NCBI RefSeq assembly: GCF_042453785.1
Contig: NC_091674.1
Span: forward strand, 30,825,501-30,889,500
Direction: 5' to 3'
From: Malus domestica
Taxonomy: Eukaryota > Streptophyta > Magnoliopsida > Rosales > Rosaceae
DNA length: 64,000 nt
A model generated the notes under the pieces. The model searched no databases. It was not told the DNA's origin and saw only the letters and a program-made list of their open reading frames with translations. Both the position numbers and the translations under genes were made by a program. Positions within the stretch are counted from its first letter, which is position 1, and each line of letters starts with the position of its first letter. Shown piece after piece: positions 1 to 64,000 of the stretch.

Positions 1-2313
1 GAGCTATTGCAGGAACATCAACATAGAACCATTGGTAGGAGTTTGGATCATTTGGTGGAACAAATATGCTAGGCTTTTCACTCCCTCGAACTACTCCAAC
101 AACTTCAACGGGAGCAACAACGCGGTTTTGATCCTGTAAGTTGCACGAAACTAAAATTAGATCTTCAACGTTCTTTTCATCATGCGATGATTGACATAAT
201 GATAACAAACAACCTCAACAACTTGGGGCTTCTTGGTCCAGAACCTCGACCAAGACCTTCTTTCAGTATCTTGGACAGAGGTGGGTGTTATATCAGAAGA
301 TTGTTCACCACCTTCTGAAACTTTTGAAGCCTCATCTTTCCAACTTCGCAGCACCCATCCTCTGTTGACCAAAATTGGTGGCTGCACACTGGAAATTTTG
401 CATTTAATATTGATCATCAGCGAACAGATAAGCGTTGAAATTAGCTTGAAAGTCATGATGACAATCACAAATTAGTTTCCAAACATAAGAATATGTGAGG
501 TCTAATGGAATCTTGAAGTTCTCTATATAATGTTAGAACCTAAAACCATATACATCCGGTACAAAAAAAAAAAAAAAAAAAAACAGAAGCGGTTTGTTTC
601 CAACCCAAGGATGTACCGGACTGTATTAGAGCCTGAACTTGACGCTCAAGCACAAACCTTAAACAATGCAGATAAAATCACTCAATGTTAAAAGAAAGCA
701 AACTAATCGTAGTGAACTTGAATCACAACCGAAGGTGAAGCTACATTAGATCATGGAAACAGTTAGTTTAATGTGATATGAGATCCTGGAATACCAAGCA
801 GGAAGAACTCGTAAATGGTCCGATGTAATGTACCACCCTGTTAATTCTAAACCCCTATAAGCACTTAAAAAGTAAGGTTCATGAAGTACATGGAACTCCA
901 ACAGCTTTTACCTCTCATCTTTGTCAGGGACCTGGATAAGAGGTGTGATGATATAGTAGCCATTTTCGGTCACACCAGAAATGCTTCTTGAACGAGGGCC
1001 CACATAGATCGACCTTTTCTCATCAAAATACCCTTTGCATTTGACCCTCCTAAACTCCAACTGATCCAAATTTTGACTTGACGGAGAGGCATTGTTCAAG
1101 TTTAAAGGTTCCAATTCCAACCTCTTCTGTATATAATCTAACATTTGTATCTTTACCAAAAGAAACTCACCAATAATGGTCATATTTTTATGAGATTGTA
1201 AGGTTGAATGTGAAATGCACAAGGAACCAAATCTTCAGAATGGACAGGACCTGCAAAACAAAACCTAATACCATAACCAGATCGTAGATTCCGCTTTCGT
1301 TAGATTAATTCCAGTCAATTTCCACTTTTCATTCACATACCGATAAATCGTCAATCAAAACAGTCGGCTTAATCAAAAAGTACAAAGCCTCTAGTATTTT
1401 TAGTATTTCATATAACAGAAGTGTATGGACATAAATATAAACCACAAACAGAAACCGTTTTATAAGCAGAAGTTTGATCTCACAACAAAAACAACAACAA
1501 AGCCTCGTCCCACTAAGTGGGATCGGCTGTATGAATCCCAGAATGACACTGCGCTCGGTTTTGTGCCAAGTCTTCTGTTAGCTCCAACTTCCGAGTAAGA
1601 AAATGTCAAATCACCAAAGTATAATCGTGAATCGTCACTTATCTAAAATCCGCAAAATATGCAGACTCAGAATTAGTTTCAACATCTGAAATCTTTGCCC
1701 AACACAATGTTAATACAGAACGTATCGGGTTCAAGGCATTCCTTGAGCTCAAAAAAGTTATCTATCATAAGTAAGCACTTACCTGGGAATCCAAATTGTG
1801 CAACCAATCATATTTTCGGTACAATATGAATCCAAATATTCACAATGCAGCTTTATGCGTATTGCTAAAATAATCAATCTCCAAAATTGCTAAATCTGAC
1901 AAGGTAATAAAAGATAGGAAGTGAAAAAAGCAACACCTTCTCTTGCCTTCTGATAATCTGCCAAGTCCCAAGCCCAAAAGTGATAGCTCCAGGAAGAAAC
2001 AGCAACCATCTCGACCATCTCGACCTTTCCCTCCCTACACAAAAACCGAATAAAGCATCAATCTTTTGAATATTTCGAGCAAATTATGAAAACCCAGAAG
2101 CAGAAAGCACACGAACATCACAGAGGGCCCACCAGGAGCTTGGGAAGAGATGGTTGATTGAGACTCGGCCGCTGGGGAAGCAGCATTAGGGGAGGAGCTG
2201 GAGAAGGAGGAAGATAGTGAGAGTGGGGCCAGATGTTTGGGGTGAGAGGAATGGAACCCACTCGAATAATAAAGCTTGGTTATGGTTTTGGCAATGGAGG
2301 TTTTTGCTGCCAT
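1..2313 (-). CDS. SURF1: SURF1-like cytochrome c oxidase assembly protein (3' end outside window)
   Basis: Mitochondrial inner-membrane protein that helps assemble complex IV. Exons on the minus strand: 2133-2313, 1937-2034, 912-1150, 214-388 and 1-133 (continues past base 1). The first ~60 residues are Ser/Thr/Lys-rich, as in a mitochondrial presequence. Exon 2 encodes a membrane segment (LLFLPGAITFGLGTWQI). Exon 3 has the family core EFRRVKCKGYFDEKRS and GPRSRSISGVTENGYYIITP. Exon 4 has PPILVNRGWVLRSW. Exon 5 has PVEVVGVVRGSEKPS and QWFYVDVPAIA. Phases join correctly at all four junctions. The missing part should carry the second membrane helix. Intron 2 (1151-1936) contains a dispersed repeat. 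The start is the first ATG, which opens the presequence. Identification is from family motifs and is secure. Confidence 0.93.
1486..1590. repeat. Dispersed intronic repeat ('CCCACTAAGTGGGATCGGCT' type)
   Basis: An AACAACAACAAAG run is followed by the short palindrome CCCACTAAGTGGG and TCGGCTGTATGAATCCC, within SURF1 intron 2. I recognise this motif as one scattered through dicot introns, probably the 3' part of a retroposon. The exact boundaries are uncertain. Confidence 0.45.
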
Positions 2314-2772
2314 GTCGACGAATCTGGCATTTGGCTGTGTTTCTTGCCGCGATCGAGAAGGAGGGCTTAAAGTTTTGAACTTTTATGTACTGCGAGAAAA
2401 GTTTGCATCTTTGTGGTTTAAACCGGGTCCAAACTTCAAACCCAAGCGAAGAAGCCCAATAAACACTGGTTTAGTGGAACTATCGTGCTGCCACATAGTA
2501 TTACAATTCAATTTGGTACAACATAATTGCCAAACGAGAAAATTTTGGATAGGATACCGCTGGGTGGTTAGATACTCACGCAACGGAGTGGACTGCATCG
2601 ACGTTAGTTGGTTAAGCCCACCACATGGGTACAATTATAACATAAATATAAATACCAATCACGTCGTCCATCTAAATTAATCGGCTTCGAAATTCAAACC
2701 CAAATCGCCATCATCTGCTGCTTCTCCCATGGTAATACCTGCAAGCTTCATCTCTCATCATCTTTTTTATTG
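2314..2772. other. Intergenic, SURF1 upstream region
   Basis: Promoter and 5' UTR side of SURF1. The open frames here run antisense to, or overlap, SURF1 exon 1 and match no family I know. No gene is called. Confidence 0.4.
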
Positions 2773-2919
2773 GGGTATGCTATCCACACACCCCTTTTTA
2801 CTTCTCACACACCTCTTATTAATTTCTGTCCGTTGATCTTCTTCAATTCATCTGATCCGACGGCCAAAAACCAAAAAGGTGTGGGAGAAGTAAAAAGGGG
2901 TGTGTGGATATCACACCCC
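2772..2919. mobile_element. MITE with ~45 bp terminal inverted repeats
   Basis: The left end GTATGCTATCCACACACCCC and the reverse complement of the right end (GGGTGTGATATCCACACACC) both continue into CTTTTTACTTCTC(A/C)CACACCT. That gives inverted repeats of ~45 bp with few mismatches around a core of ~55 bp with no coding. Related, more decayed copies sit at 20376-20510, 20765-20900 and 31655-31795; they share the CACACCTCTTATTAAT and ATTAATAGGGGTGT cores. Confidence 0.75.
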
Positions 2920-3600
2920 TTTTTATTTCACTCACTGTTCTTGGTTTTTTTTTTCATCTGGGTTTTTGTTAAACTGGACTTTAGTACAATTTGAAGAGTT
3001 TTCAAGGAAAAACGGCAATGCGTTTCTTGCGCGCTTGGTCCTCTGAAATGGAGGACTGATAAAATAATGCAGTCAGCCCTTTTAGTTGCCCAGGTTTTTT
3101 GAGCAGCTATGCTTGCAGCTGTAGATTCATCAATTGTGGCTCTTGCATTCAGACGCTCGTAAATTTCGATTTTCCCCCAAATTTTCTCTTTTTTTTTAAG
3201 AAATAAAATTTTTTTCTTTCTTTTTCTGATACTCAATCAGTTTTTCAATGTTTTGAGTTCTTAAAAATGGGTTCTTTTTGCGTATGGATTTGTGGGTTTT
3301 GGACAAATCATGGTTTTGTTTGATTTAATGACATAGCAGATTCATTGTTCACATTCTGTGATGAAGTGATGTACTAAATTACTTTTACTCTACAACAAGA
3401 TGAGAGGATTTAAATTTGGATGCAATGAGATGAGCGCATTACTCTAGTCAACTAGACTAATTCACATGGCTGAGATGCTAGTAATAAAACTCGGTGTATA
3501 GAATGATTCGGAGCATACTAAAAAATTCCAGCAGCAAACAAAACAAAGTACTCATTAATCTGATTAGATAGCTTATGACTGATTAACTAAACCGAAAACC
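2920..3600. other. Intergenic, no gene seen
   Basis: AT-rich sequence between the MITE and the end of the lipid-transfer protein gene. At 3395-3480 there is a short stretch (GAGCGCATTACTCTAGTCAACTAG) resembling those at 7618-7650 and 18380-18420, probably decayed retroposon pieces. The rest holds nothing I can name. Confidence 0.35.
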
Positions 3601-4650
3601 CTAAAATGCTGCAATGATCAAAGCCATGAAGACGGCAGCAAAACCAGATACGGCGAGTGGGGACAGCACATAAGCTGCACTCTTTGAACTGCCGGGAGAG
3701 TTGCCTGAGGAAGAACCTGGCACAAGCAATCAGTAAAAAACACTAATCTAACTGTGAAGCTATCAAAGTCCGGCATGTTTTCGCTGTCATTTAATCGAGC
3801 AAAGATACTAATCTAGGCGAGACGTGACGAGTTTGATCGCTGATCTGAGACCAAACTAGTTGAGAGTTGAAATGCTGAGATTTCGAATTGAAAAAATAGG
3901 TAAGAAAAAGCATTAGGAACTTACTGTTGTTAGAAGGTGATGTTGTACTGGCTGGTGATGCTGCATCTGTGATGAAGAAAACAGCAAATTAAGATAAACA
4001 ATCGAGAGTATGTTCGCCTGTCTCTCTCTTGATGTCATATGTCATACGAGGAGAGAGAAAAAAAGTAACCCTGATATATACACCCGGTTACACTTAAGAT
4101 TTTGTTCTAATTTCAGAGCCTCGGGTAAAGGTTAATGCCTTTCCTTTCTCGTTTTTCAAACAAGTAGAAAAGAAAGAAAAACATCTATAATCCATGGAAA
4201 CAAACATATGAATCCCACAAACAAAATCCAAAATATTTAAATTTAATTTGATTTAATTAAAAAAAGAAAGAAAGCTCAATCACCCTTTTTGCATACTGAA
4301 ATGTCAGCATTGGCATCACAAGCCTTGGACAGCTTCAAGGCATCACCCTGCGTTATGTTAAAGTTGCTCAACATGTCATCGTTGTTGAAGAGGGTGCAAA
4401 GGCATTCGGTATCATCCGAAACCAACTTCTTGAGTGGCGAGCAGCACATCGAGGGAGCCTTCTCCGGCGCCTTCAAATACGCCTGACAAGGAATCAGTTT
4501 CTGCACGCATTGCATGGAAGAATCACTACCGCCACCAGCAGCGCCCTCCTTATCAGGCAATGCAGTAAGCTTCTGGCCATGGGAGACTCCAAACAACTCG
4601 AAAAGGGACAGAAACAAGAAGAGAAGCAAGTGTTTTGAGATCGAAGCCAT
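3601..4650 (-). CDS. GPI-anchored non-specific lipid-transfer protein (LTPG type)
   Basis: Secreted cell-surface protein of the eight-cysteine lipid-transfer/2S-albumin fold. LTPGs carry lipids to the cuticle or wall. Exons: 4284-4650, 3925-3966, 3601-3716, giving 174 residues. In order: signal peptide (residues ~1-25, leucine-rich, ending VSHG); the 8-Cys motif across ~47-120 in the usual order C-C-CC-CxC-C-C (MQC, IPC, MCC, CLC, KAC, SVC); a Ser/Thr/Pro/Gly linker (ASPASTTSPSNN, GNSPGSSKS) expected to be the GPI omega region; and a hydrophobic tail (VSGFAAVFMALIIAAF). The Ser/Pro linker is split over two small exons, typical for LTPGs. I cannot assign it to one Arabidopsis gene. Confidence 0.88.
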
Positions 4651-6100
4651 TTTTTGGAGAGAGTTTGTGTGTGTTTTTGTTGGTTCAAATGGTTTGGTTT
4701 GTGAGACTTGTTTGGTGATATCTTATATAGTGATGAATGAGTCAAATATGATTCGACAGACGCTAAAAACTTATATATGTGGAGTTTGGTTTTTGGTGAC
4801 GGATTTTGTTGCCAATTCCTTCTCTCACTCCCATTGAGTAGAGGTTTTTTCTGATCCAGCGATTATTTGTTATATGGGTTTTACTTTATTTTCCATGGAA
4901 GTTTTATTTTTATGGTGAAATCCGTTGTGTCATCATCAAGATTTCCTATGATTTTTACCCTCAATCAGAACAAGTATATGCGTACAGAAATGCTCCTCCT
5001 CCGTAACCGTAAGAGCATATTTATATATTTATTTATAATTGCGAGAAATTTTTTAGTGTGGCGGTTAAACTGTTACGTCGTGTTGGTGATTAACGTGTGA
5101 TAACAGACGTGAAGGGCATAGTTGATGTGTCTTAGAGTTAGCATCAATAAATAAATCCACGTGTTATAATATGAATAACATGATAATACTACGTGACAAT
5201 ATGACAGTTACACTGAAAAACTTATCGAATGTTTGCATAACTCTTTGCTTGAAAACAAAGTAAGAAACCTGCAACAACCGAATATTGGCAGTCATGACAT
5301 TATGGTAAGTTGGTAACCAGCTAACAAAGTTACTCAATCAATTTGAATTTGTCATGTTTGAACAATAATTAAGCAAAGTTTACAATACAAATTTTGCTTT
5401 GGTACGAGAATTAACATGAAACAAGGAGTTGCCCCAACCCCTTTACTTGTATTACTGGTCAAACCAAATCTATAAGTTAACCTGAACCCCTGCAAAATAT
5501 TGATGTGTGATTGAAACTGCCTCGTTTATGTTTCATTTTCATGAAAATTCTTCTATGTTTTCGGCGTATCTTATACAATAAGAATTTTAACCGATAAATC
5601 TTTGGTTATTAGATCCTTAATCAAGAATATATCAGTCAAATATCTCAATGTATAGAATATCATGAAGTATACTAAAAAATTGCCTATATTATTTTCAACA
5701 ATCAATCCGAGAAAGATAGGCGATTGATAACGCGAAATTCATGCAAAAAGGTGAAAGGAAGTGATAGAGCTGCCTGAACCCCTCTTTACTTTTACAACTA
5801 GTTGAGACAATGCTACAAGTTACGCTAACCCCTTTATCATATTTTAGATCAAGGTCTTGTGATAAATATTGGAGGAAACTGAAAATATAAGCAATATTTA
5901 GAAAACGAGTACCTGGAAAATGAACAGAATCACAAGATTCCGTACGTTGGGAAGTAGGTTGAATTAAATGTTTGATGTTGTATTAACTTACTAACTGATT
6001 ATCGCTAATCGTTTGAAAGCTACTATAAGCTCGTACTTAATATAGCTTAGCGTGCTTTGTAGTTGGAGATGAGTGTTTGTGTAAGAAATTTGAGTTTGGC
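4651..6100. other. Intergenic, LTPG upstream region, no gene seen
   Basis: AT-rich sequence with only short open frames of unlikely composition. It includes the LTPG promoter side (4651-~5000). Scattered pieces around 5430, 5780 and 6845 share a phrase like 'aacccctttact', which looks like repeat debris. Confidence 0.35.
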
Positions 6101-6192
6101 ACACTAGGTATTGGCACGGCTCAAGCAAATCATGGAGTCGAATCATGAATCGACACGAGGGTAAGCTTGAACCGTGCCAATGCCGAGATTGC
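6100..6192 (-). ncRNA. Candidate MIR171-like hairpin
   Basis: On the minus strand, segments 6185-6165 (5' arm) and 6127-6107 (3' arm) form a ~20 bp stem with one G:U pair and one mismatch. The loop is ~37 nt and contains a small inner stem (GTCGA/TCGAC). The 21 nt at 6127-6107 contains TTGAGCCGTGCCAATA and by eye matches canonical miR171 at 19 of 21 positions. The 5' arm contains ATTGGCACGGTTCAA, like a miR171b/c star strand. I see little further pairing beyond the duplex, unlike strong MIR171 precursors, so it may be decayed or non-functional. The similarity itself is clear. Confidence 0.5.
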
Positions 6193-8075
6193 TATCACAT
6201 GCCTCGACTCAACGTGATCGGAATGGAAGTTCTGCTTCAAACTTCTCCATTATATCATGAGAGCATCGAACTTGTCTTATTAATTTGGGAGCCAAAACTG
6301 AAGCAAACAAGGCAAAAACTTTGGAACATTAAGCAAAACATTCTCCAAGAAATATGAAGCATCTGTCCTTCTCTTCACATTAAGGCCGGCAAAGTTTAAG
6401 AATTATTAAAAACGCAGCTGGTTGATTACAAGAACCAACGTTTTCAACCTTTTTCTTTACTATCATGCAACTTCTCATTTGAATCTTCTTGTTCAACTTT
6501 CTTGATTTTTTTTTCTTATCCTGCAATGTTTTATGATAATCTAAATTATTTATTTTATAGCTCACCTTTTAAAATCAACTATGCCGAAATTCAACCAACT
6601 TCGAAATTGTTTAGCCATCTAACGGTTATCTATTAAATAGACAAACCATATCGTTCAGTTAGCACTAAAATTTTGACAAAATTAATCGAACTACAAAACG
6701 ATTTCTATTTTGGTTTACTTTTTGTGATGTTGGTCTTTAAAAAGTAAACTAAAAAGTAAACAATTCTAATTATCGTGCAACATTGCAAAATGAAAATAAT
6801 CAAGAAGATAGAACGAGCAAATTTGACTGAAAAGTTCGGTAGCATCCCCATCCCACTTACTTGCATTGTTTCAATTGGACACCAAATCTTTTAACCTTTT
6901 CCTGACATTACCCCACTTTGGAGCCATTGCCAACAAATTCCTGTACTGTTAGTGCAGTCTACATGCATAATATTGTTGAATTAATTATAAACTAAATACT
7001 CGTAATTGTCTTGACGGTTTTTAACAAATCCCTTCGTTGTTCTAAGAAAATCCACCAACTCAAAGCTAAGAGACAACACTTTTATCATCAAACAAGAACA
7101 TTTGTTCTTAGTTAAAAGAGGTAACTAAAGTGCTTTTAGACAGTAATTTGCTCCCATACAAAATCAGTGAACCATGAACAGTCGCTTATGTGTGCATCAA
7201 TAAGATTATAAATGTAAAATCATAGTAATCAGAGTCCATCCGGGAATAATATGGTCACGTACTCTAGAACCATAGATGAATGGTTCGTAACCCCCTACAT
7301 TTCTGCTTACAGGCACGCTTTTGTTATAAGCACAATTAATTTTGGAAAAAATTCCACGTGCTTCCATAACCAATAAAACTCTCTTAACCTTTTTTGTCAA
7401 GGGTCGCTAAAAGCTCAGCTGGTTATCAGAAAGCACATTTGAGCTGCCTAGAAGTAATCTGAAACAAGCCCTTAACAATGTTACGAATCATATAGAACTA
7501 ACAAGCTGAAATTGGGTTATTGAGTTTGGCAGGATCAAACTATTGAGTTTCGTTGTTCTTTTTTGTTCGAGCGACATCGTCATAACAACATAATCTAATC
7601 CAATTGAACTTGGGTGCAAAGGAAGAGCATACTGCTCTAGCCAACTTGATTACGTTTAGGGTTCGTTAACTATGTTTTCGTTTACTTTAGAACAACAATG
7701 ACAGACAGATTTGGAAAACTTTAACTCTGCCAAGTTTTCTTCCAATCGCCAGTGAAGAGGAAGTTGTCTCATGTGCACAAATGAAACAAGAACAGAACAT
7801 CATCCGGAAATATCAAAGCTATTTACTGACAAACCAAAGGAGAATCGAAAGCCACAGGGACACACGTAAAAATGCTTTCTCATAATTCTTGCCGTCCGAT
7901 TGTTCACAGCCTTCCAACACTAAAGTTACTTTGATTTTTATCGTCACCTTTTGTCGACATTTCATCCGGCCTCTCCCTTCTTTTATACCATATCACACTT
8001 CAACCCTCAGGTCTCAAAAATTTCGTGAGGCCAGAGCCAAAAAGAAGGGCTCGAACTGAGCATCACTGGTTGAAA
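6193..8075. other. Intergenic, STR upstream region
   Basis: Upstream DNA of the ABCG gene, AT-rich, with no convincing gene. It contains CTTCTTGTTC at 6485-6494, near-matches (reverse of TTCTTGTT) near 7088 and 7786, and retroposon-like debris at 7618-7660. A TATA-like TTTTATACCATAT at ~7981-7993 could serve STR, with the 5' UTR running to 8075. Confidence 0.4.
6485..6494 (+). promoter_or_regulatory. CTTC-type motif upstream of STR
   Basis: Exact CTTCTTGTTC, a 10-mer reported in promoters of arbuscule-induced genes, lies ~1.6 kb before the STR start codon. The same 10-mer also occurs in a TDX intron (12437-12446), so chance is possible. Confidence 0.25.
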
Positions 8076-10879
8076 ATGGCGAAAGTGGCGAAAATGGGGC
8101 GGAATGACACCAACAGAAACCTAGAGAGTCTGTTGGACATGGACAAATCAGTTGCTGCAAAAAGTTCTGTCCCTCTTCGACCCATGAAGATGATTCCGGG
8201 CCACGGACTTGAGTTCAACAACCTTTCGTATAGTGTAACGAAGAAGCTGAAAAAAGACGGGGTTTGGATCAAGAAAGAAGCTTATCTTCTCAATGATATC
8301 TCTGGCCAGGCAGTACGGGGTGAGATCATGGCCATCATGGGACCTAGTGGTGCTGGGAAATCCACATTTCTTGATGCATTGGCGGGACGGATTGCTCAAG
8401 GGAGTTTGGCAGGCTCTGTTAGGATTGATGGAAGAACGGTTAGTGATATGTATAAGTTTTTCTCTGTGCAGGACGTCCAGTTTTTCTTATTTTTTTCCGG
8501 AAACTAAAAGAGAATGAATGCATATATAAAGTTGATTCTTATTTTCAGGTTACTACAAGCTACATGAAGATGGTGTCATCTTACGTTATGCAAGACGACC
8601 AGCTTTTCCCTATGCTGACTGTTTTCGAGACGTTCATGTTTGCAGCTGAGGTTAGGCTTCCCCCCTCCGTTTCGAGGGACGAAAAGAGAAAGAGAGTCCA
8701 TGAACTCCTTGAACAACTTGGCTTGCAGGTAAATTCAAAGTGTCTTTCACACGTATGAACTCAACGGACAAATTATATCTTGATTCTGATGAGGTATATA
8801 TGCAGAGTGCAACGCATACTTACATCGGAGATGAAGGGAGGAGAGGAGTGTCGGGAGGAGAAAGGCGAAGGGTGTCAATTGGAATTGACATCATCCACAA
8901 ACCTTCACTGCTGTTTCTTGACGAACCAACATCTGGTCTCGACTCTACAAGCGCTTTCAGTGTTGTGGAAAAGGTAAAGGAGATCGCTCGAGGTGGTAGC
9001 ATCGTGATGATGACCATCCATCAACCTTCATATCGTATTCAAATGCTCTTGGACCGCATGACTATCCTAGCAAGGTAAAATTTTGCTCAAATGTGTGCTA
9101 AATTTTTATGAATCGTAGGCCTCTCGGTCAGTTAACAATTAAGGGTTGCTAAAATAGACTTACGATTTGACATGTACAATGCTTGTTAACTAAGCTATCT
9201 AATAATGTGGTTGCAGAGGAAGACTGATATATTTGGGAAGCCCGCACGGTCTGTCTGCTCACCTTTTGGGATTTGGAAGGCCAGTTCCGGATGGTGAGAA
9301 TGGCCTCGAGTATCTCCTGGATGTGATTAAAGAATATGATGAATCTACCGTGGGACTAGACCCATTGGTGTTGTACCAACGCGATGGCATCAAACCTGAT
9401 CAGGCATCCAGAAGGCCAGCTCTGAAAACACCAAGAAGAACTCCTTATAATAAGACTCCTGCATCTAAGACTCCTGCATCCAAGCACGCAATCAGCCTCC
9501 GTAGTAAAGCCTATTCCATTGGAAACAGGACGCCTGGACCAGGCCAGTCTGGTCGGTTTGATTATGAGGAAGCTGACGAGGATGTTGAGGATTTCGACAA
9601 CTCCCTTGAAAGGAAGTCGGTTCATATGACACCAATGCATCATCAGAACAGTGGTGTGTATAACCCTCGTCTAGCTTCGCAGTTCTACAAGGACTTCTCT
9701 GTCTGGATATACCATGGAGTCAAGAGAACCCCTCACCGCCCACCATCATGGACTCCTGCTAGAACAGCTGGAGCGACATCAGTCTCAGTCTCGGGTATGA
9801 GGAGTCAAGTTTCGAGCCAATATCCCACACCTCAACTCATCCTGCAGCCACCAAGACACGGTAGTACTAAAACCCCTGTACTTTTCAGCCCTTCCATTGA
9901 TTCCTCCTATGCACCTACTTATGGAGAGTTGGAAATAGAAGACGTGCTTGATGAGCCTGACCTTGGTCCTAAATTTGCAAACCCATGGCTCCGTGAGGTT
10001 GCAGTCCTCTCGTGGCGCACAGCGCTCAATGTGGTTCGCACTCCTGAGCTCTTCCTCTCGCGGGAGATTGTGTTGGCAGTTATGGCACTCATTCTGTCTT
10101 CCCTTTTCCGAAACCTGGGTGGTGACACCTTCAAGGACATAAACCGGCTTCTCAACTTCTACATCTTTGCAGTCTGCCTGGTTTTCTTTTCGTCCAATGA
10201 CGCTGTCCCGACTTTCATCCAAGAAAGGTTCATTTTCATCAGGGAAACTTCTCACAATGCTTATCGTGCTTCTTCGTACGTCATCTCTTCCCTCATTGTG
10301 TACCTCCCATTCTTCGCCATCCAAGGTTACACATTTGCTGCCATTACCAAGTACATTCTTCAACTCAAAAGCAATGTTTTCTACTTCTGGATCATCCTCT
10401 ATGCCTCACTCATCACCACCAACGCTTACGTGATGCTTGTGAGCGCCCTCGTGCCGAGCTACATCACAGGGTATGCTGTTGTGATAGCTACCACAGCTCT
10501 TTTCTTTCTGACTTGCGGCTTTTTCTTGAAGCGCAACCAGATACCGCTTTACTGGAGGTGGGTGCATTACATCTCTGCGATTAAGTACCCGTTTGAGGCA
10601 ATGCTAACAAATGAATTCAAGGGAATACGTTGCTACAATGGCACGGCAGCAGATCTCACCCCCGGACCTTTAGGAGATATAAAGATCAGTCACCTGCACT
10701 TAACATCTCCATTAGTAAGCAAGAATTGCGTGCTTATCGGACAAGATGTTATCTCCTCGATGGATATCAAAACAGATAACATCTGGTATAATGTTGGAAT
10801 CTTGCTAGCTTGGGGTGTTCTATACCGGATCTTATTCTATGTGGTCCTCAGATTCTATTCCAAGAACGAGAGAAAATGA
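8076..10879 (+). CDS. STR: ABCG half-transporter STR (STUNTED ARBUSCULE)
   Basis: Half-size ABCG transporter. In legumes and rice STR pairs with STR2 in the periarbuscular membrane and is needed for arbuscule development, probably exporting lipid to the fungus. Exons 8076-8438, 8549-8728, 8806-9074, 9217-10879 give 824 residues. N-terminal nucleotide-binding domain: Walker [13 protein letters not shown] signature [12 protein letters not shown], Walker [14 protein letters not shown]-loop TIHQPSY. Then a ~200-residue charged, Thr/Pro-rich linker ([38 protein letters not shown]) that marks STR among ABCGs, and a six-helix ABC2 membrane domain ending YSKNERK. The first ATG in a matching N-terminus ([24 protein letters not shown]) was used; M7 is an alternative. 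No disruption is seen. Confidence 0.92.
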
Positions 10880-11305
10880 AGACTGTTTGTATTCAAGTAC
10901 CTTTGCCTCTGCTTCCAAATTGATGCTCGGAGATGATAGCCGGTACCTTATTCATGAATCATGCAGCAAGCTAGTTCATGAAAGCAAGTTATCTTTCAAC
11001 ATTTTTTTGTTTGGAAGACTTCATAATAAACAATAAAGCTTACATTTCGATTCTTGATCATGTCGGGACATAAACATAAAGAGAAGTAGAGGAAATGCAG
11101 ATAATTTCATATTCATAACTTCCAGTAAAAAAAAATCCGACTGGGCGAGAAAGCAACATTTTATTTCCAGTAAAATACACAGATTACTGTTTTTAGGACA
11201 TAAGTTTTGTCGAAATATAACAATCTTCTCAGATGGAAATTTCTTTCAGTTTATGACTTACGAAATTACCATTCTAAAATCCAAGCGCATCGTGCGAGGA
11301 TTAGC
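10880..11305. other. Convergent 3' ends of STR and TDX
   Basis: STR (+) and TDX (-) converge here with 426 bp between stop codons. AATAAA-like signals occur near 11027-11035 (ATAATAAACAATAAAG), probably for STR. No other gene is seen. Confidence 0.45.
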
Positions 11306-14132
11306 TCAGATTGAGCCTGCATGTTGCGCAATCTTCCTTTCTAGTGCAGCTTTGTCTGCCCCCACCATCTTGTCAACCTCCTTACCGTTTCTTACAAAGA
11401 AAAAGGCCGGAACACCGCTGATATTCCAGTTTGCAGCCACATCTCTTGCCTCATCAATGTCAACTTTCAAAAAAACGACTTTTTTGTACTTTCCAGCTAA
11501 GCTTGTATACAAAGGAGATATGAAGCGGCAAGGACCACACCATGTTGCGGTGAAGTAGAGGATTGCAAGGCGCGATGCCTTTGAAGCAGCACTCAACTTT
11601 GTCTCTAATTCTCTGGCTGAGTGTATACCAGTGACTTCCCCTGTCAAAACCAAAAAAAAAAAATGCATTAAAAGAATCCCAAGGAAAATTGGATGAGCCG
11701 GATGAGTTAAGGAAAGAAAGAATCAAAATTAAATAGATGATATCTTGCAAATGGTGTTATGAAGTTGATATGAACCTTTAAAAATACCTGCATTAATGTA
11801 ATACTAAATGGCGTACGAATAAAAGAAATCAAATGTCATACCATCCTTAAGAGCAGACAACGCATCCCATTCCTGCATGGAATTGAAAGAATTGTAGTTT
11901 AGTATAGTATGAAGGTTCTTTATCATTATTTAGTGGCACAGGGAATTGAAAGGAAAATGACTGAATGAGCTAACAAAAACTGCCAACTTCTTAACAAAAG
12001 CGATGTGATATTTCTTAACAAAAGCGTTACTAACTCTAATACAAGTACTCACTCGAGCTTCAGCTTTCCGCTTTCCCTCCTGTTCAGCACTTTTTATCTC
12101 CCTTTCTTTACTCAGGCGTTCATATTTTCTGCGATGCTCTTCAATTTTGTGGACATTAGGTTCAACCTGAAATTAAAACGAAATTGTTAAGGAACAGTTT
12201 TGCTGAAAGCTTCTCCTTTAGAATGAAGAAAATCACCTTTTTAAGCACCAAACCAATCTCCTCATCATAATCTAACTTTGATGCTACATGCAGATCACTC
12301 GCCGCTTCTTCCCATAGACCCAACATGGCCTTAGCCATTCCTCTTATTTTATATCCTTTTGCAGAGTCGGGGTTGATCTGGAAAAACGTATATATAGAGA
12401 TCACTTGTCAATATTCACCGCTGACAAAAATTCAAACTTCTTGTTCAGTGGATACAAGAACAAGTACAGTGAGGGTCATCAACCAACCTCTAAAGCTGCA
12501 TTAGCATCACGAATTGCCGCATTTGGTTTATTCAATTTGACAAAGAAACTAGCTGAAAGCAAGGATACCAGGTTTCTAAGGAAACGATACATACGAAAAA
12601 AGGCGGCCAAGACATGAAAAAGATATAAGGACAACTAAACAAAAGAAAAAATTGAATTTAGAAAAAATAATAATCAATTTACCTCTGGTTGCTTTTAGTA
12701 TAGCTGAAGCTGGATTCAACATTATGGCTTCTGTTATAAGATCCATGGCTTCGTCCAGCTTACCTGAAAAGAATAAACAACCAATTAAAAGATAGTGAAA
12801 AGACAAGCCGAGAAATCTCAACTACAAATGCTAATTACAGTTTCACAACAAGAAGAAGCCATGCCTTCAGAGACAGCATCGATAGCTTTTGATTTTTCTA
12901 TTTGTGCAGCATCCTGCATTTCTTCCGTAACTTCAATTGACAGGTCACCCATCTGGACATGAGAAATAGACCCAGTACAGCTTCTAAAGGAAGAATCATC
13001 ATTTAGAGAGTTAAAATATAAGCGTAACAGGTAGGGGAGGTATAACCCTTACCTTCTGTGGAGGATCATTATCAGGCTCCACAACGTCAGTAACATCCAA
13101 CTCAATATCAGATTCAACAATATTGTCATCGTTATTCCCAGATGGATCACTTTTGGCATCAAAATGTTGTTTCGTGTCTGACATGTCACCATCATCTTTA
13201 TCCTGTTACCAGAACCAACACTACAACAATATACAACCCCACAAACAACAAAAAGAATGCTCGAAGTTTTAGGGAATTTGTCAAAGTAGAAATATGGGTA
13301 ATCATGTTATTTCTTTGTCTGGTATAATTCGTAAAAATAAATATCATTGAAGAGGACCACATCAACAAATTCTCTTATAAGCATGAGAAAAGTGAGCAAG
13401 TGTATGGATGTTAGGAGCCGTTGACCCAATTGCTATTGCGTTCATTTAAATCTTAGCAACCCAACGGCTTTAAACATCCACGGTCACTTTTCATGGCCAT
13501 AGTAGGATTCCTCGAACCACAACACGATGCAACCAAAGTACTTAGGAAGTTTAATCAAGCGTGCCTGTGCACCTGCGTGTGCCAAACTCTTACAAAAAAC
13601 ACAGGGGGAAATGTAATTCCCGTCACTCATAAAACCTACTGAAATTTGAAATTCTGAGAAAATGAAAATCTCCTATACAATTTCAAAACAAGGAAAAGTT
13701 AGACTCTTGACGGATCAGCTGCACAGCATTCCCGGAACACCTTAAATTATGTAATTCCACAATTCCCAACATGCATATACACATATGATACATGAATACT
13801 AACTAGAGAAACTGAAATTTGTATAAAGATTGAAGCTTTACTGTTACAGTGAAGAAATAAGAGCTCTCACCATTTTCGGAACCGGCGGAATCCGAGCGCC
13901 GAGGCTGCAAACAAATAAACCCCACATGCCAAAAACAAAGAATTAGATTCCAATCACATACAATTATATACAATCAATATACAATTCTATACAATCGTAT
14001 ACAGACATAGCAAAGTTGATACCTTTGGAGATATGACTTGAAGAAGGCGAGAGAAGGGGTGTGAACAATTGAAGGGTTTGACTTGCACTTGCTGATGAAC
14101 TCCTTCAGTTCTTCTACCTTTGCAGCATCCAT
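11306..14132 (-). CDS. TDX: TDX: Hsp70-interacting TPR protein with C-terminal thioredoxin
   Basis: Plant-specific co-chaperone joining a HIP-type N-terminus to a thioredoxin; it acts as disulfide reductase and holdase. Ten exons: 14023-14132, 13871-13904, 13053-13202, 12865-12952, 12683-12763, 12488-12552, 12237-12377, 12053-12166, 11842-11872, 11306-11640, giving 382 residues (Arabidopsis TDX ~380). HIP oligomerisation segment ([24 protein letters not shown]), acidic linker (DPPQKMGD), three TPRs (~115-225, e.g. [63 protein letters not shown]), a charged helix ([17 protein letters not shown]) and thioredoxin with active site WCGPC. Intron 4 appears to use a GC donor (12864-12863). Intron 2-3 holds a MITE. 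Confidence 0.94.
13381..13496. mobile_element. MITE in TDX intron
   Basis: Inverted repeats of ~40 bp with mismatches. The left end GCATGAGAAAAGTGAG...GTATGGATGTTAGGAGCCGTTG mirrors the right end CAACGGCTTTAAACATCCACGGTCACTTTTCATG. The element is ~115 bp with no coding capacity, between TDX exons 2 and 3. Confidence 0.65.
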
Positions 14133-15130
14133 TCTTCTCTCTCTCTGTCTCTCTCTCTCTCTCTCTCGCGAATCAGAGGAATCACTTTCCAGAAAAGTCG
14201 AAAGCCGAAAGCGCTTGAAGCTTGTGGAAGGAATTTTTGAAATGGGGATTCGGTGAGGGCGCACTGTACTAGTAGTGATTGGACTTAACCGCTACTCGAC
14301 CCTCCAATTTTTACCGCGTTCGGATCTTCTCGGCTTTTGTTCAAGTGGTTTTTCAGAGCGGTGTTATTCCCATGTCATTTTTTTTCTCCTACGTACTCTC
14401 TAATTTTTTATCGTCCAATCGAATGCTTTAAAGAGGAACAAAGAAAAGGAATTAACAAAAGAATGTAAAAGATAAAAATAGGTGTCTGAATAATACCATC
14501 GAAAATATAAAAAGTTGGAAAAGACAGAATCATGTGAAAATCACTTTCGAAAATTAGGATTGACCTCAGTGATACACTGTTCTGATCAACTGATCTAATT
14601 CACGTATGTGATTGTGTTTGAGTGTTTAAAACTTAATCCCGACAAGTTTGCCGGTTAGGTCATGTAATCATTGTGTTTTTTTCTTTTTGAAAAGCACGTG
14701 AGACAAAGAGAATCGAACAGAGAACCTCAGGTGTCGAAATACCTTCTAACCACTTGAATTTCAAGTCAAATACATCCATTTATCCTATAATTGTGATTTG
14801 CATTCTTAGAAGGAAAAAAAATATTTGCTTCAAATTCATCAATGTCAATTGGTACAACATATCAATACAAAAACATGGCCTCCAGAATTTGCCTTCCAAT
14901 GCAGAAAGTAAAACAATATATTTTTACACCACAGTGAAAGGTCAAAAACAGAACACTTTTATCATATATGTAAATATCTATCATATATTTATCTAATCCT
15001 TCAGGTCCAAAAATGATCTTACAACCACAAGCACAAAAGAGATTGGTAAAAACAACGATCTATCATCTATGCCGGTTGGAAGCTTTTGTTACTTCTTCCC
15101 TTTTCGACTGCACACCGCCACCATAAAACT
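14133..15130. other. Intergenic between TDX and JAZ3
   Basis: Contains the TDX 5' leader with a (GA)n/(CT)n run at 14131-14167, then AT-rich DNA and a tRNA-like retroposon (14640-14765). No gene is seen. Confidence 0.45.
14640..14765 (-). repeat. tRNA-derived SINE-like fragment
   Basis: On the minus strand AAGTGGTTAGAAGG resembles a Pol III A box, and ~25 nt later GTTCTCTGTTCGATTCTC resembles a B box. It does not fold as a complete tRNA. A tRNA-derived SINE or its remnant is the likely source. Ends are not defined. Confidence 0.4.
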
Positions 15131-18100
15131 CTAATTTGTAGCTTGGGGAGGACAAGAACCGGAGGAGTTGAACGAGAAACTCAAACCTTGTGATCCGGGC
15201 ATGCTGCGGTCTGGAGATTTCCCGCTGACATTGTATGGTGCTGTACTCGTCATCCTAAATACACAAAGTTCAATGTCAGTCGATAAAAGTTAAGGATGGT
15301 GCTCAAGTCCGGAGGAGATAAAAAAACTGTATCAGTTTCACATTAAAGGCGTCTAACTTTAACCTAGATGGAGTTTATGCAGTTCCAGGAAATATTGATT
15401 GTGATGGGGTGTTGAAATTTGGAAATTAACAACGAATGGTAATTTCGTTTCTGTATAAACTAATGTAAGCATCTATAGAGGGGGGAAATGACCCCTGAAA
15501 GTTACCTTTCCTTGCGCTTCTCGAAAAACCGAGCCAAGGATGCTTTACGTGCTTGAGGCACAGGTACTGCAAACACAGGAATAAAGAATTGTTCATGCTC
15601 ATATTTAACAAATTCAATGAAAAAACAAGAACAGAAGACGATGTATATCACAGATATAACCGTAACATTACTAGCATACCAAAAACAAAACCCACAAAGT
15701 TATACCTGCTGGAATCAGGTTCGTCATAGCCGATCCCACTGAACTGACTACTGGAGAAGGCTCTGAGCGGTCAATAGGAGACGCGGGTTTCACTATAGCT
15801 AATTCATTAGTGCTATTAAATGTTCCTCCAACGTGAGAACCACCATGTGAAGTTGCAAAAAGAGGGCTTGGAAGCGCAGAGACTGAACATTTAATATGGG
15901 ACTGGTTCCCGAAAAAACCATCACCTCCTAGTGAAGGCCCAGGTATCGGTGCATGCACTTGAGCTACAGAAGGTGATTTACAATGAGTCGGAGACAATCC
16001 ATCTCCAGCCAGCAACATAATAGCCTGGGCCTAAATAGACAAATAAAGAAATTAATAACAAATAACCTAGAATTTATGTAAAAACTGAAGAATCAAATAT
16101 TCAAAATATAAGATACCTTCTCAGGAGATATATCATTATAAACGTTCACAGAACCAGCATAAAAGATGGTTAACTGAGCAGGCGCCCCAGCAGACTTGGA
16201 TGCGTTCCTGCATAAGAAATTCAACTTAGCTTCTCGAATTTCCAACGAGTTATGATTCAATATATGTTGTACAATTCCATTTGCTAACAAGCAGAATTGT
16301 GGTCAGAATATGTGTTAAAGTACCTGAGATCGGTGGTACCAACTACGGAGGTTGTAGAAGGATGAGCAGATACAGGGGACAAAACTGGAACTCCTCCTAG
16401 TGATTGCAGTTTTATGGTAGATCCGTTATTCCCAACAGGAGCATGGGATTGGAGAACTGGAGAACTCAAAGTAATTGGGATCTGGGAGTGATGAACTAAA
16501 TGTGCATCAAACTGCGGCACAGGATATACTGTCATTCCACAGTGGTTTCCAGCTTGCTTATCAAGAACGAAATTTTTCTACAAAATTTTTGCAAAAAAGA
16601 AGCCTATAAAGCAACTTTAAATCAAAACAACGATTCAAATTTCACTTGTTCAGTAAACCGACATGTAAGAATATTGTTCTCAAATCCTAAATACCCGAGG
16701 CCACGTTGAAAAAGATTCAGAAAGTAAGCGAAGAAATACCTGAATTACTCCAGAGAACGACTTCTGGCTGGAGTGAAAAGCATCAGCAGTTGAAATAGTC
16801 ATAAATGCAGATGTATTATGATGAACAGCTTTTCTTGGCCTACCTTCTTGAGGAGCCTTGAAAGACAGGAATTGCGGAAGTGCAGAAACCTTGTTTGAAA
16901 ACGACCACTGCATCCCTGAACTTCTAGGTACCGCTGCAAAATCAATAAAAACGGAGTGTCGGGATAACAGTTTGGACAAATAAATCCTTCACAAATAAGC
17001 AATATGGGAAGTTTTAGGTTACATGGCTCTGTAAATAGATGCCAACAAGAAACATGTTTTCCTTGGAATCTAGTTACAGTAATTTATATCCGAGAGCACA
17101 AAAACAAATCTCAACATGAGTGTTCATCACAGCTGTCTAACTGAGATGAATATATTATTAACACAACGAATCTTTTAAGTAAAAAGATCACTATAAACGA
17201 TAATATGAATACAGCCATATGCAATACGCACATTGTCAACATACGTTAGTTTCTAAACAGACGAGGAAGCGAGAAACGAACAATGAACTTGAAGAACCAG
17301 AAAGCTCCTATAAAAGACCTTAAAGATCTAGCAAACTGCTACAACATTTTATAACCCTCCTTTTGGAACATTTGCGCTGCACGTTTTGTGATAAGAAGCC
17401 GTACACTGTAAAGTATTATTATTAAGGAAAACTAACGAAAAGTCCAAAAAAACTTCCCTTTTAATGAAAAGCCCTTTTTAAAGGTATAGTGAATAGTACC
17501 AGGGAAAGGTATAAATGTGGTTTTTCGTTAAAAGTGAACTGTACCAGGAGTGTTTTGTTAAAACTCCGGGTATACTTTATATTGGGTATGTTTATTTACT
17601 ACGTTTTTATTATAAATCTCGGTTCCATCCAGAGAGGCAGTATCTATTCACAACAGCAGATTTAAGAACAATGTATATAAATTTCAGAACACAATAAGCT
17701 ACATGGTATCAAAAAGAACTATTCAATTACTTTGCCTTATAAAATTCATCACTCATAAACTTAATATAAATGTTTCTCATTTGCAGAAGTTTTTTAATAT
17801 ACATGAACCACCTGCCAACCTTGATCAATGCAATAATTCTTTTAATATGCAAGTGAACATGACACATTACTTTAATGCATGACATCTCATATGCACGTTA
17901 GCGAAAAAAATTTGGGAGTTTTAACAAAACACTTCCGATACTGTTCACTTTTAACAAAAAATCACATTTTTACCTTTCTCTGATACTATTCACTACACTT
18001 TTATTTGTCATTTTTCATTAAAGTTAAGTTTTTTTTGACTTTTCATTAGTTTTCCTAAAAAAATTATCCTGCATAACCCAACAAACTAAAATATGGAGAA

Positions 18101-18902
18101 AACAATTCAAAAATGGAAGAAAACAAAAGGCACATTTTATTATGTTAGCAAGAAAGAGTATAAAACTAAAGACAACTACTCCATGTTCTTGTAACCAAGT
18201 CTCCACCGGCAAACAAACCGAAACGTTTCTATAAGACTGATTGATGCACAAGTCAACACAGTTACATTCAGGAGCCCGAATTTACCTTATATGTATAAAT
18301 CGAACTTTTTTTTTTAATACAAGCGATGTTCTACGCTAAATTCATCTAAACTAGTGGGAAGGTCATTCAAACTTAGTGCAGAGGGAAGAGCACTTTGCTC
18401 TAGTCAACTTGAGCAAGCTCAGGTCTGCATGTATAAATCAACCTTGAGCAAGTTAAATCGATATTTATCTTTACTGCAACGGATTTGTAGCTCAAGGTGT
18501 TAAGAGCGTTTACCCTTGCACCTGAGGTCATGAGTTCAAAAAATCAGACCCCTCTCCCCCGATAACACTTGAGTCGAAAAAAATTCATCTTTACTCAGCA
18601 AGATGAATGCTTTTGATCAGGAGAGTGGGATTAAGAAACTAAAATGCAAATTAGAATCTTTAAATGAGTTTCCAAGCTCCACATGCAACCAAACAGGTTC
18701 AACACAAGCTCAGAATCCCACAAGTACCTCAACAATTTAATTAAAACTCCATAACATACAATTAATAATTAAATACAAAACTGAAATAAATAAATAAATA
18801 AATACTTGAAAGCAAACCTGAATTCTTGGCTTCATCATTGGTTTCTTCTTTCAGAGTCACACAACCATTGTTGGAGCTCAAACCCAGAAAATCCCTCTCC
18901 AT
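15131..18902 (-). CDS. JAZ3: JAZ3/TIFY6B-type jasmonate ZIM-domain repressor
   Basis: Nuclear repressor of MYC2-type factors, degraded through the COI1 receptor when jasmonoyl-isoleucine is present. Exons: 18818-18902, 16740-16933, 16324-16577, 16117-16207, 15706-16030, 15506-15566, 15131-15254, giving 377 residues (Arabidopsis JAZ3 ~352). The N-terminus MERDFLGLSSNN is the JAZ3/JAZ4 subgroup signature. The ZIM domain has APAQLTIFYAGSVNVYNDISPEKVSYIL-type sequence up to AQAIMLLAG (TIFY core). The Jas motif is VPQARKASLARFFEKRKER, a good degron. The X5PY end (RMTSTAPY) lies on the next exon, so the conserved Jas intron is 15255-15505. Intron 1 is long and holds a composite repeat. Two G-boxes lie upstream. 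Confidence 0.94.
17425..18055. mobile_element. Composite inverted-repeat element in JAZ3 intron 1
   Basis: Two ~140 bp arms (17425-17567 and 17913-18055) are inverted copies of each other. The outer ends are GGAAAACTAACGAAAAGTCC and the reverse of GACTTTTCATTAGTTTTCC. They share GTTTTAACAAAACACT...ACTGTTCACTTTTAACAAAAAATCACATTT phrasing. The ~345 bp middle is AT-rich with no coding. The same unit recurs as direct copies at 36186-36335 and 36752-36902. Confidence 0.7.
18478..18570 (+). repeat. tRNA-derived SINE-like fragment
   Basis: TAGCTCAAGGTGTTAAGAGCG resembles the D-arm/A box of a tRNA, followed by GCACCTGAGGTCATGAGTTCAAAAAATC as a degraded T-arm/B box. The acceptor stem does not pair, so it is not a tRNA gene. 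It lies in JAZ3 intron 1. Confidence 0.4.
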
Positions 18903-19299
18903 TGTTTCGAACCTTTCAGCTCAAAACCCCACAAAATTTTCAGAACCAAATTCCACCAAAAGCAACAAAGAAGCTAACTTTCTTGAATTCTTTAGAACCC
19001 CAAAAGAACCCCAGCAGGAAAAATAAAAAAAGCCTGAACTTTCAGAACCAAAGCTCAAAATTCTTGCTTGTTTGGATAGAGAGGGAGAGAGGAACAGATC
19101 ACATGTGGATGAGGAGGACCAGCTAAATAATACTCTCTCTCAATAGCTCCTCCCCTTTCTCCCTCTTCTCACATTTCCATTGGGTGAGAGTGTTGAATCT
19201 GGACCGTCGGATTTGTAAAGATTGTAATTTTGTGAGGGGTGGTGGTGCCCGGCCACCGGCTGGTTCCAGGTCGGAGACCTTGAGTTACCAGTCGAAGAT

Positions 19300-19338
19300 C
19301 ACGTGCGGCACCGAAGAGTGACGCTGGAGAGACACGTG
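19300..19338. promoter_or_regulatory. Paired G-boxes upstream of JAZ3
   Basis: CACGTG occurs at 19300-19305 and again at 19333-19338, about 400-435 bp before the JAZ3 start codon. G-boxes are the known binding site of MYC2-type bHLH factors, which induce JAZ genes. Two copies 33 bp apart suggest MYC feedback control. Function is inferred. Confidence 0.55.
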
Positions 19339-19403
19339 GCGGGAAATTTTATTTAGTTTTAATTTACTTTTAATTTTTTGTTTGGACGTGTTGGCTTTTT
19401 TAT

Positions 19404-19786
19404 GGCTGGTTTAGTATTACTGTGTTTTGAAAAAAAACTGTTTCTGTTATGTTGTGAGAATAAGCGGCTGTAAAATAACTATTTCTGCTGTGTTGTGAGA
19501 ATAAGCGGCTGTGAAATAAAGCCGTAGAGTGTTTGGTAAACTTTTTTGAAATAATGCTTTTGAAAAAAAAAAGCAGTATTATAGTATTTGGTAAAATTTT
19601 ATGTAAAACAGATGTGAAAAAAAACGGGTTTTTCAAAGCTAGATTTTGCAGCTTCTTGTTTTTGGCTTTTTTTCATCCAAAAATGTGAAAAAAAACTGAA
19701 GCTGAATGTTTACCAGACACAACAAAAACTCCCAACTTTTTTTTATACCAGATTTTTTCAGAATCATCTTAGTACCAAATCAGGCC
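19404..19786. mobile_element. hAT-like MITE near the JAZ3 promoter
   Basis: Ends GGCTGGTTTAGTATTAC and (reverse) GGCCTGATTTGGTACTAAG form imperfect inverted repeats. Inside are two tandem ~44 bp units (TGTTGTGAGAATAAGCGGCTGT repeated at ~19453 and ~19493) and many poly-A/poly-T tracts with subterminal GTGTTTGGTAAA motifs. The length of ~380 bp and lack of coding fit a non-autonomous hAT-type element. Confidence 0.6.
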
Positions 19787-20370
19787 TTAATGAGGTAGGG
19801 TTTTTGCATGCGAGCATGTGGATGATTTGTGTCACAAAAAATAAAGAGTTCACTTTTTAAGATTAGTTTTTTTTTTTTTAGCATTTCTCCTCTTGTGAAT
19901 CAGTCTTTTTTGGAGATAGAATTCCCTCCCTTCTTTTTTTCTCCCATCTTTTATTTTCTCTTATTTGAACGATTACGGTTAAATCATGTCAACATCTTAT
20001 ATTGATTTTTTTATAGAAAAAGAAAGACAAAATAGAAAATGTGAAACGAGGAGATGAAATGGGATAGAAATATAATGGAAGAGAATCCTAACTGCTTTCT
20101 TGTGGTCCAAAACATGACGTAGTGTGTGACGTAGTTTGTAAATTAAATAATTAACTACTTATTATTCTATTGCGCAATGTGCAAAAAATAAATTAATAAA
20201 TAAATAAATTCAAATGCTTTTATTATTGCATATTAAAATAGACTTGTGGAATGCATTGTCCTTGCTTGCATTATAAAAATACCCATTTGAGCTCACCAAT
20301 ATATTTAATTGGTTTATAGATATTCACATTTCAAAATAGTTATATTGAGCTTGTTCGTTAAATTCTAGGT

Positions 20371-21150
20371 GTTGCTATTTACACTTTTTTTTTTTCATAT
20401 TCTTTTTAATTTCGACTATCAGATAAAATGAGTTGAAAAAAAATTAATTGATAAACATTAATAAGAGTGCGTAGAAAATATTTGGAATGTGTGAATAACA
20501 ATATCCTATACTTTTTTGTTATCGTGTGCAAAAGATGAAGTCTTACAAACAACTTTTATTTTTATAAATAAAAATAATATTCTACGATAAATTAATTGAA
20601 ATTATACAATATAAAACTTATGTTCAAGTGCGTAAGTGTAGTACATCTGCTTTTTATCAACGCATAAGTGCAGTACATCTGCTTGTTATCAACGCTAACA
20701 AGTCCTTTAGTATATTAATAATTAAAAAAAATGGATTAAAGGTCCAGTTTATATTGTTGTTACTATTTACACACTTTTTTTTTATTTTTCACATTTTTTT
20801 TTCAATTTCAATCGTCGGATTAAATGAGTTGAAGAAGATTAATGGACAAAAATTAATAAGAGTGCGTAGAAGATATTTGGAATGTGTGAATGACAATATC
20901 TTATACTTTTTGTTATCGTGTGCACAAAATGAAGTCTTACGAACAACTTTTATTGTTATAAATAAAAATAATATTCTACGATAAATTAATTGAAATTATA
21001 CAATAGTAAACTTATGTTTGAGTGCGTAAGTGTAGTACATTTGCTCTTTATCAACGCTTAAGTACAGTACATCTGCTCGAGGCTAACAAGTCCTTTAGTA
21101 TATTAATAATTAAAAAATTTGATTAAAGGTACAGTTTATATTGTTGTTGC
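20371..21150. repeat. Two-copy tandem duplication, ~390 bp unit
   Basis: The block 20371-20760 is repeated as 20761-21150 with ~90% identity by eye. For example GTGCGTAAGTGTAGTACAT occurs at 20629 and 21022, and ACAAGTCCTTTAGTATATTA at ~20698 and ~21087. Each unit carries a decayed MITE of the 2772-2919 family plus an inner pair of ~32 bp repeats (AAGTG(T/C)AGTACATCTGCT...TATCAACGC). Confidence 0.75.
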
Positions 21151-22674
21151 TATACAACTACAACGCAACTTGTGCCTAAAAATAATATAATTAGCTTACA
21201 ATATCTTATACTTTTTGTTATCGTGTGCACATTTCAAAATTGTTTCTAAATTGAAAGTGTCGGGGACCCTCTTCCCTTGTGTTCGAGGTTACCCACTCCT
21301 TTTCTTGTTTAAAATATCAATATCGCTTGTTTTTTAAGAAAATTTAAAATGAAATTTTAAGGATTGTCAAACATTAGTTTGGACGAAATATAAGAGTTTA
21401 TTTGATATTGAACATATGTGCCAAAAATATCAAAAATATCTATCGATTTTAGCTTAAACTGAAGAGTTTTTCTAACACGAGATGAAATTTACACTTCAGT
21501 TCTATTTTTATATTTTATTTTTTATTTTTTGAATCGAAATTATACACACTGCCATTGACAAACAAAAAATTAAAAAAATTTGGAGTTCAATTTTCTTTTG
21601 TTCGAAGTCTTGGACCCCATCCGCAATCAAGGAGGCATTACTCATAATCCAGTTTGCAAATTGGCAAATTTAACCCAACTCATTGTGTTTTGGGCTTTTT
21701 GATGTTAAATGGGCTCAAAAGTTAAGCAACTTGCGGGCAAGGCAGGCCCAACTATTATGCACTACTAGTGCAGCGTGGGACAGCTTCTATGGGTCAACGT
21801 TCACTTTACGGATCACCGCCCTCTCACTAATTCATAATATCAACGGATAGTTATTTACTACTGTGGTCTAGTGACATTCTTCTTTATTTGTAAGTGAGAT
21901 GTTAGGTTTGATTATCGATAGTCGAATTTGAATCACATTATTATTAGCCTGTCCAATGTGAGGCTAAACCCTAACTCTACCCTATCCTCTTAATATAGAT
22001 AAGTATCATTTGTTCACAAAAAAAAAAAAAAAAACCAACTTGTAACAACAAAATCATTTGATACCATAGTATAGTGATATTTTCCCTGACTTTAAATAAA
22101 AAGTTTTAAATTCGAATTTCATAGATGATGAAATGTAAATGATCATTGCCCTCTCACTTCTTTCATTTCATTGTGATATATGTGTTATTTTCGTTTTGTT
22201 TTGAGTGCTAGTCTAGTGACAGTAAGGAGTGATATTCAAAATTAAAATCTGAAAAGATTCAAACTCAAATTATCGAAAGTAAAAATAAATAATTTCAAAC
22301 AACGCCAGAACATAACGTTACCCAAACGGTTCATCCAAAACGCATATGTCTATATCTACAACTTTAGAATTACAAATTTCAAACATAGAAAATTGGAAAT
22401 ATCTTGTTAACATTTCAACGGTGTTTGAAATCAAAGGTTTGGAAAAATGATCACACGCGGAGGCGCTATATCCACGCCATTCGAGTCGACTCACATTCTT
22501 CTCTCTCTTCTCTTCTTCGTCCCTCTTTCTCTCTCTACTTTCAAACCATCGACACATCCATTTCTCGAACTTCCAACCAACTCCTCCACTTTCTCTCTCT
22601 AAAAGCAGCCCTATGCTTCCACGCTAGGGCTGCGCAGATTTCACAAGCCCTAGAAAGGAAATCTATATACCGCA
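21151..22674. other. Intergenic and IREH1 promoter/5' UTR
   Basis: AT-rich DNA with retroposon remnants (see 21863-22150). From ~22490 a pyrimidine-rich stretch (TTCTTCTCTCTCTTCTCTTCTT) leads into the IREH1 start, as in a plant 5' UTR. No other gene is seen. Confidence 0.45.
21863..22150 (+). repeat. SINE-like retroposon remnants with poly(A)
   Basis: GTGGTCTAGTGACATTC looks like a Pol III A box, and the unit ends in an A17 tract at 22018-22034. A second piece (22064-22150) has ATAGTATAGTGAT and AAATTCGAATTTC as weak A/B boxes. Together they look like two adjacent decayed SINEs in the same orientation. Confidence 0.4.
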
Positions 22675-30627
<7,953 letters not shown>

Positions 30628-31078
30628 CAAGCTGCTCCTGGTTGTCAAAACCCGGGATTAGGGATTTGCCACCGAAAAGATTTGGGCTTGTTTTTGGGGC
30701 CTAATCACCTCGTCGTTGTTTGTACATATGATCATCGATCATTTTTTCTTTCGTTTACAGTGTGAGCAGTTGAGAGCAATTTGAGTGATGAATTTGCACC
30801 TGGAGAGATGGGAGAATTCAGAAAACTCAAAAAGCCGAAACTGGTTCGGTTTGTGCTCTCCTTGCTCTTATAGGTAACTTATCCGCCCGCAGGGGCGTCA
30901 ATTTTACAGTCTGAGTAGTCTTTTGTATCTTAAGGACTTTGATGTATCCTAATTAGTATGCCCTGTGCTGGTTGAGCTTGAGGATTTTTGTCACAAGTCT
31001 CTTGGTTTTCCTTCTCCATGGCAATGTGAAAACACATCCTCTCTTCCAATTCGCACTGTATCTTGTTTTATTCAATTT

Positions 31079-31260
31079 TTCGACAGATGCGGAGCGTTGT
31101 TTGTGTGCAGTGGAATAAAATAAATAAGACAATATTTACGAGGTTCGGCAAGTGTGCCTACGTCCTCGGGACATCATTAGTACTTTCTTTCATTATCTAA
31201 AATAATACGAGGATAAAAATGATTCTCACTATTCTCCTTTCTCTCTAGCATGGCTGATTG
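31079..31260. repeat. LTR-retroelement remnant
   Basis: Contains GTGCAGTGGAATAAAATAAATAAGACAATATTTACGAGGTTCGGCAA with TGTGCCTACGTCCTCGGG. This arrangement is usual inside plant LTRs; compare GGTTCGGCAATGCCTACATCC in the LTR at 58306-59167. No partner LTR or target duplication was found. Confidence 0.35.
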
Positions 31261-31654
31261 GTAATTTCTTCCGCATCTCTCTTCTTTCCTCCCCTTCCTT
31301 TTCCTTCATAACTCCTCTTTCTTTCCTCTGTATGTTTTTCTCTCATCTCTTTCTTCTTCTCACTACTTCCTCTGTATGCTCTCATCTTATAGGCCAAAAG
31401 ATTACTATAGCAACATTATTTACTTTACAAGCTTTTCTCAAATGAATAGTGAAATACTGTGCATGAATAGTAATCTATCCGTTTTTTTTTATATGAATAA
31501 TAATCTATCTGATTTTTCTTTGGATAAATATTAACGAACTATTGATGTGGACCATCCATATGTTATATTACAACAATTTTGACTTTTATTTGGAGAATAT
31601 CCATTGCAAACGATTCAAGCATTTTGTGAAAAATGCATGAGCATTAAGGAAAGG

Positions 31655-31795
31655 GTAGTGTAATTCAAATATTATTTTTTACCTTTCACACCTCTTATTT
31701 ATTGGTTGTTAGACAAAATGAAGTAAAGAGAAATAAATGACAAAAATTAATAGGGGTGTATGAAATGTAAAAATGAGTGTGTATAGCACTATTCT
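31655..31795. mobile_element. MITE copy related to 2772-2919
   Basis: Shares CACACCTCTTATTTATTGG at the left and ATTAATAGGGGTGTATGAAATG...GTGTGTATAGCACTATTCT at the right with the MITE near 2.8 kb. The ends are roughly inverted but diverged. Confidence 0.45.
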
Positions 31796-33261
31796 ATGGA
31801 AAAGTTCTAATCCAATTTGAGGGCTTGTCGTCTATTGAGAATACAATTTTTTTGTGAATTTTGAAAGATTAATGGAGCACATCAATTTTTCAGATGTGTA
31901 TTAAAAAAAATTATTCTTTAGGACATAATAGAAGCGTGGTTATTTTTTTACATAATGTTGCATATTTGTGAAAAAGTCGATTTTCAAATGTAGACAATGA
32001 AAAAAGACATTTAGTTTCAAGTAAGTAGAAGTAATGTTACACTTATCATCTATTTGTATTATCGTTCTAACAGAAGTACGGCCTACCTAGTCTCATCTAT
32101 ATTAAAAAAATTATACAAATAATAATACAAATATATGATAAAAATAATATATTTTTTTTTGTACGAAATGAATAACTGATACGTAAAAATCATCGGGAAT
32201 ATCCCAAAAAAGGTTATTAATTGGTCAAAATTGGGATTAGAGAAAAAGGTTTTAACTGTATAGATTATTCATAGTACACCCAAAAAAGCTTCAGGACAGG
32301 ACAGCACAAGCCCAGGACAAAAATATCCCATACTTTGGAAAAAACCAAAATTTTGTTTACTCTCATGTATTGAAGGCTAGTTAATTGTTATGCACCACAT
32401 TTTAATGAAAAGAGGACCTTGGATGCCAACAAAATCTAACCACAACCAAGGGCCACTCCATCACTCTTGTCTCCTCTCTTTTTACACTTCCTCCTCCACT
32501 TCAATGCATTAGTTTGGTCCACCACCAAGCTTCATCATCACCACAAAACCTCGAATAAAACGTAATGATATCTCAGATCATTCACACACTGTTACAAAGT
32601 TTTCTTCATCCTCAATTCCATCATAAAACATCATGTTACTTTCCGTCTTTCCCGAATCCAAAATTACAAAGTTCTCTTCATCCTCGTCTTCATCACAAAG
32701 CATCGTGTTACTTTCCGTCTTTCCTTTATTCAAAATTGTTATATCATCCCATACATGTAAAGATTTTTGTAACCAGACCACGTGACGAGAAAGAGAAATA
32801 TGGAGAGCGAAACAATAACCAACAAAAGTTTGCTTAATTTCATAAATCTTTCACCTAAGTATGAAAAGACATGACAACAAACACATGAAGCAACCAAAAA
32901 ACATCTTAATTTCAAGTAGCTAAAACAGTTGTAATAAATGATAACAAATAAAAGACAAAGGCAAAGGTGAAGTAATAATTACATAAAACCATCATCCACC
33001 AACAACAAATGGAACAGATATCCACCTCAAAAGTGTACCTAAAAGGGCAGTAAAAAAAAAAAAGAAAAAACTAGTGCATTGGGGAACAATAGGGTGAAAA
33101 AAAAAATTAAAAAAAAATTACAGTTTGGCTCCTAAGGAAAGTGAGAGGACTTGAATTTTTGACATACAACAAAACCACCAGATGTAACACAACAAAGCAA
33201 GGAATTGCCCTGCAAATCCATGGGGGAAGATGGCCGAAGGGCTGGCCCTGAGCAACTCAAC

Positions 33262-34338
33262 TCATCGAGAGGATACGTTGTCTAAACCACGGACAACCTC
33301 GGGCTGCTCATCTCGCAAGCTAGAACGACGTAGCTCCTCAATGCGCCTTGTCACTTCGGAGATTGAAGGGCGTTTGTCAGGATACTGAGCCGAACAATCT
33401 ATTGCAAGTTGCAAGAGCTGAACCATCTCCTCCTCGACATTCTGGTACCTGAGGAGCTCAACATCGAAAACCTCTGAAGTCCACTCCTCTTTGACTATGG
33501 ACTGAACCCACCTTGGGAGGTCAACTCCTTCCTCATTCAAGAGGGCATGAGTTGGGGGCTTCCCAGTAAGTAGTTCCAAGAGCAATACCCCAAAGCTATA
33601 AACATCGGCCTTTTGGGATACCTTGCGAGGATCAGTAACCTCTGGTGCCCGGTAGCCAGAAACTCGGTTGGGAGTAGATGAGGGACCAACAAGATGAGCT
33701 AGGCCGAAGTCAGAAACCCGAGCTTCATAGGACTTTGTTAGCAGGATGTTGGATGACTTGATGTTTCCATGCGAGACAGTTTGGCCTTGAGAGTGTAGGT
33801 ATTCAATTCCACGGGCAGCTCCAAGGGCAATTCCGGACCTGATTTCCCAATTCAATGGGGTCCTGCCTGCTCCCTTGTTTCCTGTAGTGTCAAGATAGAA
33901 CGCAAGATGGGAAGTCGAACCAAAAATCTATAAAATGGTTTTGGAATAACAGCAATTCCTGATTAATGTCGCAATATACGAAGACTATGTTGATAGCATA
34001 ACTTAGATCATGCAAAACAAAGTACTAAAAAAACTGAAATTACGAAGAATGTATATATCACTAATAGATTTCAACCGTACGAGAGGAAACAAGCACGAAA
34101 ATGAGTAACACGGAGTTTGTGGAGATGCAAAATTATGCATAAAAAATCCTCAGAGACAACTCAAAGAGCACATTAACATTTCTAATCTTCCAAATCGAAG
34201 TAATCATCGAGATTCGGAGAAACTAATGATGCATCAGAAGAGATCATATCCATCATCATCAAAATTCCAGCAAAGAAACAAAGAAACGACAATATAACTG
34301 GAATGGCAGAGCAACATATATATAGATATATACGTGTG

Positions 34339-34384
<46 letters not shown>

Positions 34385-35756
34385 AATAAAGCAAGCAATC
34401 AAATAGGAAGAAACACTGACCGTGCAAAAGTGCAGATAAGCTTCCCATAGGCATGTAATCATAGACAAGAAGCTTCTCATCTCTGCTGAAATAGTAGGCC
34501 CTCAGAGGCACCAAATTTTCATGATCCTTCACTCCCACAGCTTCAATCTTTTCTTTAAACTCGCTCTCCGAAATTGTCACATCCCTCAGCCTCTTCACAG
34601 CCACCACAGTCCCAGCCTCCAGAACCGCCTTGTATGCGGTCCCGAAAGTCCCCTTCCCCAAAACCTCCGCCGAAGCTCTCAACAAGTCCTCCAGATCAAA
34701 CACCCTCGCCCCATTGCCAAAAAACACCAGCTTTTTAGCACCACCGGCGCTATTGGCTTCACTTTTCCCATTCCCCACCATCGCCGCCGCCGCAGCAGCC
34801 GCCACTGAAGACCCATTTCCGTATCCCACATTTTCAGCCTCCGCGGGCAGCTTCTCGCCGGGAATCTCGACTTCCGGGTGCTTCACGGTGGCGATGTCAA
34901 CGGAGCTCGTCTTCTTGCTCTTCTTCTTTCGGCAGAAAAAGATCAAAAGCATGATAATCACGAGAAAAGCCAGCACGGATCCGATCACAATACCGGCAAT
35001 AGCACCACCTGAAAGCTTTCTCCTTTTGTGGTTGTCATTGATGTTTATATCTCCTCCTCCGGCAGCTCCGCCGTCTCCAGGGCAAGCATCAAGCGGACCC
35101 CCGCATAGCAAATTACCCAGAAACGAGCTTGAAGGGTAAGACTGCAACTGCTTCGGAACAGACCCGTTTAGCAAATTGCTGGATACATTGAACTGGTCGA
35201 GATTAGGAAGCTTCAGCTCTGGAATCGCTCCAGAAAGCTTGTTGCTTTCAAGATACAAAGTCCTCAGGCGGGTGAGATTGTTGAAACCCAGTGAGATCTC
35301 ACCGGAAAAATTGTTGGACGCCAAGTTCAGCCTGACCAAGTCGTGTAGACTGTACAAAAACTCCGGGATTTCGCCGGAGAAAAGGTTCCCCTGCAAGTAA
35401 AGGTTACGAAGAGTAACACAGGCGGAGAGATCTGACGGCAGAGGACCTCTTAAAGCGTTGAGACGGAGACTGAGAGTGCGGAGACTGGTCAGATTTCCAA
35501 AAATGCCACTGGGAATTACGCCGGATAGAGCCACGCCGGGAAGACGAATCCCCGTGACACGGTTATTCTCACAGTTGACGCCAGCCCACGAACATGGGCT
35601 GGTCTGGTTCACATTCCAGAGCAGAGTTCGGCCGCCGACGGCGGAGCGCAGGGCCAGTAGAGCGGAGCGGTCAGAAGCCAGATCTGGTTTTGCAATGGGG
35701 AGCAAAAGCAGCAGGGAGAAGAGGAAAAGGCAAAGCCTTTGGGTTTGGGAATGCAT
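33262..35756 (-). CDS. RLK902: LRR receptor-like kinase of the RLK902/RKL1 group
   Basis: Plasma-membrane LRR-III receptor kinase; in Arabidopsis RLK902 works in defence signalling. Exons 34421-35756 and 33262-33881 give 651 residues (Arabidopsis 647). In order: signal peptide (residues 1-~24, [15 protein letters not shown]); LRR N-cap with CSWAGVNC; about five LRRs (~65-220, e.g. [19 protein letters not shown]); membrane helix ([22 protein letters not shown]); Lys-rich stop; Ala/Asn-rich juxtamembrane; kinase with GKGTFGTAY and VAVKRL. The catalytic loop reads HGNIKSSN, so the HRD Asp is Asn, as is usual in LRR-III atypical kinases; DFG is kept. The start at M23 of the open frame places the signal peptide first. 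Confidence 0.92.
34317..34382. repeat. (AT)n microsatellite in the RLK902-like intron
   Basis: A TATATAGATATATAC segment, a short GTGTGTGTG and then ~22 AT units lie ~40 bp inside the intron from the 5' splice site at 34420. Confidence 0.85.
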
Positions 35757-36185
35757 TTTGGTGGAACCCCAGATGGCGTTTTTGGTGAATTGGGTGGGGG
35801 TGTGGATTTCTGGGGTTTTCAAAGATCATACATTGTTTTGGTTTTTGGGTTTCAGAGGAGGGGAGAGAGAGAGGAGAGAGTGTGTTTTGGGAGCTGCATT
35901 TCCTCGTTTCTTTTTGGCCCTTTTTGTTGGCCTTCTGGTTTCCCTTGAGGAGGAGAGAGAAAGAAGAGAGAGAGAGTACAGACTACAGGCTGTGAGGTAA
36001 ATACTAAAAAATAGGGAAGAAAGGAGAGAGAGTAAACCCTAGCTGTATGCAGTGACAGTGAGGAGAGTGAAGGAGAAGTGGTGACCTGATGGGTGGTGTA
36101 GTCAACTGTCATTTACTCTTTTTTCTTTGCTTTTTTTGGTCTTTTGCTTTTTTTCTTTTTTTTCTTTTATTTTTATTTTTAGAAA

Positions 36186-36395
36186 TTTTAATGAAAAACT
36201 TTCGGTACTGTTCATTTTAACAAAAAAATACATTTTTATATTTAAAAATCAATCATGATACTATTCACTTTACCCTTTATTTTATTCTTATCGTTAAAAC
36301 TCAAAGTTTTCAAATTCTTTTCATTAATTTTCCTTTCATTGAGAATTTTAACGAAAAATTTTCAGTACTATACATTTTACTGGATATTTTTTAAT
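36186..36395 (+). repeat. Copy of the GTTTTAACGAAAA repeat family, with partial third copy
   Basis: One full ~150 bp unit (36186-36335: ...GGTACTGTTCATTTTAACAAAAAAATACATTT...ATACTATTCACTTTACCCTTTATTTT...CATTAATTTTCC) is followed directly by a truncated unit to ~36395. Homologous to the arms at 17425-18055. Confidence 0.65.
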
Positions 36396-36751
36396 ATTTT
36401 TCTTTGTTTTCTATCCCTATAAATTACATTTTAGATGGGTTTGTTTGTTTTCTGATATTTTGTTATTTAATTTATTTAAGAAATTGGCTTTTGTGTATTT
36501 GGATTGTTTTTACAAGTGTATGGTGGATGTTAATTTTATCAATTCTTTTAACAACTTTTCCTTGTAAACGTTTTTGTTCATCAATGAATTAATTGAGAAA
36601 GTGGCAATGACAAATTTGATATTGAAGCCTCATATAGACCAAAGTAAAATTCAAATACAACAATGAGTTATATATGATTATCTTTATATTGTTACGGGGT
36701 TTAGATACGAGAATAAATGATTGAGGTTAAAAATAAAAGATTTAAATAAGA

Positions 36752-36902
36752 GAGTTTTAACGAAAAGTTTGCGATACTGTTCACTTTAACGAAAAACCAC
36801 ATTTTACACTAAAAAATCAAACCTGGTACTATTCACTTTACCCTTTATTTTGTCCCTATTGTTAAAACTCAAAGTTTTCAAGCTATTTTCATTAGTTTCC
36901 TT
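36752..36902 (+). repeat. Second copy of the GTTTTAACGAAAA repeat family
   Basis: Starts AGAGTTTTAACGAAAAG and ends CATTAGTTTCC, with the same internal TACTGTTCACTTTAACGAAAA and TACTATTCACTTTACCC phrases. It lies in the same orientation as the copy 0.5 kb upstream. Confidence 0.65.
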
Positions 36903-38586
36903 TTAAATAATTGTAAAAGTCAGGTTTAACAATTAAAATAATTGTAGCATTAAATGATGCATATCATTGAAATCATATCCCGAAAATCACTTTTTAAGAC
37001 CCCTATATTCTGTTGTACAATAGCCTGATTATTCATTGGACATACATAATAACAAATTCCATAAACAACTTGGCACAAGCTGTTGATCGGGGTGGCATTG
37101 AACCACTCCACTCTACTTGTACATTCAACACAAAAACCAAATGTAACTCGCGTATAGATTAACTATATGTATACATTTTAGTACTGAGTTAATTATCTTA
37201 TAAAATAGGTGTTTTAGAGGACTTTCCAATTGTTAAACATTGAAGTAATACCAAACGGTGTACGTTTTTTTTTTGGTTTTTTTTGTAGGTATGACAACCA
37301 TATTTTTCATCAAATCTCACTTTACTTCTATACTCTATAATATTTCATTTTATTACTTGCATTTTTTCTCCGTGTCCCAATTTACTCTTTACACTCTATA
37401 TTGTTTCACTATAACACATATATTCTTTCTTAATGTCCCACTTTATTCTATTTCATCAAATAAGTTAACAAAGTCGTTAATTATGCTAGGGTGACATGAA
37501 CAATTTAGTTCTTTCAACTATGTTGGTGGGTTAAATCCTTACAAAACGATCCAAAAACTTTGAAATTGACTCACTAACTTTGAAGTTCAACCTTCTTTTC
37601 TTCTTTGTTTTTTGTCTTAATATGGAGAAATCAAACTCTAGTTCGAATTTAACTCACCTCTCTTTATCCATGAGTTCTACTAAATTGACATGTCATATGC
37701 TACACAACTATGAAGGAAGGATGCATGTGATATAGTATATCAGATAAAGTGAGACACGAAGTAAGAGTGTAGGTGGCAAAGCACAAAAACAAAAAAAAAA
37801 ACACTCAAAACTGCATTGGATACTATTATTAGTAAAGGGCAGTGAAATAACATAAACTTTCATCCCAATTTTCAACTGAGAAAAACTGAATTTTTGTCAT
37901 TTAACTTGTTCAATCACCAACAATATATTTGTCGATATTTATGATAATCAACTTGCTTTTTCCAAAAGCCAAAACTTAAAGTTGATGACAAAACAAAATG
38001 TCTATTTCCAAAGAGGTTGACGATTTGGCACTGCTTTGCTTAACTTATAATCTAATAGCTAGGCATATTGTATTTTCCCAAAAGTTTAAATATTTCTAAA
38101 TCTGTGTGTTTCCGGTGTTCATTTTATATTTCTTGGGGGTAATTCCCGTTGGGTTGTCGGATATTGTAAGCAAAAGATAAAGTATCACACCAGCTTTATT
38201 ATATAATCAAGATGTTATTTATTTAGCTGAAAACAAAATTAAAGTACAAAATATTATTTGAAAGATTATAATGAGAATATTTTTGCTTACCAACCTCAAG
38301 TGATGGTGAAGTTCACAATCTTATTTATTATCGTTGGATGAATTTAAATTTCATGATTAGGGGCCTAGCGCCTAGGCGGTTGTTTTAGTTTTTAATTAAA
38401 TTTGTTATATTACATAGAAATAAATGTTTATTTATACTTTAAAAAAATACATCATTGTATTAGGATACATAAATTGCAAGATTGAGTGACATATAAAATA
38501 TAAAGTATTAGAACATATTGAAAACATATGAAACAAAGCATATAATAAGTGTTCATCCAAGTATTCAACACTGTCTGCAAAATGAA

Positions 38587-38753
38587 GGGTAATGCTAGGG
38601 AGACTCAATTTTTAGACTCAATTTTGGAAACTAAAGGACATGAAAGTTGATGATTTGTTTATTGCTTAAGAGTTGATAAATGTGTTTATTTCTATTGGTG
38701 ACACATCATTTAGTTTGCAAATTTAATCTCCCTAACATTACCCCAAAATGAAA
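38587..38753. mobile_element. MITE, 17 bp inverted ends (GGGTAATGCTAGGGAGA)
   Basis: The left end GGGTAATGCTAGGGAGA mirrors the right end TCTCCCTAACATTACCC with one mismatch. The core contains TTGGTGACACATCATTTAGTTTGCAAATTTAA. It is the same family as 45738-45876. Confidence 0.7.
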
Positions 38754-38835
38754 GTTATCTTTTTTTCTATCTAAGTGAGAGTCATGACCTAGGTAGGTGT
38801 CTAGGCCTAGGCGGGGGCCTATGCAGGTTTAGAAG

Positions 38836-41147
38836 TGACACACCCCGATCCAGAGGATCCAGGTGTGTTGGCCGTCACGTGAGCGTGACGTAACCATAAG
38901 TGCGACACGGAAGCGAAACAACAACATACATAAGCAGGAATTCAAACCAAACTCTAACAGAACAACCTACTAAAATATCCGGACTAGTTATAAAGAAAAC
39001 AAGTGAATTCAGAGCATAGGTTTAAGTGCAGTCAAGTAGGACTAAAATAAAAATACATCACCCTCAGGTGAGTCCTACATGACAAGAGTCTGTCAGAATG
39101 CCGGAAAAAGACCTCGAGAGCCACCAACTGCTAACTAGAACCTGGAGGGGCGCAAAACAAAATGAGTGGGTCATTAAAACCAAAGAGTTTTTCAAAACAT
39201 TTCATTAAAACAATTCTAATCCCCTCACCGTAAAAACCTGTATACTTTCCCAGAAAATAGTATTTATACATATATATATACGCCACATCATAACTCAGCA
39301 CATATCCATCATCATAATATCTCAGAAATGATATGCCATGTCCAAAATATAATCAGAATGCATCAATATCAATCAGGTGAAATAATAAATCAACCGGAGA
39401 CCCTACAATGGTCCTGTACGGCTGATTCTAAAGCTCAACATCCAATCCAACCAGAGTCACCTCGGTGACCTGTACGGTTCAACTCTGCACGTCACTCGGA
39501 ACTACATATAGTAGTCTGTACGATGACAGGTGTATAAATACGCTCTAGTGCTTCTCTCATCAATCATCGGCGCGCATAACTAAGGTCACCCACTAGTTGG
39601 AATCACATCTAGTGATCTGTACAACTAGCATGTCGGAACCCTCACATGGTCTGTACGACATCCACCTACTTGGATCCAAGACGAGCGTGCGGTGTGGTGA
39701 ATAACAATATAAGCACTATCACCTAGGTGCAGGTTATGAGCTTTCAAGGCAATTCACATATATAACTCAGCTGAAATATAAATAAACTCACCTGAACGTC
39801 CACCGCGTCAATTCACATATATATGCATCAGTAATCAAACTAAATATCTCAATGATTTCATGCATGGCAATTAAATTCATAACTTCCATAAAAACGTATT
39901 TTCTGGGAAAAATAACTGTATATAGGTAATACGAAATCAAAACTGCCCACTCACTGATAAGTCGAGGGGTCGTAACCCCCGTGGCGTCCCTGGATGCGCT
40001 CGTCCTCGGGATATACGTCACCTATATGCGAAACAACTATAAAAACGTTAATTTTAAACACATCACCAATAATTCGAAATAATTTCTCATACGGTGCTCA
40101 ATTTGGGTATATGAATATACCACATCGATCTACTCGACGTCACGGACGTCGCATAATTTTTAGAACAATTTTTGGACTCTCCACACGCCCTCACGCGCCG
40201 GCCAGGGCACGGCCCTACGCGCGGCCCACGCGCAGGTGCCCTAACGGAAGTCGCAGACAGCGTCAGGAATATTCCGTCAAAAGCTAACGGTTACCGTTAG
40301 GGTTAACTAACGGTTACCGTTAGGTTTAACTAACGGCGTTAGCATATTCCGTTAACTTTAACGGAATATGCCATTGTCTTCTCCGGTGACTCGCCGGTCG
40401 CCGGTGACGTCGTCGGTTTCTGGGCAAAACTTCCAATTATGGTTTCTCACTCATTTTTCAACCATTTTTCACGAAATTTGTACCAAAATGAAGCTCTAAA
40501 TTCCATTACACCAATTTCAAGGTCTAAATTCCACTAAATTTTACCTGAGGTAGTTCGATAATTCGGCCAACTTTGAATTTCACGATCCCGACGTCCAAAA
40601 CTTCCCAACGAACGTCCCTGAGCTTCCTTAGGACCTCCTAAAGCTCACTGTGAGCTTGGATTGTCCTAAAAATCAACCAACATAAAGTTCATGAATAGTG
40701 CCACATTTGGTCCTCGGGTTTTAAACATGAAAACGAAGGAGTTCTTACCTGAAAATGGTATCTTTGAGTTCGTAGGACACTCACGAACACGATGGTACTA
40801 ATTTCCACGTCGATCCATGAAGTTTGGGGTGGTTTTGGTGTCGTTCGTACAGTTTTTGGGTGAGAGAGAGTGAGAGAGGATCGGGGTAAAGGAGAGAGAG
40901 AGTCCACGGGATAGGGAGAGAGGGATGGAGGGTTTGTGATGTCCCAAAATGATCCCCACCATCCATTTGTCTAAATCCTTAACCAACAAACAATCCAACC
41001 ATTCAAAATTTTATCCAACTTCATCAATTTTTTCCAAAGAAACTTAGGAACCATGAAAATTCAAAACATATTCATACCTTAGTAACGTCGAAGGTAAAAT
41101 CGTCATTTCATGCTCCCGATATATAAATCCCGGGACGGGCTGTGACA
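38836..41147. mobile_element. Solo LTR, ~2.3 kb, with 5 bp target duplication
   Basis: Starts TGACACACCCCGATCC and ends GGGACGGGCTGTGACA (TG...CA). It is flanked on both sides by AGAAG (38831-38835 and 41148-41152). There is no long open frame, primer-binding site pair or second LTR, so it is best read as a solo LTR left by recombination. The size suggests a large Gypsy-type element. The GC-rich part around 40120-40400 contains tandem CTAACGGTTACCGTTAGG units. Confidence 0.82.
40284..40372. repeat. Short tandem palindromic repeats inside the solo LTR
   Basis: CTAACGGTTACCGTTAGG occurs twice in tandem (40284-40327, ~23 bp period), followed by CTAACGGCGTTAG and the inverted pair ATTCCGTTAA/TTAACGGAAT. 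These are dyad-rich sequences of the kind that can bind regulators in LTRs; the role is unknown. Confidence 0.5.
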
Positions 41148-43074
41148 AGAAGTCCCTTCTTAATTTTCAAACAACTAAGAATTAATTGGTAGAATAGCCA
41201 ACCATCTAACGCTTAGACGAAGATTTTTAAAACAATGATTATAACATACGATAATCTCATTACATGGCGGTTTTGTCCTCTCACTGAAAATTTTCTGCAA
41301 GTAAATAAATATCTCACAAAAGAAAAAAGAATTTGCCTTGTTGATTGGCTGGAGTCGGCCTTGTTTTTGTATTGTGCTACATGCTGTTATAAATTCAATT
41401 AGAGGTGCTAATTCTTAATGAACACTTGCTGGTGATGTAAAACAGATTAATCCTGATACGTATGAACTGGTTTTGGTCACTGTGAGCCGTCGGATGCATT
41501 GACATGATTGCCGCAAGAGCCACCGACGAATCATAGCGTTGGAGTGATGGGACGATATACAATACATATATATATATACACAGGTCCACGTTCGAATATA
41601 TATATATGTTAAGAAAACACTAATTTTATAATTTGGTGTTGAAATAATGAAATTTTGATTAAGACCGTATATCTACCAACTCAATTATTTAATTTGTAGG
41701 TAATATATTTTGAATTATATATGGATCCACACATATTCCAAATGATATCTTGTGTAGTTGTCGTAATGGTCAATTAAATTTTGTATTATTTTCCGTAACT
41801 TTAATCAAAATCTATAGCTAGCTTTTCTGCACCTTAATGTCATTTGAGATAAGAGTTTGCCGCTAATAATTGATATAAAAGAGTATTGTTAAAACTTGTT
41901 TGATAATCATTTGATATAAGAATAAAGAAACGAATGATTAACCTAACTGACAATCCAAAAACATTTTTCCACTTATCCTTAATACTGGTTTAATATCCAG
42001 TGACTTTGTGCTAGATTATTACTTGGAAGGAAGCTTCTTATAATCTTCTTCCTTATAAAAGATTCTTATTTATATATAAGAGCTTCTGCGGCCACCCTAT
42101 ATTGTATGAGATAGTCTTAGTTGGACTGGATACTGGCTTTACGAATCGAATTTTCGAATATAGTTAATTAAAGAATATGAAGACAATAAGTTTTAGATTA
42201 ATCTATTGTACATTGGTTGGTATTCTTAGTACGAGTCGTCGATTAATAAATCAATAACTTCGATTCATGGTGTTTGTGAAATATACGATAGTGGTTAGAA
42301 GAGACTAAAATGTCTCATTGAGTCTTTTTGGTCTCCAAAAAAACTGAATGCTATGATGAAGTCACCAACTGACTCAATTTTTAGAAAGAAAAAAAATGAT
42401 TAATAATCAATAACAAACAACAATTGGTGGGTGTTTTATTTATTATTATTATTATAGAAAAACTATGTACATTTTTGTATTGGATCGCCAGGCAGAGCTG
42501 TTGAAATCGTATTCGAGTAGGAGAGTAGGACCATCTATCTAACAAACACTTTTTACGGAAGGTGCGGTGGGAGACGGATGCATGCACTTTAACTTCTCAT
42601 CACTATTTTATCCATGAACTGTGTATGTATTGACACACAGGAAACTAAGAGAACCAATTATCCACCAAGTATTAGGCAACGACTAGATGTTAATCAATAG
42701 AAAATAGCCAACTACATGTTGATATGATATTCATATTCTTAATACCGAGTCAATATCATGTTGATATAATGTATCGATATATTGGTGGTACATAGTGTTT
42801 GATAAGTTGTCGATATTCCTATTTATATAGCAGTAAAACGAGATACGCCTTGGAAAGCTTCTCGTATATTTATACAGGGAGGAAGACGTCCATGCACTTT
42901 CTTGAAGGCACGTAACTATCGAATATTGGAATGTATATTATAAAAGGAGGGCCAACACAGCCAAGTTCCTCACAGCTAAGAATAATGACACAGAAATTAC
43001 GTAGCTGTTTGTTTACAGAAGGAACCTCACTTGGAAAGCCAAAATTCATGTTGCATGCTTTCCCTGTGTCGGCA

Positions 43075-43076
<2 letters not shown>

Positions 43077-43133
<57 letters not shown>

Positions 43134-43150
43134 AAAACACCAACACATGC

Positions 43151-43192
<42 letters not shown>
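43077..43192. repeat. Compound microsatellite (CT)n(CA)n...(AAAG)n(AG)n
   Basis: A run of CT, then ~17 CA units, then AAACACAAAAACACCAACACATGC, then AAAG x ~7 and AG x ~7. Useful as a polymorphic marker. Confidence 0.9.
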
Positions 43193-43193
<1 letters not shown>

Positions 43194-43352
43194 TCTGCAT
43201 TGCCATTTGATCAGCTTATTAAATTCCTATCTGCTATCTCCCATCTGATATCTGATTGGGAGGCCACAATATTGATCGATATTTGCATATTTCTTGCACG
43301 TAGCGCTGTACGTGTACATTTCTTCTACTGAATTAGTTGAGGCTGTTGGTCC

Positions 43353-43421
43353 GAAACAAAGAAAACCGCAATCTTTTGATTTAATTAAACAAAGAAAACC
43401 GCAATCTTTTGATTTAATTAG
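43353..43421. repeat. 33 bp tandem repeat, two copies
   Basis: AAACAAAGAAAACCGCAATC followed by TTTTGATTTAATT is present twice in direct succession with no visible difference. Confidence 0.8.
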
Positions 43422-43524
43422 TTGGTAAATACTACGCATATATGTTTACGACACATTAAGTCATATATGTACAGCTAGCTAGCTGCAGTTACTTTCTTGC
43501 ATGATTAACCATAAACGACTAATA

Positions 43525-43950
43525 AGTAATGAGAAATGTTAGCAATCTTCTCGATGAGAGTTCTTCTACCCTTTCTATTGTTTTTAACAATCCTGCAATG
43601 TTGTATGATGATGGAAACTATCAATTTTTTAGGTCATACATTAAAGATCATCTATGCAAACTTCTAAAGTGGATTTTTTTGATATAAACGGGACCATCAA
43701 ATTATTATCCAATAATAAATAGGACCATATTTTTAGTTAAATAGAAGTAAATTTAGACAACACTAATCAAATGGTTAAACGATTGATGTTGTGTGTGTTT
43801 TTATTTTTATTTTTTATAGGATTGATTTTTAAGGGGTGACCTAGATGATAGACAATTTTAATCATCAAACAACGTTAAAGGATTATAGAGAAAAATGAGA
43901 ATATACAATTAAAAAGTCTAAATGAGAACATTGCTAGCATCCCCGTAGTG
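43525..43950. mobile_element. Possible MITE with ATGTTAGCAAT ends
   Basis: GAGAAATGTTAGCAATCTTCTC at the left mirrors GAGAACATTGCTAGCATCCC at the right as an imperfect ~17 bp inverted repeat. The ~400 bp between them is AT-rich and non-coding. Confidence 0.35.
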
Positions 43951-44880
43951 ACTAGGAGGGTTAATTACTTTGTAAGAAAATAAAGCTCCATTTTATGGGA
44001 GCTTACTTGCATTTCAATACTCAACAAACAAACATCTCTTTTCATGCTTATGGTTTGCTTAATTAATCAGTTACGACTAGTTAGGTTAGTCCGATTTAAT
44101 TAGGTTGGTTAGATTAATTATACATTTTTCAAGAAAGTGTGAATTTTGGGAGGAAGACTGAGAAAAAGACAGCTCAAGTTTATTCACAAGAAAAGGTAAC
44201 CCCTCAAAATATAGTTGGCATTAACTGAGAAATCATGAGACCATCTGTCAATCTACACATTTTGGTCATGGTCGACAGCATTTTCTGATGGATCCGGTTC
44301 TCTCCTCTTCCGTTTTCCCTCCCCTTCAGTCTCTTCTTATTTGAATGTTCATGATTTAGCCACATAAATATCGTGTGTTGACTTCTTTATAAAGAAAGAA
44401 AAACAAAGAGGAAAATGAGAGAAGAAAAGAGGGAAGGGAAGAAGATTTAGAGGGGAGAGAAAAAGACCGAGGAAAATGATACCACCTTTACTTTTGTAGC
44501 TAGCTTTTTTTGGCTTATGATATTGAAGGCCGTCCTCTCCACCTCCCATGAATTCTTTTCCTTTTTGGATTACTAGGGACATTGGAAGAAGAAAACCGAA
44601 CACACTACCCCGGGTGTATGAGTACATATGCTTAATCACTTGAGTTATAAGTCTCTTATCGCTTAAGTTATTTTTTAGAGCATATATTTGATTCTATATT
44701 TCTGTAAAAGTTTTGCACAGTTATTTGAAAACTTTGATAATCTCTACCAACTAGGACAACTTTCCTGCCTAAGATTGAACCAAGAGTGAGCGATCCAAAG
44801 TTTATAAGAGTGGCACTACGAATGGCATGGTTTAAGTGACCCTACACAAGTTTTTCTCATTTTTATAGTACAGAGCAAGG

Positions 44881-45732
44881 TCACACCATGCTGGTGATTA
44901 GTTGGTATACATCAAATTATCCCTTTATCTGATACACACTACAAATTGCTTTGCCTTTGCAAAGCACAGATCTGATTCGTCTGCATTTGCTTTACTAAGT
45001 GGGCCAATTTAGTTCGAACGCAAAAAGAATTTAAATTCAAAGACCTTGTTTAGTTGTTTTATCATTAGCACAAACAGTCACATTAGCCTGCACGTTATAT
45101 CCAAATGGAAGCCCTACCATTGTGATCATAAAAACATAAACCTTTGTATGAATAAAGTCGTGTGTTGGAGCCGAAAAGATTCGGGTCCTCCGACTATTAT
45201 TTTTCGTTGTTGGGGAATTTAATATTTCTGGCGTACATCGCCATTTCATGAACATAGACTGAAAAGATTTTTAAATGTGCCCGAACTAGCAGGAGTTAGC
45301 CATATGTTATTATCAGGGAAGTGTTTTTTTGCTCAACTGTATCTAAACTTGTATAATAACATATGGTGCATGCATCCATATTCCGAACACACTGAAAATT
45401 CTCTCCATAGGCTGGACTGGCTGACCTTCCAGAGCACGGTTTTGCCACCGACAGCAGAGCACAGCGCTAGCAGGGCGGCACAGTCGGAACCCAAATCTGG
45501 TTTTGCAATGGGGAGCAAAACCAGCAGGTAGAAGAGAGAAAGGGAAAGCTTGGAATGCATTTCGGTGGTGTTTTTGGTGAATTGAGAAGGGGGCGGGGCG
45601 GCGCAGTGGGGGTTGGTTTTCCTGGGTTTTTCAAAGTTCATACAGTGTTTTGATGGTCGGGTTTCAGAGAAGGGGAGGAGATAGCTAGAAATACAAATAC
45701 AAAGCTCTCGTCACACCATGCTGGTGATTAGT
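44881..45732. repeat. 22 bp direct repeats bracketing a captured segment
   Basis: TCACACCATGCTGGTGATTA (plus GT) occurs exactly at 44881-44902 and 45711-45732. The 808 bp between them includes the RLK902-like fragment. This could be a long target duplication or a repair scar. Confidence 0.6.
45403..45690 (-). pseudogene. Truncated 5' copy of the RLK902-like gene
   Basis: The minus strand encodes a signal peptide and first exon start (MHSKLSLSLFYLLVLLPIA, then KPDLGSDCAALLALCSAVGG) matching residues ~1-55 of the receptor kinase at 33262-35756. Homology extends into its 5' leader (GGTTTTTCAAAGTTCATACA versus GGTTTTCAAAGATCATACAT). It stops at [10 protein letters not shown] of the parent; the CSWAGVNC cap, LRRs and kinase are absent. 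It is a gene fragment, not a working gene. Confidence 0.8.
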
Positions 45733-45737
45733 AAAGA

Positions 45738-45876
45738 TAATGCTAGGAAGACCAAATTTGCAAACCAAATAATGTGTCACTAATAGGAAATAAGTATGTT
45801 AATCAACACTTTAGTAATAATTCAATCATCAACATCCATATCATTTGATATACAGAATTTAATCTTCCTAGCATTA
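45738..45876. mobile_element. MITE, TAATGCTAGGAAGA ends
   Basis: Perfect 14 bp inverted ends (TAATGCTAGGAAGA / TCTTCCTAGCATTA). GATTAGT is present on both sides (45726-45732 and near 45879), which may be a target duplication. Same family as 38587-38753. Confidence 0.7.
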
Positions 45877-46286
45877 CCCGATTAGTTGATATATAGCAAC
45901 ATCGACGAACGCAGCGGAATAATCAGAAAAGCCTTAGACGAGCTTCTAAAACTGAAAACACACCAAAAACACAATCTCTGGAATCCACCAGATTGACTAA
46001 AACTCAAAAGTTTAATTGATCTGAAATCTGAAAGTTACAGCAAAGAACTAGGGTTTATATAGCCATCAACTCCTAATCCCATGATAACGAAATGAAAGAA
46101 AAGATCGAATTGCCATATCAATTTCAAACAGAAACTCTAACATCAATTTAAAGCAGGGAAAAGATCGTCAAGAACAATCTGATGTTTAACAGAAACCTAA
46201 TAACACGGATAATTAAAACCATGATATTTGCTTTAAAGCTCCAACAAGATAGAAAAGTAACACAAAATCTGTTGGAAGTGGTAGAT

Positions 46287-47621
<1,335 letters not shown>

Positions 47622-47726
47622 GGCGACGGCGGGTTCGTATGGAGATGACTCTGCAGTGGAGCAGAAGCGGCCTCTCAGTAGAACCCTAGAAGAGGCACTT
47701 GCGTCAGCTGTTACATGGGTTACCTT

Positions 47727-47755
47727 TTAGGGTTTTTGTCGATTGAACTTGGGCT
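47727..47755 (-). promoter_or_regulatory. Telo-box and site II element of the eL42 promoter
   Basis: On the minus strand AAACCCTAA (47735-47727) and AGCCCA (47755-47750) lie ~105-135 bp before the ATG. These two motifs together are typical of plant ribosomal-protein promoters and bind telobox- and TCP-type factors. Confidence 0.6.
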
Positions 47756-48203
47756 CGGGTCTAGGTCCACCTCGATCAGCCCGTAAAATCACCCTGCCCA
47801 CTATTTTGACTAATTTTTTAGGGTATTTGGGACTCTGTCAAGTCGTGGTGTTATTGTTTCACTCAAATAATTATAGGAGAGTGACTTTTACGTAGATTTC
47901 ACTCCATAAACAAAGAATAGTACACCAGTCGCCGTGTACCCGACACAAAAACTTCTCCACTATTACGTACATCACAAAAACTAGAGTTGATTAGTGTGTT
48001 GTCTCGGTGAATTCCGAGCTCAAATCACTCTCCTCGTAAAGACTAGATGATATCCGAATTTTTTCTCGACAATCAAGACCATGAAATACAGTTGGACGAG
48101 AGAGGAAAGGGCGTAGATTGCAGGGCAAATCCTAAAATCCAATGTATAACGTTGTATGTAAAAACTACATTATAGTTAGCAACGTCAGGACTTTGTATTT
48201 CTA
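47756..48203. other. Intergenic between DnaJ 3' end and eL42 promoter
   Basis: About 450 bp of unique-looking sequence holding the distal eL42 promoter and the DnaJ 3' UTR. No gene or repeat is recognised. Confidence 0.4.
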
Positions 48204-51200
48204 TCAACGTTGTTCTTTTTTTGTTCTACGAGTGCGAGGAGAACCATCTTTTTGCTGTAATAAAGTGAGGTTACCGGTCTTTCCCATGACGGTACAAATA
48301 CAAGTTACGACTAAAACTGTAAAAATTGATGCCATATGCAACGGATCCGGCTGGAATGAGCCCCATAATAACGGTGGCCTGTCCACGCTGACTGATGCAA
48401 ATCCCTCTCCCGACTGCCTCTTCCTGCGAAATGAGCAAATGGTTAAGAGAGGCTAGTGTGTATGCAAGATGAGTTCAGAACATATAGAAAAGAACTCGAC
48501 TGAGGCATACCCCAACACGCCCTTTATCGAGTCCCACAGGGATGCAGAACGTTTAGTTGCCTGGCTTGACGCATTGGTTCTATGCTTGCCAAAGTTCCTA
48601 TCTCGTATCCCTGAAATAAGCATGAAATTAATCCTACTACGGTTTTTCAACTAGATAGATGTTGATAAGAGTATGAAACCTATACCGGTGCCTTTAGAAG
48701 CAGCTGAATGACCTTCTCTAGATGCTTTAAGCGAAGCCAGTTCTTCGACAAGTGCACGTTCCTTATCACTGTCATTAAAATTACAATAAATTCCAACGAA
48801 GAACAAAATGCAAGGTATTGGGATATCAAGCTGGATGCCAAGTTCAACTAATAAGTTTAAATTATAGGAAAGAAGGGAGCATAACATAGTTTAAGGATAC
48901 CAACCTGATTATCTTTGGGATCAGAACATTGACAGTAAAATGATGATCTCCTCGAGAAGAAGGTCTGTTGATGTCTGGAACCCCCATGCGTCGCAACTTT
49001 ACCGTCTCTCCAGGCTGAATTCCAGAAGGAATCTGAAGCTCTTTCAAGCCTTCAACAGTTTCAACCTGACGTTATATCACAATTTCCATGTCATACAACT
49101 TATACCAAATAATAGAACATTGATATTCATAGACCCTCACTGAGAGATAAAGCTAGGATTACCTTTATAACGGTCCCTAAAATGGCTTCGGTATAATCAA
49201 TATTGATTTTTGAGTACAGATTGAGACCATCTCTTCGAATTCCAGCCTTTTCATCTACATGGAGTACTATGTAGACATCTCCAACTTTACCCCTGCCAAA
49301 TGCAGATGACAAAGAAATTAGCGCAGAGCTTGCCTTATTATCAAGTCACATACAGCAACATTCGTGAACAAGTATAATCACACAAACTCTAAAAAGGTGT
49401 AACATAAAAGTGCATGCCATGGGTAGAGATCAGAAAACGTTGGTGTTTTATTTGGAATTTGTATCCGTCGTAAAGGTAGATTGTTTTCAAACGCATTGGA
49501 TTAACAACCACTTAGGACAGAAATCAACAACTAGACTATATGAGCAAAACATATTTGACGTATGCTTAAATTGGAACTGTGTATAAACCTTTTCTTATCC
49601 AAATTCCCCTCCCCTTGAATTTGCATTGTGGCTCCATCATTAACACCGGCTGGAATGCTTATGCTCATAGCTCTTTTTGACTGCACTTGTCCTTTGCCAC
49701 TGCATCTTTGGCAAGGATCAGTGATTATTCTACCATCACCACCACACTTTGAGCAGGTTGATACCTATTAATAAAAAAATATCATCTATGAAGCACATCT
49801 CTAAGACGTATAGTGTAATCTTGAAAGGATGATAGGAAGAAAGAAATCTACGGTGTCTATGTTATGAGGCTAAGAAAATTTATGCATAAGACCATCTCCA
49901 ACCAAAAGGGCTAAATATAAACCCGTCTTGAATTATAGACCTGCAAAAAATTATTTTTAAATGACCAATGTCAGGCCATACTCATACACCATCTCCAACC
50001 GGAGGGGCTAAACATAGCCCCCTTAATAATTTATTAGTTTTAAGTTTATACTTTAAATTTATTGGTTAATTTGATTAAACTAACTTTGGATGTTTTTAAA
50101 TCTAACTGTTGAATTTGAATCAATTATTGCATTTGAGGAGCTGGGCACCAAAAAAGGGCTAAGAGGGGCTACATTTGGCTAGCCTAATGCCCTTTTGGCT
50201 AAGTAATGGCCTGGTGGGCTCCACATAATTATAGGCTAGCCATCGGTTGGAGATAAGTTTTTGGGCAAATCAGGCCAGCTTTTGGACCTTTAGCCCTTTC
50301 GATTGGAGATGGCCTAACTGGACTTAATGCGGTTTCAATGACTTTTAATGTTAAAACAGGTCTGTTTACCTGCGAAATCATTCCAAATGGTGTTTTCTGA
50401 GTTTTCATCACCCCTCCTCTTCCTCCACAACCAGTACATGATTTTATGCCTTTATCAGATTTAGCACCTGTTCCACCGCAGTCATCACATGTCTCAACAC
50501 AAGAAACTTGGATTTCTCTCTGTACCCCAAAAATGGATTCTTCAAAGCTCAAATACAGATCGTACCTGCAACATGAAAGTTAAAAGAAAAGCCAATAAAA
50601 CATAAATTTATGTGCCTTCATAAAGATAATTCAACAGTACGAGTGCCGCTAGACAGTTACCGAATGTCAAGACCCTGGTTTCCCCTGTTGCTGAAATTGA
50701 AGTTCATGCCTCCTGATTCACCCCTTCCTCCAAACATCCCATCCGAACCTCCAAAGAATGTATCAAAAATGTCAAAAGGATCCACCTATTGAACGTTGAT
50801 GGTTCCATTAGCATGCAGTTAAACTAGTTATTTCCTTCACTAGAAAAGCAACCAAAATTAAATTATTAAGTACAATACATGTTCCCGTGTCTGTATTACT
50901 CAGAAGACCAAGAAGATCTTACCCCTGATGGACCCATGGTTGAGGAACCATAGTCTCCCTGTAAACCTGCTTCACCAAAGCGATCATATAAAGACCTTTT
51001 CCCATCATCTGATAGGACCTACAAAGATTCTTCATTAGAATATGAATGATGGGTTCATAGAACAACAGTCAAATCAATAAATGATGATAAATGAATGAAA
51101 AAAAAAAACCATCTTGTACTGAAAATTGATACCTAAAGAACAACGGAAATGCGAAGACGAAGAGAAAAATGACAATGCAGCAACATTGAAGAAGAAAAAC

Positions 51201-51898
51201 TAGAAATCGTAAATTGTAATACCTCATATGCAGCACTAATCTCTTTGAACTTGTCCTCAGCTCCACCGCCCTTGTCCGGATGATACTGCTCCAAGTTACA
51301 ACATTTCCGACATCAAATTTCAATTCACCTTAAACTGGGATTATATTATATCATCTCCCCTATCATGCCTAATTACAACATAATTAACACCAAAATCACC
51401 GCCTTCCGGACGAAAAATCTAAAGCTTTCGCTAACCGCAACCCTTTCGAGCATATCAAGCAGCTTAAAACCAGCTTAGCTTACAGTGCTAAATTGGGTTT
51501 CGAACTATCCAACTTCAAACTTGTAAAAATCTTTTCTTTGGCTTCAATTTCTAGGCAAATAACACGCATTGTGACATTAGCAATAAGAAGTAGCTAACCT
51601 TTCGGGCGAGATTTCGATAAGCGGACTTGATCTCCTGCAGCGTGGCGGTTCTGGGGACGTTGAGAGTCTTATAGTAATCGGTTCCGGCGGCTCTGATGGC
51701 CAAACGAGCCCCGCGCGGGGGATTGGCGCGGAGGAAAGAAGCGGAATTGGGTTGGAAGATTGGGTTTTTACTTCTGGCGAAGAATGTAGAAGCGGCGGAG
51801 CTGAGGGCGGAGCAGCTCAAAGAATAGGGCGGAAGTGGAACCGCGGAGTTGGGATTTGGCGGGAAATTGGAGATGCAGGTGGTTTGGAGTACGGGCAT
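48204..51898 (-). CDS. Plastid-type DnaJ (Hsp40, type I) co-chaperone
   Basis: J-domain co-chaperone of Hsp70, probably in the chloroplast; counterpart of Arabidopsis At3g17830. Eleven exons: 51599-51898, 51223-51285, 50923-51018, 50661-50785, 50370-50565, 49589-49764, 49163-49292, 48905-49065, 48686-48768, 48511-48610, 48204-48423, giving 549 residues. N-terminal ~70 residues are Ser/Ala/Pro-rich, like a transit peptide. J domain [33 protein letters not shown] (HPD kept). Gly/Phe stretch (FGGSDGMFGGRG). Four zinc repeats CDDCGGTG, CTGCGGRG, CSKCGGDG, CQRCSGKG. C-terminal substrate domain, then an extension with a hydrophobic segment (MASIFTVLVVTCICTVMG) that may anchor it to a membrane. Intron 5 holds a MITE. 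Confidence 0.93.
49889..50314. mobile_element. MITE in DnaJ intron 5 (CCATCTCCAACC ends)
   Basis: Begins GACCATCTCCAACC and ends GATTGGAGATGGCC. Inner inverted copies CCATCTCCAACCGG (49990) and CATCGGTTGGAGAT (50241) and repeated AGGGGCTA/TAGCCC phrases suggest nested subterminal repeats. A second member is cut by the window end at 63695. Confidence 0.7.
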
Positions 51899-52190
51899 AC
51901 TTCGGTTTTTGAGATTGAAAATGGACGGTGGAGATGGTTCGATGGAGATTAGGAGGGTTTGGGGGTTTTGCAGAGGTTTTAGGGTTTAGGGATTACGCTG
52001 AAGAAGAAGTAGAAGATGGTCAGACTGTCAGAAGTCGGAATGAACAAAAGTTTGGACCCCAATTGGCAAATATTTTCACATACGACAAACAACATTGAGG
52101 CAGAAAGTCTGTTTTACCCTACTAGAGCATCAAAATAGTGGGGCATAATTGACCTTTTGTGATCCATTTGTGAACTGATCATTTGAAAGC

Positions 52191-52221
<31 letters not shown>

Positions 52222-52664
52222 TGAACTTGCAAGTTTTCACTTCAACTCAAAGCTTGCTCAATCTTGTTCTTCTGCCGCCGTATCCGCCGTGTTATAAATT
52301 GAGCAGCATTTGTATCAACGGTTTTTGTTTTTGTTTTCTTTTCTATGATGGAGGAAAGAAATTTCGGTTGGGCTATTAGTATAGCTCTCAGGTTGGGAAG
52401 GACTATCGTGAAGTAAGGTGAGACCAAAACAAACAAAGGAAAGTATCGACACTACCAAGTCCCAACCAGCAGCCCAGTGAGTGCAAACAAGTCTATCACA
52501 TAATCCTTCAGTTGAGTTGCAGCATGTGAAAAATGCAGGAGGACTCATCCAAAAGTATCAGTCATATGCTACCTACTCGGATAAACATGTCTCCGACGCT
52601 ACTCTCCCAGAAATTCCACCTAAGGTCAAAAGACTCAAATCTACGACAACTAGAGCTAGGTGCT
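51899..52664. other. DnaJ upstream region and possible orphan coding segment
   Basis: A telo-box-like TTTAGGGTTTAGGG at 51977-51990 lies in the DnaJ 5' region. A T27 tract covers 52193-52219. The plus-strand frame 52481-52675 (residues such as KNAGGLIQKYQSYATYSDKH) is open up to the Copia insertion and has a coding-like composition, but I do not recognise it. Confidence 0.3.
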
Positions 52665-52669
52665 CTTGT

Positions 52670-52941
52670 TGTTAAGCAACATATTAAGTTGCAGTAATAT
52701 AATATCACAGAGAAGATGAAGAGGTTTTAGAGATAGAAAGATAGAGAGAGAAATGAATTATATTTCTGTACTACAAAGTTACTGAATTACTCTACTTACA
52801 ATTGTTATATAGTTATCTATATTACTTCTTCACTAAGACACCTTATCCTACTTATAACAACCATACTGATCTTATAACAACCACACTGATCTCTTGACAC
52901 ATGTCAATGTATCTAACCATCTATTATCTATACTGTTAACA
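52670..52941 (-). repeat. 3' LTR of the Copia element
   Basis: 272 bp, TG...CA ends. It lies after the RNase H end of the polyprotein in minus-strand reading. Confidence 0.93.
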
Positions 52942-54138
52942 TCCTCCCTCAAGCTCAGGAGAAGGACCACGAAGCCTGAGATTGCAGCAATGAGCACGAA
53001 AAAGTGGTGCAGATAGGCCCTTTGTCAGAATATCAGCAAATTGCTCATTAGAGGAAACAAACTGCATTTGAAGTAACTGTTGGGCAACCCTGTCACGAAC
53101 AAAATGGATATCAATCTCAATATGTTTGGTTCGTTGATGCATCACTGGATTACAAGTCAGAGCAATAGCCGAGAGGTTATCACAAAACATAATGGATGGA
53201 GTCGAAACTGTAATCTGCAGAAAAGTGAGAATCTGTCTTATCCAATCAAGCTCAGCTGCTATTGTAGCAATGGCACGATACTCAGCTTCAGTAGAAGAGC
53301 GAGAGACAGTGTTCTGCTTCTTTGATGACCACGAAATGGGATTAGAACCCAAGAAAACAACCAAACCTGTTGTAGAGCGTCGATCATTCGGATCCCCTGC
53401 CCAGTCCGCATCACTAAATGCATTTAACTCCAAGTCGCCCTTTGTATATTGAAGACCATAATGTTGAGTGCCATTAAGATACCGTAATATCCTTTTGACA
53501 GCCAAGTAATGAGACTCCATGGGACACTGCATGAACTGAGCAACCTGATGTACCGAAAAAGCAATATCAGGTCTTGTGAAAGTTAGATACTGTAAGGCGC
53601 CCACTATACTTCTGTACAATGGAGGATTGTCAAATGGTATGCCATCATCCTTAAGAAGGCGATGAGAAGGCAGACAAGGAGTAGCACAAGACTTGGACTG
53701 ATGCATTTCTGTCTTTGTCAATAAATCGGTGACATATCTATGCTGAGACAGAAACAACCCTTCTGTATTGGTTGTGATTTGAACACCAAGGAAATAATGG
53801 AGTGGTCCCAGATCCTTGATATCAAATTCTGTAGCCAACGCAGAAATGAGCTCTGGAATTACAGAAATGGCACTGCCAGTGATGATGATATCATCCACAT
53901 AGAGAAGAAAAAGTACTATTCCAGAAGAAGTATGTTTGACAAACAATGAAGTGTCGGCATAAGTTGTGTGAAATCCCAAGGAAGGCAAGAACTTAGTAAA
54001 TCTCTCATTCCATGCCCGGGGAGCTTGTTTGAGACCGTATAAAGACTTGTGAAGTTTACACACTGAGGATGAATAGATAGGGTCTACAAACCCCGGAAGC
54101 TGCGCCATATACACTTCTTCTTCCAAAATACCATGCAA
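52936..54138 (-). CDS. Copia polyprotein, C-terminal part (reverse transcriptase, RNase H)
   Basis: Four hundred residues from an internal Met, in the same frame as the longer upstream part. It holds RT motifs KLHKSLYGLKQAPRAW and LLYVDDIIITG (the catalytic Asp pair), then RT thumb and RNase H (NAFSDADWAGDPNDRRSTTG, SSTEAEYRAIA, HIEIDIHFVRD). The stop codon overlaps the 3' LTR edge. Only one in-frame TAG (54160-54162) separates it from the gag-protease-integrase part, so it is a split of one gene. Confidence 0.92.
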   Translation of the reverse strand: MHGILEEEVYMAQLPGFVDPIYSSSVCKLHKSLYGLKQAPRAWNERFTKFLPSLGFHTTYADTSLFVKHTSSGIVLFLLYVDDIIITGSAISVIPELISALATEFDIKDLGPLHYFLGVQITTNTEGLFLSQHRYVTDLLTKTEMHQSKSCATPCLPSHRLLKDDGIPFDNPPLYRSIVGALQYLTFTRPDIAFSVHQVAQFMQCPMESHYLAVKRILRYLNGTQHYGLQYTKGDLELNAFSDADWAGDPNDRRSTTGLVVFLGSNPISWSSKKQNTVSRSSTEAEYRAIATIAAELDWIRQILTFLQITVSTPSIMFCDNLSAIALTCNPVMHQRTKHIEIDIHFVRDRVAQQLLQMQFVSSNEQFADILTKGLSAPLFRAHCCNLRLRGPSPELEGGC

Positions 54139-54159
54139 AAAAGCATTTTTGACATCGAG

Positions 54160-57100
54160 CTACCGTAAACCCCAACCATAATGTGCAGCTAAGGCAAGAA
54201 CAAGACGTACTGTAGTAGGCTTAACAACAGGACTGAAGGTTTCACCATAATCGATTCCTGCCTCTTGATTGAACCCCTTGGCCACAAGCCGAGCCTTGTA
54301 TCTCGAAATGGTACCATCAACATGTCTCTTGATCTTAAAAACCCACTTGCACCCCACAAGGTTTCTGTTTGATGGTAAAAGAACTAAGGACCAAGTTTTC
54401 TGGGAATGCAAGGCTTGTAGTTCCTCCTCCATGGCTTTATACCAAACTGGCGATTTAAGAGCAGATTTATAAGACAGTGGTTCAATCTGAGATAAGTCAA
54501 CGTCTGTAGTTGGAGAAGTCAGAGCACTAAATGCTTTCTTCTTGACAATACCACTCTTCGATCGTGTTTGCATAGGATGCAAGTTAAATGGAGGTAGAGG
54601 AAGAATGACTTGTAAACTTTCTGGAAGAAACTCAGGAGCCACAGGAATGGAAGGAGAAGTACACTGAGGGACATTGCAAGTAATGGGGGAGCTGATGTCG
54701 TCGGTTGCTGTTGGCTGAGACAGTTCAGGTGCAGGAGAAAGATTGGAAGATCTAGGAGTGGCAGTAGCAGTGCGAGGTATAACACTAAGGCTAGGCACGG
54801 ATGAATTAGATGACACTCCAACAAGCAGGTTATCCCGTGTAATAGACACTGGATTCATTGGTATTTTAGGAACAGACTGTGAAGTAGAAACAGATGACTT
54901 TTGGACAAGAGAGGAATAAGGGAAATCACACTCATCAAATATAACATGTCGTGAAATATAAATTCTCTTTGAGCTAACTTCAAAACAGATGTACCCCTTG
55001 TATTTAGATGCATAACCCAGAAAGATACATAATTTGGTTTTAGGTTGCAGCTTGTTACTAGTATAAGGCTTTAAGAATGGGAAACATGCACAACCAAAGA
55101 TTCTAAGGTGTTGAACATCTGGAACTGAATTGAACAGAACCTCAAATGGTGACTGATTATTTGTAGTTGAAGAAGGCATCCTATTTATAAGGTATATCGC
55201 AGTTTGACAAGCAAATGACCAGAAAGATGCTGGAAGATGTGCATTCTGTAACAATGTGATGGAGGTTTCAACTACATGCCTATGTTTGCGTTCTGCCAGC
55301 CCATTTTGTTCTAGAGTATGGGGACAAGAGATTTGATGAGTGATCCCTTTATCTAACAGAAAAGATTGAAGAGTGTGACTTGTATATTCCCCACCCCCAT
55401 CACTTTGTAAAGTTTTAACAGAAACTGCAAAGTGATTAAAAATGAACTGATAGAAACCAATGAACACAGAGCAGACTTCACTTTTATTATGTAGAGGAAA
55501 AAGCCAACAATATCGAGTACACTCATCAATGAATGTCACGTAGTATTTAAAACCATCAATAGAGGTACAAGGAGCAGGGCCCCAGACATCACTATGAACT
55601 ATTTGAAAAGGATTTACAGCCTTAGACACAGAGGATGAAAATGGGAGCTTGCTGAATTTTCCTTGTAAACAAGAATGACACACAGAAGATGAGACATCAT
55701 AGGGGACTGAGATATTGGACGTTCTAAGAATAGTAAACAAAATGGAATTGGATGGGTGACCTAGTCTGCTATGCCATAAATTGGAATGTACTTTCTGTCC
55801 AAGAAATGCAGTTGTAGAGGCTTGATTCTGAATTGCAGCTGGTCTTGACATTGGTAGTGGATATAACCCATTACTGCACTGGCCCTTGTACAGAATCCTC
55901 CCTGTGGCTTTGTCCTGAATCCAGAAAGTAAAAGCATCAAAGATTAGCCAACAATGGTTATCTAGACAAATTCTGTGCACAGACAACAAATTCTGAGTAA
56001 TTTTGGGAACATATAAAATGGAATTAAGCTTCAAATTTTGAGTAGGGGTCCGAATGATAGAAGAACCAATGTGTGAAATGGGTAAACCTGCACCATTCGC
56101 AGTTTGAATGGTCTCTGTGGATGAGAATGAAGTAGCCAAGGAAAGATTCTGTAAGTCTGCAGTGAGGTGATTTGTTGCCCCTGAATCTGTAATCCAGAAC
56201 TGCTGAGATGAATCATTTGATGGTGGAGTGGATGAGGAAGAGTTTACATGCATTGCCGTCATTTGAGAAGCAGAACCAGAAATATTGGCATTTCGAAAAT
56301 GACAGAACTGAGCAGTGTGATTCTTCTTGCCACATATTTGACAACCATCAACTACAACAACATCAGTATTTCGAAACCGACAGGTATCAGCAAGGTGACC
56401 AAATTTTCCACATATTTGGCAAGCTGATTGGGTTGGAGGGGCACCAAGAATACCAGGAGCAGGAGTTGTATAGGTATTTCGTGAATTCCCAAATCGAGAA
56501 TTAGTATTATAGTTGAATTTTCCTCGACCCTTGTTCTTGATGTAATTATTCTTGAAATATGTATGTTGCTGAAGTGGGACACCAGAGACACCAGAAGATT
56601 GATGTGGTGAATACCCGGGACTTGGATTGGCAGAAACCCCTTGACTATGACCACCAGATTCAGAGTTCTTGGCAATCATGGCAGACAAAAATGGCGTAAC
56701 AGCTGTATTCTCAATCATTGCTTCTTCAGCAAGCAACTGAGACCTCAGATCCTTAAGAGAAATAACATTCTCTCGACCTCGAATGATAGACCGGATGGTA
56801 TTATATTCTCCCGATAAGCCATTAAGAGTGAGAATGACAATATCATCATCCTCGAAATGAACTCCGGCAGCTGCCAAATAATCACGAGCAGCCTTGATCC
56901 TCTGCAAGAATTGAGATATAGAATCAGGGCCTTTCTTGATATTCTGTAACTCAGACTTCATCTGGAATATGGTTGCACGAGTAACAACAGAAAATTGCTC
57001 CTTGAGACGAATCCATAGATCCCGAGCACTGGTGCTTCCAATGACACATGAAATAGCGGATGGAGAAAGGGTGACAGTAATAAGCTGCATCAAAGCTCGA

Positions 57101-57384
57101 TCATGCATCTTCCAGATCTTGTATGCATCTGTTTCAATTCGGGACGAGGAATCTCCAGAATCTAAATCAGAATCGCCAGACCCAGAAGAGCCAAACTGTG
57201 CAGGACAAGGACTAGAACCATCCAAGAACCCCATAATTCCATGACCTTCAAGTAGGAATTGCATCTGAAAGTGCCATGTGAGGTAGTTGGAATCATCAAG
57301 CTTCACAGTCACCGACGTAGGAACGGTGGAGATAAGAGATGTGATAGGCGATTGCACAATTTGTAGTTGATTGGCAGTCACCAT
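54160..57384 (-). CDS. Copia polyprotein, N-terminal part (gag, protease, integrase, RT start)
   Basis: 1074 residues: gag with UBN2-type N-terminus ([20 protein letters not shown]), two CCHC zinc knuckles ([28 protein letters not shown], ~325-365), protease [11 protein letters not shown] (~400), GAG-pre-integrase [10 protein letters not shown], integrase (HSDVWGPAP, a DD-E-type core with [11 protein letters not shown]), and the start of RT ([30 protein letters not shown]). It ends at an in-frame TAG just before the LDVKNAFL RT motif. Apart from this the frame is open, consistent with recent activity. Confidence 0.93.
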
Positions 57385-57610
57385 TGCAAAATTGTCGAAG
57401 AAGAGTTCTCACAGGAAATGTATCGAACACGTAGAGGGCACGATTGCGCAGACGAAGAATCACAACCCGAAGAACTATGAAAAATTCCCAGATCAGAAGA
57501 ACACAACAGAGAAAGAAAGAATCTTGAGCGGCGGAAGTAAAAATCAACAATTCCAAGATCAGAAAAAAAAACCTTTCAAGCACGTAGAGCTTGATCGGCG
57601 AATGATACCA

Positions 57611-57882
57611 TGTTAAGCAACATATTAAGTTGCAGTAATGTAATATCACAGAGAAGATGAAGAGGTTTTAGAGATAGAAAGATAGAGAGAGAAATGAATT
57701 ATATTTCTGTACTACAAAGTTACTGAATTACTCTACTTACAATTGTTATATAGTTATCTATATTACTTCTTCACTAAGACACCTTATCCTACTTATAACA
57801 ACCATACTGATCTTATAACAACCACACTGATCTCTTGACACATGTCAATGTATCTAACCATCTATTATCTATACTGTTAACA
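57611..57882 (-). repeat. 5' LTR of the Copia element
   Basis: 272 bp partner of the left LTR; carries the promoter for the element in minus orientation. The tRNA-iMet-like primer site lies immediately to its left on the plus strand. Confidence 0.93.
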
Positions 57883-57887
57883 CTTGT

Positions 57888-58305
57888 AACGTTTGGTTCA
57901 TGTTGTTGAATCCCACATCGCCCATACAAAAAAGAAAAGTAATAGTTTAAATATCATAATCCCACTTTAACTAATACCAAGGCCTTTTGTGATAAAATCT
58001 CACACCTGACGGATTGTGCAAGTGGTAATTATCAAGTTGGGGATAGTATCGGTGTTGTTGGAAGTGGGTCGTATGGCCTGTCTCTCTGATAATTCTACAC
58101 ATGTCACTTCGTTGTTTATCTCTTCTCGTTGCAGCTCATCCATCAGCAGATCGATCACATGTGCCACTGATCTGTATCCCATCTCCTGGCCTTCACTTAA
58201 GCACAATGTGCAGAAAATTAAGCACTGAATGTGGGATTTAGAAGAAATGTAAAGGAACAATAGAGATACATACATTTCTATATTATAGAGGGCTTCAGTG
58301 GAACC
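57888..58305. other. Unassigned region with a coding-like minus-strand segment
   Basis: On the minus strand 58200-58014 reads EGQEMGYRSVAHVIDLLMDEL...IIITTCTIRQ and ends at a good donor (CAG|GTGTGAG). It looks like an exon, but I cannot name its family or find partner exons. It may belong to a gene broken by the surrounding LTR elements. Confidence 0.25.
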
Positions 58306-59167
58306 TGTTGTGCGGAAGCGGCATTCAACTGTAAGTGAATAGTAAGACAGAACAGAATAAAACCAACACCAACAAGAACACCAAGATTTATACTGGTTCG
58401 GCAATGCCTACATCCAGTTTGGAGACGACGGAGTATTCCACTATAATCAATGAGAACATACAATAGTGTTGATCACTCAATTTCCCAAAGACCCGAATAA
58501 CCCAAGCTCTCACACTTACAATAGGAAGAGAAAACCAAAAATACAAAGCAAGACAATTTGAGAAAATTCTTCTCTATGCCGAATGGCTTCTTGCTATTTT
58601 TCTCACTTCCTTGTTCTCCTCTTGTCTCTACTCAATGCTTATGAGCTACACCTTGCTCTCCTTTTATAACCAAAGAAAAGCTTCTCAAAGACATCAATGG
58701 CCAAAGGGCTAACATCATCGGCAATGCCTACATCCAGTTTGGAGACGACAGAGTATTCCACTATAATCAATGAGAACATACAATAGTGTTTATCACTCAA
58801 TTTCCCAAAGACCCGAATAACCCAAGCTCTCACACTTACAATAGGAAGAGAAAACCAAAAATACAAAGCAAGACAATTTGAGAAAATTCTTCTCTATGCC
58901 GAATGGCTTCTTGCTATTTTTCTCTCTTCCTTGTTCTCCTCTTGTCTCTACTCAATGCTTATGAGCTACACCTTGCTCTCCTTTTATAGCCAAAGAAAAG
59001 CTTCTCAAAGACATCAATGGTCAAAGGGCTAACATCAAGTCAAAAAGAGTTAGGCACAATTGCATGCATTTTGTTTCCCACATGTAGCATGCCATCCAAC
59101 AATTTTGACCACAAAAGTAGCCGAAATTTTTTGATCTTTGACTACAAGTTTGAGTCAATAATCAACA
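58306..59167 (-). mobile_element. LTR of a truncated retroelement with 320 bp internal duplication
   Basis: Starts TGTTGTGCGGAAGC and ends AATCAACA (TGTTG...CAACA). It is followed by a purine/pyrimidine tract (ATCTCCACCTTGGCTC) of the kind that adjoins LTRs in minus orientation, then ~290 bp of internal-looking sequence to ~59460. Within it, 58399-58718 is repeated as 58719-59037 with only a handful of substitutions. No second LTR was found. Confidence 0.6.
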
Positions 59168-60494
59168 ATCTCCACCTTGGCTCAAACCCTCTAAGTAGAA
59201 CTCCTAATAGTCGTCTCCCACTCCCCCATGGGGCAATCAACAAATTTTACAAACGCCAATCAACAGAACCATCTTTCTCCTGTAGGCAGCTCGGCCTAAC
59301 ACCAGCGAAAGAAGTTGGTGACTCCATAAACTTGAACCAGCAAATGCATTCTGTCATGACTCATGACATGGTTGGTCCATGTCGAGGTTACCACATCGCT
59401 TGCGGTCTTTTTCGACATGCATCTTGTTTCTTGTTGCTGCATCTTTTTTTGAACAGGTGAGGAAAAGTGGACAATTTGTAATCTTTGGTTCATAAAAAAC
59501 AGGCTATGCAGGCAAAGAGACTGATCCATACTCCACACGAACGGGAAATTAATTTCAGATCTGAACCCTTTCGTTGAATGAACAGTGGATCTTCCTCAGT
59601 ATTCATCGCAAATACAAGGACATGTATATGATTGAGTTTTTCCGTTGTGTGAGGATAAACTTACACATAACATATATTATTGAACACGTTTGAAGAATGA
59701 CCTTCTCGAATAGCTTACGTGTTACAATATGTGTTGACAACAAGGTTAATATGGGTTGACATGTCTTCGAAATTCGTTTGTGGTTTTACTTTGTTCCTAT
59801 AACAACCCAAGTCACTTGTCCACTTCTATAGTTCTCTTGCTCCCCAGATACCGTCTAACACTACCATTTTCCCTCCTATTCTAATTTTCACGGTGACAAA
59901 GGCAATGCCATCGGTCTTCATTCTTTGATCGAAGCTTAAAGAAGTGATTTCCGTGACAAAAATAAAAAATAAACAGAGGTATGCGAAAATCATTTCCCTA
60001 CATACATTACTCAATTTGATGAAGTGGTTGTTGACTTGGATTAATTCGGATTAAGGGTTGCGAAAATCATTTCCTTACGTAAGGGGTTGAATAATCGACA
60101 TGGGCTGAAGAATCGACAAGGAGTCAGTAACATAAATTCATGAGAGAAAATGAACATAGAATTCTCAAGTTCACATTAAAGAATCAAAATGAATTGAATT
60201 GAAAGAATGGAATTTGTAAATTTACATGATGTTCTGTTTCTACATGATCTTCTTCAACTACATTGTACAGTTTTGCAACCAGTCCAAATTTTGGCGACGA
60301 CTTAACTCGAGAAGAAACGATGGGAGGAACACAATCTGTGGGAATGCCAGCGATTGCGATTCAGCGAAGGCAATTCTATCTGACATCCTGTTTCCTAATC
60401 TGAGCTCTTTTTTTTTGGAAAACTACTTCCTCCCTACGTACACCGCTGTGCTCCGCCAAAACTCGAAAAGCAAAAACAACCAGCCTAAGACTGT
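59168..60494. other. Retroelement remnant and Nudix downstream region
   Basis: To ~59460 the sequence is probably the internal end of the truncated retroelement. Beyond that it is AT-rich with only short open frames, then the 3' UTR of the Nudix gene from ~60300. No gene is called. Confidence 0.35.
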
Positions 60495-61790
60495 CTACGT
60501 ACAAGTTGCTTCTCCTTCCTCTCCTTTCGGTTGGGGCTGTCGACAAACTAATTTCTCCAAAGCCTCCTTCATCCACCAATTTTGACATGCTTCTCTAGCT
60601 TCAGAGACCGTCACCTACAAAATACGAAAAACATACATTTAGAACATACAGTACTATGAATGAGAAATCTTCATAGAGTTCAGCCAATGTAACACAATTT
60701 AGAAGAAGAAACAATTAAGCAAAGTATATTGCAATTCCACTTACCCATTCACGTTTTCGGGAACTTTTCTCGGGCCAAAGTTCCAACTGCTGCTGAACAA
60801 GCAAAGGGAACATGTAGCCCTCATGAACCGTGCCTTGGGTTTTGCTCGTGTAACGCCACGATCCCAATCTAGTCTGCAAGTACATCATCCAAACAATCGA
60901 TGAGTAAACGGATTCGATTTGATTCGATTCAATAAAATTAAACTAAACTGCTACAGAACATGATTGCTCTATTGGTAATTTGCAGATACTCACTTCAAGA
61001 TGGCCAGTCACACCAGCTTCCTCAAACGTCTCTCTTTTCGCCGCCTCTTCAATTGACTCATCCATTTCCCAACCTCCCTGTAATCAATCACATTGCGAAT
61101 GCACAAACGTTAACGACAATCAAAAAAACGAAAGCAACAAAACCAAAACAAATGCTCTCTAGTTTTGTATTGTAAAATTGGACAAAATTGGTACCTTTGG
61201 GAACAACATTCCTTTCCCCTTCTGTGAACTAATCACAAGAACTTCCAATTCCTCATCGGTTTTCCGATATCTGTATGGTATGCATCTGCAGGATTCAAAA
61301 ATTAACCCAAGAAAAATTAGATTACAAACATACAAAATCCCAACAAAAAGGTCAACCATATCAACCCATGACAATTGACAACAATAATTCATGCATCTAA
61401 TCATGAAGACCACAACTTTACCAAAAACCCACTTGAGAATTTCTTAAATTCATGCACTTATTCACAAAGACCACAACTTTCATTCATTTAACAAAAACCC
61501 AACTGAGATTTTCATAAGTTGAGGGGTGGAAGATTCAAGAATTTTGAAAAAGGTCCAAAACCAAAAATGTAAATTTGAAAATAACCAGAACAGAGATATG
61601 AAACATACCCTACAACTTGGCGGCAACCTTTTTCATAGCGCTGGAATTGTCTTCCGGTCCGGGAAACCAAAGAAACCATGTTCTCAATTTGCATGGGGAT
61701 GAAATCTCCGCCATTTTTCTTGGAGAAAACGGGAGAATTCGAAGAATTGCAAATCAAATTCACAATATTTTTTGAGAGAATGAGACCCAT
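60495..61790 (-). CDS. Nudix hydrolase of the NUDT4/17/18/21 group
   Basis: Hydrolase of nucleoside diphosphate-linked or polyphosphate substrates. Exons 61609-61790, 61195-61285, 60994-61077, 60745-60873, 60495-60614 give 201 residues. The N-terminal ~37 residues precede QIENMVSLVSRTGR, as in the longer NUDT4/17/18/21 proteins, which is why the upstream ATG at 61790 was chosen over the internal MVSLVSRTGR (61679). Core: CRQVVGCIPYRYR, LVISSQKGKGMLFPKGGWE, Nudix box GGWEMDESIEEAAKRETFEEAGV (fits GX5EX7REUXEEXGU), then EGYMFPLLV, REWVTVSEAREACQNWWMKEAL. The N-terminal part may target mitochondria or plastids; this is inferred. Confidence 0.92.
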
Positions 61791-63694
61791 CGATTACTTC
61801 TCCAACTTTCGCTACGCGTATAGATTGAAAGGAAAAAAATAAGAGAAAATTGGAATATTTCTTCAAAAGAAATAGAACCCACCAATTTTAGAAGGTTAAA
61901 TTTGGAAACTGAAAATTCTGAAAATTGATTGGCTTTAATTGTGTGAGCAGAGAGGAGGAGGAGGAGAAGAAGAAGAAGAAGGGGGTTTGAGAGTTTCAGT
62001 TCAAAAGCGCTTTTGTTATGGAAATTGGAGAATCTGAGTGAGTGATGAATATCTGAGGATAACAAACTGCTTCTGCGTTTTGCTTCTGCTTTTGTTTGTT
62101 GGAGATTTTCAATTATATAAAGGGCTTCTGGAACTACAGGCCACTGCTTGTTTGTCTTGAAAGGACAACGGACGCGCATGTGGTGGTGGCAGTTGATAAA
62201 ACAGTACCTTTTTTTGGTATGTGAAATTTAGAGATGGAATCCTATGTTGCTATATTTATTTTAACTTGGTGAGCTTCTTTGTCTTTTTTGGTAAATCTAT
62301 TTGTTTATTCTGTTTTCGGTTTTTTGAATTTGTTTGGTTAATTGAAGAAGTATTGGAAAAAAAACAAATAACCATACAACTAATAACAAAAAAACAAAAA
62401 CAAAAACAAAAAAAATACTTTACTAGAAATGCCCTTAATTTAATTTACTAAACCTAATTTCTTGTTTCTATTAATCTGAAAAACTACCATGCAATATTTC
62501 GTTAATTCTTAATAAAATGATAAATTCGTAAGGTTGCGATTAACTTGTTATTTTTCATTGTTGACAAAAAAAAAATCTTATTTTTCACTTGTTTAACATA
62601 TGTAATTTTAAATAATTTGATCGAGTTGTATTTACACATCGTCTAGTTTTGCATGCTAATTCTTTGCCAACTTAAGCTTTTTGTGCCTAATCATGGTTAT
62701 ATAAAACCATGCTAGAGTTATAGCTCTAGACCTGTTCCATTGTATTGTTTATTTGTTTGTCTATTTCTTTGCAAGCAGGACGGGACAGGACGGGGCGGAG
62801 TAGAGAGGGAGCAAAGATGCCCTCAGATGGAAACAAGAAGGAAGAAGAAGAAGACGAATATGTTATAATTTTGTGTTCCACGGATGTGGAATGAGTCGTT
62901 TCAAGGAGGTGGGACGGAATGAAAATTCATCCAAAATTCGTCATGTGGAAGAGCACGTTCCACCCGTTTTAGGCGCATAAAACGTGGGACAGAATGCTTC
63001 ATCTCACTCCGTTCTGTCTCATCCCACGTACCAAACGATACCTCATTTCCTTGTCTTTTTTTATTTTTTATCAAGCTCATTTCCTTGTCTTTGTAGATCC
63101 CCAGATTGTATACTTTTCACCAACTGTTGGCACAACTTGATTGATACCCCGGAAAAGAAAATGACCAATAAGTCAACAATATGGGCGGTTCAGATCATTG
63201 TCTAGTTGGTGATCAAATGAGGACGCTCGTACAGTATCAATCAAAGCTTGATATTGAATTCAGCGATTGTCAACGCGCCAAAACGAGAGTAGGAAGATTT
63301 TTCAACTTATGGATTTTTAGAAATTTAAAAACTGCATGATTGCAAGATTAGAACAAAGAAAGTGGGCGTGCGAAGGAGAAAGAAAGGAGGCTTTGGCTTA
63401 TCTACGAACGTGTACGTGACGCGTTTTAGAGTTCAGTCGCAGCTGGTTTTCAATAAAATTATAAAAATGTGGGGTGACTATGACAAACGACCTTACACGG
63501 TTTCAAAGTGCTTTTACTTATGACCGAAGCAATACAGTGCAGACTCCACTTCAGCAGTGATATTTTTGCCTTAATTGTTTAGGAAAGTCATTGTCGTTGC
63601 CTTTCACTAGGGTTAGGATTAGGGTTTTAGGAAAGTTACTGCTGCTTGCCTTTCACTATTGTGTATCTCTTGTATCGAGCTGGTACTGGTATTA
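61791..63694. other. Nudix upstream region and intergenic DNA
   Basis: A GA-rich leader (61950-61985, GAGGAGGAGGAGAAGAAG) probably lies in the Nudix 5' UTR. Then AT-rich DNA. At 62778-63040 GGGACAGGACGGGGCGGAG and GTTCTGTCTCATCCCACG form a loose inverted pair, maybe a decayed hAT-type MITE. At 63589-63655 GAAAGT(C/T)A...TTGCCTTTCACTA is repeated with ~55 bp period. No gene is seen. Confidence 0.4.
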
Positions 63695-64000
63695 AGGTCA
63701 TCTCCAATCGAAGGAAGATTAGATGACTCATTTTAATTCTATAGTCTTTAAAGAATTAATATTTTAATGAACACCATCTTCAACCGAGGGGCTATGGCCA
63801 AATATAGCCATGTGACAAAAACTCATCTCCAACTGAGGAAGCAAAATGATCATAGGCCAAACATAATTTATTATTTTAATTGAATTAATATGGTTACTTA
63901 AATTAAACTACCTTAATAATTTTTCGAGATGGAATCTCAATAATTTTACGTCTCGGATTTCGAGTGCCTTGTGTTTTACGTCTCGGATTTCGAGTGTCTT
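63695..64000. mobile_element. MITE of the CCATCTCCAACC family, cut by window end
   Basis: GGTCATCTCCAATCGAAGG, CACCATCTTCAACCGAGGGG and CTCATCTCCAACTGAGG repeat within 150 bp, with GGCCAAATATAGCC. These match the element in the DnaJ intron. At the far end TTTTACGTCTCGGATTTCGA is repeated in tandem (from ~63936). Confidence 0.55.

Follow-up and report, generated by a model that had tools for sequence, protein, structure and literature searches.

A probable, somewhat diverged MIR171 gene lies head-to-head with an STR-like transporter gene in Malus domestica

Introduction

Plant microRNAs are characterised by a miRNA/miRNA* duplex that contains few mismatches (five at most) and no large bulge. 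In the miR171 family, the fragments GAGCCG and CAAUAU occur in the vast majority of sequences, and some members lack one or both of them (PMC10340099). Members of the family may differ among themselves by a three-base offset (PMC6358981). The HAM site GAUAUUGGCGCGGCUCAAUCA is conserved across 37 orthologues from 13 species (PMC3727082).

Members of the miR171 family are reported to influence mycorrhiza in different directions (PMC6296096, PMC4115173, PMC10340099, PMC10815302). The tomato miR171 TTGAGCCGTGCCAATATCACA rises in arbuscular mycorrhizal (AM) roots, and degradome data support NSP2 and scarecrow-like genes as its targets; another tomato member, miR171i, falls in mycorrhizal roots (PMC4814767). 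In Nicotiana attenuata, one miR171b-3p variant was seen only in colonised roots (PMC6296096). Medicago miR171h targets NSP2, and the activity of the MIR171h promoter has been monitored in the roots of this plant (PMC4115173). Medicago miR171b is said in reviews to protect LOM1 (PMC10340099, PMC10815302).

The promoters of AM-related genes contain several described elements. CYCLOPS activates the RAM1, CBX1, and WRI3 promoters by way of the AMCYC-RE, whose core is GCCGGC; the core of the MYCS element is TTCTTGTT, and the 2,150-bp STR promoter tested in the same study contains two AW-boxes and one MYCS element (PMC12130850). AM-induced promoters are enriched in GCCGGC, usually less than 500 bp from the ATG, and the plain CTTC element is just moderately enriched in them (PMC4274732). 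The definition of the AW-box and the MtSTR promoter region -97/-259 are taken from PMC10505183. 

Here we describe a locus in a stretch of 64,000 nucleotides (64 kb) of Malus domestica DNA, referred to as the window. A preliminary description of the window had pointed to a MIR171-like hairpin near a gene that it named STR.

Results and discussion

The hairpin and its mature registers

The MIR171 precursor hairpin is located at positions 6095–6194 on the minus strand and was delimited by its match to the Rfam family RF00643 (MIR171_1) and by its fold. The match covers model positions 1–101 of 101 (Rfam 15) and scores 53.1 bits, which places the hairpin in the family by the covariance-model gathering cut-off of 48; the excess of about 5 bits is modest. 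No other match reaches the Rfam gathering cut-off within the 64-kb window. The minus-strand RNA of 6095–6200 folds with an energy of -46.7 kcal/mol, compared to a mean of -24.35 (sd 3.27) for shuffled sequences (z -6.83), and none of 200 shuffles folds as well. The fold thus supports the duplex between the two arms, which the preliminary description had put at about 20 bp. The duplex is real; it consists of 17 contiguous pairs, one A/C mismatch, and two further pairs. The stem underneath the guide duplex is short and interrupted.

The candidate mature miR171 in the 3' arm, UGCUUGAGCCGUGCCAAUACC, is encoded at 6107–6127 on the minus strand and is referred to as register A. The DNA of 6127–6107 reads TGCTTGAGCCGTGCCAATACC and differs from the canonical TGATTGAGCCGTGCCAATATC at two of 21 positions, so the coordinates and strand given previously are right. 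It is the sole match to TGATTGAGCCGTGCCAATATC with up to three mismatches in the 64 kb, and 0 of 100 shuffled sequences contained any such match. The 15-nt core TTGAGCCGTGCCAAT is present without mismatches at 6124–6110 (minus), which puts the Rfam consensus core UUGAGCCGUGCCAAU on the 3' arm. The predicted miRNA* of register A, CAUUGGCACGGUUCAAGCUUA, lies in the 5' arm at 6162–6182 (minus) and was assigned by giving the folded duplex 3' overhangs of 2 nt. In the duplex of register A, guide positions 1 and 19 of 21 are unpaired and there is no bulge, in agreement with the plant foldback criterion. The alternative mature sequence, register B, UUGAGCCGUGCCAAUACCUAG, is offset by three bases (6104–6124, minus) and has in its favour a likeness to the tomato miRNA and a lower HAM-site penalty of 2.0. 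We infer the choice between the two registers from sequence comparison.

The hairpin resembles the canonical miR171 members (UGAUUGAGCCGUGCCAAUAUC, UUGAGCCGUGCCAAUAUCACG; RF00643) in its 3'-arm guide, the core UUGAGCCGUGCCAAU, the U-G wobble, and the full-length match to the model. It differs from them by C in place of A at guide position 3 and C in place of U at position 20, with the star changed to match. GAGCCG is present in the mature sequence, whereas CAAUAC replaces the CAAUAU of canonical MIR171_1 members, and consensus pair 13/87 is a C/A mismatch. When this one sequence is compared with the Rfam consensus, with no family tree involved, it retains 15 of the 18 pairs unaltered. Two more, at consensus columns 12/88 and 29/71, have new bases on both sides and still pair, and the last, 13/87, has lost its pairing. 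The double changes that keep the pairing would suggest, and only suggest, that selection maintained the hairpin while its sequence diverged.

The full-length Rfam match, the exact core, and the two paired double changes bear out the MIR171-like hairpin of the preliminary description. The minus strand very probably carries here a genuine MIR171 gene that has diverged to some extent, and the product of that gene is very probably a slightly diverged new member of the known family. Registers A and B and the star were not found in the main texts of 5.39 million open papers. The exact mature 20-mer has no match in the prokaryotic or viral collections of genome contigs. As a control, the 18-mer pattern TTGAGCCGTGCCAATAYC, which is common to the mature sequence, matched five stretches of viral contigs. 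None of the five reaches the Rfam gathering cut-off, and a short match to the mature sequence is therefore insufficient in itself for a MIR171 call.

The mature sequence was also compared with members from species in which a mycorrhizal role has been described. Medicago miR171h presumably starts with CGAGCCGAAUC, a string that occurs in published papers; the isoform described here has a GUGCC centre instead. We take Medicago miR171b to be UGAUUGAGCCGCGUCAAUAUC, the centre of which is missing here as well. This miR171b isoform is one wobble short of full pairing with the HAM site by simple scoring, so that its comparison is no test of LOM1 protection. Both Medicago miRNAs share with the present one the family and a relevance to mycorrhiza (PMC4115173 for miR171h; PMC10340099 and PMC10815302 for miR171b). 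Register B shares its first 16 nucleotides with the AM-induced tomato miR171 TTGAGCCGTGCCAATATCACA and differs from it at positions 17, 19, 20, and 21 (PMC4814767).

Alternative readings of the hairpin

The locus is best explained as a diverged MIR171 paralogue that would produce a 21-nt guide from the 3' arm and target GRAS mRNAs of the HAM/SCL6 type, a reading to which we assign a probability of about 0.8. A degenerate MIR171 paralogue that is not expressed, and that adjoins the STR-like gene by chance, is an unlikely alternative that still has to be weighed, since a decaying paralogue would look similar to this hairpin. The base changes at guide positions 3 and 20, the broken pair 13/87, and the modest Rfam score are what decay could leave behind, and the lack of either register from the main texts of open papers, the part of the literature searched, points weakly in the same direction. 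However, two double changes that preserve pairing and a run of 17 unbroken pairs are not the first products of decay.

The two remaining possibilities concern the strand and the origin of the hairpin. Transcription of a miRNA gene from the plus strand is very improbable, even though the plus strand of 6095–6200 folds slightly better than the minus strand, with -49.6 kcal/mol. Because both strands fold, the energy is no test of strand, and fold stability was dropped as a discriminator. The Rfam MIR171_1 score of the plus strand is 45.6, below the gathering cut-off that the minus strand exceeds, and the plus-strand copy of the 15-nt core, in the other arm, carries one mismatch. Furthermore, the U-G wobble of the family at consensus columns 24/76 is retained on the minus strand and reads C/A on the plus strand. 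The minus strand was chosen as the putative gene strand because of its exact core and better Rfam score, and it appears to be the better reading. Least probable of all is that the hairpin has no relation to MIR171 and is an inverted repeat formed by chance or a hairpin of the MITE type. With the settings chosen, the window contains 43 pairs of inverted repeats, including one with 46-nt arms and 91% complementarity at 2772–2919. However, the exact miR171 core is correctly placed within the hairpin, and the hairpin's standing as the sole match at the Rfam gathering cut-off disfavours a chance or MITE origin.

Predicted target pairing

The pairing of the diverged MIR171 guide with the HAM site was scored by Allen-type penalties, with the three bases of register B that extend past the site left unscored. 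Register A has a penalty of 4.0, the worst among the six guides scored, register B has 2.0, and the two canonical forms have 1.0 each. The duplex energies are -29.0 kcal/mol for register A and -28.7 kcal/mol for register B, compared to -37.1 and -33.8 kcal/mol for the canonical forms of A and B, respectively. The predicted pairing of both registers is weaker than that of the canonical miRNAs but extensive. The substitution at guide position 3 of register A lies outside register B, for which reason register B would guide better. In the proposed mechanism, DCL1 would cut the MIR171 transcript so that the 3' arm yields a miR171 of 21 nt, and the register beginning UUGAGCC would be a better usable guide than that beginning UGCUUGAGCC. 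The miRNA would then direct AGO1 cleavage of mRNAs of the HAM/SCL6 (LOM) class of GRAS transcription factors.

The neighbouring genes

The gene on the other side of the intergenic region, at 8076–10879 on the plus strand, looks like a half-size ABCG transporter gene of the STR type. Its splice model has four exons (8076–8438, 8549–8728, 8806–9074, and 9217–10879), which are open up to a single terminal stop and encode 824 amino acids; three first donors keep the frame, and the 824-residue version was chosen for its apparent resemblance to Medicago STR. The Pfam domains ABC_tran and ABC2_membrane were detected on separate pieces of the gene. The four exon pieces all match the ABCG-type NCBIfam model TIGR00955 in order, with scores below the whole-protein cut-off, and in the PDB the last exon matches ABCG16 best. 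The open frame thus has the half-size ABCG layout of one ATPase followed by one ABC2 membrane domain. From its apparent resemblance to the Medicago protein, the gene is putatively STR rather than another ABCG transporter. In the prokaryotic and viral contig collections, the last exon gave 33 short-pattern stretches, none of which was confirmed by tblastn.

The distance from the hairpin end at 6194 to 8076, where the model of the STR-like gene has its start codon, is 1882 bp. The 1.9 kb stated in the preliminary description is thus accurate, with one correction: MIR171 (minus) and the STR-like gene (plus) are on opposite strands and diverge head-to-head. The promoter of MIR171 would sit in the 1.9 kb that it has in common with the divergent gene. 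On the other side, the downstream neighbour of MIR171, in the same direction, is a lipid-transfer-protein reading frame (stop to stop, 4276–4722, minus) with a match to Pfam LTP_2 on 4279–4653 (E 1.7e-14). No report of linkage between a MIR171 and an STR gene was found in the main texts of papers that were searched.

Motifs in the intergenic region and possible co-regulation with STR

The intergenic region 6195–8075 was searched with eight patterns, six of the mycorrhiza type, including three overlapping forms of MYCS, and two of the TATA type. The palindrome GCCGGC, which has no strand, is present at 6385–6390, 191 bp upstream of the hairpin and 1686 bp from the STR-like start (one seen, 0.05 expected, uncorrected P 0.050; three in the whole window). 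The MYCS core plus C, TTCTTGTTC, is at 6486–6494 on the plus strand, 292 bp upstream of the hairpin (one seen, 0.06 expected, uncorrected P 0.063; two in the whole window). The STR-like start is over 1.5 kb away from either core. When the window is divided into 6370 overlapping segments of 300 bp, 19 of these contain both. In segments of 1,880 bp, GCCGGC is accompanied by TTCTTGTT in 212 of 6212 and by TTCTTGTTC in 177 of 6212, about 3%, so that the pair is not rare at the intergenic scale. The motif signal is modest.

The other elements add little. One AW-box, CGGAAATATCAAAG, is located at 7805–7818 on the plus strand, at -271 to -258 relative to the start codon of the STR-like gene model, and is at the level of chance, since 0.92 are expected in 6195–8075. 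P1BS was not seen in 6195–8075 (0.46 expected), and the long CTTC form GACTTGTTC does not occur in the 64-kb window. Myc2-like sites with up to three mismatches are absent from 6195–8075 and number 11 in the window, where 16.38 are expected; the nearest to the locus, at 6091–6103, is not upstream of the hairpin. A TATAAAA sequence is present at 6553. Small minus-strand ORFs upstream of the hairpin were considered as miPEPs (ATG at 6478, 32 aa; 6362, 35 aa; 6250, 13 aa; and others) and set aside, as nothing supports them. A scan for promoters of the bacterial type was discarded because it is not meaningful for plant DNA. A further remark, on the literature and not on the window, concerns the Myc1 element GGGGTTCGAACCCC: it is presumably similar to the tRNA-gene B box, which might account for its conservation. 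Myc1 is reported as a mycorrhizal element (PMC4274732).

An extension compatible with the diverged-paralogue reading is that MIR171 responds to mycorrhiza and is co-regulated with STR. In colonised cells, MIR171 would be activated by CCaMK-CYCLOPS through GCCGGC and by RAM1-WRI complexes through the MYCS core, and miR171 would trim transcripts of HAM/SCL6 or NSP2 at the sites of lipid export by STR. The location of both cores in the 300 bp immediately upstream of the hairpin speaks for this, as does the proximity of GCCGGC to the hairpin rather than to STR, in keeping with its usual distance from the start codon in AM promoters (PMC4274732). Both the tomato miR171 with its NSP2 and scarecrow-like targets (PMC4814767) and the Nicotiana attenuata variant seen only in colonised roots (PMC6296096) are in its favour. 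However, the pair of cores is common in segments of intergenic length, six AM-type patterns were tried without correction, and the cores would fall inside the transcript if TATAAAA at 6553 were used as its start. P1BS, GACTTGTTC, and Myc2-like sites are lacking as described above, and the plain CTTC element is just moderately enriched in AM-induced promoters (PMC4274732). The single AW-box is expected by chance, whereas the published STR promoter has two, and the motifs could serve STR instead because the tested STR promoter also has a MYCS element (PMC12130850). The isoform, moreover, is unlike Medicago miR171h and miR171b as given above.

In view of this evidence, a mycorrhizal response of the MIR171 promoter is rather unlikely, and its co-regulation with STR, to which the same low probability applies, is a plausible and specific hypothesis. 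The stronger form, in which a symbiosis-dedicated MIR171 would share a divergent promoter with STR, and CYCLOPS and RAM1-WRI would drive both lipid export and a GRAS-restraining miR171 in the same cells, is unlikely. If it were true, the linkage between MIR171 and STR would persist in AM hosts and vanish with STR in non-hosts. The literature searched contained no MIR171 gene tied to CYCLOPS or RAM1-WRI sites, and PMC12130850, on those sites, makes no mention of miR171. Likewise, miR171 combined with AMCYC and synteny terms gave no match in main texts. The region between MIR171 and STR, with its CYCLOPS-type and MYCS-type cores, offers a concrete locus at which to ask whether a miR171 gene is under the direct control of the core symbiosis transcription factors.

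Other features of the window

The inverted repeat at 2772–2919 is strong, with a 56-nt spacer between its arms, and is below the Rfam gathering cut-off; it may be a MITE or a hairpin specific to this species. At 40284–40342 there is a short array in which a 23-nt unit, CTAACGGTTACCGTTAGGGTTAA, palindromic in part, is present in about 2.3 copies. An LTR retrotransposon, judged by eye from its ORFs to be of the Copia type, extends from 52670 to 57882. Its two LTRs of 272 nt (TGTTAA...TTAACA) are identical, and it is flanked by an apparent target-site duplication, CTTGT; the element looks recently inserted. It contains minus-strand stop-to-stop frames of 1082 and 407 amino acids. About 0.5 kb past the element, at 58398–59037, a 320-nt unit is tandemly duplicated with 98% matches.
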